From Saccharopolyspora gregorii (GTDB lineage: Bacteria > Actinomycetota > Actinomycetes > Mycobacteriales > Pseudonocardiaceae): a stretch of 64,000 nucleotides of DNA. The notes under the pieces are model-generated. The model made no database searches, was not told where the DNA came from, and saw only the letters and a list, made by a program, of their open reading frames with translations. Positions 1 to 64,000 of this stretch are shown here, piece by piece. Position 1 is the first letter of the stretch, and each line of letters starts with the position of its first letter. Made by a program: the position numbers and the translations under genes. Where the stretch lies: contig NZ_CP059556.1 of NCBI RefSeq assembly GCF_024734405.1, positions 4,464,001-4,528,000 of the forward strand, given 5' to 3'.

Positions 1-98
1 ACCGCACCGACTTCGGCGTCGGCCCCGAGGGCGGCGCCATGCTGGGTGAGAAGGTCAAGATCACCCTGGAGATCGAGGCCAACCTCCGCGCCGAGTGA
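1..98 (+). CDS. C-terminal end of a YceI-family lipocalin-like protein (partial)
   Basis: Only the last 31 codons are in the window, read from base 3; the gene begins upstream. The residues (…DFGVGPEGGAMLGEKVKITLEIEANL…) match the final strands of the YceI fold, where a conserved G-x-x-V-x-I-x-[IL]-x-[IL]-E pattern ends the barrel. YceI proteins bind isoprenoid-like lipids and are often secreted, but neither the signal region nor the binding pocket is visible here, so the substrate cannot be judged. It converges on the HIT gene, with a terminator hairpin between the two stop codons. Confidence 0.75.
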   Translation, partial: RTDFGVGPEGGAMLGEKVKITLEIEANLRAE

Positions 99-112
99 TC
101 ACCGCTCGAAGG

Positions 113-152
113 CGACGAAAGGCCGAGGACGCGATGTCCTCGGCCTTCGTCG
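113..152. terminator. Bidirectional terminator hairpin
   Basis: A stem of about 17 bp (CGACGAA(A)GGCCGAGGAC against GTCCTCGGCCTTCGTCG, one bulged A) with the loop GCGAT. It lies between two convergent genes (YceI-type and HIT). Its T-tract is short, as is usual for actinomycete terminators. Confidence 0.85.
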
Positions 153-165
153 TGTCCGGGGTCGG

Positions 166-729
166 TCAGCCCGGCCATGCCTCCGCGAGGAGGCGGCGGG
201 TGTCGCCGAGGAGCTGGGGCAGCACCTTCGTGTGGCCGATGACCGGCATGAAGTTCGCGTCCCCGCCCCAGCGCGGCACCACGTGCTGGTGCAGGTGCGC
301 GGCGATGCCCGCGCCCGCCACCGGCCCCTGGTTGAGGCCGATGTTGAACCCGTGCGGCGCCGACACCTGGCGGATCACCCGCATCGCGCGCTTGGTGAAC
401 GCCGCGACCGCCGTCGTCTCCTCGTCGGTGAGCTCCGTGTAGTCGGCGACGTGCCGGTACGGCAGCACCATCAGGTGCCCCGGGTTGTACGGGTACAGGT
501 TGAGGATCGCGAAGACCAGCTCGTCGCGGGCCACGATCAGCGTGTCCTCGTCCGGCAGGCCCGACTCCAGCAACCGGCAGAACGGGCAGCCCTCGCTGGC
601 CTCGCCCTCCGGCTTGTTCTCGCCCTGGATGTAGGCCATCCGGTGCGGGGTCCACAGCCGTTGCAGCGCGTCCGGCACGCCGGTGCCGCGCTGCTCCGAG
701 AACTGGACCCCGCTGTCGTCGGAGGTCAC
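166..729 (-). CDS. HIT-family hydrolase/phosphorylase (Ap4A phosphorylase-like)
   Basis: 187 aa starting at GTG. The GTG overlaps the thrS stop by 4 nt (GTGA), so translation is probably coupled. The histidine-triad motif HLHQHVV sits near residue 130, and a CPFC pair near residue 47 is typical of the actinobacterial Rv2613c-like group, which cleaves diadenosine polyphosphates phosphorolytically. In mycobacteria the order thrS-HIT-pgsA is conserved. Here the order stops after the HIT gene, because a strong terminator and an unrelated convergent gene follow. Coupling to ThrRS makes sense because aminoacyl-tRNA synthetases produce Ap4A as a side product. The family call is firm; the exact reaction is inferred from the family. 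Confidence 0.9.
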
Positions 730-2807
730 GCCGACTCCGCCCCGGCCGCCAGCTCCCGCTGGAAGACCTCCGCGGTCGGCGAGGTGTTCTCGCGGCGCTC
801 CACCCAGCGGCCGATCGCGGCCACCGCCTCCGCCACCGGCACCCCGTTGATCTGGGTGCCGTCGCGGAACCGGAACGACACCGCGCCGGCCTCCACGTCC
901 TTGCCGCCGGCCAGCAGCAGGAACGGCACCTTCTGCGTGGTGTGGTTGCGGATCTTCTTCTGCATCCGGTCGTCGCCGTGGTCGACCTCGGCGCGAATCC
1001 CCCCGGCGCGCAACGACTTCACCACGCCGACGAGGTGGTCGGCGTGCTCGTCGGCGATCGGGATGCCCACCACCTGCACCGGGGACAGCCACGCCGGGAA
1101 CGCGCCCGCGTAGTGCTCGGTGAGCACGCCGAAGAACCGCTCGATCGACCCGAACAGCGCCCGGTGGATCTTGATGGGCCGCTGCTTGGCGCCGTCCTTG
1201 CCGGTGTACTCCAGGTCGAACCGCTCCGGCAGGTGGTAGTCCACCTGGATCGTCGACATCTGCCAGCTGCGGCCCAGCGCGTCCTTCGCCTGCACCGAGA
1301 TCTTCGGGCCGTAGAACGCGGCGCCGCCCGGGTCCGGCACCAGCTCCAGGCCGGAGGACTCGGCGGCCTCGCGCAGCGCCTCGGTGGCCACCCGCCAGCT
1401 CTCGTCGTCGCCGACGTACTTCTCGTCGTTGCGGGTGGACAGCTCCAGGTAGAAGTCCTCCAGGCCGTAGTCGCGCAGCAGGTCCAGCACGAACGACAGC
1501 AGCGACTTCAGCTCGTCCTGCAGCTGCTCCGGCATGCAGTAGATGTGCGCGTCGTCCTGCGTCATGCCGCGCACCCGGGTCAGGCCGTGCACCACGCCGG
1601 ACTTCTCGTACCGGTACACCGAGCCGAACTCGAACAGCCGCAGCGGCAGCTCCCGGTAGGAACGCCCGCGGGACCGGAAGATCAGGTTGTGGAACGGGCA
1701 GTTCATCGGCTTCAGGTAGTAGTCCTGGCCCGCCTTGCGCAGCACGCCGTTCTCGTCGCGCTCCTCGTCGAGGTGCATCGCCGGGAACATGCCGTCCTTG
1801 TACCAGTCGAGGTGCCCGGAGGTCTCGAACAAGGTGCCCTTGGTGATGTGCGGGGTGTTCACGAACTCGTAGTCCGCGGCCTCGTGGCGGCGGCGCGAGT
1901 AGTCCTCCAGCTCGCGGCGGATGATGCCGCCCTTCGGGTGGAACACCGGCAGCCCGGAGCCGACCTCCTCCGGGAACGAGAACAGGTCCAGCTCGGCGCC
2001 CAGCCTGCGGTGGTCGCGGCGCTCCGCCTCGGCCAGCCACTCCAGGTGCTCGGCCAGCGCCTCCTTCGACTCCCACGCGGTGCCGTAGACGCGCTGCAGC
2101 TGCTGGTTGTTCTGGTCGCCGCGCCAGTAGGCGGCGGCCACCCGGGTCAGCTTGAACGCGGGGATGAACTTGGTGTGCGGCACGTGCGGGCCGCGGCACA
2201 GGTCGCCCCACACGACCTCGCCGTGGCGGTCGATGTTGTCGTAGACGGTCAGCTCACCGGCGCCGACCTCCATCACCTCGCTGGTGTCGACCTCGTCCGC
2301 GCCGGACTTCAGGTCGACCAGCTCCAGCTTGTACGGCTCGTTCGCCAGCTCCTCGCGGGCGGCCTCCACCGAGTCGAGGCGGCGGCGGGAGAACTTCTGC
2401 CCGGACTTGACGAGCTGCTTCATGCGCTTCTCCAGCGCCTGCAGGTCCTCCGGGGTGAACGGGCGGTCCACGTCGAAGTCGTAGTAGAAGCCGTCCTTGA
2501 CGGGCGGGCCGATGCCCAGCTTCGCGTCCGGGAACTGCTGCTGCACGGCCTGCGCCAGCAGGTGCGCGGCCGAGTGGCGGATGACGCTGCGCCCGGCCTC
2601 GGTGTCGGCGGCGACCGGTTCGACCTCCACGTCGGACTCCGGCGCCCACGCCAGGTCGCGCAGCTCGCCCTCCTCGTCGCGGACCACGACGATCGCCTGC
2701 GGGCCCTGGCCGGGCAGACCGGCTTCGGCGACGGCGGCGGCAGCGGTAGTGCCCGCCGGCACCTTCACCCTGGTGACCTGCTGGGCTTCGGGCGGCTGAA
2801 CGGACAC
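726..2807 (-). CDS. thrS: Threonyl-tRNA synthetase
   Basis: 693 aa, the usual size for actinobacterial ThrRS (about 690). Domain order: TGS domain at residues 1-65, editing/SAD domain with the HSAAH motif near residue 77, class II catalytic core from about 260, and an anticodon-binding domain from about 590. The zinc ligands of ThrRS are recognisable as Cys in MNCPFH, His in DDAHIYC and His in KIHRALFGS, and the motif 2 Arg region reads [11 protein letters not shown]. The start is GTG, preceded by GAGGAG 8-13 nt upstream. It is the first gene of a two-gene unit with the HIT gene. A short hairpin just upstream is listed separately. It charges tRNA-Thr in the cytoplasm. Confidence 0.97.
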
Positions 2808-2827
2808 GATGACTCCTCGTGAAGGGC

Positions 2828-2846
2828 GGTCGCCGAGGAGGCGACC
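2828..2846 (-). promoter_or_regulatory. thrS: Hairpin in the thrS leader
   Basis: A perfect 7-bp stem, GGTCGCC/GGCGACC with a 5-nt loop, lies about 21-39 nt upstream of the thrS GTG start and just before its Shine-Dalgarno sequence. In some bacteria ThrRS represses its own translation by binding leader hairpins; no anticodon-like loop or T-box sequence is seen here. A regulatory role is only a possibility. Confidence 0.25.
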
Positions 2847-2932
2847 CGCGGATGAAACCGGCTGGTACTTGCCCCTTCGATGCTATCGGCCGCCCGCCAC
2901 CCGATTTCCGCCCCTGCCCGGCGCGGACGGGT

Positions 2933-5146
2933 TCAGCCGAGATCACCTTCCGCGATCATCGCCTCGATCTCCATCGCGGAGGCGAGGCCGCCCGCGCACG
3001 GCCCGATCACGCCCTGCACGCCGAGCTTGCGCAACCGGTTCGCCTGCTCGATGGTGCGCACCCCGCTGCCGACGACGGCCAAGCCCAGCAGCTGGGCCGA
3101 ACCGACCAGGCTGGACACCAGGTGCTCGTCCAGCGGATCCGCCCCGTCCGGCGCGGCGAACGAGTCCAGGTAGCCGCCGGTGAGCCGCACCGCGCACAGC
3201 GGCAGCCCGCGCAGCCGCGCCACCTCGCGGTGGTCGTGGCCGAAGTCGTGCACGCCCAGCGTCAGGCCCATCTCGGCGAAGATCTCCAGCGCGTCGATCG
3301 GATCGCCGTACTGGTCGAACAGCGCCGCCTCCGGCACCCCGATGATCAGCTTGCTGGCCGGCAGCCCGCTGTCGGCGAGGATGCGGCGCATGTCGCCGAC
3401 CAGCTCCGGGTCCCGCAGCTGCCGCGCCGACAGGTCCACGGCCGCCACCGGCCCCCGATCGCCGAACCGCTCCTGCCAGTGCACGGCGTGCGCGCACACC
3501 TGCTCCAGCATCCAGGTGCCGAGCCGGGTGATCAGGCCGGTTTCCTCCGCCAGCCCGAGGAAGTCCTCCGCGTCGAGCTCGCCGAACTCCGGGTGGTCCC
3601 AGCGCAGGTGCGCCCGCACCCCGACCAGCGAGGCGTCGTCCCACCACAGCACCGGCTCGTACTCCACGTACAGCTCGTGCTCGTGCAGCGCGCTGGGCAT
3701 CGCCGCCGACAGGTGGAACCGCTCCTTGGCCGCCGCGTTGTGCTCCGGGTCGAACAGCGCCCACTGCGCCCGGCCCTCGTTCTTGGCGCGGTACAGGGTG
3801 ATGTCGGCGTCCTGCAGCAGCTCGTCCGGCCCGGTGGCGGCGACCGCGGTCTCCACCACGCCGACGCTGGCGGAGGCGGTGAGCAGGTGACCGCACACCG
3901 ACACCGGGCGGGTCACCTCCGAGAGCATGTGCTCGACGATCTCCACCAGCCGCGCCGCGCCCTGCGAGTCGGGGACGAGCACCACGAACTCGTCGCCGCC
4001 CATCCGCGCCGCCAGCCCCGACTCCAGGGTGGCCAGGGCGTTGAGCCGTTGCGCCATCGCGCGCAGCAGCTCGTCCCCGACCGGGTGCCCGAGGCTGTCG
4101 TTGATCGCCTTGAACCCGTCCAGGTCGAAGTAGCACAAGCCGACCCGGCGGCCCGGGTACGCCGGTTCCAGCGCCGCGTCCAAGGTGGTCTTGAGCAGGG
4201 TTCGGTTCGCCAGCCCGGTCAGCGGGTCGTGGGTGGCCTGCCTGCGGAACTGCTCCTGGAGCATGTGCCGGTGGGTGATGTCCTCGTAGAGCAGCACCTG
4301 GTAGTCCGGCGTGCCGTGCGAGTCGCGCACCAGCGAGGCCGACACCTGCGTCCAGATGTGCGCGCCGTCGGCGCCGCTGAGCCGCGTCTCGGACTGGAAC
4401 CGGTCCACCTCGCCCACCGAGAGCGATTCGACGTTCTCCACCAGGTCGTCCACCCAGTCCGGGTCGGCGAGGTCGAAGACGCTGCGGCCCACCAGGTCCT
4501 GGCAGACCGGTTCGAAGATGCCCTCCATCGGGGAGTTGACCTCCTCGATGATGCCGTCGAGCGTGACGATCGCGATGCCCAGCGCGGAGGAGGTGAACAC
4601 CGCGCGGAACGAGGCCTCGCTGGCGCGCAGCGCCTCCTCGGCGGCGTCCCTGGCCTGCAGCACGGCGCGCTTGATGACCTCCTGCTCGTCGAGCGTCTGC
4701 TCGCGCAGCTGCCCCGCGTAGGCGGCGGCGACGGCGCTCAGCACCGGCACCAGGTCACCGCGCCCGAACCGCGCGGACCGCAGCTCCGGCAGCCCGGAGC
4801 CGAGCACCCGCAGCGTGCGGTCCAGCGCGGCGGGACCGGTGAAGTGGATGCGCACCAGCCGCGCGCCGAGCTCGGCGGCGGCCTCCAGCAGCCGGTCCGC
4901 CTCGCCCGCGGCGTCCAGCAGCGCGTCGAGCCGCTCCAGCAGGAAGTCCTCGATGTCGGCGCGCGCCATCGGCACGTAGCTGGTGCGGATGATCTCGCGG
5001 GTCCAGCGGCGGACCAGCGCGGCCCGTTCCGCCCCGGGGCCGTCGCCGGGCCCCTCGGAAGACTCCGTCATGACCCGGCACCGCCGATTCGGCCGCGGAT
5101 TCCGCCATTTCCGAGGATTTCGGGACGACTGTTCGCGCATGGGCAT
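2933..5146 (-). CDS. PAS-GGDEF-EAL cyclic-di-GMP signalling protein with degenerate EAL motif
   Basis: 737 aa from the upstream ATG. A second ATG at 5071 (MTESSEG, residue 26) is an equally possible start, and neither has a strong ribosome site. A helical N-terminal region (to about 170) resembles the sensor part of actinomycete Rmd/Cdg proteins. It is followed by a PAS domain (about 180-310), a GGDEF domain (about 320-475) with an intact RMGGDEF signature, and an EAL-type domain to the end. In the EAL domain the catalytic EAL triplet is replaced by VRA (GVRAHLRW), and several metal ligands look altered. From family knowledge this predicts an active diguanylate cyclase with a non-catalytic EAL half. 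In actinomycetes c-di-GMP controls development through BldD. No membrane segment is seen. Confidence 0.9.
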   Translation of the reverse strand: MPMREQSSRNPRKWRNPRPNRRCRVMTESSEGPGDGPGAERAALVRRWTREIIRTSYVPMARADIEDFLLERLDALLDAAGEADRLLEAAAELGARLVRIHFTGPAALDRTLRVLGSGLPELRSARFGRGDLVPVLSAVAAAYAGQLREQTLDEQEVIKRAVLQARDAAEEALRASEASFRAVFTSSALGIAIVTLDGIIEEVNSPMEGIFEPVCQDLVGRSVFDLADPDWVDDLVENVESLSVGEVDRFQSETRLSGADGAHIWTQVSASLVRDSHGTPDYQVLLYEDITHRHMLQEQFRRQATHDPLTGLANRTLLKTTLDAALEPAYPGRRVGLCYFDLDGFKAINDSLGHPVGDELLRAMAQRLNALATLESGLAARMGGDEFVVLVPDSQGAARLVEIVEHMLSEVTRPVSVCGHLLTASASVGVVETAVAATGPDELLQDADITLYRAKNEGRAQWALFDPEHNAAAKERFHLSAAMPSALHEHELYVEYEPVLWWDDASLVGVRAHLRWDHPEFGELDAEDFLGLAEETGLITRLGTWMLEQVCAHAVHWQERFGDRGPVAAVDLSARQLRDPELVGDMRRILADSGLPASKLIIGVPEAALFDQYGDPIDALEIFAEMGLTLGVHDFGHDHREVARLRGLPLCAVRLTGGYLDSFAAPDGADPLDEHLVSSLVGSAQLLGLAVVGSGVRTIEQANRLRKLGVQGVIGPCAGGLASAMEIEAMIAEGDLG

Positions 5147-5705
5147 ATTCCCCGGAGGAATGAGGGCGGGATACCACCCCGGGCGCGGCTGGGGCGAGGC
5201 CCGCGGCGGCCCGCGGGGCGCTCCGCGGGCTGGTGCTCGACGCGGTCGGCGGACCGCCGGGCGACGGCTCCCGGAACGGACCGGGACCGACGCCGCGCGG
5301 CGCGTTCTTCGAGGTGAACACCATCAGGCAGCCGTTCCGGCCGCTGGTGCATCGTTGCCTCCCGAGTGCCGGTGTCCACGATGGTCGACCCGACTAAAGT
5401 CGGTACTCTACAAGATCTTTTTAAGGTACAGGCACCAACGCCGAACGTGATCGTACTGTGACGGTCCGCGCCCGGTCATCCATCGATTTCGGGGACGCCA
5501 CCCGGTCGAGCGAGAAGCGCTATGAGGCTTCTCACCGTCCGCATTCCGGGATTTCCGGTAAGGGGAACCTAAGCTGGAGGGTGGTCGGATCGCGCCGCAC
5601 GCGACGGGCACCCTAGAACGGAACGCCCGGCACCCGCCGCGGCACATCCACGACGGCCCGGGGCCACCCCCGGCGCCACCTTTGAAGTCGAGCAGGAGGA
5701 CACGC
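5147..5705. other. Intergenic region between the GGDEF gene and fprA, with an uncertain small frame
   Basis: About 560 bp between divergent genes. From 5233 to 5397 (+) there is a GTG-initiated frame of 54 codons, reading in part GAFFEVNTIRQPFRPLVHRC, with GC-rich third positions. It has no good ribosome site and I recognise no family. It could be a gene remnant or chance. An AT-richer patch at about 5395-5435 probably holds the promoters. Confidence 0.3.
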
Positions 5706-7058
5706 ATGACCCGCCCACTGCGAGTTGCGATCGTCGGGGCCGGCCCCGCCGGCGTGTACGCCGCGGACATCCTGACGAAATCCGAGACGCCAGTGGACAT
5801 CGACCTGCTCGACCGGATGCCCGCCCCCTACGGGCTCATCCGCTACGGCGTCGCTCCCGACCACCCGCGCATCAAGGGCATCGTGAACGCGCTGCGGCGC
5901 ATCATGGAGAAGCCGGAGATCCGCTTCCTCGGCGGCGTGAACTACGGCGAGGACATCAAGCTCGAACAGCTCCGGCACCACTACGACGCGGTGATCTTCT
6001 CCACCGGCGCCGACAAGGACCGGGCGCTGGACATCCCCGGCATCGACCTGGCGCACAGCCACGGCGCCGCCGACTTCGTCTACTGGTACGACGGCTACCC
6101 GGAGGCGACCCGCGACTGGACCTTGGACGCCAAGGAGGTCGCGGTCGTCGGTGCGGGCAACGTGGCGCTGGACGTGGCGCGGGTGCTCGCGAAGCAGGCC
6201 GACGACCTGCTCAGCACCGAGATCCCGGACAACGTCTACCAGGGCCTGAAGAACTCGCAGGTCACCGACGTGCACCTGTTCGCCCGCCGCGGTCCCGCGC
6301 AGGCCAAGTTCACGCCGCTGGAGCTGCGCGAGCTCGACCACCAGCCGGGCGTGGAGCTCATCGTGCACCCGGAGGGCTTCGAGCTCGACGAGGCCAGCGA
6401 AGAGGCCATCCGCAGCAACAACCAGGTCAAGACGATCGTCAAGACCTTCCAGGACTGGGCGCTGCGGGACCCGAAGAACGACACCCCGCGGCGGCTGCAC
6501 TTCCACTTCCTGCGCGCGCCGGTCGAGGTCCAGGGCACCGACCGCGTCGAGGGCCTGCGCACCGAGATCATGGAGCTCACCGGCGACGGGAACGTGCGCG
6601 GCACCGGCGAGTTCGAGACCACCCCGGTGCAGGCGATCTACCGCGCCGTCGGCTACCTGAGCTCCCCGGTGCCGGACATCCCGTTCGACCACGGCACCGG
6701 CACCGTCCCCAACGACGGCGGCCGCGTGCTCGACCTCGACGGCGAGCACATCACCGGCGTCTACACCACCGGCTGGATCAAGCGCGGGCCCGTCGGCCTC
6801 ATCGGCCACACCAAGGGCGACGCGCTGGAGACCATCGGCAACCTGCTGGACGACCTGGACTCGATGCCGACCGCCGAGGAACCGGACCGCGAGAGCGTGC
6901 TGCGGCTGCTGGACGACAACGGCGTCCGCTACACCACCTGGGACGGCTGGAACCTGCTCGACGCGCACGAGCAGGCGCTCGGCGAGGCCCAGGGCCGCGA
7001 GCGCATCAAGGTCGTCGAACGCGACGACATGATCAACATCTCCCGCTCGGAGAGCTGA
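5706..7058 (+). CDS. fprA: Ferredoxin/flavodoxin-NADP+ reductase, FprA type
   Basis: 450 aa. The ATG at 5706 is preceded by GCAGGAGGAC at ideal spacing; an in-frame ATG at 5682 has none. The N-terminal FAD-binding motif GAGPAGVYAADIL and a second dinucleotide motif for NADP, GAGNVALDVAR (about residue 155), place it in the adrenodoxin-reductase-like FprA family. The family-typical YGLIRYGVAPDHP stretch near residue 45 and the C-terminal GWIKRGPVGLIGHTKGDA are also present. It passes electrons from NADPH to ferredoxins that feed cytochromes P450 and other oxygenases. It is a single gene with its own terminator. Confidence 0.95.
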   Translation: MTRPLRVAIVGAGPAGVYAADILTKSETPVDIDLLDRMPAPYGLIRYGVAPDHPRIKGIVNALRRIMEKPEIRFLGGVNYGEDIKLEQLRHHYDAVIFSTGADKDRALDIPGIDLAHSHGAADFVYWYDGYPEATRDWTLDAKEVAVVGAGNVALDVARVLAKQADDLLSTEIPDNVYQGLKNSQVTDVHLFARRGPAQAKFTPLELRELDHQPGVELIVHPEGFELDEASEEAIRSNNQVKTIVKTFQDWALRDPKNDTPRRLHFHFLRAPVEVQGTDRVEGLRTEIMELTGDGNVRGTGEFETTPVQAIYRAVGYLSSPVPDIPFDHGTGTVPNDGGRVLDLDGEHITGVYTTGWIKRGPVGLIGHTKGDALETIGNLLDDLDSMPTAEEPDRESVLRLLDDNGVRYTTWDGWNLLDAHEQALGEAQGRERIKVVERDDMINISRSES

Positions 7059-7070
7059 TCCCGCAACCAG

Positions 7071-7100
7071 AACGGCCCGCCGGAGTTCCGGCGGGCCGTT
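7071..7100. terminator. Terminator between fprA and the convergent ATPase gene
   Basis: A perfect 13-bp stem (AACGGCCCGCCGG / CCGGCGGGCCGTT) with a 4-nt loop, 13 nt after the fprA stop and just before the stop of the convergent ATPase gene, so it can serve both directions. Confidence 0.9.
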
Positions 7101-7107
7101 CCGCGTT

Positions 7108-9741
7108 TCAGGGGGTGTAGTCCGGGAAGAACTCGGTGACCTTGCAGGTGTCGCAGTGTCCGAGCAACCGGTACCAGCGGCAGGTTGCCGGCCAATCATC
7201 CGAACGACGCGATCTTCCACCGCCGCCCGATTCGAACAGCTTCACCAGTCCGCGCAGCGACGTCCCGTATTCCTTAATGCTACTCACACTCGGATAGACG
7301 AAGTTGGCATGACTGGAGTCATTCAGTAAGTAATCCTTACTCTTGCTGATCACGTCGAGAACTTCCGCGATTCGCAGATTCGATTCCCGATGCTTGATAC
7401 TATTGCATTGCTGGTACATTTCGCTAATCGTGGAGATACATAACTCCACCTTTTTTGCGCGATCACCAAGCGGCTCAGACCTAGCTCTCAGCACGATCGA
7501 CACGTCATCGATGTAGCCGCGACCATGCGGCCCCAGGACCTCGATCAAATCCCCGGTGATAGATTCCAGAACCTGCCTGGCCAGGTTTCCGGCGGCACTC
7601 CGCAACCACATTCGGTTGTGATCACCACCGTTCCTCGCAATGAGCTCGTTGAGCCGGTCGAGGTAATCACGCGGCGAGCGCGGCTTCATCACCGTCCGCG
7701 CCTCGCACTCATCCGAAGACTCGATCTCGAGGTACCACTGCGCGGTGCAGGGAAGACGGTTTCCATGATGCTCCCAGAGCCGCTTCACGAGCTGCTGGTC
7801 ATGGGTGAGGATGACAACCTGCCGCCTCGGATCCTGCCCGGCAGGACCGAGGAGTTCACCGATCCCATCGCTCGCGAGCTTCTTCGCGGTTTCCACGTCG
7901 AGCATGTCCGTCGGATCGTCGAGGATCAACGGTGCCCCGACGTGCTCCCGCTCGATCGTCGCGAGGTGACAGGCGAGTCCGAGCATGTCGAGCTGCGAAT
8001 CGGACAACCGGCCGATGGCCGTCACCTTGCCGCCTTCGATCAACACGTTCAGCCGCGGAGCTCCACTCCCCGACGCGACCTTCAAACTGATCGGCGGAGT
8101 GCGCTCCGGGGCCAGCTTGCGAATCCACGAGTTGATCGGTTCCGCCAAGTCGACGAGCTTCGCCTCCAGCACGTCAGTACGCCGGGCTTTGAGGTGACCA
8201 GCAGCAGCTCTGAGGGCGGCTTCACGATCCCGGTCCTTGCCGTGTTCGACGATTGCTTCAGCCACGTGACGAGCATCCTTGACCGCTTGCTCCGCAGACC
8301 GCAATTCGTCCCCACGGCGTGCGTGCACCGCTTCCGATCGCTGCACTTCCAGCTCGTTCGCCCGATCTTCCGCAGCAGGGCGGACAACGAGCAGTTCACC
8401 CAAGCTCCCAGCGACATCGTGCAGGGCCCCCTGGGAGAGCTGGTTCTTCGCCAGCTCGATCGACTTGCACAGCCTCGCCCGATGCTCGGCCCACGCACCT
8501 GCGAACTGCTGCAGCTCTCGATAACCGGCTTCGAAACCAGCACCGCCAGGAAAGGGACGCAAGGCCTGCTCGTCCCACACCGGCAGATGCCAGGCCAGAT
8601 CCCGTCCTGCGAGCCTGTTCAGCTCATCGCGGATCTCGTTGCGGAGCTGTTCGTGCCGACGCAGGCGCTCGCGTTCGGCCGCGGTGGCGGCCAGTAACCG
8701 TTGCACCTCGCCGATCCGGGTGGTGGTCACCGTGCCTACCGCACATGCGGGGCACAGCTCCCCATCTCCCGCAACGGCCAGGAACGACTCGAACAGCGCT
8801 AGGAAGCCATCGCCGCCGATCACGGCCTCCGAAGCACTCGCGTCGTATTCAGCAAGGCGTTCGGCGAGACCATTCACATGCGTGACATCGGGGACCGATG
8901 GAGGCGGATCGAACCTGTGGTTCCAGACATCGGGGAGAGCTCGATCTCCGAGAGCTCGACGGAGATCGTCCACCCTGATCTGCGCTTCCGATTCGATCAG
9001 TTTCGCTATCTCGTCGACTTCTCGCCCCAGCCGGGACCCCCTCTCCTCTAGAAATTTCGCGACCGCGTCTTTGATGGAATTGGTGGCAGCGGAAATTCCG
9101 GACGACTTCAGTTGGTCAGCCGCACCACCCACGGCCTTCTGGGCTTTCGCCCACTTCTCGTCCGTGGGCGCCAATCCGACCGCGTCCCCGAGGATGACTG
9201 CTCGATCAACACCCTTCGAGTGGATGATCTCCCGGAGGCGACGTCGAGCTAGGAGCTGAATCGAAGGGACGTCGACTACCCCAACACCCCATGCACCCGT
9301 CCAACTCGCCCCCAACTTGCGTTCCCCGTCAACCCAGTTCACGGACACGTGCGGATCGCAGAGCGGCTTCCCATCCAGCGTGGCGTGCGGGATGTGGTCC
9401 TCGTCCTTGACCTCGTTCTTCAGGTCGGGCGTCTGCCTGGCACGAGTTGTCACTCCTGCCGTGAGCAGCTCGACCGCATCGACGAAGCTGGTCTTTCCGG
9501 TTCCGTTCTCGGCGTAGACGATCGTGAGGCCGCGGGAGAGCTCCAGTTCCTGTTCTTCACCGAAGGAGCGGATGCCCTGCACTCGGATGGATTCGATGTG
9601 CCCGTCGAATGGTGGCTGCGGCTGCGCTTCGTCCTCGGCAGTGAGCTCGTCGACGATCTTCCTCGCCTCGTCATCGTTAGGATCGTCGAGCTCCTCGATC
9701 CGCCGGATGATCTCGCGCCCCAGGTCTTCTTCCACGGACAC
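7108..9741 (-). CDS. Zinc-hook Rad50/RloC-like AAA ATPase, candidate defence protein
   Basis: About 877 aa. The GTG at 9741 follows a GAGG ribosome site, though GTGs at 9768 and 9735 are also possible. Numbering here is from the longest frame (GTG 9768). A Walker A motif, AENGTGKTS, lies near residue 90. A long charged coiled-coil half contains a CPAC zinc-hook pair near residue 350, and Walker B with D-loop, PLILDDPTDMLD, lies near residue 645, followed by the switch histidine (VILTHD). A C-terminal extension of about 190 aa follows, with an N-D-S-S-H motif like the INDGSH motif of AAA_13 (PrrC/RloC-related) proteins, and the protein ends in a Cys/His cluster (C-x8-H-C-x2-C). The last 350 bp are clearly less GC-rich than the neighbours, which suggests horizontal acquisition. 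A lone SMC-like repair ATPase is the alternative. Confidence 0.65.
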   Translation of the reverse strand: MSVEEDLGREIIRRIEELDDPNDDEARKIVDELTAEDEAQPQPPFDGHIESIRVQGIRSFGEEQELELSRGLTIVYAENGTGKTSFVDAVELLTAGVTTRARQTPDLKNEVKDEDHIPHATLDGKPLCDPHVSVNWVDGERKLGASWTGAWGVGVVDVPSIQLLARRRLREIIHSKGVDRAVILGDAVGLAPTDEKWAKAQKAVGGAADQLKSSGISAATNSIKDAVAKFLEERGSRLGREVDEIAKLIESEAQIRVDDLRRALGDRALPDVWNHRFDPPPSVPDVTHVNGLAERLAEYDASASEAVIGGDGFLALFESFLAVAGDGELCPACAVGTVTTTRIGEVQRLLAATAAERERLRRHEQLRNEIRDELNRLAGRDLAWHLPVWDEQALRPFPGGAGFEAGYRELQQFAGAWAEHRARLCKSIELAKNQLSQGALHDVAGSLGELLVVRPAAEDRANELEVQRSEAVHARRGDELRSAEQAVKDARHVAEAIVEHGKDRDREAALRAAAGHLKARRTDVLEAKLVDLAEPINSWIRKLAPERTPPISLKVASGSGAPRLNVLIEGGKVTAIGRLSDSQLDMLGLACHLATIEREHVGAPLILDDPTDMLDVETAKKLASDGIGELLGPAGQDPRRQVVILTHDQQLVKRLWEHHGNRLPCTAQWYLEIESSDECEARTVMKPRSPRDYLDRLNELIARNGGDHNRMWLRSAAGNLARQVLESITGDLIEVLGPHGRGYIDDVSIVLRARSEPLGDRAKKVELCISTISEMYQQCNSIKHRESNLRIAEVLDVISKSKDYLLNDSSHANFVYPSVSSIKEYGTSLRGLVKLFESGGGGRSRRSDDWPATCRWYRLLGHCDTCKVTEFFPDYTP

Positions 9742-9890
9742 CGCACCTCGTTTCAGCATTCGACACACTGATTGCGACGAATGCGAACACTACTGGTGCC
9801 GACGGCCTAGGTTTTCATTTCCCCATTCAGCCGAATGAAAGGAATATGCCGACGCAGACCGTGCCCGGGTCGGCGGAACGGATTGCTCCG

Positions 9891-10721
9891 TCAGCGGCGC
9901 CGGTACGTCGACAGGGTGATGGAGGCGGTGACCGGGAACGGGGTGGGGAGCTCGGCGATGCGGGCCGGGAGGGTGCCGGCGGTGTGCCAGGCGTTGGGGC
10001 CCATGCCGACGAGGGTGGCGAGCTCGGCCGGGCCCAGGTGCAGCGGGAACTCGCGGGTGGTGGTGGCGATCGGGTCGAAGTGCCCCGCGAGCTGCTCGGC
10101 GAGCCGCTGCGGTTTCCGCTCGTCCACGCTGAGCAGGCCCAGCGCCGAGACGAGTTCGCCCAGGTGACCGGAGTTCGGGGTGACCACCAGCAGGTGCCCG
10201 CCGGGGCGCAGCACGCGGTGCGTCTCGGCGGGGTTGCGCGGGGCGAACGCGTTGAGCACCGAGCCGACGGCGGCGTCGCGCAGCGGCAGCCCCTGCCAGG
10301 CGTCGGCGAGCACCGCGGACGCGCGCGGGTGCGCCTTCGCGGCACGGCGGGAGGCGAACTTGGAGACGTCCAGCGCCACGCCGACCTCGCCGGGGACCCG
10401 GTCCAGCACCCGCGCCAGGTAGTGCCCGGTTCCGGCGCCCAGGTCCAGCAGCGGCCCGCCGGTGTGGACTTCGGCCGCCGCGTCGGCCAGCGCCGCGGCG
10501 ATCGGGTCGTAGTGGCCCGCGGCGAGGAAGTCCGCGCGGGCCGCGATCATCGGGGCGGTGTCGCCCGGCGCGGGGGCGCCCCGGCCGCCCAGCAGGCTCA
10601 CGTAGCCCTGCTTGGCCAGGTCGAAGGAGTGGTTCGCGGCGCAGCGCAGCGCAGCACCATCCGGTTCCAGGCCCGCCCCGCAGTGCGGGCACGCCAACAG
10701 GCGCGCGATTTCGTCCAGCAC
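9891..10721 (-). CDS. rlmA: 23S rRNA (guanine-N1)-methyltransferase, RlmA/TlrB family
   Basis: 276 aa starting at GTG, with GGAGGCGGGGAAC upstream. The N-terminal zinc finger (CPHC near residue 11, then C and H in RCAANHSF) is followed by the family signature D-x-A-K-x-GYVxLL. The SAM-binding motif LLDLGAGTGHYL lies near residue 92, and NAFAPRNPAETHRVLRPGG near residue 160 is the typical catalytic region. Family members methylate G745 or G748 of 23S rRNA; the actinomycete TlrB type gives tylosin resistance. The enzyme could be housekeeping or a resistance gene; the PKS genes lie 16 kb away, so a direct link is not shown. Confidence 0.88.
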   Translation of the reverse strand: MLDEIARLLACPHCGAGLEPDGAALRCAANHSFDLAKQGYVSLLGGRGAPAPGDTAPMIAARADFLAAGHYDPIAAALADAAAEVHTGGPLLDLGAGTGHYLARVLDRVPGEVGVALDVSKFASRRAAKAHPRASAVLADAWQGLPLRDAAVGSVLNAFAPRNPAETHRVLRPGGHLLVVTPNSGHLGELVSALGLLSVDERKPQRLAEQLAGHFDPIATTTREFPLHLGPAELATLVGMGPNAWHTAGTLPARIAELPTPFPVTASITLSTYRRR

Positions 10722-10867
10722 TCGTTCCCCGCCTCCCCGACGCGGAATTCTAGGCGGCGCGCCGGGGCGCGATGACCGGGCCGCTCCCCCGTCGGCCGGC
10801 GCTCGGGTGCCGGGCCGCCGCGGTCCGGCGGCGGAGTAGGTTCCTCGGGACCGGGGAGGTGGGTGGG

Positions 10868-11629
10868 ATGGGCAACGGCCTGCGTTGCGTCCGGCTCGAC
10901 GACGGGTTCAGCTGCTACGTGCCGGAGAACTCGTCCGGCAGCACCGACGAGATCGGCTTCATCCACGCCGAGATCTTCCGCGACGAGTGCTACCTGCGCG
11001 GGGGCGCGGTGCTGCCCGCCGACGCGGTGGTCGTCGACGTCGGTGCCAACGTCGGGCTGTTCAGCCTGTTCGTGAAGCGGCGGTGCCCCGCCGCCCGGAT
11101 CCTCGCGCTGGAGCCGATGCCGGAGACGTTCCGCGCGCTGTGGGCGAACCTCGCGGGTGTCGACGGGGTGCGGGCGGTGCGGCAGGCCGTGGGCGCCGGC
11201 GCCGAGGACGCGGTCGCGTTCACCTACTTCCCGGACCTGCCGGGCAATTCGACCCGCTACCCGGGCACCAAGAAGCTCGCCCGGCAGCACCCCACCGCGG
11301 GTGCCCTGCTGGCGGACGCCCGCGAGGTGGTGCTGCCGGTGCGGCGGTTGTCCGAGGTGCTCACCGAAGCCGGCCTGCCGGAGCGCATCGACCTGCTCAA
11401 GATCGACGTGGAGGGTGCCGAGGCCGACGTGCTCGCGGGGATCGACGACCGGGACTGGCCGCGGGTGCAGCAGGTCGTCGCCGAGGTGCAGGGGCATCGC
11501 GGCGAGGCCGAAGCCGTGCTGGAACTGCTGCGGGGCAAGGGTTTCAGCGCGGACGCGGGCGCCACCGAGGACGAGCTCGACGACCTCGGCACCCGCCTGA
11601 TCACCGCCCGGCGACCGCCGTGCGCGTAG
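10868..11629 (+). CDS. FkbM-family SAM-dependent methyltransferase
   Basis: 253 aa from the ATG at 10868, which has GGGGAGGTG upstream. The SAM motif VVVDVGANVGLFS lies near residue 50, followed by LALEPMPET. The FkbM-typical region IDLLKIDVEGAEADVLAGI near residue 175 carries the DxEG motif. FkbM-type enzymes methylate hydroxyls of sugars or polyketides. The stop codon overlaps the following glycosyltransferase start by 10 nt, so the two probably work on the same glycoconjugate. No sugar-biosynthesis genes are nearby, so the substrate is unknown. Confidence 0.9.
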   Translation: MGNGLRCVRLDDGFSCYVPENSSGSTDEIGFIHAEIFRDECYLRGGAVLPADAVVVDVGANVGLFSLFVKRRCPAARILALEPMPETFRALWANLAGVDGVRAVRQAVGAGAEDAVAFTYFPDLPGNSTRYPGTKKLARQHPTAGALLADAREVVLPVRRLSEVLTEAGLPERIDLLKIDVEGAEADVLAGIDDRDWPRVQQVVAEVQGHRGEAEAVLELLRGKGFSADAGATEDELDDLGTRLITARRPPCA

Positions 11630-12819
11630 TCCTGACCTGCCTGCCGTTCCGCTCGCACCTGGTGCCGCTGCTGGCGCCGTGCGCGCACGCGCTGCGCCGC
11701 GCCGGGCACCGGGTGGCGGTGGCCTGCGCCGCCGGGATGGCGGACGTCGTCGCCGAGTGCGGGCTGGAGCACCTGCCGCTGCCGCGGGTGCGGACCCTCG
11801 ACGCGCTGCTGCGCGATCCGGCGGTGTCCGGCAGCCCCGGCATGCCCGAGCACGCCGAGGCCACCGGTTCCGACCGGACCACCGTCGAAGCCCGCCGGGC
11901 TCCCGGCCCGCTGACCAGGACGTTCGCCGGTCCGCTCGCCGGGGTGCTCGCCGACGACCTGATCGGGGCCGCGGCCCGCTGGCGGCCGGACCTGGTCGTG
12001 CGGGAGTGCAACGAGTTCGGCGGCTACCTCGCGGCGGAACGGCTCGGGCTGCCGCACGCCGTGCTCGACATCGCCCCGCACAGCGCGCTGAACCTGCCGT
12101 TCGTGCGCGGTGCCGTCGACGAGCAGCGGGTGCGGCTCGGCCTGGACCCGGTGGACGACGTGCGGCACTCGTACCGGACGCTGGTCGCCGGGGTCGTCCC
12201 GCAGGAGTGGTACCCGCCGGAACTGCGCACCGCTCGCACCTACCGGCCGGTGCCCGTGGCAGGCGCCGACCGGCTGCCCGCCGAGTTCGCCGACCTGCCC
12301 GGGGACCGGCCGCTGGTGCTGGCCGGGTTCGGCACGCTGGCGCCGGTGCTGATCCCGGAACTCGCGGCCGTGCAAGGGCTGCTGGTCGAGGCGCTGGGCC
12401 GGGTGCGCTGCACGGCGGTCGTGGCGCTCGGCAGCGACCCGCGGGAGTGGCGCGGGCCGCGGCCGGGCAACGTGCGGCTCGTCGAGCGCACCCCGCAACG
12501 GGCGCTGCTGCACCGCGCGGACCTGTTCGTCTCGCACGGCGGGTTCGGCGGCGTGTTCGAGTCGCTGCTGGCGGGGACCCCGGTGGTGGCGCTGCCGCTG
12601 TTCTCCGACCAGCCGGACAACGCGCGCCGCACTGCCGAACTGGGGCTCGGCGCCGAAGTGGACCTCGGGACGACGAGCCCGGCGGCGCTGGCGCGGGTGT
12701 GCGCCGAGGTGCTGGGCGACCGCGCGGTGCGGGACCGGGTGGAGCGGATGTCCCGGTCGCTGCGCGCGGCCCCGGACCTCGACGCGCTCGCCGCGGACCT
12801 CGTCGCCCACGCCCGCTGA
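11620..12819 (+). CDS. GT1-family (MGT/UGT-like) glycosyltransferase
   Basis: 399 aa starting at a GTG inside the end of the FkbM gene (10-nt overlap, different frame). N-terminal acceptor half: VVLTCLPFRSHLVPLLAPCAHAL, including the His usually acting as catalytic base (H near residue 13). The C-terminal donor half has the GT1 signature FVSHGGFGGVFESLLAGTPVVALP followed by SDQPDNARR, which contacts the nucleotide sugar. This is the family of macrolide and glycopeptide glycosyltransferases. No GT activator (P450-like) gene lies next to it. Confidence 0.93.
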   Translation: MRVVLTCLPFRSHLVPLLAPCAHALRRAGHRVAVACAAGMADVVAECGLEHLPLPRVRTLDALLRDPAVSGSPGMPEHAEATGSDRTTVEARRAPGPLTRTFAGPLAGVLADDLIGAAARWRPDLVVRECNEFGGYLAAERLGLPHAVLDIAPHSALNLPFVRGAVDEQRVRLGLDPVDDVRHSYRTLVAGVVPQEWYPPELRTARTYRPVPVAGADRLPAEFADLPGDRPLVLAGFGTLAPVLIPELAAVQGLLVEALGRVRCTAVVALGSDPREWRGPRPGNVRLVERTPQRALLHRADLFVSHGGFGGVFESLLAGTPVVALPLFSDQPDNARRTAELGLGAEVDLGTTSPAALARVCAEVLGDRAVRDRVERMSRSLRAAPDLDALAADLVAHAR

Positions 12820-12880
12820 CCGGCGGGGCCCGCATTCGGCCGCGGCCACGTGGGCACCCCGAGTGGGAGGAGGGAGCGCG

Positions 12881-14296
12881 ATGGGTTCCTGGTTCTGGGC
12901 GCCGGAGTACGCGCAGGCGCGGGAGGTGTGCACCCGACTGGTCGGCCTGGCGTACCTGCTGGGCTTCGCGGCTGCGGTGCACCAGTTCCGCCCGCTGGCC
13001 GGGGAGCACGGGCTCACCCCGGCGCCGCGGTTCCTGCGCGCGGTGGGGTTCCGGCGCAGCCCGAGCCTGTTCCACCTGCACTACTCGGACCGCGCGTTCG
13101 GCGCGGTCGCCTGGACCGGGGTGCTGCTGGGCCTGGCGGCGGTGCTCGGCGTGGTGGCGGCGCTGCCGCTGTGGGCGTGGATGCTGGTGTGGCTGGTGCT
13201 GTGGGCGCTGTACCTGTCGATCGTGAACATCGGTCAGGTCTGGTACGGCTTCGGCTGGGAGTCGCTGCTGCTCGAAGCGGGCTTCCTGGTGATCTTCCTG
13301 GGCCCGGCGCACACCGCTTCCCCGGCGCCGGTGCTGTGGCTGCTGTGCTGGCTGCTGTTCCGCGTGGAGTTCGGCGCCGGGCTGATCAAGCTGCGCGGCG
13401 ACTCCTGCTGGCGCGACCTGACGGCGCTGCACCACCACCACGAGACGCAGCCGATGCCGGGTCCGCTCAGCCGGTTCTTCCACCGGTTGCCCGGGCCGCT
13501 GCACAAGGCCGAAGTGCTGGCGAACCACGGGACGCAGCTGGTGGTGCCGTTCGCGCTGTTCGCGCCGCAGCCGATCGCGGACGTGGCGGCGGTGCTCGTC
13601 GTGCTCACCCAGTGCTGGCTGCTGCTGAGCGGCAACTTCGCCTGGCTGAACCTGGTCACGATCGCGCTGGCGTGCTCGGCGATGGACGACCGGCTGCTGC
13701 GGTTCCCCGCCCCGGAGATGCGGGATTCCCCGCTGTGGCACCAAGTCCTCGTGCTCGCGCTGGCGGCGGGGATGCTGGTGATCGCCCGCCACCCGGTGCG
13801 CAACATGCTCGGCCGCCACCAGGTGATGAACCGCAGCTTCAACCGGCTGCACCTGGGCGGCACGTACGGTGCGTTCGGTTCGGTGACCCGCACCCGCTAC
13901 GAGGTCGTCGTCGAGGGAACTCCCGACCGCAGCGGGGAATCCGGCTGGCGCGAGTACGAGTTCCCCGGCAAACCGGGAGATCCGCGCCGCCGCCCGCCGC
14001 AGGTGGCGCCGTACCACCTGCGGCTGGGCTGGCTGCTCTGGTTCGTGGCGATCTCGCCGGGCTACGGCCGCGGCTGGATGCCCGCCCTGCTGCGCGGATT
14101 GCTGCGCGGCGACCGCGGGATCCGCCGCCTGCTGCGGCACGACCCGTTCCCGGACGAGCCGCCGGTGCTGGTCCGCGCGCGGCTGTACCGCTACCGCTTC
14201 GCGGACCGCGCCGAGCGCCGGGCGGGCCGCTGGTGGTCCCGCGAACCGGCGGGCGACCTGCTCCCGCCGATGTCGGCCGCGGACCTGCCCGGCTGA
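12881..14296 (+). CDS. Lipase-maturation-factor-like (LMF1 family) membrane protein
   Basis: 471 aa. The ATG at 12881 has GGGAGGAGGGAG upstream. Several hydrophobic segments are visible (about residues 20-40, 75-135, 145-165, 210-245). The LMF-family pattern is clear: VHQFRPL near the start, HYSDRAF, FGWESLLLEAGFL, RVEFGAGLIKLRGDSCWRDLTAL with the double HH and HETQPMP that follow, and MNRSFNRLHLGGTYGAFGSVTRTRYEVV. In animals LMF1 helps lipases fold; the bacterial role is unknown. It is 61 bp downstream of the glycosyltransferase in the same direction, possibly one transcript. It converges with the tmsB-like gene with only 4 bp between stops. Confidence 0.85.
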   Translation: MGSWFWAPEYAQAREVCTRLVGLAYLLGFAAAVHQFRPLAGEHGLTPAPRFLRAVGFRRSPSLFHLHYSDRAFGAVAWTGVLLGLAAVLGVVAALPLWAWMLVWLVLWALYLSIVNIGQVWYGFGWESLLLEAGFLVIFLGPAHTASPAPVLWLLCWLLFRVEFGAGLIKLRGDSCWRDLTALHHHHETQPMPGPLSRFFHRLPGPLHKAEVLANHGTQLVVPFALFAPQPIADVAAVLVVLTQCWLLLSGNFAWLNLVTIALACSAMDDRLLRFPAPEMRDSPLWHQVLVLALAAGMLVIARHPVRNMLGRHQVMNRSFNRLHLGGTYGAFGSVTRTRYEVVVEGTPDRSGESGWREYEFPGKPGDPRRRPPQVAPYHLRLGWLLWFVAISPGYGRGWMPALLRGLLRGDRGIRRLLRHDPFPDEPPVLVRARLYRYRFADRAERRAGRWWSREPAGDLLPPMSAADLPG

Positions 14297-14300
14297 CCGG

Positions 14301-15533
14301 TCACCAGGTGGGGCGCAGCGGCATGCCGGCGGCTCCGTCGTCGAGGCGGACGGCGAGCATCTGGTGCAGCTGGATGTTGTTGAGCTCGAAGCCCAGCCGC
14401 GAACCCGCCATGTACAGCCGCCAGATCCGCGCCCGCGCCGGGCCGACCTCCCGCACCGCCTCGTCCCAGTGCGCCTCCAGGTTCGCGCACCAGTCCCGCA
14501 GCGTGAGCGCGTAGTGCTCGCGCAGGTTCTCGGTGTGCCGGACCTCGAACCCGTTGTCGTGCATCGCCGACATGAGCGTCCCGGGGCCTTCCAGCTCGCC
14601 GTCGGGGAACACGTAGCGGCCGATGAACTTGCCGGGCTTGGAGGCCCGGGTGCCGTCGGGCCGGGTGATGGAGTGGTTGAGGAACCGGCCGCCGGGCCGC
14701 AGCTTCGCGCGCATCGCGGAGAAGTAGGCGGGCAGCTGCGCGAGTCCGATGTGCTCGGTCATGCCGATGGAGCTGATCGCGTCGAAGTCGGTCTCGGGCA
14801 CGTCGCGGTAGTCCAGGTGCCGCACCTCGGCGAGGTCGGCGAGGCCGCGGTCCACGATGGCCTTCTGCGCCCACTGCGCCTGCTGCCGGGAGAGGGTGAC
14901 GCCGATGGCCCGCACCCCGTAGTGCTCGGCCGCGTGCATCACCATGCCGCCCCAGCCGCAGCCGACGTCGAGCAGCCGCATGCCCTCCTGCAGCCCGAGC
15001 TTGCGCGCCACCAGGTCGTGCTTGCCGAACTGCGCCTGCTCCAGGGTGGCGTCGGCGTCCGGGTACACCGCGCAGGTGTAGGCCATCGACGGGCCCAGCA
15101 CCCACTCGTAGAACCGGTTCGACACGTCGTAGTGGTAGGACACGGACTTGCTGTCCCGCAGCTTCGAGTGCCGCAGGCCGCCGCGCGGCCGGTACTCCTC
15201 CGGCGGCGGGCCGACCGGCCACCAGAACCGCTGCGCGCCGAGCCGCACCGCCAGGTCGAGCTTGGTGCGGGCGGGAACTTCCGCGATGGCGATCGACGGG
15301 AACCGGGACAGCGCCTCGTGCATGTCGCCGTGCACCTCCAGCGCCCCGGTGACGTAGGCCCTGGCGAGCCCCAGCTCGTCCGGGGAGGCCGCCAGGTGCG
15401 ACAACGCCAGCGGAGAGCGGATCTCCACCGCGACGTCGGCTCCGGCCCGTCCCGCGCGGCTCCCGTCGTAGGCGCGGAACTCGACGTCGAGCCCTTCGCC
15501 GAGGATCCGCGGGAACACCTCTGCCCAACCCAT
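14301..15533 (-). CDS. tmsB: Cyclopropane-synthase-like methyltransferase, TmsB/UfaA1 type
   Basis: 410 aa; ATG preceded by AGGGAGGAGAA. The SAM-binding motif LLDVGCGWGGMVMH lies near residue 190, with the CFA-synthase motif YHYDVSNRFYEW near residue 132, IGVTLSRQQ and SIGMTEHIG. The gene lies 24 bp behind an FAD-linked oxidoreductase. In mycobacteria and relatives this pair (TmsB methyltransferase and TmsA reductase, also called BfaB/BfaA) turns oleoyl phospholipid into 10-methylene- and then 10-methyl-stearate (tuberculostearic acid). I assign that function by the pairing; a plain cyclopropane synthase is the alternative. Confidence 0.85.
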   Translation of the reverse strand: MGWAEVFPRILGEGLDVEFRAYDGSRAGRAGADVAVEIRSPLALSHLAASPDELGLARAYVTGALEVHGDMHEALSRFPSIAIAEVPARTKLDLAVRLGAQRFWWPVGPPPEEYRPRGGLRHSKLRDSKSVSYHYDVSNRFYEWVLGPSMAYTCAVYPDADATLEQAQFGKHDLVARKLGLQEGMRLLDVGCGWGGMVMHAAEHYGVRAIGVTLSRQQAQWAQKAIVDRGLADLAEVRHLDYRDVPETDFDAISSIGMTEHIGLAQLPAYFSAMRAKLRPGGRFLNHSITRPDGTRASKPGKFIGRYVFPDGELEGPGTLMSAMHDNGFEVRHTENLREHYALTLRDWCANLEAHWDEAVREVGPARARIWRLYMAGSRLGFELNNIQLHQMLAVRLDDGAAGMPLRPTW

Positions 15534-15557
15534 GTTCGGTTCTCCTCCCTCTTGGCC

Positions 15558-16946
15558 CTATCGGTTGCCGACGCACTTCTCGTACAGGCCGGGAAGGCGG
15601 TCGTCGGGGTCGTAGCGCCGCTTCAACTCCTCGTAGGCGGGACGGTTGTAGAGCCGCCAGAACTCGTCCCGTTCGTAAAACGAGTCGGAGTACAGCGACT
15701 TGTGCCCGTCCAGTTCGCCGACCACGTCCTCGATGGCGCGGTTGTACTCGCCAGGGACGTCGCCCGGTTTGGTGTCCACTGCGGACCAGAAGCCCACGTT
15801 CACGTAGAGCTCCGCCGGATCCATCGGGTACAGCGACCAGCCCTGCGGGTCGCGCAGCCGGACCGGGCACAGCCAGATCGGTTCGATGCCGATCTCGCGG
15901 TGGAAGAACTCCAGGAACTCGGGCAGCCGGCGCACCGGGATCTCCACGTCCTGGATCACCGGTTCGCTGCCCGCGGCGCCGCGGGCGCGGGCGAGCCGGT
16001 CGGAGAACCCGGCGCGGCGGTCCCAGGCCACGATGCGGCGGTACACGTCGGAGCGGCGGTACTTGCGCGGCCACAGCGCGCGGACCGCGGGCCGCTGCAC
16101 GCCGAACGCGCGGGAGCACCAGAACCAGTCGGTGTCCCAGCGCCACAGGTAGTCGTGGGTCGTCAGGTGGTCGGTCTGCTGCTCGCGCAGCGACCGGTAG
16201 TAGATGCGCCGGCCGGTGTAGTCGCTGGTGCCGGGTGCTTCGTCCACGTAGGTGCCGACGGTGAGGTACTGCTCGTCGGCGGCGAACACGGTGCCGTCGA
16301 CGAAGTCGACGCGGTGGCCTTCGAACTCGCCGTCGCGGCAGATCTCCTCGATGGCGGCGGTGCACTCCTCGGCGGTGGAGAACCGGATGTGCCGCAGCCG
16401 CACGTAGGGCCGGGTGCGTTCGACCTCCACTTCGAGGCGCAGCGCGTAGCCGAGCGTGCCGTAGGAGTTCGGGAAACCGCGGTAGAGGGCGGCGTGCTCG
16501 TTGTCCGGCCGGGCCACCACGACCTCGCCGGAGCCGGTGAGGATCTCCATCTCGCGCACCGATTCGTGCGGCAGGCCGCTGCGGAACGAGCTGGACTCGA
16601 TGCCGAGCCCGGCGACCGCGCCGCCGAGGGTGATCGTCTTGAGCTGCGGGACGACCAGCGGCATCCGCCCGGTGGGCAGGTGCGCGGCGACGACGGTCTC
16701 GTAGGTGGCCATGCCCTGCACCTGCGCGGTGCCCGCGTCGGGGTCGACGGACAGGACGCGGTTCAACCTGCCCACGTCGAGGCCGGTGGTGCTGCTGGGG
16801 GCGCGGAACCGGAACAGGTTGCTGGTGGGCTTCGCGAGCCGCACCTGCTGTCCGGGCGGGATCTTCGCGTACTGGTCGACCAAGGCGGCGACCTCGTCGG
16901 AGTGGTTCGCTGACACGGCTCCCGAGGTACCCGGATCGACTCCCAT
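15558..16946 (-). CDS. tmsA: FAD-dependent oxidoreductase, TmsA/BfaA-type 10-methylene fatty acyl reductase
   Basis: 462 aa from the ATG at 16946; an in-frame extension upstream has no support. The N-terminal PCMH-type FAD domain has LAKPTSNLFRFR, LGGAVAGLGIESSSFRSGLPHESVREMEIL and the strand-rich VPQLKTITLGG. The C-terminal part has the DHCR24-like motif LPEFLEFFHREIGIEPIWLCPVR. This FAD-linked oxidase family contains the actinomycete reductase that uses NADPH to saturate the 10-methylene acyl group made by TmsB. It is first in the tmsA-tmsB unit. Transcription probably starts within the 350-bp region upstream. Confidence 0.83.
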   Translation of the reverse strand: MGVDPGTSGAVSANHSDEVAALVDQYAKIPPGQQVRLAKPTSNLFRFRAPSSTTGLDVGRLNRVLSVDPDAGTAQVQGMATYETVVAAHLPTGRMPLVVPQLKTITLGGAVAGLGIESSSFRSGLPHESVREMEILTGSGEVVVARPDNEHAALYRGFPNSYGTLGYALRLEVEVERTRPYVRLRHIRFSTAEECTAAIEEICRDGEFEGHRVDFVDGTVFAADEQYLTVGTYVDEAPGTSDYTGRRIYYRSLREQQTDHLTTHDYLWRWDTDWFWCSRAFGVQRPAVRALWPRKYRRSDVYRRIVAWDRRAGFSDRLARARGAAGSEPVIQDVEIPVRRLPEFLEFFHREIGIEPIWLCPVRLRDPQGWSLYPMDPAELYVNVGFWSAVDTKPGDVPGEYNRAIEDVVGELDGHKSLYSDSFYERDEFWRLYNRPAYEELKRRYDPDDRLPGLYEKCVGNR

Positions 16947-17294
16947 GGCTTCGACCCTATTGCTCCGGCCGGGACCCGGCATCCCACTTCTGCCAGCTCG
17001 TCGGCCTGCGAGCACCGGCGCGTCCGGGCAAATCGCCCATTTCCCGATCGGCCGGCCTGCGGCGGGCGGAACCCGATTCAGTTGCGCCACGCAACCGATT
17101 TCGCAGGTCACCCGACCATGCGAGACCCGGTGCCCCCGGCCCGCGGCAGTCGCCCGACCAGGCCCGTTGCGCCGATCGAGCGATCTCGATCACACCGGTC
17201 GCCGCGGCCGCCCGAACGGCCCAGCCCGTGCCCGCCCGGCCACCGAGCGTGCGCCGGACGGCGGACCCGCGCGGACGGGCCGTCCGCGGCGGGG
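16947..17294. other. Intergenic region upstream of tmsA
   Basis: About 350 bp. It should hold the tmsA promoter on the minus strand and the 3' end of the cyclase transcript. A small perfect hairpin, GTTGCG-CCA-CGCAAC, sits at 17081-17095. I see no convincing gene. Confidence 0.5.
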
Positions 17295-18305
17295 TCAGCG
17301 GGCGCGGCGCAAGGCGTAGGCGCGCAGGCCCCGGAAGCTCTGCACCTTCGTCGGGCCGATCGAGGTCAGCGAGTACGCCGGGTGCGCCCGCAGCGAGGTC
17401 GCCAGCTCCCGGTCCACCAGCGCCGACGCCGGCCGCGCCACCGAGGTGAGCCTGCTGGCGATGTTCACCGTGGACCCGTAGACGTCGCCGAACCGCGCCA
17501 GCACCGGGCCCTGCGCCAAGCCGATCCGCAGCGGCGGCAGCTTGCCCGAACCGGGGATCCGCTCGTTGAGCGTCAGCGCGATCTCGGCCGCCTCGGCCGC
17601 GGTGTCGGTGACGAACAGGACCTCGTCGCCGACGGTCTTCACGATGCGGCCGCGGTTCTCCGCGACCACGGCGGTCGCGGTCTCCTCGAACTCGTCGATG
17701 AGCCTGCCCAGCTCGACCTCGCTGAAGTCGCGGATCAGGCGGGTGTAGCCGACCAGGTCGGCGAAGCCGATCACCTGCAGCCGCTCGTCGCCGTCCCCGA
17801 CCTGCTCGGTCAGCTCGCGCGCCGCGGTCGCCGCGAGGTGCCTGCGCCACACGTAGCCCTGCAAGTCCTCCATCACCGGCGTGATCGCCTCGGCGAACTG
17901 CGCGGTCACGTCCAGGTCCTCGGCGAAGCGGTCGCCGAGCACCGAGCGGAAGATCGCCACCTGCCACTCGGCGAGCCGCGACATGGTCTGCGCCAGGGTG
18001 CGGGCGACCGCCGTCTCCAGCTCCGCGGTGATCACGTCGGCGGAGACGAGCTGCACGAGCATGCGCACCGCCCGCACGTCCGCGTCGGTGAACACGACCT
18101 CGTGGTCCTCGACGTGGGCGAAGCCCATCGCCTGCCACAACCGCTCCGCGCGGGCGAGCTCCACGCCTGCCGCCTCGGCGACGGCCGCCTTGGTGTACTT
18201 CGGTTCGCCGCCTAGCAGCGCCTTCTCGACCTCGTGGCCCAGCGGGGATTCCGCCTGGCCGCGAGGCCCGTCCTCATCGCGAGGTCCGGACAACGAGCAC
18301 ATCAC
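17295..18305 (-). CDS. Class III adenylate cyclase with N-terminal regulatory domain (Rv1264-like)
   Basis: 336 aa from a GTG directly followed by ATG (18302); either may start translation. The N-terminal 190 residues are helical and resemble the adenylate-cyclase regulatory (pH-sensing) domain of Rv1264. The catalytic domain (about 195-335) has the metal Asp in GFADLVGYTR, the second metal Asp in TVGDEVLFV, the adenine-specifying Lys (IVKTVGDE) and Asp (FGDVYGSTVN), and the transition-state Asn and Arg in VNIASRL, so it should be active on ATP. The start overlaps the end of the universal stress protein gene by about 30 nt, so the two are likely co-translated. Confidence 0.9.
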   Translation of the reverse strand: MMCSLSGPRDEDGPRGQAESPLGHEVEKALLGGEPKYTKAAVAEAAGVELARAERLWQAMGFAHVEDHEVVFTDADVRAVRMLVQLVSADVITAELETAVARTLAQTMSRLAEWQVAIFRSVLGDRFAEDLDVTAQFAEAITPVMEDLQGYVWRRHLAATAARELTEQVGDGDERLQVIGFADLVGYTRLIRDFSEVELGRLIDEFEETATAVVAENRGRIVKTVGDEVLFVTDTAAEAAEIALTLNERIPGSGKLPPLRIGLAQGPVLARFGDVYGSTVNIASRLTSVARPASALVDRELATSLRAHPAYSLTSIGPTKVQSFRGLRAYALRRAR

Positions 18306-18726
18306 AATCCGCCCGGCGGGAGACCTCGGAAGGCACCGAGCCGAGCAATCGGCCTTTGAGCGTGTTCAAACCCCTGCTGCCCACCACGAGCAGATCCGCC
18401 GACACCTTGCCCGCGACCTCCACCAGCGACGTCACCGGCGCGCCCACCACCGCGACCGTCTCCACCTCGGTGGCGCCGGTCTGCGCGGCCAGGTCGGCGG
18501 CCTCCAGCAGCGTCTGCTCCGCCGGGGCCGAGCCGATCACCTGGAACGCCTCGCCGCCCAGCTCGTCCTGGGCCTGCTCGACCTCGCGCTCGCTGCTCGG
18601 GTAGTAGGCGCACACGATGACCAGTGTGGCCGACGTGTCGGCGGCCACCGCCGCCGCCTTCGTCACCGCTCGCAACGAGGGCGTCGACCCATCCGTTCCG
18701 ACGACGACACTCCGGTAGCTGGACAT
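18274..18726 (-). CDS. Universal stress protein, single UspA domain
   Basis: 150 aa. The ATG at 18726 is preceded by ATGGAGGGTGATC at good spacing; the longer in-frame extension is discarded. It starts SYRSVVVGTDGSTPSLRAV and ends with the nucleotide-binding pattern LLVVGSRGLNTLKGRLLGSVPSEVSRRADCDVLVV, which matches the ATP-binding G-2x-G-9x-G-S motif. It overlaps the downstream cyclase gene. Usp proteins of this type bind ATP or cAMP (mycobacterial Rv1636 binds cAMP), so a link to the cyclase is a reasonable inference. Confidence 0.92.
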   Translation of the reverse strand: MSSYRSVVVGTDGSTPSLRAVTKAAAVAADTSATLVIVCAYYPSSEREVEQAQDELGGEAFQVIGSAPAEQTLLEAADLAAQTGATEVETVAVVGAPVTSLVEVAGKVSADLLVVGSRGLNTLKGRLLGSVPSEVSRRADCDVLVVRTSR

Positions 18727-18915
18727 CAGCCGATCACCCTCCATCGCGTGACGCGCGCGGCGCGCGGACGTGAACACTAACGACCGGGCGGCGCGCGCGT
18801 CACGCCGTTCGGGCAAGACTTCCCCAGGAGCACGCGCGCGCTCGCGCGAACGCGTCGAATCGTGATCTCGATCGATCATCGTGTGGGTCGACAACGGGCG
18901 GCCCGGAACGTCGTC

Positions 18916-18948
18916 GCGCCCCACAACCACCCGGGTGGTGCGGGGCGC
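18916..18948. promoter_or_regulatory. Dyad upstream of the APC permease gene (candidate operator)
   Basis: Nested inverted repeats, GCGCCCC…GGGGCGC around the perfect palindrome CCACCC/GGGTGG, end just before a possible -10 (TACGTT, 18950-18955) and 42 bp before the permease ATG. It could be an operator or an untranslated-leader hairpin. Confidence 0.35.
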
Positions 18949-18989
18949 GTACGTTTTCCGCCAACTTCGAAGATGATCAGGAGGACGCG

Positions 18990-20432
18990 ATGGCGGAACC
19001 TGGGCTCAGCCCCGGCAAGGGGATGTTGCGGCGCAAACCCATCGACGCGATCAGCGAGGACGACGGCGAGTCCGGCGGGCTCCAGCGCACCCTCGGGTTG
19101 TGGCAGCTGACCGCGATCGGCGTCGGCGGCATCATCGGCGCGGGCATCTTCTCGCTCGCCGGGGCCGTCGCCCACGGCAAGGCCGGCCCCGCGGTGCTGG
19201 TCTCGTTCCTCATCGCGGGGATCGCCAGCGCCGCGGCGGCGTTCTCCTACGCCGAGTTCGCGGGGATGATCCCGAAGGCCGGTTCGGCCTACACCTACGG
19301 CTACGCGGTGCTCGGCGAGATCGTCGGCTGGCTCATCGGCTGGGACCTGCTGCTGGAGTACACCGCGATCGTGTCCGTGGTGGCCATCGGCATCTCCGGG
19401 TACTTCACCGAGCTGCTCGGGTTCCTGCACGTCGAGCTGCCGCTGTGGATGGTCGGTGCCCCGGGCACCGAGGGCGGGGACGCGCCACCCGGCAGCTACA
19501 AGATCAACCTGTTCGCGGTGCTGCTGTGCCTGCTCATCGCGTTCGTGCTCAACCAGGGCATGAAGAACGCCGCCCGGTTCGAGACCGCGCTGGTCTACCT
19601 CAAGGTCGGCGTCGTGCTGCTCGTCGTCATCGTCGGCGCGTTCCACATCAACGCGGGCAACTACACGCCGTTCTTCCCGTTCGGCATCGGCGGTGCCATC
19701 ACCGGCGCGGCGACCGTGTTCTTCGCGGTGTTCGGCTACGACGCGATGTCCACCGCGGCGGAGGAGTCCAAGGACTCGCAGAAGCACATGCCGAAGGCGA
19801 TTCTGTACTCGCTGATCATCTCGATGGTGCTGTACGTGCTGGCCTGCCTGGTGCTCACCGGCATGATCCCGTACCAGGAGATCAGCGAGGAGAGCGCGTT
19901 CGCCACCGCGTTCGCCGACGTGGGCCTGCCCGTGGTCGGCGCGATCATCGCCGTCGGCGCCATCCTCGGCATCCTCACCGTGCTGTTCACCTTCATGCTC
20001 GGCGCCACCCGCGTCGGGTTCGCCATGTCCCGCGACGGGCTGCTGCCGAAGTGGTTCTCCCGCACCCACCCGGTGCGGAAGGTGCCGTCCCGGTTCACCT
20101 GGCTCATCGGCATCGTCTCCGCCGTGTTCGCCGGGCTGCTGCCCATCGAGGAGGCCGCGGAGCTGACCAACATCGGCATCCTGCTGGCGTTCGTCGTGGT
20201 CTGCGCCGCGGTGATCGTGCTGCGCTACAAGCGGCCCGAGCTGCCGCGCGGCTTCCGCACGCCGGGCATGCCGGTGGTACCGCTGATCGGCATCGTGTTC
20301 TCGCTGTGGCTGGTGACGTTCCTGGCGCCGGAGACGTGGCTGCGGTTCGCCGTCTGGTTCGCGATCGGGCTGGTGGTGTACGCGGCGTACGGCTACCGCC
20401 ACTCGAAGCTGAACCAGCCTTCCGACGACTGA
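18990..20432 (+). CDS. APC-superfamily cationic amino acid permease
   Basis: 480 aa with about 12 hydrophobic segments. ATG preceded by CAGGAGGACGCG. The N-terminal motif GVGGIIGAGIFSLAG (first membrane helix) binds the substrate carboxylate in APC transporters. The FAVFGYDAMSTAAEESKDSQKHMPKAI stretch is diagnostic of the CAT/YfnA-type amino acid permeases. It is monocistronic and diverges from the universal stress gene. A structured repeat follows its stop codon. Substrate is likely a basic or neutral amino acid; not determined. Confidence 0.92.
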   Translation: MAEPGLSPGKGMLRRKPIDAISEDDGESGGLQRTLGLWQLTAIGVGGIIGAGIFSLAGAVAHGKAGPAVLVSFLIAGIASAAAAFSYAEFAGMIPKAGSAYTYGYAVLGEIVGWLIGWDLLLEYTAIVSVVAIGISGYFTELLGFLHVELPLWMVGAPGTEGGDAPPGSYKINLFAVLLCLLIAFVLNQGMKNAARFETALVYLKVGVVLLVVIVGAFHINAGNYTPFFPFGIGGAITGAATVFFAVFGYDAMSTAAEESKDSQKHMPKAILYSLIISMVLYVLACLVLTGMIPYQEISEESAFATAFADVGLPVVGAIIAVGAILGILTVLFTFMLGATRVGFAMSRDGLLPKWFSRTHPVRKVPSRFTWLIGIVSAVFAGLLPIEEAAELTNIGILLAFVVVCAAVIVLRYKRPELPRGFRTPGMPVVPLIGIVFSLWLVTFLAPETWLRFAVWFAIGLVVYAAYGYRHSKLNQPSDD

Positions 20433-20467
20433 CAGGCGGTCTCCCCCCCGCTTCTGGTGCGTAGGGG

Positions 20468-20645
20468 TGGGGTGGCGGAACCTCAGCCGCTTCCTCGCTG
20501 CGGGATCTTTTTCCCGAGTGGCTCCGCCACGAGGGAAAAAGCTGTCCTCGCGAGGAAGCGGCTGAGAACCCGCTGGTGGTCCGGTTGCTTGCTGGGTCGC
20601 CGCTCAGCGGCTTCGCCGCTGACAGGAGACAGGCACGGCCTGCCC
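20468..20645 (+). repeat. Dispersed structured repeat, copy A
   Basis: Begins 36 bp after the permease stop. A 17-bp perfect inverted repeat (20482-20498 with 20550-20566, arm CTCAGCCGCTTCCTCGC) encloses a second stem (CTTTTTCCC / GGGAAAAAG, 20507-20515 with 20533-20541) and a small hairpin GTGG-CTCCG-CCAC. A separate 8-bp hairpin, TCAGCGGC-TTC-GCCGCTGA, follows at 20604-20622. The same order is found at 26155-26335 and, decayed, at 46545-46706 on the minus strand. It encodes no convincing protein. See findings. Confidence 0.85.
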
Positions 20646-20855
20646 GGCGGGTTCGCGAGCCGGCGATGAGTCGGGCTTCCGGTGGGTGGTGAGTCGACGA
20701 TCACCTGATCGGCCCCGGGTGCGGTGCAGTGCGTCACAGCGCGCCCGGGGGGCCGAGATCTAGGGTTGCCGGTGCCGTCGAGCTCGGCGGCACCGGTGCG
20801 GACCGGCCGAAGCAGCCGAGAACCGGCCGGTCCTCAACGTCGAGGGGTGTGCGCC

Positions 20856-21782
20856 GTGACGCGAGTCCGCGAACTGAGCCCGTACGTCGAACTGCACCGC
20901 AAGCAGTGGCGGGAGCTCAGCGACTCGCTGCCGCTGCCCCTCACCCACTCCGAGCTGGAGGCGCTGCGCGGCCTCGGCGAACCCGTCGACCTCGACGAGG
21001 TCGCCGACGTCTACCTGCCGCTGTCCCGCCTGATCAACCTCCAGGTCGCCGCGCGGCAGCGGCTGCACGACAGCACCACCACCTTCCTCGGCGAGACCGC
21101 GCCGAAGGTGCCGTTCGTGATCGGCCTCGCCGGCAGCGTCGCCGTCGGCAAGTCCACCACCGCGCGCATCCTGCGGGCGCTGCTGGCGCGCTGGCCCGAC
21201 CACCCGCAGGTCGACCTGGTCACCACCGACGGGTTCCTGCACTCCAAGGCCGAACTGGTCCGGCGCGGCATCATGCACCGCAAGGGCTTCCCGGAGAGCT
21301 ACGACCGGCGGGCGCTGCTGCGCTTCGTCACCGAGGTCAAGTCCGGGGCCGAGTCGGTGACCGCGCCGGTGTACTCGCACCTCGCCTACGACATCCTGCC
21401 CGGGCACGAGCAGGTGGTGCGGCAGCCGGACATCCTCATCGTGGAAGGGCTCAACGTCCTGCAGCCCGGGCCGAGCCTCGCCGTGTCCGACCTGTTCGAC
21501 TTCTCCATCTACGTGGACGCGCACACCGACCACATCGAGCGCTGGTACACCGACCGGTTCCTGGCGCTGCGCTGCACCGCGTTCGCCGACCCCGAGTCGC
21601 ACTTCCACCACTTCGCCGGCCTCTCCGACGAGGACGCGCGGGCCGAGGCGCACCACCTGTGGCACACCATCAACCGGCCCAACCTGGTGGACAACATCCT
21701 GCCGACCCGGCCGCGCGCCACCCTGGTGCTGCGCAAGGACGGCGACCACGCCATCAACCGGGTGCGGCTGCGCAAGCTCTGA
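20856..21782 (+). CDS. coaA: Pantothenate kinase, type I
   Basis: 308 aa from GTG at 20856, 9 nt after CGAGGGG; a GTG at 20847 and longer starts are less likely. The P-loop [15 protein letters not shown] lies near residue 95, with the type I signatures [25 protein letters not shown] and IVEGLNVLQ. It phosphorylates pantothenate, the first step of coenzyme A synthesis, in the cytoplasm. Length agrees with CoaA of E. coli (316) and mycobacteria (312). Its TGA directly abuts the stop codon of the convergent regulator (TGATCA shared by both strands). Confidence 0.97.
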
Positions 21783-23420
21783 TCAACGGCCCTGCCTGCG
21801 GTGCAGGAGCAGGTGCAGCTGCGTCGTCAGGCGTTCGGCGGGGTCCGCGAGGTCGATGCCGGTGATCTCGCCCGCGCGGCGGATGCGGTGCCGCAGCGTG
21901 TTCGGGTGCACGTGCAGCGCGGCGCTCGCGGACCGCACGTCGCCGAAGTGCTCCAGGTACGCCAGCACCGACCGCGCCAGCGCCCCCGAGTGCTCGGCGT
22001 CGTGGGCGAACAGCGCGTCCAGCCGCGGGTCGCGGAACCGCTCGTTGCCGCCGAGCACCGTCAGCAGCTCGCTGAGCACCACGCGGGAGCGCACGTCGGC
22101 GATGGTGGCGATCGGCGCGTCCAGGTCGTGGCCCATCGCGTCCAGCACCCGGTCCGCCTCGGCGCGCGAGTGCGGCACCTCGTCCAGCCCGGCCACCACC
22201 GAACCCACCCCGGCCTGCACCGCGGCCCGCAGCTGCTGCCCGGCGGCGGCCGCGATCTCCCTGGTCATGCCGAGCACCCCGGGCAGCGCGTGCACCGGCA
22301 GGTCCGGCAGCAGCACGTACACCCGCGAGCCGAGCGTCGTCACCAGCGCGCTGCGCCGGTAGGCGGCGGCGTGCACCGAGATCAACCCGGTCATCTCGGC
22401 GCGCTCCAGCTCCAGCTCCGGCCGGTTCGACACCCCGGCCCGGCCGCGCAGCGCGAACACCACGACCACCGCGGGCCGGGACGCGTCGGCGCCGATGTTG
22501 CCCGCGACGCTGGCCGCGTCGACCTTGCCGTCGAGCAGCCCGATCAGCAGGTTCTCCCGCAGCCGGGGGGCGGCGCTGGCCTCGGCGCGCTGCCGGATCA
22601 GCTGCACGGCCGCGACCCGGGCGGCGCCGAGCAGCGCGCGCCGGGACCGCTCCTCCAGCGGCCGCGAGCCCTCCTGCACCCAGATGGTGCCCAGCGGCTG
22701 CGCGCCCGCGTGGATGCCGACCGCCATCCGGCGCCGGATGCCCAGGTCGGGGCGTTCGTCGACGCCCACGACCTCCTCGCCGGAGCGCAGCCGCTCGTAC
22801 ACGCCCCACTCGCGCAGCATCGCCAGGTACGGCTCCGGGCCGCGGCGGCCCAGGATGGACAGCCTGCGCAGCTCGTCCACCTCGTCGTCGGAGCGGGAGT
22901 AGGCGAGGACCCGGCTGGCGGTGTCCTCGATGCTGACGCTGCCACCGGTCATGGCGGCGACGGTCTGGGCGAGCGCGAACAGGTCGCCCGGCGCCTCCCC
23001 CGCGTCCGCTTCGACGGTGAGCCGCGCGTTGTCCACGACGGTGCGCACCAGCGATTCCAGCTGCTCCCAGCGCACCTCCGGCCACACCCCGAACAGCGCG
23101 ATGCCGGCGTCCAGCGCGGCGTCCCGCAGCACGGCCGCGTCCTGCTCGGCCTGGGTCTTCACCGCCACCGCGGCCGCCCCGTCCCGCGCGGCGGACCGGA
23201 CCTGGCGCAGCGCGGAGCGGCCGCGGGCGCCGATCACCAGCACCAGGTCGCCGGGGTTGGCCGCCGCGTCCTCGTCGGGTTCGGCGATCACCACGTCCCG
23301 CACGTCCACGTCCAGGCCGGCCGGGGCCGCGAGCAGGTCGATCAGCGGTTCGCCGACGGCGACGAGCAGCTGCCGCAGCGGCGCTCCGGGCGCGGCCGGG
23401 CCACGCGGGTCCTCGTCCAA
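21783..23420 (-). CDS. PucR/CdaR-family regulator of proline catabolism
   Basis: 545 aa starting at TTG, with GAGGGGAG upstream; no ATG or GTG fits this frame. An N-terminal PucR-type sensor region (to about 180) and a GAF-like middle part precede the CdaR GGDEF-like domain. The C-terminal helix-turn-helix reads SASAALHVHPNTLRHRIRRAGEITGIDL. It is transcribed divergently from the P5C dehydrogenase and proline dehydrogenase genes with a 114-bp gap. In actinobacteria PucR-type regulators at this position (PruR/PruC) switch on proline use, so I infer that role. Confidence 0.88.
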   Translation of the reverse strand: MDEDPRGPAAPGAPLRQLLVAVGEPLIDLLAAPAGLDVDVRDVVIAEPDEDAAANPGDLVLVIGARGRSALRQVRSAARDGAAAVAVKTQAEQDAAVLRDAALDAGIALFGVWPEVRWEQLESLVRTVVDNARLTVEADAGEAPGDLFALAQTVAAMTGGSVSIEDTASRVLAYSRSDDEVDELRRLSILGRRGPEPYLAMLREWGVYERLRSGEEVVGVDERPDLGIRRRMAVGIHAGAQPLGTIWVQEGSRPLEERSRRALLGAARVAAVQLIRQRAEASAAPRLRENLLIGLLDGKVDAASVAGNIGADASRPAVVVVFALRGRAGVSNRPELELERAEMTGLISVHAAAYRRSALVTTLGSRVYVLLPDLPVHALPGVLGMTREIAAAAGQQLRAAVQAGVGSVVAGLDEVPHSRAEADRVLDAMGHDLDAPIATIADVRSRVVLSELLTVLGGNERFRDPRLDALFAHDAEHSGALARSVLAYLEHFGDVRSASAALHVHPNTLRHRIRRAGEITGIDLADPAERLTTQLHLLLHRRQGR

Positions 23421-23534
23421 CCGAACAACACGCTCCCCTCAACGATGGCCGATCGTACAGCCGCAGCGGCCCGTCCCGCTCCTACTGTTCTGGGTATTCC
23501 AAAACCCCAGCCGACCCGCGAGGAGGCGACAGGC

Positions 23535-25163
<1,629 letters not shown>

Positions 25164-25193
25164 TCCGATCCGCTTCGCACCTGAGGAGACCCG

Positions 25194-26123
25194 ATGCTGC
25201 GCTCTGCTCTGCTGGCTGCGGCGCGTTCCACGAACGTGCGGCGGATCGTGGAATCCAACCCGCTGACCGGCCCGGTGGTGGACCGGTACGTGGCCGGGAC
25301 GACCGCGCTGGACGCGGTCGCGGCCACCCGCGCGCTCGCGGCGCGCGGCATGCGCACCACGCTGGACCACCTCGGCGAGGACACCCTCGACGCCGGGCGG
25401 GCCGCGGACACCGTGAACGCCTACCGGGCGGTGCTCGGTTCGCTCGGCGACGCGGGCCTGGCCGACCGGGCCGAGGTGTCGGTGAAGCTCTCCGCCGTCG
25501 GGCAGTCGCTGCCGGTGGACGGGGAGAAGATCGCGCTGGACAACGCGCGGCTGATCTGCGAGGCCGCCGCGGCGGCGGGCACCACGGTCACCCTCGACAT
25601 GGAGGACCACACCACCACGGACTCCACGCTGGGCATCCTGCGGGACCTGCGGGTGGACTTCCCGTGGGTGGGCGCGGTGCTGCAGGCGTACCTGCGGCGC
25701 ACCGAGCAGGACTGCCGGGACCTGGCCACGGCCGGTTCCCGGGTGCGGCTGTGCAAGGGCGCCTACGCCGAACCCGCCTCGGTCGCGTTCGCCGAACGGT
25801 CCGAAGTGGACAGGTCGTACGTGCGGTGCCTGCGGGTGCTGCTGGAAGGCGCGGGCTACCCGATGGTGGCCACGCACGACCCGCGGATGATCGAGATCGC
25901 GCTCGACCTGGCGGCGCGCGCCGGGCGGTCCGCGGAGGGCTTCGAGTTCCAGATGCTCTACGGGATCCGGCCCGACGAGCAGGAGCGGCTGGCCGCCGAA
26001 GGCCACCGGCTGCGGGTGTACGTGGCCTACGGCGACCAGTGGTACGGCTACTTCATGCGACGGCTGGCCGAACGCCCGGCGAATCTCGCGTTCTTCGCCC
26101 GGTCGTTGCTCGGCCGCGGCTGA
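25194..26123 (+). CDS. putB: Proline dehydrogenase (monofunctional)
   Basis: 309 aa; ATG after CTGAGGAGACCCG. FAD-binding beta/alpha barrel with VSVKLSAVGQ (catalytic Lys), TLDMEDHTTTDST, RLCKGAYAEP and the final EFQMLYGIRPDEQERLA plus VYVAYGDQWYGYFMRRLAERPAN, which carries the Y-x-x-R-R-x-x-E motif that contacts proline. It oxidises proline to pyrroline-5-carboxylate, passing electrons to quinone at the membrane. Second gene of the proline operon. A structured repeat follows 31 bp after the stop. Confidence 0.97.
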   Translation: MLRSALLAAARSTNVRRIVESNPLTGPVVDRYVAGTTALDAVAATRALAARGMRTTLDHLGEDTLDAGRAADTVNAYRAVLGSLGDAGLADRAEVSVKLSAVGQSLPVDGEKIALDNARLICEAAAAAGTTVTLDMEDHTTTDSTLGILRDLRVDFPWVGAVLQAYLRRTEQDCRDLATAGSRVRLCKGAYAEPASVAFAERSEVDRSYVRCLRVLLEGAGYPMVATHDPRMIEIALDLAARAGRSAEGFEFQMLYGIRPDEQERLAAEGHRLRVYVAYGDQWYGYFMRRLAERPANLAFFARSLLGRG

Positions 26124-26154
26124 TCCATGCTGTTCCACTCCTCTTGTGCAGCAC

Positions 26155-26335
26155 TGGGGTGGCGGAACCTCAGCGGCCCTCTCGCTGCGGGATCGTTTTC
26201 ACAGGTGGCTCCGCCACATGAGAAAACGCTGTCCTCGCGAGGGGGCCGCTGAGAACCCGCGGGTGGTCCTGCTGCGTGCGTGGTCGGCGGCTCAGCGGCT
26301 TCGCCGCTGACGAGCAACGGACACGACCCGCGGCG
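26155..26335 (+). repeat. Dispersed structured repeat, copy B
   Basis: Begins 31 bp after the proline dehydrogenase stop, in the sense of that gene. The long inverted repeat is 26169-26185 with 26237-26253 (one G-T wobble), the inner stem CGTTTTC/GAAAACG, and the same GTGG-CTCCG-CCAC hairpin is inside. The trailing hairpin TCAGCGGC-TTC-GCCGCTGA is at 26292-26310. Where the stems differ from copy A, most changes are matched on both arms. It lies between convergent genes (putB and the PKS), so it may also stop transcription. Confidence 0.85.
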
Positions 26336-26410
26336 CAAGTTGAAGACGAGCAGTGTGGTTCCGCTACCCGAGTGCTCCGCAAACCGAGCTGAAAGCTCCG
26401 GAACCCGTTT

Positions 26411-28488
26411 TCAGACCCAGAACTCCTGGTGTGCGAAGTGGTGTCCGGGCACCGGGATCGGGGTTCCGGTTCCCGTCCGCCGCCAGCCGACGGGGATTCC
26501 GCGCACGTGCAACCAGGCCAGCACCCGTTCCAGCGCTTCGGGCCCGCCGTGCTCCGGCAGTGCGATGACGTCGGCGTTCCCGGCGAGCTCTCCGCCGGTG
26601 CCGAGCACGACCGCCGAGCAGGTGCCGGACCGGGTCCGCTCCCGGACGGCCCCGGCGCAGTCACCGGTCGTGGTGACCGCGTCCGGTCCGAGCCCGGCGG
26701 CCGCGGCGACGTCCGCCGCCACCGACCCCGCCTCGACGGCGGCGACCACGTGGTCCGGGCGGACGCCCCAGTCGGCGAGTTCCGCGGCCAGCTCCACCTG
26801 GGCCTTGCCGGGCAGCGCGACCGGCAGCACCAGCACGACGTCCCGCGCGGTGCGGTCGCCCACCGGCACGTCGGCGGAGTCCGCGCCCGCGGCGAGCGCC
26901 CGCAACGCGCGCACCCCGTCCGGGGTGCTGCGGGGCAGGATCGCCGCCCGCCACGGGAATCCGCGTCGCGGCGTGATCGAGACGGCGACGTCGGCGGTCA
27001 GCGGATCGCCCGCGTCCTCGATCGCCCCGGCCAGCGCGCCCGCCTGCGCGCGCAGGCCCCGCTCGGTGCGCGCGTGCAGCAGCCACGGCGTGGTGCCCGC
27101 GGGTGCCGTCGACGCGGGCACGTCCTGCTCCTCGGCCTGCTCGACGATGACGTGGGCGAGGGTGCCGCTGATGCCGAATGCGGAGACCGCGGCGCGGCGC
27201 GGCCTGCCGACCTCCGGCCACGGCCGCGATTCGTGCAGCAGCGCCACTCCCCCGCCGTCCCACGCCACGTCGGTGGAGGCCCGCTCCACGTGCAGCGTCT
27301 TCGGCAGCACGCCCTCCCGGATCGCCCAGATCATCTTGATCAGGCTCGCCGCGCCGGCGGCGGCCTGGGTGTGGCCGAGGTTGGACTTCACCGAACCGAG
27401 CCACAGCGGGTGCTCCGCCGCGCGGCCCCGGCCGTAGACGGCCTGCAGGGCGTGCGCTTCGATCGTGTCGCCCAGCGGAGTCCCGGTGCCGTGCGCGTCG
27501 ATCGCGTCCACGTCGGCGGGGGTGAGCCCGCCGCGGCCCAGCGCCTCCTCGATGACGCGCTGCTGGGCGCGCCCGTTCGGCGCGGTGAGCCCGTTCGACG
27601 CCCCGTCCTGGCTGACCGCGCTGCCCCGCAGCACCGCGAGCACCCGGCGGCCGTTGCGGCGCGCGTCGGACAGCCGCTCCAGGACCAGCACCCCGACGCC
27701 CTCGCCCCAGCCGATGCCGTCGGCGTCGGCGGAGAACGCCTTGCAGGTCCCGTCGGCGGCGACGCCGTGCTTGCTGAACTCCAGGAACATCGACGGCGAG
27801 GCCATCGACGTGACCCCGGCGGCCAGCGCCAGCGAGCACTCCCCGCCGCGCAGCGCGTTGCTCGCCAGGTGCACCGCCACCAGCGACGAGGAGCACGCCG
27901 TGTCCACGGTGACCGCGGGCCCTTCCAGGCCGAACGCGTAGGCCACCCGCCCGGAGGTGACGCTCCTGGTCACGCTGGTCAGGTAGTTCTCGTCGTGGTT
28001 CAGGCCCGCCGCGTCGATGCGCGCGGTGTAGTCGTTGTACATCACCCCGACGTAGGCGCCGGTCGAGCTGCGCCGCAGCGAGGTCGGGTCGACTCCGGCG
28101 TGCTCGAACGCGTGCCAGGACGCCTCCAGCACGAGCCGCTGCTGCGGGTCCATCATGCGGGCCTCGTCGGGCTCGATGCCGAAGAACTCCGGGTCGAAGC
28201 CCTTGATGTCGATGAACCCGCCGCGTTCGGTGTTCGACTTGCCGGGGCGCCCGGGCACCGGGTCGTACAGGTCCGCCGGCCAGCCGCGGTCGGTGGGGAA
28301 GTCGCCCACGGCGCACCGCTCCCCGGCCACCAGGTCCCACAGCTGCTCCGCGGTGCCCACGTCACCGGGGTAGCGGCAGGCGACGCCGATCACGGCGATC
28401 GGCTCCTCGGCGGGTCGCGCCCGTTCGGCGCGCAGCCGTTCGTTCTCCAGCAACGCGGCCCGGAGGGCTTCGACGAGCTGCTCGGTCA

Positions 28489-28489
<1 letters not shown>
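26411..28489 (-). CDS. PKS protein: docking helix, ketosynthase and a decayed acyltransferase; no ACP or TE
   Basis: 692 aa. The ATG shares one base with the stop of the upstream PKS gene (TGATG), so translation is coupled. Residues 1-26 form a charged helix ([22 protein letters not shown]) typical of an N-terminal docking domain. The ketosynthase (about 29-455) is complete: Cys in [15 protein letters not shown] (near 198), His in [11 protein letters not shown] (near 330) and in KSNLGHTQ (near 368). The remaining 230 residues resemble a shrunken [14 protein letters not shown] is present, but the following GHS-x-GE active-site motif is absent (AAVEAGS instead). The protein ends with a post-AT-like linker ([14 protein letters not shown]). 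No ACP, reductive or release domain follows. The frame is open throughout. Confidence 0.88.
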
Positions 28490-37428
<8,939 letters not shown>

Positions 37429-38805
37429 CGTCGGTCGTTCCCCTGTCGAATAGGAGGAGGGATGTCTCTGGGTGCACCGGCCGGGCGCGTTCGCGCCGCA
37501 CGACCGGGATGGCGAATCCCGGTCGTGGCAGCACGAGACCACGCGCTCTCAGCCCGCGGTGTTCGACGACCACTGGCGCGATTTCAGGAGTCGAGCACAG
37601 GATCGGGCGGTGACGTGCCGCGCCGAACCGCGCGACGACACGATGCGGGAACGGCGATCGGACCGGTCGGAGAGCTCACCCGCACGTCTCCCCCTCCGGC
37701 CGAAGATCGCTGGTCGGGGCCCGGTCGAACGGTTTCCGACATCGCGGCGGGCGGAACTCCGACGATACGAGGACATTCTGATCGAGAAGCGGAAAACCAT
37801 TCGAGGAATCGATCGCCGACGACTCCCGGTCCGCGATCCGGGACGAATTCGGGTTTCGGCCCCGTCCCGATGCGGGCACCGCAGCCGAAATGGCGGATGA
37901 TTGCGCGGAGAACGATGCGCCCCACCGCCCGGACCACTTCCGCCGGGGCGCGCCCGGCAGCGGCACCGCACGCCCGCGGGCGTGCGGCACCCGGCCCCGG
38001 ACCGCTCCGGCGCCCCGACGGCACCCGAGCGCCCGCCGCGCCGCGGCCTTCCTCAGCGGCCCGGCGCGGCCGGACCGGGAGCCCGGCGGACCGACGGGGC
38101 CGACCTCGCCCGGAGAAAGCCCCGACAGCTTTCCCACCAGCGCGAAACGATCCACGACGACGAACTCCGGCAATCCCGTCCGACGAACGCCACCGCGCGC
38201 TCGTCCCGCTCACGCGGCGTCCGCACGAGCCGCACCACCCACCGGCGGCGCCCGGAACACCGCCGTGCGGGCTCGGCGAGCCCCTCTCACACATGTCACA
38301 ACCCTCCGCCGCCGAGAACGGCTGGCACACCGCGAGCGGACGCACCCGAATCGACCCGCAGCAGCGCGGATGCACGCGTCCGCAGGTCCGACCAGGCGCC
38401 GCCCGTTCAGGCGCTGGACGAACTGCGAACACCAACTAATCATTCGATCGGACTACCCCATTTGTCAAGCACGAAATTATCGTCCGAGTTGTTGCGCACC
38501 GGCCGTCACAACCCCACCGAAGCAACCTCCATCCGGGTAATCGCCCACCATTTCACATGTGATGATCAGCACCTCATCCAGAGATGTGAGCGAGCCCAGC
38601 GGAGAGGTGGCCCGTGCACCATTCGGACCAAAGCGATCAGAACTCGCAGTAACACAGAAACTGATTCTCTGAGCCGTTCCCGAACCGGGGCTGATCCGAA
38701 CGGAGCAATGGCATTGATCTCGGAGCAGTGGAATGCAGGAATCGCAACTGTGAGCACACGCCGAGACCACCAGAACTGCGCCCCGCGCCCGGCCCCGGAA
38801 AGCAC
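37429..38805. other. Long stretch without a convincing gene upstream of the PKS
   Basis: About 1.4 kb. Open frames exist on both strands but their composition looks like chance. The best is a minus-strand TTG frame, 38173 to 37676, starting (M/L)PEFVVVDRFALVGKLSG; its first third has coding-like third positions, but I recognise no family. Bases 38430-38760 are distinctly AT-richer than the surroundings and contain a candidate promoter facing the PKS. The region may be a regulatory leader or a decayed gene. Confidence 0.4.
38439..38468 (-). promoter_or_regulatory. Candidate promoter facing the PKS genes
   Basis: On the minus strand a perfect -35 box TTGACA (38468-38463) is followed after 18 bp by AATGAT (38444-38439), 4 of 6 to the -10 consensus. 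It lies in an AT-rich patch and points to the PKS, whose start is about 1 kb further on. This would give a long leader unless a small gene lies between. Confidence 0.4.
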
Positions 38806-38842
38806 GGGAGGGATGGGGCCGAGGTCCGGCCCCATCCCTCCC
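38806..38842 (-). terminator. Terminator after the conservon
   Basis: A perfect 16-bp stem (GGGAGGGATGGGGCCG / CGGCCCCATCCCTCCC) with the 5-nt loop AGGTC, 23 bp beyond the stop of cvnD on the minus strand. Confidence 0.85.
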
Positions 38843-38865
38843 GCCCATCCCTCCCGCCCAGCGCC

Positions 38866-39468
38866 TCAGCCCGCCGCGGCGGCCAGGTCCCGCTGCTGCA
38901 GGGCGTGCTTCACGAGCGTGACGAGCACCTTCTTGCTGGAGTCCCGGTCCCGCGCGTCGCAGAACAGGATCGGGGTCTCCGGTCCCATCGCGGCGGCGGT
39001 GCGGACCTCCTCCTCCGTGTACGAGAACTCCGTGTTGTCGAAGCAGTTCACCGCCACGACGAACGGGATCCCGCGCCGTTCGAAGAAGTCGATGGACGGG
39101 AAGCCCATCGCCAGCCGCCGGGTGTCCAGCAGCACCACCGCACCGATGGCGCCGGTGGACAACTCCGTCCACAGCGAACCGAACCGCGCCTGCCCCGGGG
39201 TGCCGAACAGGTACAGCACGATCTCCTGGGAGATCGTGATGCGCCCGAAGTCCAGCGCGACCGTGGTGGTGCGCTTGGTCTCGGTACCGGTGAGGTCGTC
39301 GACGCCGACGCTCGCCTCGGTCATTTCCTCTTCTGTGCTCAGCGGCGTGATCTCGCTGACCGACCCGATGAAGGTCGTCTTGCCGACGGCGAAGCCACCG
39401 GCGACGACGAGCTTCACCGAGTCCGGCATCACGGGCGTGGCGCCGTCAGAGCCTGTTGAGTCCGGCAA
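38866..39468 (-). CDS. cvnD: Conservon small GTPase-like protein CvnD
   Basis: 200 aa from TTG at 39468, chosen because GGAGGCAG lies 6 nt upstream inside the end of cvnC; GTG/ATG at 39432/39429 have no ribosome site. Ras-like fold: P-loop VVAGGFAVGKTTFIG, TTVALDFGRI, switch II LFGTPGQARF, and NCFD for guanine recognition. Cvn D proteins cycle GTP as part of a membrane complex with the sensor kinase CvnA, the roadblock protein CvnB and the DUF742 protein CvnC. Last gene of cvnABCD; a strong hairpin follows. Confidence 0.95.
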   Translation of the reverse strand: MPDSTGSDGATPVMPDSVKLVVAGGFAVGKTTFIGSVSEITPLSTEEEMTEASVGVDDLTGTETKRTTTVALDFGRITISQEIVLYLFGTPGQARFGSLWTELSTGAIGAVVLLDTRRLAMGFPSIDFFERRGIPFVVAVNCFDNTEFSYTEEEVRTAAAMGPETPILFCDARDRDSSKKVLVTLVKHALQQRDLAAAAG

Positions 39469-39814
39469 GCACTGCCTCCAAGATGTCGCGGTCGCGCGGC
39501 TGCACCATGCGGGAACGCGCGAGTGAGCCGTGTTCGAGCAGGTCGGAGCAGAGCACCCGGATGACGCCCAGCGGGAGGCCCAGCCCGGCGGACAGCTCCG
39601 CCATCGACTGCGGAGCGCCGCAGCGCTCCAGGATCGCCTCGTGCTCGGGCGTCGCGGCGGCGCTGCGGCCGGTGTCGGCCAGCGTCGCCACGACCTGGGT
39701 TGCCCGGTCCAGGTTGATGGCCGCGTCAGGGGTGCGGCCGCCGGTCAGCGCGTACGAACGCACCATCCGGCCGGCGTCGTCGTCGTACCACGCGTCGGGA
39801 TCGGGGCCGGTCAA
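39446..39814 (-). CDS. cvnC: Conservon DUF742 protein CvnC
   Basis: 122 aa from TTG, overlapping the cvnB stop by 4 nt (TTGA). The DUF742 pattern is clear: RMVRSYALTGGRT near the start and SMAELSAGLGLPLGVIRVLCSDLLEHG (winged-helix-like) later. The family couples the GTPase to the rest of the conservon complex and may bind DNA; the precise role is unknown. Its 3' end overlaps cvnD by 23 nt. Confidence 0.95.
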   Translation of the reverse strand: MTGPDPDAWYDDDAGRMVRSYALTGGRTPDAAINLDRATQVVATLADTGRSAAATPEHEAILERCGAPQSMAELSAGLGLPLGVIRVLCSDLLEHGSLARSRMVQPRDRDILEAVLAGLNRL

Positions 39815-40239
39815 TGCTTCTCCGCACCGACGGGGTTCCGCGCGCCCTTGCCGAGCCGCTCACCCACGTTCTTGATCAGGCGGCGCATCTCGTACTGCAG
39901 CTGTTCGGCGTCGACGCTGCGGCCCGCGACGACGAGCACGGAGTTCCGCGGGTCGACGGCCAGCACGTACATGGACATCGTCTCGGTGGCGAGCAGGTTC
40001 ATGTCGATGTCCCCGCCCTCCAGCTCGTAGCTGAGCGCCTTGCTGGTGGCGCGCAGCGTGCCGCAGGCGGCCGAGATCTTGTCCGCCTGGTCCTGGTCGA
40101 GGTTCTTGGAGAACGCCGCCGGCAGGCCGTCATGGGTGAGCACCAGCGCGTGCAACGTGTCCGGCACGTTGTCCAGCATCTGATCGAGGAGCCAGGCCAG
40201 GTCCAGGTCCGGCTTCCGGGAGTTCATCAGTTCGTTCAC
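39811..40239 (-). CDS. cvnB: Conservon roadblock/LC7 protein CvnB
   Basis: 142 aa from GTG with TGAGGAAAGC upstream, 7 nt behind the kinase stop. Roadblock/LC7 domain: DLAWLLDQMLDNVPDTLHALVLTHDGLPAAFS at the start and MSMYVLAVDPRNSVLVVAG in the middle. Such proteins act as regulators or GAP-like partners of the small GTPase CvnD. Confidence 0.95.
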   Translation of the reverse strand: MNELMNSRKPDLDLAWLLDQMLDNVPDTLHALVLTHDGLPAAFSKNLDQDQADKISAACGTLRATSKALSYELEGGDIDMNLLATETMSMYVLAVDPRNSVLVVAGRSVDAEQLQYEMRRLIKNVGERLGKGARNPVGAEKH

Positions 40240-40246
40240 GCTTTCC

Positions 40247-42583
40247 TCACTGCATGTCGTCGTCGGAATCGGGCTTGTTGCCGGACTCGTCGCGCGAGCG
40301 CCGGTCGGCGTTGAAGAAGGTCATCAAGCCCGGGGCGAACTCGGGAGCGCTCTGCCGGTCGGTCGGCTCGTCCTCGCCGAAGCCGGCGGGCAGATCGGCG
40401 TAGGGAACCCGCTGCGGCAGCGGCGGTCGTTCCATGTCCTTGCCTTCCGTGCTCGCGCTGGGGGCCGCGTCGGGTTTCGGCTGCCGCACGGCTGGTTCGG
40501 CGACGGCGGTGCTCGCCGAGGCCGACGGCACCCGGGTGGGCAGCGGCTGCGCCGGAGCGCCCGCCTTGGCCACAGGCACGTCCCCGCTCCACGAGTCGCG
40601 GCGCTCCTCGTCCTCATCGGTGACGATGTGGGCCTGCGGGATGAAGATCTCGGCCCGCACGCCCTGGTAGATCGAGGTGCCGAACTCGACGACCCACTCG
40701 TTGCGCTCGGCGAGCTGGGCGACGGTGAACAGGCCGAGCTGCTCGCCGCGGTCACCGAGCTTCACCAGCGAGGCGAAGCCGGGCGGGTTCTTCATGGTCT
40801 CGTTGGCGTTGCTGCGCGCCTCCGGGGTCATGCCCACGCCGCGGTCGGAGATCTGCACGACGAGACCGCTGCCGACGGAGACCGCTTCGACGTGCACATC
40901 GGTGCCGGGCGGCGAGAACGACGCCGCGTTCGCGAACAGCTCCGCGAACATGCGCAGCATGTCGCCGATGACGCCCGGGGTGACGCTGACGTTGGGCACG
41001 TGGCCCAGCCGCAGCCGGTCGTGGTGCTTGGTCTCCGCGGCGGAGGCCCGGAGGATCTCGGTGAGGTCCCGCGGCCTGCTCCAGCGGCGGCCGGGGGCGG
41101 CACCGCAGAGCACCAGCTGGTTCTCCACGACGTGCCGGGCCTGCGTGACCGATTCGTCGAGCGCGAACAGGGCGCCGAGCCGGTCCGGGTCCTCCTCGTT
41201 CTGCAGCAGCGCGTCGAGGCGCTGCGGCAGCGGGCCGAGCGCGGACTGCACGCGCCGGGTCTGTCCGATGTAGAACGTGAGGGCGCCCTGCTGGGTGTCG
41301 GCCTCGTTCACCGCCGCCTGCAGCGCTTCCTGCTGGAACGCGCGGAAGGCGTCGGCGACCTGGCCGATCTCGTCGCCGCCGTAGCCCTGCAGCGAGGTGG
41401 ACTCGACCTGGACCCGTTCGCCCGCGCGAACGCGGGACATCATCGAGGGCAGCGTCTTCTCGGCCAGTTCGCGGGCCTCCGCGCTGAGCCGCTGCAGACG
41501 CGGCAGCAGCGAGCCGTCGATGACGGAGCGGTACCGGCGGCGCGTCCAGAAGAAGAAGCCGAGGGAGAACAGACCGGCGGCGATGGCACCGGCGACGGCG
41601 ATCGTGATCGCCTGGTCACCGTTCTCGACGGTCTCCGCGGACAGCAGGTCGACCTGCTCGCTGGTGATCGAGGTGAGCTCGCGGTTGACCGCTTCGGTGA
41701 GCCGCTGCCACTCCTCCAGCGAGACGCCCGCTTCGGTGAGGTCGGCGCCCGGGCCGCCCTGCATGAGGGAGTTCTCGATCGAGACGAGCCGGGCCCAGTC
41801 CGGGTTCTCCGTGATGAGCTTCTGGTAGCGCGCCTGCACCGAAGGCTTCAGGTACGAGACGTTCTTCTCGATCTCGGAGTGGTACGAACCGTTGAGGCGC
41901 AGCAGTTGCAGGTGCTGCTCCGGCGTCAGCTGCCCGGCGGTGAGGCCGCTGGAGATCAGCGCCGCTTCCCGGGACATCAGGTCGGTCGAGCGGAACAGCG
42001 CGGTACCCGCGATGCCGCCCTGCGCCGTCGTCGAGTCCGGCACCAGTCGGGACTGGGTGTCGAACAGGTCGGTGGCGATGTCGAAGACGTTGTCGTAGTA
42101 GTCGGTGACCTCGCCGGCCGAGATCTGCCGGTTCGCGAGCCTGCCGCGGATCTGGTCGAGCTTGCCCAGCTCGCCGCTGAGCTCGTCGACCGGGCCGGCG
42201 ATCTCCGCCGGGGCGGTGCTCATCGCGGCTTGGACGGCCTCGTTCATCCGGTCCAGCAGGACGTCGGTCCGGGCCTGCTGCTCGCTCAGCTCCGCCTGGT
42301 CGGTGGTCCCGCCGGAGGCCAGGTCCTGGCTCAGCCGCCGTTCGGACTGCAGCGCGTCGAGCGCGGCCACCGCGGGCAGGGAGACCTGCCGGACACCGGA
42401 ACCGATCACCCGGGTGTAGACGCCGTCGGTGACGAACGTCGCGCACCAGACCAGCCACAGCACCAGCACGACGATCCAGGGGATCGTGACCGCCAGCGTC
42501 AGGCTGGAGCGGATCGATCTCTCCGAGGTGCTCTGCGGCTCACCAGGTGGCTTGGTGACGTTGTCGGGATCTGTTGTACTCAC
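40247..42583 (-). CDS. cvnA: Conservon sensor histidine kinase-like protein CvnA with nitrate-sensing-type domain
   Basis: 778 aa from GTG, with GTGGAGCG upstream. Membrane helix 1 at about 33-55, a helical extracellular NIT (nitrate/nitrite-sensing-type) domain at about 65-315, helix 2 at about 327-347, then a HAMP-like linker. The HATPase_c domain (about 520-640) has the N-box FANAASFSPPG, DRGVGM and GLFTVAQLAERN. A Pro/Ala-rich disordered tail ends in acidic residues. CvnA proteins resemble histidine kinases but act with CvnB-D in a G-protein-like complex. First gene of the tightly packed operon. The ligand is unknown. Confidence 0.93.
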   Translation of the reverse strand: MSTTDPDNVTKPPGEPQSTSERSIRSSLTLAVTIPWIVVLVLWLVWCATFVTDGVYTRVIGSGVRQVSLPAVAALDALQSERRLSQDLASGGTTDQAELSEQQARTDVLLDRMNEAVQAAMSTAPAEIAGPVDELSGELGKLDQIRGRLANRQISAGEVTDYYDNVFDIATDLFDTQSRLVPDSTTAQGGIAGTALFRSTDLMSREAALISSGLTAGQLTPEQHLQLLRLNGSYHSEIEKNVSYLKPSVQARYQKLITENPDWARLVSIENSLMQGGPGADLTEAGVSLEEWQRLTEAVNRELTSITSEQVDLLSAETVENGDQAITIAVAGAIAAGLFSLGFFFWTRRRYRSVIDGSLLPRLQRLSAEARELAEKTLPSMMSRVRAGERVQVESTSLQGYGGDEIGQVADAFRAFQQEALQAAVNEADTQQGALTFYIGQTRRVQSALGPLPQRLDALLQNEEDPDRLGALFALDESVTQARHVVENQLVLCGAAPGRRWSRPRDLTEILRASAAETKHHDRLRLGHVPNVSVTPGVIGDMLRMFAELFANAASFSPPGTDVHVEAVSVGSGLVVQISDRGVGMTPEARSNANETMKNPPGFASLVKLGDRGEQLGLFTVAQLAERNEWVVEFGTSIYQGVRAEIFIPQAHIVTDEDEERRDSWSGDVPVAKAGAPAQPLPTRVPSASASTAVAEPAVRQPKPDAAPSASTEGKDMERPPLPQRVPYADLPAGFGEDEPTDRQSAPEFAPGLMTFFNADRRSRDESGNKPDSDDDMQ

Positions 42584-43484
42584 AGCGCTCCACGTTGTCG
42601 GTCATCTGACTGGTGTGTTGCGGGAACGCGCGCGTCCCGGCGGGCGCGGCCTGGGCCGCTGGACTCGTCCGCCCGGATGGCAACGGGCAGGAGGTCTCGC
42701 CGATGGATGGCCTGAACAGGCGTCTTCCCGGGGACACGGCTCCTTCCACACACCGTCGTCTTCCGCTCTTGCCGAGCACGAGCGGAAGTGCATTCCCCCC
42801 CTGCGCGAGACACTTTAACGGAAGATGATCAGAGCACCGGTGTTCGGCCCCGGAGTCGTCCACCATTTCCGCGCCGACCGACGTCACGCTCCGCTTTCGG
42901 TTGGCAGCGCGGCGAAAACCCCCTACCGCACCGGGCGCGCGAAAAGCGGTCCCGGACCCGTCGAGAACCCGGGACCACCACCCGGTCCGCGACCACCGCC
43001 GCTCGGCCCACCCTTCCGGCGGAGCCGGACACGGAATGCACATCCGGAAAGGAAGCGGGTCGTGCGGCCCATTTCCGCATTCGGTCCAACGGAATGCGTC
43101 CCACCATTTCACCCGTACGGCCGCAGCCGGCTTCGCACGATCGGCGGCAGGGAGCCGGCGCGCCGGCCATTCCGCCACGAACTCCGGCGCAGCGGCGCGC
43201 GCGGCGCGGCGCGGCAACCGTCCGGACGAACCAGGAGCAGTCCGGGCCGCGCCGCGAGGTCGCGGACGGTCGCTGAATCGGTCCCGCGGCCGCTCCGGCT
43301 CCACCGCGATCGCACCGCCGTCGACGGACACGTGGTCGCAGATCTCTTGCAGCTCCCCGTTCTCCGGCGGGACGGCGCCCTCGCAGCATGGCCGGCTCCT
43401 CGGCGCACGAGTCAACCGTTGGCGACCTGCTCCGCAGCCACGCCAGCCGGACCAGGTCAACGCGCGGTGACTTAGGCTGGGGGC
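42584..43484. other. Intergenic region upstream of the conservon, one doubtful small frame
   Basis: About 900 bp between divergent genes. A minus-strand frame with coding-like third positions begins near 43420 (TTG) and reads CEGAVPPENGELQEICDHVS over its best part. A different frame has a neat GAGGAG ribosome site before ATG at 43390 but poor codon use. I recognise no family in either, so I do not call a gene. The cvnA promoter should lie near 42600-42850. Confidence 0.3.
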
Positions 43485-44051
43485 ATGGCCGCACCGCGTT
43501 CCCGCAACGCCGAGCAGACCCGCGCCGAGCTGCTGGCCGCCGCCCGCGCCCGGTTCGCCGCCGACGGCTACGAGCGCACCACGCTGCGGGCGGTGGCCGC
43601 CGACGTCGGCATCGACCCGGCGCTGGTCATCCGGTACTTCGGCGGCAAGCAGGAGCTGTTCGCGGCCGCCGCCGACTTCACCCTCGACCTGCCCGACCTC
43701 ACCGGCCTCGCCCCCGACGAGCTGGCCGGAGCGCTGCTGCCCCGGTTCTTCGCCGCGTGGGAGCGGGACGGCACCTTCCTCGCGCTGCTGCGCGCCGCCA
43801 CGACCAGCCCCACCGCCGCGGAGAAGATGCGCGAGGTCTTCACCGCGCAGGTGGCCCCGCGGCTGACCGCCATCGCCCCGGACCACCCGCGGCAGCGCGC
43901 CGGGCTGCTCGGCGCCTTCGTCATCGGGCTCGCCACCAGCCGCTACGTGCTGGCCGACCCGGGCGTCGCCGAGATGGGCCACGAGGAGCTCACCGCCTGG
44001 GCCGCGCCGATCGTGCGCCACGTCCTCACCGGCCCCGCGCCGGTCGGCTGA
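43485..44051 (+). CDS. TetR-family transcriptional regulator
   Basis: 188 aa from ATG. The N-terminal helix-turn-helix reads LLAAARARFAADGYERTTLRAVAADVGIDPALVIRYFGGKQELF, the TetR signature. The C-terminal ligand domain is of the PsrA/Rv-type group common in actinomycetes (KMREVFTAQVAPRL, GLLGAFVIGLATSRYVL). It converges with the DUF418 gene, with a 12-bp palindrome (GCGGGTACCCGC, 44056-44067) between the stops. Target genes are not evident. Confidence 0.92.
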   Translation: MAAPRSRNAEQTRAELLAAARARFAADGYERTTLRAVAADVGIDPALVIRYFGGKQELFAAAADFTLDLPDLTGLAPDELAGALLPRFFAAWERDGTFLALLRAATTSPTAAEKMREVFTAQVAPRLTAIAPDHPRQRAGLLGAFVIGLATSRYVLADPGVAEMGHEELTAWAAPIVRHVLTGPAPVG

Positions 44052-44055
44052 TCGA

Positions 44056-44067
44056 GCGGGTACCCGC
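44056..44067. terminator. Short palindrome between convergent genes
   Basis: GCGGGTACCCGC, a perfect 12-bp palindrome between the TetR and DUF418 stop codons. It might be a weak bidirectional terminator. Confidence 0.4.
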
Positions 44068-44069
44068 GG

Positions 44070-45068
44070 TCAGCGGCGGAAGGGCTGCACGTCCCACCAG
44101 GTGAAGCAGCGCCAGGCCCATTCGAGGGGTCCCTGCCGGAACCGCGCGAGCCAGAACCGGCTCCACAGCAGCTGGAGCAGCAGGATGCCGGTCGCCAGCA
44201 GCGCCATCGCCCCGTACGCGCTGGACCCGTGCAGCCCGGCCAGGTGCCCCAGCGGGATCAGCAGCAGGGTCGCGGTCACGTAGTTCGTCAGCGCCATCCG
44301 CCCGAGCGGCTCCAGCACCGCCCCCAGCACCCCGCGCAGCGGCGTGCGCAGCAGCAGGAGCAGCCCGGTCGCGTACGCGGTGGCCAGGCAGATCCCGGCC
44401 ACGCCGGAGGGGGTGGCGAACCCGGCCATCAGCGGATCCCGCTCCTGCACCGGCAGCGCCACCGCCGCGCCGAGCACCGCGAGCGCGAACACGGCGCCGA
44501 TCCACCCGCCGAGCCGCGGCAGCGCCTCCGGGACCCCGAGCTGGGCGAGGGCGAAACCGAGCACCAGCAGCCCCGGGATCAGCGGCAGGCCCCCGCCGAA
44601 CAGCACCAGCGCGGTGCTCACCCCGCCCAGGCCGAGCACCAGGTTCACCCACCGGTTCGCCCAGCTCAGCGGCAGCAGGAACACCAGCCCGAACAGCGCG
44701 TACGGCGTCAGCGCCTCCCCCGGGTGCAGCAGGGAGTGCAGCAGGCCGACCCCGAACAGCGCCAGCAGCCTGCGGACCAGCAGCACCCGCGGCCGCGGGT
44801 GCCGGGAGCCCGCGCTGCGCAGGAACAGCCCGAAGCCGACGCCGAACAGCAGCGAGAAGATCGGGAAGAACCGCTCCTGCACGAACAGGTCGAGGACGTG
44901 CCGCCCGGGCAGCACCTGCTGGTCGACGATGCCGCTCATCTCCATGATCGGCGGGATGTTCACGAAGAGGATCCCGCACAGCGCCAGGCCGCGCACCGCG
45001 TCGATCTCGCCGATCCGCCGGCGCGGCGCGGTGCTGGCAGGTGGGGCGGTGCGGGTGGGAGAGGACAT
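44070..45068 (-). CDS. DUF418-domain multi-pass membrane protein
   Basis: 332 aa from the ATG at 45068 (CGAAGGCGAACC upstream). About ten hydrophobic segments. It starts with RIGEIDAVRGLALCGILFVNIPPI, the typical N-terminus of the DUF418/YeiB family, and has FFPIFSLLFGVGFGLFL and, at the end, PLGRMALTNYVTATLLLIPL and GPLEWAWRCFTWW, the DUF418 signature region. Function in bacteria is not established; an acyltransferase-like or transport role has been suggested for relatives. Confidence 0.9.
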   Translation of the reverse strand: MSSPTRTAPPASTAPRRRIGEIDAVRGLALCGILFVNIPPIMEMSGIVDQQVLPGRHVLDLFVQERFFPIFSLLFGVGFGLFLRSAGSRHPRPRVLLVRRLLALFGVGLLHSLLHPGEALTPYALFGLVFLLPLSWANRWVNLVLGLGGVSTALVLFGGGLPLIPGLLVLGFALAQLGVPEALPRLGGWIGAVFALAVLGAAVALPVQERDPLMAGFATPSGVAGICLATAYATGLLLLLRTPLRGVLGAVLEPLGRMALTNYVTATLLLIPLGHLAGLHGSSAYGAMALLATGILLLQLLWSRFWLARFRQGPLEWAWRCFTWWDVQPFRR

Positions 45069-45210
45069 CGTGGTTCGCCTTCGAGGTGCGCAGCGGGTGC
45101 CGGGAGACCCCGGCTCACCATCGATCGTCACCCGGGCGTCCGGTCGGGCGGATCGGCCATCCGGCCGGGCGGTCCGGCTGTTCGGCCGGAACCGCCCGGC
45201 CCGGGAGCCG

Positions 45211-45414
45211 TCATTCCGATGTGGACTTCGGCGGCCTGCCGCGCTTGGCGGGCCCGCCCGCGTCGGAGGGCAGCCGGCCCGCGTCGGCGAGGGCGCGCCG
45301 GAGCAGGAACTCGATCTGCGCGTTGGTGCTGCGCAGCTCGTCCTGCGCCCAGCGGGCGAGCGCGTCGTGGATCGCCGGGTCCAGCCGGAGCAGGAAACCC
45401 TTGCGTGCGGCCAT
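45211..45414 (-). CDS. Ribbon-helix-helix (Arc/CopG-like) DNA-binding protein
   Basis: 67 aa. The N-terminal strand KGFLLRLDPAIHDALARWAQDELRSTNAQIEFLLRRAL is the classic ribbon-helix-helix pattern of Arc/MetJ proteins. The tail is basic (KRGRPPKS). It follows the SPFH gene by 64 bp on the same strand; this pairing recurs in actinomycetes. No toxin gene is adjacent, so it is more likely a repressor of the SPFH operon than an antitoxin. A perfect palindrome upstream of the SPFH gene is its likely site. Confidence 0.88.
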   Translation of the reverse strand: MAARKGFLLRLDPAIHDALARWAQDELRSTNAQIEFLLRRALADAGRLPSDAGGPAKRGRPPKSTSE

Positions 45415-45478
45415 GTTCCCGCCTTCACCTCTCTCGGCCGTCCGAGGATTCGGGCCGCACCGGCGGCCCCGCGCCCGA

Positions 45479-46402
45479 TCAGTGGTAGAGCGAACCCGTG
45501 TTGACGACGGGCTGGGTGTCGCCGCAGAGCACGACCAGCAGGTTGCTGACCATGGCCGCCTTGCGCTCCTCGTCGAGCTCGACGACCTCGCGTTCGGACA
45601 GCCGCTGCAAGGCGAGGTCGACCATGCCGACGGCGCCTTCGACGATGCGCTGCCGGGCGGCGACGACGGCTCCGGCCTGCTGCCGCTGCAACATGGCTTG
45701 GGCGATCTCGGGGGCGTAGGCGAGGTGCGTGAGCCGGGACTCGACCACGTCGACCCCGGCGGCCCGCACCCGGGCCGCGATCTCGGCGGAGAGCTTGCCG
45801 GTGATCTCGTCGGCGTTGTCCCGCAGCGAGAAGGGCTGCTCCCCGTCGCCGTCGTAGGGGTAGCTGGTGGCGATGTGGCGCACGGCGGTCTCGGTCTGGG
45901 TCTCGACGAACTCGACGAAGCTGTCGACCGCGAAGGTGGCCTGCGCGGTGTCGGCGACCTGCCACACCACGACGGAGGCGATCTCGATCGGGTTGCCGTC
46001 GGAGTCGTTGACCTTCATGACGGCGGTCTCGTGGTTGCGGATCCGGGTGGAGACCTTCGTCTTGCTGCTGAACGGGTTCACCCAGTGCAGCCCGGCCGGG
46101 CGCACGGTGCCGGTGTAGCGGCCGAGGAACTGCAGCACCCGCGCCTCACCGGGCGCGACGGCGACGAGCCCGCCGGAGAGCACCAGCCCGACGACGCCGA
46201 GCACCACCCCAGTGGCGATCAGGGCGGCGGCTTCGTCCGCGAGCCCGGGGACCAGCACCCCGGCACCGCCGAGCACCAGCACGAGCGAGAGCACGGCCAT
46301 CAGCACGCCGGGCAGCCGGAACGCCTGCTGTTCGACGACCGGGGATTCGGGCATCCGCACCGGCCTGGTCTCCGCCTCGCGGTCTTCGAGTTGAACGGTC
46401 AT
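45479..46402 (-). CDS. SPFH-domain (band 7/prohibitin-like) membrane protein
   Basis: 307 aa from the ATG at 46402, with AGGGGGA upstream; the longer in-frame start lacks support. Two membrane helices at about 30-80, then an SPFH domain: [30 protein letters not shown], followed by [20 protein letters not shown] helical region ([31 protein letters not shown]) is typical of stomatin/flotillin-type scaffolds. Such proteins organise membrane microdomains and chaperone membrane protein turnover. It is first in a unit with the ribbon-helix-helix gene. Confidence 0.9.
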
Positions 46403-46449
46403 GAGTCCCCCTGACGTCGGTGATCGTTCTCCTGGCAACACAGTAGCAC

Positions 46450-46461
46450 AGTGATATCACT
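46450..46461. promoter_or_regulatory. Perfect palindrome upstream of the SPFH gene (candidate operator)
   Basis: AGTGATATCACT, a perfect 12-bp palindrome in an AT-rich patch 48-59 bp upstream of the SPFH ATG, the expected promoter position on the minus strand. It probably binds the ribbon-helix-helix protein of the same operon; this is inference. Confidence 0.5.
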
Positions 46462-46544
46462 TTTCATCGGCACGAGCCCCCGCCCGATCCGATCCACAAT
46501 GGACGATCACCGGAATCCCCCACCCCCGCGGGGATGTCCGAGAC

Positions 46545-46706
46545 GGCCAGTTCCCGGGAGCGTCGTACCGGTTCTGCCCGCGGCGAAGCCGCTGAGCCGC
46601 CGACCACCCGATCAACCGGGCCGCCCGCGGGCTCTCAGCGCGGACAGCGCCGCCGCCGTAGCCGAGCCACCGGTGACAACGATCTCGCAGCGAGGAAGCG
46701 GCCTCA
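46545..46706 (-). repeat. Dispersed structured repeat, copy C (decayed)
   Basis: On the minus strand, overlapping the stop codon of the ABC exporter gene. It keeps the left arm (CCGCTTCCTCGCTGCG), the GGTGGCTC centre, GCTGAGA-CCCGCGGG, and the end hairpin (46580-46595), all in the same order as copies A and B. The right arm of the long stem is deleted, so the big hairpin is lost. Confidence 0.75.
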
Positions 46707-48464
46707 GCCCTCCAGGGCCAGCTTCGCCTCCGGACGGGGCGTGCTCCAGGCCTCCCACAGCCGCGCGTAGTGCCCGCCCGCGGCGAGCAGCTCGTCGTGC
46801 GCGCCGGACTCGACGACGCGCCCGTCGTCCATCACCAGCACCCGGTCGGCGATCGCGGCCTGCCGCAGCCGGTGCGCCACCACGAGCCCGGCGCGGTCGC
46901 GCAGCACCGCGGCCGCGGCGTCCTCCAGGCGGCCGGCTTCGCGGCTGCTCGCCTCTGCGGTCGCCTCGTCCAGCAGCACCACGGCCGGGTCGGCGAGCAG
47001 CGCGCGGGCCAGCGCCACCTGCGCGACCCGGTCCGGGCCGAGCGGGTGGCCGAGCTCGCCCACGGCGGTGTGCACGCCCTCGGGCAGCTCCTCGATCCAG
47101 TCGGCGCCGACGACCTCCAGCGCGTGCCGGACCTCCGCCTCCGTCGCGTCCTGCCGGGCCAGGCGCAGGTCCTCGATCAGCGGGCCGCTGAACACGTGCG
47201 CCTCCTGCGGCACCAGCAGCACCGCGCCCGTCCCGGCCACCGGGCCTCCGCCGAAGGTGACGGTGCCCTCGTCCGGCTCGACCAGTCCCGCCAGCAGCGT
47301 CGCCAGCGTGGACTTGCCCGCACCGCTCGCGCCGACCAGCGCGATCGTCTCCCCCGGTTCGATCCGCAGCGACACCTCGTGCAGCACCGGCTCCGCCGAA
47401 CCCGGGTAGCGGTAGGTCACCCTGTCGGCGACGAGCGCGGCGGGCGCGCCGTCGTGGGCCCCGGCCGGCCGCTCGCGCGGGATGCCGAGGACGCCGACGA
47501 TGCGCTGCAGGCTCGCGAACGCGGACTGGACCTGGTCGAAGCTGGCCACCAGGAGGCTCAGCGGGTTGAACAACCGGTGGAAGTACAACGCCGCCGCGGT
47601 GACCGCGCCGACGGTCGCCGCACCCACGTCGACCAGCACGAACCCGGCGACGACGATGGCGGACAACCCGACGAGCTCGGCGATGTTCATCCACTTGCCC
47701 CAGCGGGTGGAGAACCACACGACGCTGCGGGACAGCCCGCGCGCCCGGTCCGAGGACCGCTCCACGAGCCCGACGTGCTCGGCTTCGGCGCCGTAGGCGC
47801 GCAGCGTGGGCAGCCCCTCCAGCGCGGAGACCAGCGACTCCGCCCGGTCGGCGAACGCGGCCCGCTCCGCGGAGTAGCGGCGCGCGGCGCGCGGCAGGTA
47901 CCAGCGCAGCGAGAACCCGTACACCGGCAGCGCCAGCATCCCCGCCACCATCAGCCACGGGTCGAGCGCGAACAGGCCGCCCATCGTCAGGGCCACGGTC
48001 AGCAGGGCGGTGATCCACGGCGCCAGCAGCGCGGCGACGACCTGGCTGATCACCGCCACGTCGTCGCCGACGCGGCTGAGCAGGTCGCCGCGGCCGGAGC
48101 GCTCGATCACCGCCGACGGCAGGTGCAGCGCGGCGGAGACGGTGTCCTCCCGCATCCGGGCCAGCACCCGCTGCCCGAGCTTCGCGACGAGGGCGGCGCT
48201 GACCGCGGTGAGCACCGCGCTGAGCAGGCCGGCGACCGCGACGACGGCGGTGCGCACGACGATCTCCGCCGGCGTGGTGCCCGCCAGCACCCCGTCCACC
48301 AGCCCGCCGATCGCCCACGGCGCGACCAGCCCGGCGAGCGCGGCGAGCACGGCCGTCGCCACCATCGCCGCGGACAGCCCGCGGTGCGGGCGCAGGTAGG
48401 CGGCGACGGTGCGCCGCACCTCGACGGCCCCGGCGAGCGGAAGTGCGCGAGTGGTCCCGCTCAT
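46704..48464 (-). CDS. ABC exporter half-transporter (site with intact Walker A/B, degenerate signature)
   Basis: 586 aa with six membrane helices at about 30-320 and a nucleotide-binding domain at about 345-575. Walker A GASGAGKST and Walker B AVVLLDEAT are intact, and the switch His (VVAHRL) is present. The ABC signature, normally LSGGQ, reads LGPDR. The gene start overlaps the end of its partner exporter gene (ATGA), so the two form a heterodimer. With the partner's intact LSGGQ, one complete ATP site is formed. An iron-box-like site upstream of the pair suggests a siderophore or iron-related substrate. Confidence 0.92.
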   Translation of the reverse strand: MSGTTRALPLAGAVEVRRTVAAYLRPHRGLSAAMVATAVLAALAGLVAPWAIGGLVDGVLAGTTPAEIVVRTAVVAVAGLLSAVLTAVSAALVAKLGQRVLARMREDTVSAALHLPSAVIERSGRGDLLSRVGDDVAVISQVVAALLAPWITALLTVALTMGGLFALDPWLMVAGMLALPVYGFSLRWYLPRAARRYSAERAAFADRAESLVSALEGLPTLRAYGAEAEHVGLVERSSDRARGLSRSVVWFSTRWGKWMNIAELVGLSAIVVAGFVLVDVGAATVGAVTAAALYFHRLFNPLSLLVASFDQVQSAFASLQRIVGVLGIPRERPAGAHDGAPAALVADRVTYRYPGSAEPVLHEVSLRIEPGETIALVGASGAGKSTLATLLAGLVEPDEGTVTFGGGPVAGTGAVLLVPQEAHVFSGPLIEDLRLARQDATEAEVRHALEVVGADWIEELPEGVHTAVGELGHPLGPDRVAQVALARALLADPAVVLLDEATAEASSREAGRLEDAAAAVLRDRAGLVVAHRLRQAAIADRVLVMDDGRVVESGAHDELLAAGGHYARLWEAWSTPRPEAKLALEG

Positions 48465-50122
48465 CCCACGACCTTTCGGTAGTAGTCGGCGTGCTCGTCC
48501 AGCAGGGTCCGGTGCTCGCCGGTGACGACCTCCCCGTCCGCGGTGAGGAACCGCACCCGCTCGGCGCGCGCGAGCAGCACCGGGCTGGTGGTGATCAGGA
48601 CGGTGGTGCGGGGTTCGCCGTCGCCGTGGCGCAGCGCGTGCAGCCCGTCGGCGACGGCCTCCTCGGTCACCGAGTCGAGCGCGGTGGTCGGGTCGACCAG
48701 CACCAGCACGTCGGGGTCGGCGTGCAGCGCGCGGGCGAGCGCGAGCCGCTGCCGCTGCCCGCCGGACAGGCTCAGCCCGCGCGCCCGCACGTGCTCGTCG
48801 AGGCCGTCGGGCTGCGCGTCGACGAACGGCGCCGCGCCGGAGGCGACCAGCGCGGGCCGGGGTTCGCCCGCGGTGTCCCGGCCGAGTGCGAGGTTCTCCG
48901 CGATGGTCCCGGTGAACAGCTGCGCCTGCCGCGGTTCGACGTGCACCGCGTCCGGTTCGCCGCCGGTCCAGGTGACGGTGAGCCCGTTGCGCGCGCCCGC
49001 CGGGTCGCCGCGCAGCACTTCGAGGATCCGCTCGACGTCGCGGCCCTCGGCGACGACGCCGGTGCAGCCGCCCCGGTCCAGCCGCAGCTCCACGCGCGGT
49101 CCGGTCGCGGGCCCGGTGTCGCCCGCCGCGTCCTCCTGCTCGTCGAGGACGGCGTCGACGCGCCGACCGCTGGCCAGCGCGGCCGCCCCGATCTGCAGGT
49201 ACATCCCGGCGGCGGAGAGCGGTTCGGCGATGAACTGGGCCGCGCCGACGGCGGCGACGAAGGACCCGACGGTGATGACCTGCTCGACGGCGAGCAGCCC
49301 GGCGGCACCCACCGACACCGCCAGCACCAGCGTCCCGGCCAGCACCGTCGCCCCCAGCTGCAGCGACCGCCCGACGCCCGCGCGGATCGCGGCGGCTTCC
49401 GCGCGCCTGCTGACCTCCCGGTACCGGGCGACGGCGCCGTCCTGCGCGCTGAGGCCGCGCACCACCCGCATCCCGGTCACCAGGTCGGTGGCGAGCGCGG
49501 AGGCGGCGGCGAGGCCGTCCTGCTGCCCGGAGACCCGGCGGGACAGCATCGGCGAGACCATGTTCAGCCCGAGGGTGGTGACCACCGCCGTGACGATCAG
49601 CAGCACGCCCAGCCGCACGTCGATGCCGAGCAGCACGACGCAGCTGACGCCGAGCGCCGAGATCGACCCGGCGAGCCCGGCCACCCAGATCACCGCGCGG
49701 GAGACCTGGTCGGCGTCGGAGGAGGCGATCGCCAGCAGCTCACCGTGCCTCCGGCGCGTCCCGGAGCCCAGCAGCGACCGGCCGGCCAGCTGGACCCGCA
49801 GCGCGTGCGACTCGTCGATCGCCGCGGCCCGGCCGAGCCGGGAGAACCAGCGGTAGCAGGTGGTCAGCGCGGTGAACAGCAGCACCAGCCCGCACACGCA
49901 CCACAGCAGCGCCCGCGGTTCGCCGGTGGCCACGGCCTCGTCCACGGCGAGCCCGATCGCCAGCGGGACCAGCGCCTCGCAGGCTTGGTGCCCCATCAGC
50001 AGCAGGGAGGCGATGAGCACCCGCACCCGTTGCCTGCGCAGCACGAGGCGGCGTGCGCGCGACGTCCCGCCGCGTTCCTTCGCGTCCACGCTTGCGGTCC
50101 CGATGATCGGCCCCCTTCTCAC
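48461..50122 (-). CDS. ABC exporter half-transporter (intact LSGGQ, degenerate Walker A)
   Basis: 553 aa from a GTG at 50122; there is no room for a ribosome site after the iron box, so a leaderless mRNA or a later start (GTG, residue 12) is possible. Six membrane helices at about 35-300. The nucleotide-binding domain lacks a Walker A loop (CTGVVAEGRDVERIL in its place) and the catalytic Glu (LVLVDPTTALD). The signature LSLSGGQRQRLALARAL is perfect. This is the non-catalytic half of an asymmetric exporter whose partner is the next gene. Export or import of a siderophore is suggested by the upstream site. Confidence 0.92.
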   Translation of the reverse strand: MRRGPIIGTASVDAKERGGTSRARRLVLRRQRVRVLIASLLLMGHQACEALVPLAIGLAVDEAVATGEPRALLWCVCGLVLLFTALTTCYRWFSRLGRAAAIDESHALRVQLAGRSLLGSGTRRRHGELLAIASSDADQVSRAVIWVAGLAGSISALGVSCVVLLGIDVRLGVLLIVTAVVTTLGLNMVSPMLSRRVSGQQDGLAAASALATDLVTGMRVVRGLSAQDGAVARYREVSRRAEAAAIRAGVGRSLQLGATVLAGTLVLAVSVGAAGLLAVEQVITVGSFVAAVGAAQFIAEPLSAAGMYLQIGAAALASGRRVDAVLDEQEDAAGDTGPATGPRVELRLDRGGCTGVVAEGRDVERILEVLRGDPAGARNGLTVTWTGGEPDAVHVEPRQAQLFTGTIAENLALGRDTAGEPRPALVASGAAPFVDAQPDGLDEHVRARGLSLSGGQRQRLALARALHADPDVLVLVDPTTALDSVTEEAVADGLHALRHGDGEPRTTVLITTSPVLLARAERVRFLTADGEVVTGEHRTLLDEHADYYRKVVG

Positions 50123-50123
50123 G

Positions 50124-50142
50124 GCCAGTAAGGCTTACCTAA
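50124..50142 (-). promoter_or_regulatory. IdeR/DtxR-like iron box before the ABC exporter genes
   Basis: Read on the plus strand, the 19 bases match the IdeR/DtxR consensus TTAGGTTAGGCTAACCTAA at 13 positions, with the right half (GGCTTACCTAA) nearly perfect and the left half poor. It lies immediately upstream of the first exporter start, where a repressor would block transcription under iron-replete conditions. Confidence 0.6.
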
Positions 50143-50193
50143 TTCGGACGCGGAACGCCAGGTATCGCTGATCACACGTCCGCGGAACTCGCC

Positions 50194-50757
50194 TCAGCGG
50201 GGGCGCACGGCGTCGAGCACCAGGTCGAGCACCCGGTCAGTCCGCTCCGGCGCCCCTTCCGCGACGGCGGAGTGGAAGGCGCCGAGCAGCATCGCGAGGA
50301 CGTCCTCGGCTTCGACGTCCGCGCGCAGCGACCCGTCCCGCGCCCCGGCGTCGAGCAGGGTGACGAGGGCTCCGGTGATCCGCTCCCGGGTGGTCGACAC
50401 CGACATGCTCCCGGCGGACCAGCTCGCGGAGAGCGCGTCGAACATGCCCCGCTTGGTGGCGACGAAGGCCGCGTACCGCCGCATCCAGGCGCGTAGCGCC
50501 GCGTCGGGCGGAAGTTCGGCGAGCAGCGCGGCGGCACTGCTCGCGACGTCGTCGAGCTCGGTGGCGTAGACGGCCTCGACCAGTGCTTCGCGGGTCGGGA
50601 AGTGGCGGTACAGGGTACCGATCCCGACTCCCGCCTCGCGGGCGACCGCTTCCAGGGAGACGGTGCCACCGGCGGCGAAGGCGGCGGACGCGGCCGCGAG
50701 GAGCCTCTCGCGGTTGCGGCGCGCGTCGGCGCGGGCGGGTCTCTCGGATCCAACCAA
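50194..50757 (-). CDS. TetR-family regulator, divergent to an aldo/keto reductase
   Basis: 187 aa from TTG at 50757, 10 nt after GGAGG; an ATG at 50823 would run through both operators and is unlikely. HTH: RLLAAASAAFAAGGTVSLEAVAREAGVGIGTLYRHFPTREALVEAV. The C-terminal domain is of the common actinomycete type (SLRADVEAEDVLAMLLGAFHSA). Two identical-half-site operators lie between it and the reductase, so it should repress both itself and the reductase, released by a small ligand. Confidence 0.93.
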   Translation of the reverse strand: MVGSERPARADARRNRERLLAAASAAFAAGGTVSLEAVAREAGVGIGTLYRHFPTREALVEAVYATELDDVASSAAALLAELPPDAALRAWMRRYAAFVATKRGMFDALSASWSAGSMSVSTTRERITGALVTLLDAGARDGSLRADVEAEDVLAMLLGAFHSAVAEGAPERTDRVLDLVLDAVRPR

Positions 50758-50759
50758 AG

Positions 50760-50773
50760 CGGAGGCACCTCCG
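50760..50773. promoter_or_regulatory. TetR operator 1
   Basis: CGGAGG-CA-CCTCCG, an inverted repeat 2 bp upstream of the TetR start codon. The half-sites are identical to those of operator 2, 35 bp away centre to centre. Its GGAGG also serves as the ribosome site of the regulator gene. Confidence 0.7.
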
Positions 50774-50794
50774 GTCGTGCTACGGTCGCCATAC

Positions 50795-50808
50795 CGGAGG
50801 CCCCTCCG
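50795..50808. promoter_or_regulatory. TetR operator 2
   Basis: CGGAGG-CC-CCTCCG, the same half-sites as operator 1, 39 bp upstream of the reductase ATG, likely overlapping its promoter. Confidence 0.7.
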
Positions 50809-50847
50809 CCTCCGTGCCCCCATCTTCCCACACGGACAGGAACCCCC

Positions 50848-51753
50848 ATGTCAGCGTCCACACCCACCCCCGGCGGCCGCGCCGAACTCGCCGGCCGCAC
50901 CGTCGCCCGGGTCGGCTACGGCGCGATGCAGCTCGAACGACTGCACGACGACCGGGCCGCGGGCCGCGCCGTGCTGCGCCGCGCGCTCGAACTCGGCGTC
51001 GACCACATCGACACCGCAGAGTTCTACGGCCACGGCCTCGCCAACGAGCTCATCCGCGACGCGGTCGGCGACGGCGCGCTCGTCGCCAGCAAGGTCGGCG
51101 CCACCCCGAACCCGGACGGGCCGATCCCGCTGCGGCTCGCGCAGCGCCCCGAGGAGCTGCGCGCCGACCTGGAGGCGAACCTGAGCAGCCTCGGGCTGGA
51201 GCAGATCGCGCTGGTCAACCTGCGCCGCGCCGAACGCGGCCCCGGCCTGATCGCCGAGGACGACCAGCGCGTCGACCTCGACGACCAGCTCGCCACGATG
51301 ATCGCGCTGCGGGACGAGGGCAAGATCGGCTCGTTCGGGATCAGCAACGTCGGCCTCGACGAGCTGCTGCGCGCGCTGCCCGCGGGCATCACCTGCGTGC
51401 AGAACGCCTACAGCCTGCTCTCCCGCGACGACGAGGAACTGCTGCGGCTGTGCCGCGCCGAAGGCATCGCGTGGGTGCCGTACTTCCCGCTCGGCGGCTC
51501 GTTCGCCGGGATGCCGAAGGTGACCGAGGAACCCGCCGTGCTCGACGCGGCCCGCGCGCTGGACGCCACGCCCGCGCAGATCGGCCTCGCCTGGCTGCTG
51601 CAGCACGCGCCGAACGTGCTGCTCATCCCCGGCACCGCCACCCTCTCCCACCTGGAGGAGAACGTGGCCGCCGGCTCGGTCGTGCTGGACGAGCGGACCA
51701 TCGCCGCGCTCGACGCGATTCCCGGCCGCTCCGGCGACATCGTCGTCGACTGA
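50848..51753 (+). CDS. Aldo/keto reductase (pyridoxal reductase PdxI/YdbC-like group)
   Basis: 301 aa from ATG at 50848. Barrel fold: VARVGYGAMQL, the catalytic Asp/Tyr in HIDTAEFYG and the Lys in LVASKVG. The usual catalytic His is replaced by Asn (ALVNLRRAE), as in the YdbC/PdxI group that reduces pyridoxal. The C-terminal NADP-binding region reads LLIPGTATLSHLEENV. It is controlled by the divergent TetR. Substrate is uncertain: small aldehyde, ketone or pyridoxal. Confidence 0.88.
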   Translation: MSASTPTPGGRAELAGRTVARVGYGAMQLERLHDDRAAGRAVLRRALELGVDHIDTAEFYGHGLANELIRDAVGDGALVASKVGATPNPDGPIPLRLAQRPEELRADLEANLSSLGLEQIALVNLRRAERGPGLIAEDDQRVDLDDQLATMIALRDEGKIGSFGISNVGLDELLRALPAGITCVQNAYSLLSRDDEELLRLCRAEGIAWVPYFPLGGSFAGMPKVTEEPAVLDAARALDATPAQIGLAWLLQHAPNVLLIPGTATLSHLEENVAAGSVVLDERTIAALDAIPGRSGDIVVD

Positions 51754-51769
51754 CCGGTCCCGGCGCGGT

Positions 51770-51790
51770 CCGCGGCTGCGCGAGCCGCGG
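51770..51790 (+). terminator. Hairpin after the aldo/keto reductase gene
   Basis: CCGCGGCT-GCGCG-AGCCGCGG, a perfect 8-bp stem 17 bp after the stop codon. A likely -10 for the next gene (TAGCGT) follows near 51820. Confidence 0.6.
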
Positions 51791-51908
51791 GCCGTGCCGG
51801 ACGGGAACCCCGGCACTAGCGTGGATCCGGGGGGGGCGGACGACGTCCGCGGTGGTGCATCCGCGCAGGTCCTGTTCGGCCCCGATGTTCCGGAGGAACG
51901 GAGGAGCC

Positions 51909-53561
51909 GTGGCCAGGATTCCGACCGCGCTGCGCGACCCGCTGCACAACCGCGGCACCGCGTTCACCCCGGCCGAACGCGCCGAGCTCGGGCTGACCGG
52001 CCGGCTGCCGTCGGCGGTGGAGACCCTCGACCAGCAAGCGGCCAGGGCCTACGCCCAGCTCGGCAGGCAACCCACGGACCTGGCGAAGTACATCTACCTG
52101 GACACGTTGCACGACCGCAACGAGATGCTGTACTTCAAGCTGCTGGTGGACCACCTGCCGGAGCTGCTGCCCGTGGTCTACGACCCGACCGTGGGCGAGG
52201 CGATCCAGCAGTGGAGCCGCGACTACCGCCGGTCCCGCGCGGTGTACCTGTCCATCGACCGCCCGCAGGACGTGGCGGCCTCCTTCGAGAACCTCGGGCT
52301 GGGCTCGGAGGACGTCGACCTCATCGTCGCCTCCGACGCGCAGCAGATCCTCGGGATCGGGGACTGGGGCGTCAACGGCACGGACATCTCCATCGGCAAG
52401 CTCGCCGTCTACACGGCCGCCGTGGGGATCCACCCGGGGCGGGTGCTCGCGGTGAACCTCGACGTCGGCACCGACAACCAGCTGCTGCTCAACGACCCGA
52501 TGTACCTGGGGAACCGGCACGCCCGCACAACCGGCCAGGCCTACGACGACTTCATCGAGCTGTACCTGTCCACCGCCACCGAGCTCTTCCCGCGCGCACT
52601 GCTGCACTTCGAGGACTTCGGCCCGGCCAACGCCCGGCGCATCCTGGTGGACAACGCGAGCACCCGCCGCATCTTCAACGACGACCTGCAGGGAACCGGC
52701 GCCATCGTCCTGGCCGCCGTCCTCTCCGCGCTCCAGGTGACCGGGCAGCCGTTCGCCGAGCAGCGGCTCGTCGTCTTCGGCGCGGGCACCGCGGGCACCG
52801 GCATGGCCGACCAGATCTCGGCCGCGATGGTCCGCGACGGCCTCACCCCGGAACAGGCGAGAGCGCGCGTGTGGCTGGTCGACGAGCACGGCCTGGTCAC
52901 CGACGACATGGCCGGCCTGCCCGAGCACCAGTCCGCCTACGCCCGGCCCGCGGAGCAGGCGCGCGACCTCGACCGCGTCGACGGCGAGATCGACCTGCTC
53001 AGCACGGTCCGGCAGGTCCGGCCGACGATCCTCATCGGCACCTCCACCGCCCACGGCGCGTTCACCCGCGAGGTCGTCGAAGCGCTCTGCGCCGGGGTCG
53101 ACCGGCCGATCCTGCTACCCCTGTCCAACCCCACCTCGCGCATCGAGGTGCTGCCGCAGCAGGCGATCCCGTGGTCCGGGGGCAAGGCCCTCATGGCGAC
53201 CGGCATCCCGGTGGACCCGGTGACCTACGAGGGCACCACCCACACCATCGGGCAGGCCAACAACGCGCTGCTCTACCCGGGCCTCGGGCTGGGCACCGTC
53301 GTGGCCCGCGCCGGGCGCATCACCGACGGCATGCTGCTGGCGGCGGCGAAGGCGGTCGCCGACCAGACCGACGTCTCCGAACCGGGCGCCTCGCTGCTGC
53401 CCCCGGTCCGGAACCTGCGCGCCTCGTCGGCCGCCGTCGCCGTCGCGGTCGCGGCGGCGGCCATCCAGGAGGGCGTCGCCACCACCGAACCCGACAACCT
53501 CGTCCAAGCCGTGCAGGACGCGATGTGGCAGCCCACCTACGGACCGCCGGTGACCCGCTGA
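51909..53561 (+). CDS. NAD-dependent malic enzyme
   Basis: 550 aa from GTG, preceded by GAACGGAGGAGCC. The N-terminal family pattern is RDPLHNRGTAFTPAERAELGLTGRLP. The active site has the Tyr region KYIYLDTLHDRNE, LAVNLDVGTDNQLLLNDPMYLG, the metal/substrate motif FNDDLQGTGAIVLAA and the NAD-binding GAGTAGTGMADQI. ILPLSNPTSRIEV closes the site. It decarboxylates malate to pyruvate with NAD+. Malolactic enzymes share the same fold and cannot be fully excluded. The next gene follows 63 bp later. Confidence 0.93.
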   Translation: MARIPTALRDPLHNRGTAFTPAERAELGLTGRLPSAVETLDQQAARAYAQLGRQPTDLAKYIYLDTLHDRNEMLYFKLLVDHLPELLPVVYDPTVGEAIQQWSRDYRRSRAVYLSIDRPQDVAASFENLGLGSEDVDLIVASDAQQILGIGDWGVNGTDISIGKLAVYTAAVGIHPGRVLAVNLDVGTDNQLLLNDPMYLGNRHARTTGQAYDDFIELYLSTATELFPRALLHFEDFGPANARRILVDNASTRRIFNDDLQGTGAIVLAAVLSALQVTGQPFAEQRLVVFGAGTAGTGMADQISAAMVRDGLTPEQARARVWLVDEHGLVTDDMAGLPEHQSAYARPAEQARDLDRVDGEIDLLSTVRQVRPTILIGTSTAHGAFTREVVEALCAGVDRPILLPLSNPTSRIEVLPQQAIPWSGGKALMATGIPVDPVTYEGTTHTIGQANNALLYPGLGLGTVVARAGRITDGMLLAAAKAVADQTDVSEPGASLLPPVRNLRASSAAVAVAVAAAAIQEGVATTEPDNLVQAVQDAMWQPTYGPPVTR

Positions 53562-53624
53562 TCCCGCGCGGCACCGGGCCCGGACTCCACCGCCCGAAGC
53601 AACCACCCGACCTGGAGTGACGAC

Positions 53625-54650
53625 GTGAGCGAGCGCAGGCACGGTCCGTGGACGGCGTTCCGGAACTCGCCGTTCCTGCCCGCGACCGTCCTGGTCCTCA
53701 TCCTCGCCGCCGCGGCCGGCCTGTTCGCCGGGACGTACACGTTCGCCATGGCCGACCCCACTCCGCACCGCATCCCGGCCGCGGTGGTCGACGGCCCCGC
53801 CCCGCCCCCGCAGGCCGGGTTCGTCGCCGGGATGGAGGACGCGCTGAACGCAGGGATCGAACTCCACCGCTTCGCCTCGCACGCCGAGGCCGTCGCCGCC
53901 GTCGAGCAGCAGAAGGTCCTGGCGATCCTCAGCGGACAGGACGGCGGCATCCGGCTCGACGTCGCCGGCGCCGCCGGCTCGACGGTGGCGCAGGTCCTCG
54001 CCGGCGCGGGCCCCCGGGTCGGCGCGTCGATCGGCGTGCCGGTCACGGTGGTGGACCTCAAGCCGCTGCAGCGCGGCGATCCGCGCGGGCTCGCCCTCTT
54101 CTACGTGTCGCTGGCCGCCGTCATCATCGGTTTCGTCGGGGCCATCCAGCTCAGCGTGCACGCGCGACGGCTCGACCCGCTCGAACGGATCGGGTTCACC
54201 GCGGCCTACGCGTTGCTCGGCGGCTTCTCGATCACGGCGACCGTGGACTGGTTGCTCGGCGCGGTCTCGTTCCCGTTCGTGGAGTCGTGGTTCATCCTGG
54301 CGCTCACCATGTTCTCGTCCGGCATGGTGTTCACGATGTTCAACACCCTGCTGGGGCGCTGGGCCATGCTGCCGACCTGGGGCCTGATGGTGCTGATCGG
54401 CAACCCCTCGTCCGGCGGGGCGGTGTCCTGGCCGCTGCTGCCGTCGGTCCTCGGCTGGATCGGCCGCTGGCTGCCGCCGGGAGCCTCGGTCAACGCCCAG
54501 CACACCGCCGTCTACTTCGGCGAGTACCAGCACGCCCAGCCCTTCCTCGTGCTCGCGGCGTGGGCGCTGGTGTCCTGCGCGGTCTTCTGGACGTGGCGCC
54601 ACCGCCACCCTGGCGGGCGGGACACCGCCGACGCGACCGACCGCGAGTAG
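53625..54650 (+). CDS. YhgE/Pip-like (ABC-2-type) membrane protein
   Basis: 341 aa from GTG, with CTGGAGTGACGAC upstream. One membrane helix at about 18-40, an extracytoplasmic segment of about 115 residues, and five or six helices from about 160 to the end. The layout and the SSGMVFTMFNTLLGRWAMLPTWGLMVLIGNPSSGGAVSWPLLPSVLGWIGRWLPPGA stretch match the YhgE/Pip and DUF3533-type membrane proteins related to ABC-2 permeases. Substrate unknown. It follows malic enzyme in the same direction, perhaps in one transcript. Confidence 0.78.
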   Translation: MSERRHGPWTAFRNSPFLPATVLVLILAAAAGLFAGTYTFAMADPTPHRIPAAVVDGPAPPPQAGFVAGMEDALNAGIELHRFASHAEAVAAVEQQKVLAILSGQDGGIRLDVAGAAGSTVAQVLAGAGPRVGASIGVPVTVVDLKPLQRGDPRGLALFYVSLAAVIIGFVGAIQLSVHARRLDPLERIGFTAAYALLGGFSITATVDWLLGAVSFPFVESWFILALTMFSSGMVFTMFNTLLGRWAMLPTWGLMVLIGNPSSGGAVSWPLLPSVLGWIGRWLPPGASVNAQHTAVYFGEYQHAQPFLVLAAWALVSCAVFWTWRHRHPGGRDTADATDRE

Positions 54651-54698
54651 TCCCCCTGAGCACTCGGCGCCTGAGGCCGGGACGCCCGGACGTGCGAA

Positions 54699-54728
54699 AG
54701 CCCCTGCCGGTGATGACCGACAGGGGCT
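54699..54728. terminator. Terminator between the membrane protein gene and the tRNA cluster
   Basis: AGCCCCTG and CGGT pair with ACCG and CAGGGGCT around the loop GATG (one mismatched pair). On the minus strand a short T-run follows, so it terminates the tRNA transcript and also the convergent gene. Confidence 0.8.
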
Positions 54729-54736
54729 CGGAACCG

Positions 54737-54798
54737 CTAGTGCGCGCTACGGGAAATCTGGTGCGCGTACTGGATTTCTGGTGCGCGATACTGGGATT
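54737..54798. repeat. Three tandem copies of the tRNA-Val(GAC) 3' end
   Basis: The core GTGCGCG appears at 54740, 54761 and 54781 (periods 21 and 20 bp), each flanked by related TACTGG-like sequence. Read on the minus strand, the T-arm/acceptor end plus CCA of the tRNA is followed by two degenerate copies. Confidence 0.7.
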
Positions 54799-54853
54799 GA
54801 ACCAGTGACCTCTACCGTGTCAAGGTAGCGCTCTCCCACTGAGCTAATCGCGC
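54779..54853 (-). tRNA. tRNA-Val(GAC), CCA encoded
   Basis: Cloverleaf readable: acceptor GCGCGAT/ATCGCGC, D-arm AGCTCAGTGGGAGAGC, anticodon stem CTACC/GGTAG with loop TTGACAC (anticodon GAC), T-arm ACTGG-TTCAATC-CCAGT, A73, then CCA in the DNA. First of a Gly-Cys-Val transcript on the minus strand when read from its 3' end. Confidence 0.96.
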
Positions 54854-54854
54854 G

Positions 54855-54926
54855 AGGCGGAGGCGGGAATCGAACCCGCGTACAGGGCTTTGCAGGCCCT
54901 TGCCTAAGCCACTCGGCCACTCCGCC
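54855..54926 (-). tRNA. tRNA-Cys(GCA)
   Basis: Acceptor GGCGGAG/CTCCGCC with U73, the identity base for cysteine. Anticodon loop CTGCAAA (GCA), T-arm GCGGG-TTCGATT-CCCGC. CCA is not encoded. It lies 1 bp from tRNA-Val. Confidence 0.96.
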
Positions 54927-55006
54927 GGGTTGGGCCGCTGGGCCGGACTCCGAGCGACCGGGTGCCGATACCCGGAAACCCGAGTTCGACCCGATCGGTT
55001 TCCCAG

Positions 55007-55079
55007 AGCGGATGACGGGACTCGAACCCGCGACCCTCACCTTGGCAAGGTGATGCGCTACCAGCTGCGCTACATCCGC
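55007..55079 (-). tRNA. tRNA-Gly(GCC)
   Basis: Acceptor GCGGATG/CATCCGC with U73. Anticodon loop TTGCCAA (GCC), T-arm GCGGG-TTCGAGT-CCCGT. First gene of the minus-strand tRNA cluster; CCA not encoded. Confidence 0.96.
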
Positions 55080-55137
55080 GTGCACCGCGGTGAACCCTCC
55101 GGCTCGGCTCCGGAGTCACCGCCGCGTTGCACGGAGA

Positions 55138-55143
55138 ACTTTA
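55138..55143 (-). promoter_or_regulatory. -10 box of the tRNA cluster
   Basis: TAAAGT on the minus strand, 58 bp upstream of tRNA-Gly, in an otherwise GC-rich spacer. Confidence 0.5.
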
Positions 55144-55234
55144 GACCACGCCGCCCCCGGCGATCAAAGGGGGGTCGATCGCCGCCCGCGCCGGCCCGCG
55201 CCGAGCCGGACCGCGCAGGTCACGGGCGTGATCG

Positions 55235-55660
55235 TCAGGACAGGTCGTGCGGCAGCAGCCGGGTCAGCGCGTCGTCGACGTTGACCCACAGGTTCTCGTT
55301 CCCGGGGACCACGACGTCGTAGGTGCGGTCCAAGAAGTCCGCCAGCTCCTGCGCCGAGGCCTCGAACACCGCGTGCCCCGACGGCGAGCTGAGCTCGATC
55401 GCGACGACCTCGGGGTCGTCCACCGCGGGCCGGATGCTCACATCCCCCTCACCGGCGTGCGCGATGAGCCCGTCCGCGAGCAGGTCGCGGGCGAACACCC
55501 ACTCGACCCAACCGGCACGGCCGGTGCGGAACGCGGCCACGACCGCGTAGGGGTCGCGGGTGTCGTAGCGCAGTTCGACCTGGACCGGCACGGCCGGCGT
55601 CTGCGGGGCCAGCAGATCGAACACCGCCGTCGAACGGAGTGTCACGTGATCGTTTCGCAT
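55235..55660 (-). CDS. ssgB: SsgA-like sporulation/cell-division protein, SsgB type
   Basis: 141 aa from ATG, with AGGCGAGGACA upstream. SALP-family landmarks: VPVQVELRYDTRDPYAVVAAFRTG, VEWVFARDLLADGL, IELSSPSGHAVFEASAQELADFLDRTY. The length and the absence of extensions fit SsgB, the member present in all sporulating actinomycetes, which helps place FtsZ at septa. In Pseudonocardiaceae it is often the only family member. Confidence 0.93.
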   Translation of the reverse strand: MRNDHVTLRSTAVFDLLAPQTPAVPVQVELRYDTRDPYAVVAAFRTGRAGWVEWVFARDLLADGLIAHAGEGDVSIRPAVDDPEVVAIELSSPSGHAVFEASAQELADFLDRTYDVVVPGNENLWVNVDDALTRLLPHDLS

Positions 55661-56403
55661 TGTCCTCGCCTTCCTAACTCCCTCCCGGTCCGCTTATCGA
55701 CCGAGCAACACAGTTGTGACGCCTCTGCGGGGTCATCTGCTCGCCACCGGGCCTTACATCACCCGGTCGGGGCATACTGAACTTCGGAACGCGGTCGGTG
55801 AACTGCGCAGCGTGGCCACATCGCACCCCCCGATCGAACATCGGTCCGAGTCATCGGCACCGGTTCCCGGCGCCGTCCGGAGCACCGGTCGGACCATCCC
55901 CACAACGCTTCCGGCACCGTCGTCGAACTCCCGCTCCGCCGCTGCCGGGCACGGTTTCCAGGATAGGCGATGAGCCTGCGCCCACAGGGGTTTCCGCGGG
56001 TCGTGCTGAGACACTCGCCACGAGCGTTCGCCGAGACGGACTAACCCCGACATCCGGACGCGGAAGCCCTCACGCCTGGCCGCCACCCGGTCGAGGAGAG
56101 CGGTGCCACAGTGTGACCAGGCTCGAAGCGGCGCGGCCGATCCCGGTGCCAGAACTGGGAAAAACCACGTCATGACGCACGTCACATTCTGTCGGCCCGC
56201 GCAACCCTTCTCGGACCTGCGCCGACCGGGCCGCCGGGAGCACGGCCCGTATCCTGGTCCCGCGACCCGGCGCCGCGCCGCATCCGCGGACGCGCTGCGG
56301 CGAACCCGCAGATCACAGCCCCGCCGGGCCGCGCAGGCGCCCGACACGACGTGGCAGGTGGACTCTGAGCAGGACAGCCGAACCGGGAGCGAGCGAGACC
56401 GAC
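55661..56403. other. Intergenic region between ssgB and the PGPGW protein gene
   Basis: About 740 bp between divergent genes. I see no convincing frame on either strand. The plus-strand sequence TATCCT near 56250 could be a -10 box for the downstream gene. Several GC-rich inverted repeats are present without clear meaning. Confidence 0.4.
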
Positions 56404-56865
56404 GTGGCCCGAGCCGACGACTCCCCGCGCGATGCCCCGCAGCCCCGCCGCAGGCTCCACCGGCTGCGACGCGCGCTCCGCGCCCGCCGCGAACGCATCC
56501 GCGCCAACCCGACGCTCAACACGACCTACCGGGTCGGGCTCGGCGCCTTCGGCACCCTGGTGCTCATCGTCGGCATCATCGCCATCCCCTACCCCGGTCC
56601 CGGCTGGCTCATCGTGTTCGCCGGGCTCGGCATCCTCGCCACCGAGTTCCACTGGGCGCACCAGGTGAACGTCTTCACCAAGCGCCACTACCGCCGCTGG
56701 AGCAACTGGGTCTCCCGCCAGCACTGGACCGTCAAGCTCGGCATCGCCGCCCTGACCGGCATCGTCGTCGTCCTGACCCTCTGGTTGCTGGGCATGTACG
56801 CCACCATCGGACGCTGGTTCGGAGTCGACTGGCCGTGGTTGACCTCCCCCCTGCTCGGACCCTGA
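56404..56865 (+). CDS. TIGR02611/PGPGW-family small membrane protein
   Basis: 153 aa from GTG. Basic N-terminus (RRRLHRLRRALRARRERI), two membrane helices around the motif IAIPYPGPGWLIVFAGLGILATEF (PGPGW), a short basic loop (TKRHYRRWSNWVSRQ) and a third helix. It is conserved in actinomycetes; function unknown. It lies directly upstream of tRNA-Val(CAC). Confidence 0.88.
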   Translation: MARADDSPRDAPQPRRRLHRLRRALRARRERIRANPTLNTTYRVGLGAFGTLVLIVGIIAIPYPGPGWLIVFAGLGILATEFHWAHQVNVFTKRHYRRWSNWVSRQHWTVKLGIAALTGIVVVLTLWLLGMYATIGRWFGVDWPWLTSPLLGP

Positions 56866-56876
56866 AACGGGTGTTG

Positions 56877-56882
56877 TAGAGT
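56877..56882 (+). promoter_or_regulatory. -10 box of tRNA-Val(CAC)
   Basis: TAGAGT, 28 bp upstream of the tRNA, within an AT-richer stretch. Confidence 0.4.
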
Positions 56883-56910
56883 TCTCCACGTCGCCGGGAA
56901 CGGCGGCACC

Positions 56911-56982
56911 GGGCGATTAGCTCAGGGGGAGAGCGCTTCGTTCACACCGAAGAGGTCACTGGTTCGATCCCAGTATCGCCCA
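56911..56982 (+). tRNA. tRNA-Val(CAC)
   Basis: Acceptor GGGCGAT/ATCGCCC with A73; D-arm AGCTCAGGGGGAGAGC; anticodon stem CTTCG/CGAAG with loop TTCACAC (CAC); T-arm ACTGG-TTCGATC-CCAGT. CCA not encoded. Confidence 0.96.
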
Positions 56983-56987
56983 CAGTC

Positions 56988-57033
56988 CGGATGTGGCCCT
57001 CGACCAGCATGGTCGTGGGCCACATCCGTTTTT
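56988..57033 (+). terminator. Terminator after tRNA-Val(CAC)
   Basis: 12-bp stem CGGATGTGGCCC/GGGCCACATCCG, with a further CGACCA/TGGTCG stem inside, followed by TTTTT. Confidence 0.92.
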
Positions 57034-57283
57034 CATGCGCGGCGCTAGTCCTGGAATTCGCCTCGCGGTGCCTGAAACGGTGCCTGACCGGCCGCAGAAG
57101 CCCCTCTCTCCGGTCGCTGTCGAGCCGAGGCGGGGAGAGCCCGCCGGGCACGAAGGTCCGAAGTGGTCGAAGACCGCTCGTGCTCCACGACTCGCTGCGC
57201 CACGTCGGCGGCTGACGCGCCGCGTCGGTGATCACGGACGCCGAGTCGAGGTTCGCCGGTTCGGCGTTTCGCTCCGAAGGCGA

Positions 57284-57500
57284 TCAGAGCTCTTCCTCGA
57301 ACAGCCTGGCGCTGAGGAGTCCGTCGGTGAAATCGCGACGCCCGACCTCGCGGAAACCGAGGTCGCGGCAGGAGGAGCTGGTTCGATTCGCCGCAGTCGA
57401 GCCGCAGGGCCCGCACCTGTTCCGCCCGGCCCCGGTCACCGGCCCGCTGCGGCAACGAAGAGCCGAGCCCTCCCCCGGTACTCGTGTCGAACAGGCCCTG
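57284..57500 (-). pseudogene. GNAT acetyltransferase remnant, frameshifted and lacking its 5' half
   Basis: On the minus strand one frame reads GGLGSSLPQRAGDRGRAE and then VRALRLDCGESNQLLL, which are GNAT motif A and the following strand. After a shift of one base near 57368 another frame continues DLGFREVGRRDFTDGLLSAR… and ends with EEEL and a stop at 57284. A few codons at the junction and the N-terminal half are missing. Confidence 0.75.
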
Positions 57501-57675
57501 TCGTCCCGGAAAATCCGGCTTCAGCGCGACCGACGGGGTCGGCAGCAGATCAGCGGCGCCCCGAAGCGCTGTAGGGTTCCGGTGGGAGCCCGAGGGGCGC
57601 TGCAGCGGGTTCGACCTGTCACGCTCGGGTTCCTGTTTCCGGCCAAGGGCGTCTTCCGTGGTGGAGGAGACCGCT

Positions 57676-58209
57676 GTGGCACTGCGCTCGAACGAGATCA
57701 CCTACTCCGCTCCCGAGGTCGGCGAGCACGCGGCGTTGCGCGCGATGGCCCGGGAGTCGTTCGCCGCGACGTTCGGGGCGCGGTACGACGCGGGACCGTT
57801 CGGGGAGTTCCTCGACGAGACCTACGGGCCCGGTGGGTCGATGGATCGAGATCTGGGGAACCCGGACGTGCGGTGGCTGGTGGCGTTCCACCGGTCGGCG
57901 CCCGTCGGGTACGCGAAGGTGACGCCGTTGCGGGCGCCCGCGGTGGACCCCGCGCCGGGCGCCGTGGAGCTGCAGCAGATCTACGTGCTCGCGGAGTGGC
58001 ACGGTCGCGGGGTGGCCGTCGAGCTCGTGGAGTGGGCGCTGCGGACCGCGGTCGCGCGGCGGGCTCCGGAGATCTACCTGACGGTGTTCGACCACAACGA
58101 GCGGGCGAAGCGGTTCTACCGGCGGTACGGGTTCGCGGAGGTCGGGCGCTGCACGTTCACGCTCGGCGACCGGGTCGACGACGATCGGATCTGGCGGCGC
58201 GAGCTCTGA
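57676..58209 (+). CDS. GNAT-family N-acetyltransferase
   Basis: 177 aa from GTG, with GTGGAGGAGACC upstream. GNAT motifs: VELQQIYVLAEWHGRGVAVELVEWAL (acetyl-CoA-binding R/Q-x-x-G-x-G/A variant) and VFDHNERAKRFYRRYGFAEVGRC near the C-terminus. The arrangement resembles PaiA/RimI-like enzymes (ESFAATFGARYD… near the start). The substrate is unknown. A decayed GNAT lies just upstream on the other strand. Confidence 0.92.
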   Translation: MALRSNEITYSAPEVGEHAALRAMARESFAATFGARYDAGPFGEFLDETYGPGGSMDRDLGNPDVRWLVAFHRSAPVGYAKVTPLRAPAVDPAPGAVELQQIYVLAEWHGRGVAVELVEWALRTAVARRAPEIYLTVFDHNERAKRFYRRYGFAEVGRCTFTLGDRVDDDRIWRREL

Positions 58210-58279
58210 CGTCCGGGCCGGGCCGCGGTACCGCACGGCCGAGCGGAGCGGCCGGGGAAACGCGCTGCCGAACCCCTTC

Positions 58280-58415
58280 GCGACTCCGACCCCGGCTCGA
58301 CCGGGGCTCCGCCCGCGACTCCGACCCCGGGTCGACTGAGGCTCCGCCGCGACTCCGACCCCGGCTCGACTGAGCCGCCGCGATTCCGATACCCGGCGCG
58401 GCCCGGCCTCCGCCG
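58280..58415. repeat. Short tandem repeat, about 34-bp unit
   Basis: Three clear units beginning GCGACTCCGACCCCGG at 58280, 58315 and 58349, and a fourth degenerate one from about 58380. Non-coding, between the GNAT and the KdgD-like gene. Confidence 0.8.
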
Positions 58416-58554
58416 GCGATCCCGGATCCGGCACGACCCGACCCGCACCCGCGATCCGGCGCTGCCGGGCCGGGCCCCCGTTCGCCGGGGCTCGTGCCGA
58501 TGGGGGAAGGGCGGTTCGCGGACCTGCACCGAGCGTGCTCACCAATCCAATCCG

Positions 58555-58570
58555 CGCATCACTCGATGCG
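58555..58570. promoter_or_regulatory. Inverted repeat before the catabolic operon (candidate operator)
   Basis: CGCATC-ACTC-GATGCG, 9 bp upstream of a candidate -35, the expected place for a GntR- or IclR-type site. Confidence 0.45.
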
Positions 58571-58579
58571 AAACAAGTC

Positions 58580-58610
58580 TTGGACGGGATCGTTCGCTGC
58601 TCCTTACGCT
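58580..58610 (+). promoter_or_regulatory. Candidate promoter of the KdgD-ABC-M24 operon
   Basis: TTGGAC (58580-58585) and TACGCT (58605-58610) with a 19-bp spacer, 41 bp upstream of the ATG. Confidence 0.4.
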
Positions 58611-58651
58611 CACCTGCAATCGCAGTCCGCTGTCAGCCAGGAGGAACGCAC

Positions 58652-59578
58652 ATGCCGGCCATCGCTCCCAGCGAGCTCGCCCACCGCCTCGGTTCGGGGC
58701 TGTTGTCGTTCCCGGTCACCCACTTCACCGATGATCTCGCGTTCGACGAGGCCGCGTACCGGGACAACATCGCCCGGTTGGCGAAGTACGACGTGGCGGG
58801 GTTGTTCGCGGCGGGCGGCACCGGCGAGTTCTTCTCGCTCACCCCGGCCGAGGTCGGCCGGGTCGTGCGCGCCGCCGTCCAGAGCGCCCCGGAGAGCACC
58901 CCGGTGCTGGCCCCGGCGGGCCACGGCACCGCTCAGGCCGTCGCGTTCGCCGAAGACGCGGAGGCCGCCGGGGCGGACGGCGTGCTGCTGTTCCCGCCCT
59001 ACCTGACCGAGGCGTCCGCGGCGGGCCTGGTGGCGCACGTGCGCGCGGTGTGCGCGGCGACCTCGCTCGGCGTGGTGATCTACAGCCGGGCGAACGCGGT
59101 GTACACGGCGGAGGCGGTCGCGGAGCTCGCCGACAGCTGCCCGAACCTGATCGGGTTCAAGGACGGCGTGGGAGATCTGGAGAACATCACCCGCATCCAC
59201 TCGCGGCTCGGCGACCGGCTCGTCTACATCGGCGGGCTGCCGACCGCGGAGACGTTCGCGCTGCCCTACCTGGAGCTGGGCGTCACCACCTACAGCTCGG
59301 CGATCTTCAACTTCCTGCCGGAGTTCGCGCTGGCCTTCTACGCGGCGGTGCGCGCGGGCGACCGCCCGCGGGTGCGGCGGCTGCTCGACGAGGTCGTGCT
59401 GCCGTACACGGCGATCCGGGACCGCAGCCCGGGCTACGCGGTGAGCATCGTGAAGGCGGGCCTGGACCTGACGGGCCACCCGGCGGGCCCGGTGCGGCCG
59501 CCGCTGACCGACCTGGACGAGCAGGAGCGCGCGCTGCTGTCCGAGGTGATCGCGGTGTCGCGCACGCTCGCCCCCTGA
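58652..59578 (+). CDS. DHDPS-family enzyme, 5-dehydro-4-deoxyglucarate dehydratase-like
   Basis: 308 aa; ATG after CAGGAGGAACGCAC. N-acetylneuraminate lyase/DHDPS barrel: [24 protein letters not shown], the GGTGEFFSL motif, the Tyr in VIYSRAN and the Schiff-base Lys in [46 protein letters not shown] matches KdgD enzymes that convert 5-dehydro-4-deoxyglucarate to 2,5-dioxopentanoate. It heads an operon with an NMT1-type importer and an M24 peptidase. No glucarate dehydratase or dioxovalerate dehydrogenase is in view, so the true substrate may differ. Confidence 0.82.
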
Positions 59579-59653
59579 GCCGCGGGGCCGGGCGTCGACG
59601 CGGATCCCGGCCCTGCCCCCGCTCCGTGCACCTTCCAACGCTGTGAGGAACGC

Positions 59654-60535
59654 ATGACTCCACCCCCACCCCCGGAGACCGGCCGGTCCGTGCTCGACCC
59701 GCCCGGCACGGGGCGCCCCGGTCAGCACGAACGGGGCGCCCCCGACGCCGCACCCGCGCGGCGCCGCCGCGGTCCGGACCGGGAGTCCGTCCTGGCCGCC
59801 GCGAAGGCCGTCGCGGGCATCGTCGGGCTGTTCGCGCTGTGGGAGATCGCCGTGCGGGTCTTCGACCCGCCGGAGTACCTGATGGTCGGCCCGCTTTCCG
59901 CGTTCGTGGAACTGGCCGAACGCCCCGGCTACTTCGCGGAGAACACGTTCATCACGGTGCAGGAGGCGCTGGCCGGGTTCGCGCTCGGCACCGCCCTGGG
60001 AGTGCTGTGCGGGGCGGCGCTGCACTACTCGACGACGGTGCGCAGCTTCCTGTACCCGGCGCTGATCGCGATCGACACGGTGCCGAAGGTGGCGCTGGCG
60101 CCGCTGTTCATCGTGTGGTTCGGCTTCGGCTTCGAGTCGAAGGCGTTCGTGGCGATGGCCATCGCGTTCTTCCCGCTGGTGATCAACACCTACGACGGGT
60201 TGCGCTCGGTGCCGCACGAGCTGCAGGAGCTGGCGCGGATCAACAAGGCCTCGCAGTGGAAGAAGATGACGAAGATCGAGTTCATCCACGCGATCCCGTC
60301 GATCCTCTCCGGCGCGAAGATCTCCATCTCGCTGGCCGTCGGCGGCGCGGTCGTCGGCGAGTTCATCGCCGGGTCGAAGGGCCTCGGCTACGTGATCATG
60401 CTGGCGAACAGCCAGATCGACCTGCCGTCGATGTTCGCCGCGTTCATCGTGCTGGCCGCGATCGCGCTGGTGCTGTTCTTCCTGGTCGACCTCGCCGGGC
60501 GCAAGCTCGTCCCGTGGAAGCAGCACACCCGATGA
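59654..60535 (+). CDS. ABC transporter permease, SsuC/TauC type
   Basis: 293 aa. The first 50 residues are Pro/Arg-rich and cytoplasmic; six membrane helices follow. BPD_transp_1 motif with the EAA-like loop ELARINKASQWKKMTKIEFIHAIPSILSGAKISISLAVGGAVVGEFIAGSKGLGYVI, typical of the nitrate/sulfonate/taurine/pyrimidine group. Its stop overlaps the binding-protein start (ATGA). Confidence 0.95.
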   Translation: MTPPPPPETGRSVLDPPGTGRPGQHERGAPDAAPARRRRGPDRESVLAAAKAVAGIVGLFALWEIAVRVFDPPEYLMVGPLSAFVELAERPGYFAENTFITVQEALAGFALGTALGVLCGAALHYSTTVRSFLYPALIAIDTVPKVALAPLFIVWFGFGFESKAFVAMAIAFFPLVINTYDGLRSVPHELQELARINKASQWKKMTKIEFIHAIPSILSGAKISISLAVGGAVVGEFIAGSKGLGYVIMLANSQIDLPSMFAAFIVLAAIALVLFFLVDLAGRKLVPWKQHTR

Positions 60536-61542
60536 GGCCGCGGACGCTGCTCGCGCTGGGCTCGGTGCTGGCGCTGCTGGCGCTGGTGTCCTGCGGCGCC
60601 GATACCGGGCGGGAGCGGATGTCGCTGATGCTCGACGTCAGCTGGCTGCCGAAGCACGCGCCGTTCGTGTCCGCCGTCGAACGCGGCTTCTTCGCCGCCG
60701 AGGGCATCGACCTGGAGGTCATGCCGGGCTCCGGCTCCACCAACACCGTCACCGCCGTCGACACCGGCAAGGTCGACTTCGGCTGGGCCGACTACGGCTC
60801 CTCGGTGCTCAGCCAGGGCCGGGGCGCCGAGGTCAAGCAGGTCAACCTGGTGCAGGCGCGCTCCGCCTACGCGGTCATCGCGCTCGCGGGCACCGGCATC
60901 GACGACTGGCAGGACCTCCGGGGCAAGACCGTCGCCACCGAAGCGACCGGCGCGATGACCGCGATGTGGCCGTACGCGCTGAGCAAGCTCGGCATGGCCG
61001 TCGAGGACGTGAACGTCGTGCACGCCACCGGAGCCGCGAAGATGCCCGGCCTGGTCGCCGGGCAGTGGGACGCGAACCTCGCGCTCTACGTCTCCGACCA
61101 GCCGACGCTCGACGCGCTGGACCGGGAGGCCACCGTGCTGAAGTGGTCCGACCTGGGCATCGACCTGTACGGCAACGGCATCGTGGCCTCCGACGAGAAG
61201 CTGCGCACCCACCCGGACCAGGTACGGCGGTTCAACCGCGCGATGCAGCGGGGCTTCCTCTGGGCCTGCGAACACCCGGAGCAGGCGGCGCAGGACTTCG
61301 GCGAGGAGGTCAGCGGGTACGAGGACCGCACCGTCGTGCTCGCCATCGACGAGCAGTGCGAGCTGAACTGGGGCGCGGGCGACGCCTACGGCGAGATGGA
61401 CGACGCCGGCGTCCAGCAGATGATCGACGTCGCGCGGGACTTCCTCGGGCTCAGCCCGGACGCGCACCTCACCCCCGCCGACGTCTACAGCAACGACTAC
61501 CTCGAACCGCTGCACCGCGGCCAAGCGATCACAACGCCGTGA
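60532..61542 (+). CDS. NMT1/THI5-like substrate-binding lipoprotein
   Basis: 336 aa. Signal peptide with lipobox LVSC (Cys near residue 20), so it is a membrane-anchored lipoprotein. The NMT1/SsuA-like fold has DVSWLPKHAPFVSAVERGFFAAEGIDLEVMPGSGSTNTVTAVDTGKVDFGWADYGS and LRGKTVATEATGAM. Proteins of this family bind thiamine precursors, pyrimidines or sulfonates; the ligand here is open. Coupled to the permease upstream and followed 11 bp later by the ATPase gene. Confidence 0.94.
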   Translation: MRPRTLLALGSVLALLALVSCGADTGRERMSLMLDVSWLPKHAPFVSAVERGFFAAEGIDLEVMPGSGSTNTVTAVDTGKVDFGWADYGSSVLSQGRGAEVKQVNLVQARSAYAVIALAGTGIDDWQDLRGKTVATEATGAMTAMWPYALSKLGMAVEDVNVVHATGAAKMPGLVAGQWDANLALYVSDQPTLDALDREATVLKWSDLGIDLYGNGIVASDEKLRTHPDQVRRFNRAMQRGFLWACEHPEQAAQDFGEEVSGYEDRTVVLAIDEQCELNWGAGDAYGEMDDAGVQQMIDVARDFLGLSPDAHLTPADVYSNDYLEPLHRGQAITTP

Positions 61543-61553
61543 CGGAGAGCCAG

Positions 61554-62333
61554 ATGAGCCACGAATACGCGATTTCGGTGAACGACGTCGGCAAGACCTT
61601 CCGGTCGCGGGACGGGCAGCACAACACCGTCCTGCGCGGCATGGACTTCCGCGTGCGGCCAGGGGAGTTCGTCTCCATCGTCGGCCAGTCCGGCAGCGGC
61701 AAGACGACCCTGCTCAAGACCATCTCCGGGCTCCAGGACCCCACCGAGGGCGAGATCCTGGTGAAGGGGCGCCCCATCAAGGAAGGGCTGGAGGACATCG
61801 CGATGGTGTTCCAGAGCCCGGTGCTGCTGCCCTGGCGCAACAACCTCGACAACGTGCTGCTGCCGCTGGAGTTCCGCGGCACCCGCGACCGCGCGGCCGA
61901 GGACTACGCGCGGGAGCTGCTGGAGATGGTGGGCCTGGGCGACCGCGCCACCCGCTACTCCTACGAGCTCAGCGGCGGCATGCAGCAGCGCGTCGCCATC
62001 TGCCGCGCCCTCGTGTCGCGGCCCGAGCTGCTGCTGATGGACGAACCGTTCGGCGCGCTCGACGCCATGACCCGGGACTCGATGAACTTCGAGATCCAGC
62101 GGATCTGGCGCAACACCGGGTGCAGCGTCCTGTTCGTCACGCACAGCATCCCGGAAGCGGTGTGGCTGGCCGATCGCGTCGTCGTGGTCGGCGGCAAACC
62201 GGGCCGCATCGTCGCCGACGTCGGCGTCGACCTGCCGCGGCCGCGCGGCAAGGAGCACCGCTTCTCCCCCGACTTCTCCGAGTACGCGACCGAGATCGAG
62301 TCGCACATCGGCGTCACCACCGGCATCAGCTGA
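61554..62333 (+). CDS. ABC transporter ATP-binding protein, SsuB/TauB type
   Basis: 259 aa; ATG after GACGGAGAGCCAG. Walker A GQSGSGKTT, Q-loop MVFQSPVLLPWRN, signature ELSGGMQQRVAICRAL, Walker B LLLMDEPFGALDAMTRD, switch THS. The LLPWR Q-loop and MDEPFGALD are characteristic of the sulfonate/nitrate/taurine importer group. It energises the importer encoded just upstream. Confidence 0.96.
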   Translation: MSHEYAISVNDVGKTFRSRDGQHNTVLRGMDFRVRPGEFVSIVGQSGSGKTTLLKTISGLQDPTEGEILVKGRPIKEGLEDIAMVFQSPVLLPWRNNLDNVLLPLEFRGTRDRAAEDYARELLEMVGLGDRATRYSYELSGGMQQRVAICRALVSRPELLLMDEPFGALDAMTRDSMNFEIQRIWRNTGCSVLFVTHSIPEAVWLADRVVVVGGKPGRIVADVGVDLPRPRGKEHRFSPDFSEYATEIESHIGVTTGIS

Positions 62334-62353
62334 TCACCACCCAGGAGGAACAC

Positions 62354-64000
62354 ATGTTGCACCTCACCGCGGACGAGGCACTGGTCGAGCAGCACTACGG
62401 GCTCGACGCCCGGCGCAGCCTGCTGTTCTCCGCGATCCGCCTGGACTCGCACCCGCTGGTGAGCCCGCTGATCGCCGAGCGCGACGGCGAGCGCCACCTG
62501 CTGGTGCGCCAGCAGGAACAGGGCAACGCGCTGTCGGCGGGCGTGCCCGCGGAGCAGATCCGCTTCTACGCCCCGTGGGTGACGATCGATCCGCGGGTCG
62601 TCGAAGGCACCCGGGTGGCGGGTTCGCTGCCGGAGCTCGTCGCCGAGCTCGCCGGGGACGGGCGGGTGCACCTGGCCGCGGACGTCGTGCTGGCCCACCA
62701 CCGGGCGTTCACCGCCACCGGCGCGCTGGAGGTCACCGCGGACGCCACCACGCCGCGACCGGTGGTCGCCCACGAGGTGGACACCGCATCCGTGCTGGGC
62801 CGGTTCGCCGAATGGCGGTCCGAGGGCGCGCGGGTCGCGGAGAAGCTCATCGACGGGGTCGAGCACCTCGACGGGCTCGCCGCGGAGATCCCCGACGGCA
62901 CGGACACCCGGTACGCGGCGCTGACCGAACTGGCCACCGAGCGCGCGCTGGACGCGGTGCTGCTGGCCGCCACCCCCAACCACACCGAGGTAACCGGGCA
63001 CGAGCAGCCGGCCGGCGCGGTCGCCGTGTGGCTGCCCGCCGCCGGGCGCCTCCTCGTGCTCGCCCCGGAAGGCACCTCCGGGCTGCCCGGCACGCCCGTC
63101 GGCCGGTACGACTCGTTCGGGGCCGCGGTCGCCGAGCTGAGCCCCGGCTCGCGCGTCGGCGTCGAGGAGGAGTTCGTCGGCATCGGCTTCGCCCAGGAGC
63201 TGGAGCGGGCGGGCAGCGAGCTCGTCGGCGTCTCCGCGGCGCTCGGGCACTGGCGCGACGTCCGGGACCACGAGGACCTCGCGTTCCAGATCATCGCCGC
63301 GCGGACCAGCGTGTTCGCCATCGAAGCCGCGCTGGCCTGGGCGGAGCGGGGCATCGAGGAGGGCCGCGAGTTCACCGAGCTCGACATCTACGCCGTCTAC
63401 CTCGACAAGATCGTCGAGTTCCGCACCGAGCGCGACATCCCGTTCGGCATCGAGCCGTACTTCACCAACCTGCACTCGTCGAACCGGATGCTGTTCCCGG
63501 GACCGCCGGTGGACTTCCCGATCAACCGGGACACCACCTGCATCCAGCTCGACGCGGGCGTGCGGATCGTGGCGGGCGGCGTCACCGTCGCCACCTCCGA
63601 CATGGCCCGTTCGCTGCCGCGCACCGCGGGCGCGAAGGAGGCGTACGCGTTCTTCTTCGACGTGGTGCGCGAGGGCATCATCGGGCAGCTGCGCCCCGGC
63701 GTGGTGTGCCAGGACGTGCACGAGGGCACGTTGGAGTACTTGGCGCCGCACCTGGACCGGATGCGCGAGATCGGCGTGCTCGGCACCGAGGTCGACTTCA
63801 ACACCGAGTACCGCAAGCGCAACGTCGGGCACCTGATGGGCAAGCAGGAATCGTTCGCCAACGAGCTGCGGCCCGGCTACGAGCACGTGCTGCGGGTCGG
63901 TTCGTTCGGCGCCGCCGAGATCCCGTGGCGGTACGACGACGTGGCCATCGGCACCGAAGACCTCTGGTACATCGGCGCGGACCGGACCTACGTGGTGAGC
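62354..64000 (+). CDS. M24-family metallopeptidase-like enzyme (partial, runs off the window)
   Basis: 549 codons are visible from ATG (CAGGAGGAACAC upstream), with no stop before the end. An N-terminal creatinase-like region (to about 310) is followed by the pita-bread catalytic domain. Metal ligands are visible: Asp in CIQLDAG, Asp in TSDMARS, His in NVGHLMGKQ and Glu in the last part (AIGTEDLWYIG). The family includes Xaa-Pro peptidases, creatinase and ectoine hydrolase. The operon context with an importer and a KdgD-like lyase suggests hydrolysis of an imported amide rather than general peptide turnover. Confidence 0.85.
   Translation, partial: MLHLTADEALVEQHYGLDARRSLLFSAIRLDSHPLVSPLIAERDGERHLLVRQQEQGNALSAGVPAEQIRFYAPWVTIDPRVVEGTRVAGSLPELVAELAGDGRVHLAADVVLAHHRAFTATGALEVTADATTPRPVVAHEVDTASVLGRFAEWRSEGARVAEKLIDGVEHLDGLAAEIPDGTDTRYAALTELATERALDAVLLAATPNHTEVTGHEQPAGAVAVWLPAAGRLLVLAPEGTSGLPGTPVGRYDSFGAAVAELSPGSRVGVEEEFVGIGFAQELERAGSELVGVSAALGHWRDVRDHEDLAFQIIAARTSVFAIEAALAWAERGIEEGREFTELDIYAVYLDKIVEFRTERDIPFGIEPYFTNLHSSNRMLFPGPPVDFPINRDTTCIQLDAGVRIVAGGVTVATSDMARSLPRTAGAKEAYAFFFDVVREGIIGQLRPGVVCQDVHEGTLEYLAPHLDRMREIGVLGTEVDFNTEYRKRNVGHLMGKQESFANELRPGYEHVLRVGSFGAAEIPWRYDDVAIGTEDLWYIGADRTYVVS

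Follow-up and report, generated by a model that had tools for sequence, protein, structure and literature searches.

A hairpin-bearing miniature element, probably of IS5 type, behind stop codons in Saccharopolyspora gregorii and other Pseudonocardiaceae

Two similar intergenic stretches, A and B, in a 64,000-nucleotide segment of the Saccharopolyspora gregorii genome (called the window here, meaning the whole stretch of DNA that was analysed) belong to one family, of which that genome has no fewer than 113 copies. This is probably a non-autonomous miniature element of the Pseudonocardiaceae of ca 230–280 bp, moved in trans by IS5-family transposases with duplication of a TNA target, and its hairpin would act as a 3'-end module. 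The evidence comes from covariation between copies, from filled and empty sites in congeners, and from an insertion sequence in S. rosea with near-identical ends.

Direct reading of A and B confirms the common layout described for them in the first-pass annotation (Table 1). The outer arms are CTCAGCCGCTTCCTCGC and GCGAGGAAGCGGCTGAG in A and CTCAGCGGCCCTCTCGC and GCGAGGGGGCCGCTGAG in B. As had been claimed, the changes at position 7 (C-G to G-C) and at positions 10 and 11 (T-A to C-G) are matched on the opposite arm, position 12 turns into a T-G wobble, and in the inner stem a T-A pair is replaced by G-C. The extent had been drawn too short, however, copy A being best bounded by two TGA triplets (20433–20689). 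A third copy, C, had been mentioned without coordinates; after A and B, the best match in the window is a decayed minus-strand copy (46621–46712), immediately behind a TGA (46704–46706) and with its own 3' hairpin at 46577–46595. The minus-strand remnant at 26357–26391 faces a convergent polyketide synthase gene ending at 26411.

Table 1. Features of the element in the window (positions counted from its first nucleotide).
Feature	Position	Strand	Basis or remark
Stop codon (TGA) of the amino acid permease gene upstream, left target-duplication copy of A	20430–20432	+	ORF 18990–20432, PF13520
Copy A, entire element between two TGA triplets	20433–20689	+	right end inferred by aligning empty sites
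A, lead GGTGGCGGAACCTCAG	20471–20486	+	16-base lead search
A, outer stem, 5' arm	20482–20498	+	read directly and covariation
A, inner stem, 5' arm	20507–20515	+	alignment and covariation
A, apical hairpin GTGGCTCCGCCAC	20518–20530	+	hairpin search
A, inner stem, 3' arm	20533–20541	+	alignment and covariation
A, outer stem, 3' arm	20550–20566	+	read directly and covariation
A, separate 3' hairpin TCAGCGGCTTCGCCGCTGA	20604–20622	+	no T run after it
Right TGA of A's target duplication	20690–20692	+	empty-site downstream sequence restarts here (TGAGTCGACGATC)
TGA stop codon of proline dehydrogenase gene; copy B begins right after	26121–26123	+	ORF 25194–26123, PF01619
Copy B; right end approximate	26124–26335	+	direct reading and covariance model
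B, core hit	26155–26266	+	covariance model, 135 bits
B, apical hairpin GTGGCTCCGCCAC	26205–26217	+	hairpin search
B, 3' hairpin TCAGCGGCTTCGCCGCTGA	26292–26310	+	hairpin search
Truncated left part of a further copy	26357–26391	-	lead search; model match 26324–26371 only E 0.66
Decayed copy without lead	46550–46712	-	model match 46621–46712, 23.2 bits, E 0.0017

With up to 3 mismatches, the 16-base lead gives 8 matches in the window (shuffles: mean 1.2, maximum 5) and the 3' hairpin 5 (mean 0.09, maximum 3), two of these five being the same palindromes counted from the opposite strand. The apical hairpin alone is within chance in the window, with 10 matches compared to 7.7 in shuffles. Both hairpins, in A as in B, lack the T run of an intrinsic terminator; they may still be terminators of a kind that has no such run. 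The window also contains three matches to ASpks (RF01782), at 27386–27460, 34771–34845 and 31753–31827, all on the strand opposite to minus-strand polyketide synthase frames, and these probably reflect coding similarity of the polyketide synthase genes.

Searched across the genome, the exact 15-base lead gives 113 matches (60 forward, 53 reverse) and its reversed control none. For the covariation analysis 53 copies were aligned, 2 of 55 cores having been dropped before model building, and 39 pairs were counted. Paired cells make up 96.2%, compared to 88.1% in shuffles and 40–50% when the partners are slid. In the outer and inner stems 12 pairs are altered on both sides, a change that is seen in 156 cells compared to 49.8 in shuffles, and the covariation score is 0.185 against 0.057, it being important to note that these cells are not independent events, because the copies are related. 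The number of further pair types is within the shuffle range (26 versus 24.1, with 93 of 500 shuffles reaching 26). What the first-pass annotation had expected of a genome-wide search, that is, many copies with covariation beside the 3' ends of genes, was thus found. Its view that the structure is selected rather than the sequence holds in one half only: the covariation is strong, but the lead, loops and tail are nearly invariant in the alignment (GGTGGCGGAACCTCAG, TGCGGGATC, CTGTCCTCGCGAG and GCTGAGAACCCGC), and the sequence is therefore conserved as well as the structure.

The stems fall into a few discrete haplotypes, each recurring across many copies. At one locus (L015, 1504–1849) two complete copies stand tail to tail between convergent genes, forming a large inverted repeat. 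At 100 of the 113 places the strand was compared with the half of the record, and plus-strand copies prevail in the first half (44 of 61), minus-strand copies in the second (27 of 39), an asymmetry that gene orientation may explain.

Comparison with congeners indicates that the element is mobile. The gene upstream of 16 S. gregorii copies was located in five congeners, and 60 orthologous regions from four of them were compared (G046 excluded). A copy is present in 6 of these regions (p944015 and p684235 in G120, p536319 in G101, and p4803982 in G101, G120 and G121) and absent in 54; A and B have no counterpart at the orthologous place in any of the four. At site A, near congeners read TCATGAGTCGACGATC where S. 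gregorii has TGA[257 bp]TGAGTCGACGATC, and the six bases ahead of the TGA differ between filled and empty sites. At p536319, G101 has GGCTGA[AAGCCGTTG...CAACGGC]TGACGATC, with TGA on both sides, compared to the empty GGCTGA site GGCTGACGATC in G121. These two, copy A and p536319 in G101, are the clean cases in which the element itself is seen to duplicate a TNA target; several other junctions are blurred, as at the G101 copies L314, L321, L322 and L324, for which G121 is empty. At other G101 copies, G121 holds an intact or decayed copy, and at L337 the hairpin has been lost between CTCAGCGG repeats. Whole stems have been exchanged at orthologous places with similar flanks (p4803982; L316/L347), and together with the recurring haplotypes this suggests that gene conversion or re-insertion acts in addition to selection.

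We now consider the ends. In the relatives the terminal repeats read G(A/T)GCCTGTCTTYGA, and by species TGAGAGCCTGTCTTCGAACTC in S. rosea and GCGATTTCAATGAGGTTTTTCC (also given as GCGATTTCAATGAGG) in S. hirsuta. Terminal inverted repeats are present in the S. rosea, NFXS83 and G101 copies and weak in S. gregorii; over 195 copies, left and right ends of the same copy match slightly better than ends of different copies (mean 10.3 versus 8.9). The S. rosea genome has 96 exact matches to the left-end motif GCCTGTCTTNGAACTC, and 29 of the 30 that were fetched adjoin the lead. It also has 11 PF13340 matches, 10 of which are within near-identical insertion sequences of 960–963 bp with ends GTGCCTGTCTTTGATC, encoding a protein of 277 residues that is an IS5-family transposase (NF033580, E 7e-59; PF13340, PF01609). 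All 10 have duplicated a TNA target (TGA/TGA in 7, TCA/TCA in 3); such a target is usual for some IS5 groups. Nine of the 10 (loci L391–L405) are inside the lead of the present element, although these are not nine independent choices, since several share flanks (L395 and L401 are identical). The element goes to the same place: 8 of the 30 fetched S. rosea matches are nested in the ACCTCA of another lead, and the CTCAG that opens the 5' arm of A's outer stem is the CTNAG site of the nested insertions. The NFXS83 copy L333, finally, ends in GTGCCTGTCTTTGATCTTGG...GATCAAAGACAGGC, the same as the S. rosea insertion sequence. It is on the near-identical ends, the TNA duplications, the nesting and the L333 ends that we read the element as an IS5-family MITE. 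The idea that the middle base of the TNA sets the orientation finds no support, as S. rosea left flanks are both CTGAG and CTCAG.

In S. gregorii itself, a search for the PF13340 (DUF4096-type) branch of IS5 transposases gave no match, and given this and the weak end repeats, the copies there are probably fossils or reliant on another IS5 branch; by their sequence they look like old insertions. The S. hirsuta ends differ, with GCGATTTCAATGAGGTTTTTCC on both sides at loci such as L065, L068 and L113, so another transposase or target may act there, and these repeats are so far without a linked transposase.

The position of the copies relative to genes was examined with gene ends called by length and GC3 rules, and 187 of 195 copies could be judged, the other 8 having too little upstream sequence. 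A sense stop codon is found within 150 nt of the lead in 145 of the judged copies, and in 104 of these it is at 25–42 nt. As the full left end is ca 36 nt, the element starts at or near the stop codon in those 104. No sense stop is found inside 150 nt in 42 of the 187. Of 57 S. gregorii copies, the left end lies close to a sense stop in 40 and the right end to a convergent stop in 11; the corresponding numbers are 18 and 3 of 32 in G101, 12 and 3 of 28 in S. rosea, and 10 and 3 of 24 in S. hirsuta. TGA accounts for 124 of the 145 sense stops, a raw count from which no enrichment is claimed. At the places of B, p4620284 and L321, empty congeners have terminator-like hairpins after the stop, and the filled sites lack them; at L314 and p1253073 the native hairpin persists next to the element. 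The element's hairpin is perhaps a built-in transcript end.

Outside S. gregorii, species genomes were scanned with the 16-base lead, a query for which chance alone yields roughly as many matches in a collection of that size. Among the matches listed there is clustering in Saccharopolyspora, and the same layout was found at those in Amycolatopsis bartoniae, Prauserella flavalba and Halopolyspora algeriensis; matches in Prauserella rugosa, Streptomyces and Nocardiopsis lack this layout. Of 120 family genomes sampled, 19 contain the exact lead. The covariance model matches 25 of 100 family genomes, from 12 of 46 genera, and over 200 genomes of the order it matched 11, all in the window's family; with up to 38 and 19 scored matches per genome counted in these two surveys, the copy numbers are to be taken as "at least". 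A model R1 was applied to 96 chosen loci; its alignment, which includes antisense duplicates, was kept out of all counts. The order of the parts stays the same between copies. The left end is followed by the lead, an outer stem with covariation, a conserved internal loop, an inner stem that also covaries, a variable apical hairpin and the tail, and in most copies across genera an additional hairpin comes last. The loops are the best conserved part across genera.

Some copies differ in detail. In seven G101 loci (L301, L302, L310–L312, L316, L317) and two of NFXS83 (L089, L101), an array of small hairpins such as AGGCACGGCTTCGCCGCAAGGC replaces the 3' hairpin. An additional insert of ca 50 bases with the motif CGCCCGTCACCCGACCACC is found in L090, L104, L108, L138, L171, L410 and L416; it lies in the outer stem or near the apex and is common to S. 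rosea, Prauserella and the genus g34. Another palindromic repeat, AGTGAACGGACCGTTCGTCCAA...TTGGGCGAACGGTCCGTTCACT with variants, is dispersed in the congeners, where it follows genes and sometimes stands several in a row (L242, L276, L251, L266, L284, L271, L291).

The first-pass annotation knew no named element with this layout. For the element we found no Rfam match above the gathering cut-off, and a literature search, largely without subscription journals, gave no description of the family and no matching named MITE family; in PMC12306157 the name Saccharopolyspora occurs 0 times. Copy A has no plasmid or phage match in a search from which records near its own genome may be excluded. On the other hand, the mobility of the unit had escaped the first-pass annotation, and the IS5-type MITE ends and target duplication in the relatives provide in part the transposon affinity that had been named as evidence against the proposed structure.

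In the genus g34 copies are few: all 7 genomes have 1–4 matches, and G095, G067 and G116 have one each. Five copies are behind gatB, three behind a second gene and two behind an acyl-CoA dehydrogenase-like gene, the names gatB and acyl-CoA dehydrogenase-like being a sequence reading rather than a family search. At gatB, each of the 8 variable outer-stem pairs in the five copies includes a two-sided change, with 7 of 40 cells unpaired, and 5 of 28 variable columns fall outside the modelled pairs. G095 and G067 have cores that are distinguished by two compensated pairs and a single lead-flank base, and the sequence past the 3' part is rearranged. Covariation is found again in other genera and at an orthologous low-copy locus. 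Because the hairpin is retained at this locus in five species, the structure looks selected beyond mobility. Exchange between copies may be an alternative source of the pairing at gatB; G095, G067 and G116, however, hold a single match.

These observations suggest the following scenario. The element would be transposed by the IS5 type of mechanism into TNA targets, as the comparison of the clean cases indicates, with the enzyme presumably acting in trans. The CTCAG of the lead has received both the insertion sequence and, as the nested copies show, the element itself. Insertion at a stop codon would leave the protein intact and do little harm, so that sense copies could be retained, and the sense bias, common to the four species examined, suggests that one strand is selected or that insertion is oriented. 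The hairpin would give the host gene a new 3' end, either as the end of the transcript or as a shield against exonucleases, and such a role would select for the pairing. In a more far-reaching form, which we consider possible but hold only tentatively, the element carries its own selected 3'-end module: it inserts in sense at stops and replaces the native terminator, the foot of the hairpin doubles as the target of the element's transposase, with fresh insertions landing in older copies, and in part of the family it has been domesticated as a gene end whose pairing outlasts mobility. Several points speak against the main reading, namely the weak ends and the lack of a PF13340 match in the own genome, the deviating S. 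hirsuta ends, the six bases at A, the blurred junctions, the 42 copies lacking a nearby stop and the 3' hairpin with no T run.

It is important to consider which molecule is paired, and whether the pairing is selected at all. With copies having unequal arms or more than 6 non-Watson–Crick pairs omitted, sense-strand mismatches counted per species group are of the A-C type in 57 cases and of the G-T (G-U) type in 16, counts that are non-independent because haplotypes are shared. The wobble test for a sense RNA therefore came out against it, G-U not being favoured over A-C in the variable stems. In an antisense transcript or a minus-strand single-stranded DNA the A-C mismatches become U-G and the AAC/AAC loop reads GUU/GUU, as would be expected if one of these were the structured molecule. 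However, the conserved loop windows show a like bias (69 changes of G>A and T>C, 24 of C>T and A>G, with two positions dominating), folding energies do not separate the strands (46 versus 43 of 90), and two conserved G-U pairs of the internal loop are in keeping with a sense-strand molecule. Mutation bias may explain the A-C excess. Since the loop control leans the same way and the folding energies separate neither strand, we do not claim an antisense RNA, and consider a minus-strand molecule rather improbable. Pairing could also arise unselected, if template switching or repair in the palindrome equalizes the arms and gene conversion spreads the variants, and both the few recurring stem haplotypes and the whole-stem exchange at orthologous places would fit this. 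Yet mismatches persist in all but 35 of the 90 unique outer stems, the loops, which such repair would leave unprotected, are the best conserved part, and paired change is seen even in the single-match genomes of g34, making this explanation an unlikely one.

One can also turn the argument around and regard the element as a structured RNA that serves the host in 3' untranslated regions and was spread among genes by recombination, the transposon-like ends of some species being secondary captures. The conservation of the core in 12 of 46 sampled genera while the ends vary by species would follow naturally, as would the orthologous copies behind gatB in five of the seven g34 genomes and the sense position after stops. 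The TNA duplications and IS5 ends, the excess of A-C over G-U mismatches in sense and the lack of an Rfam match argue against it, and we judge it to be quite unlikely. A REP element mobilized by a RAYT (Y1) transposase would likewise be dispersed, extragenic and hairpin-forming, and REP/RAYT systems share dispersed extragenic palindromes with the present family. The element is, however, ten times longer, its size and TNA duplication are unsuitable, and the own genome has no match to the Y1 transposase family PF01797, for which a control set was positive in 6 of 14 genomes; this possibility is negligible and was rejected.

Seen as an IS5-family MITE, the element has the expected short terminal inverted repeats, 3-bp TNA duplication and non-coding nature, with an IS5-family transposase of near-same ends in S. 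rosea. It is unlike such MITEs in its long internal hairpin, whose loops are fixed and whose stems covary and which is retained over genera, and in its strong stop-codon and sense bias and its insertion into its own lead. In position and hairpin it resembles ERIC, YPAL and SPRITE (PMC2229807, PMC10969869). ERIC, YPAL/RU-2 and NEMIS/Correia are described as small, intergenic elements with hairpin-forming transcripts, ERIC and NEMIS being implicated in mRNA stability, and YPAL targets span or adjoin dyad symmetry (PMC2229807). Compared by description only, they differ in their hosts and mostly in having TA-type ends, and a covarying core is unmentioned in the parts of the source consulted. In S. 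pneumoniae, SPRITE has terminator-like hairpins, and SPRITE, BOX and RUP elements insert into each other (PMC10969869); here too the comparison is by description, the host is another one, and the consulted parts make no mention of a conserved covarying core. What seems new is that a covarying core is retained across genera, that the copies are placed at stop codons and that the element targets itself.

As a rule, bacterial miniature elements are taken to be decaying passengers. For the present family, the interior structure conserved in 12 of 46 sampled genera and the orthologous low-copy sites point to a selected role, while the ends tie the element to IS5 transposases. With this family one can also test whether compensatory changes in repeats reflect selection on RNA, selection on DNA or exchange between copies. 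If the hairpin does serve as a gene end, a single mobile element would have rewritten the 3' ends of some 100 genes in one genome, and the genes so rewritten would largely differ between congeners.
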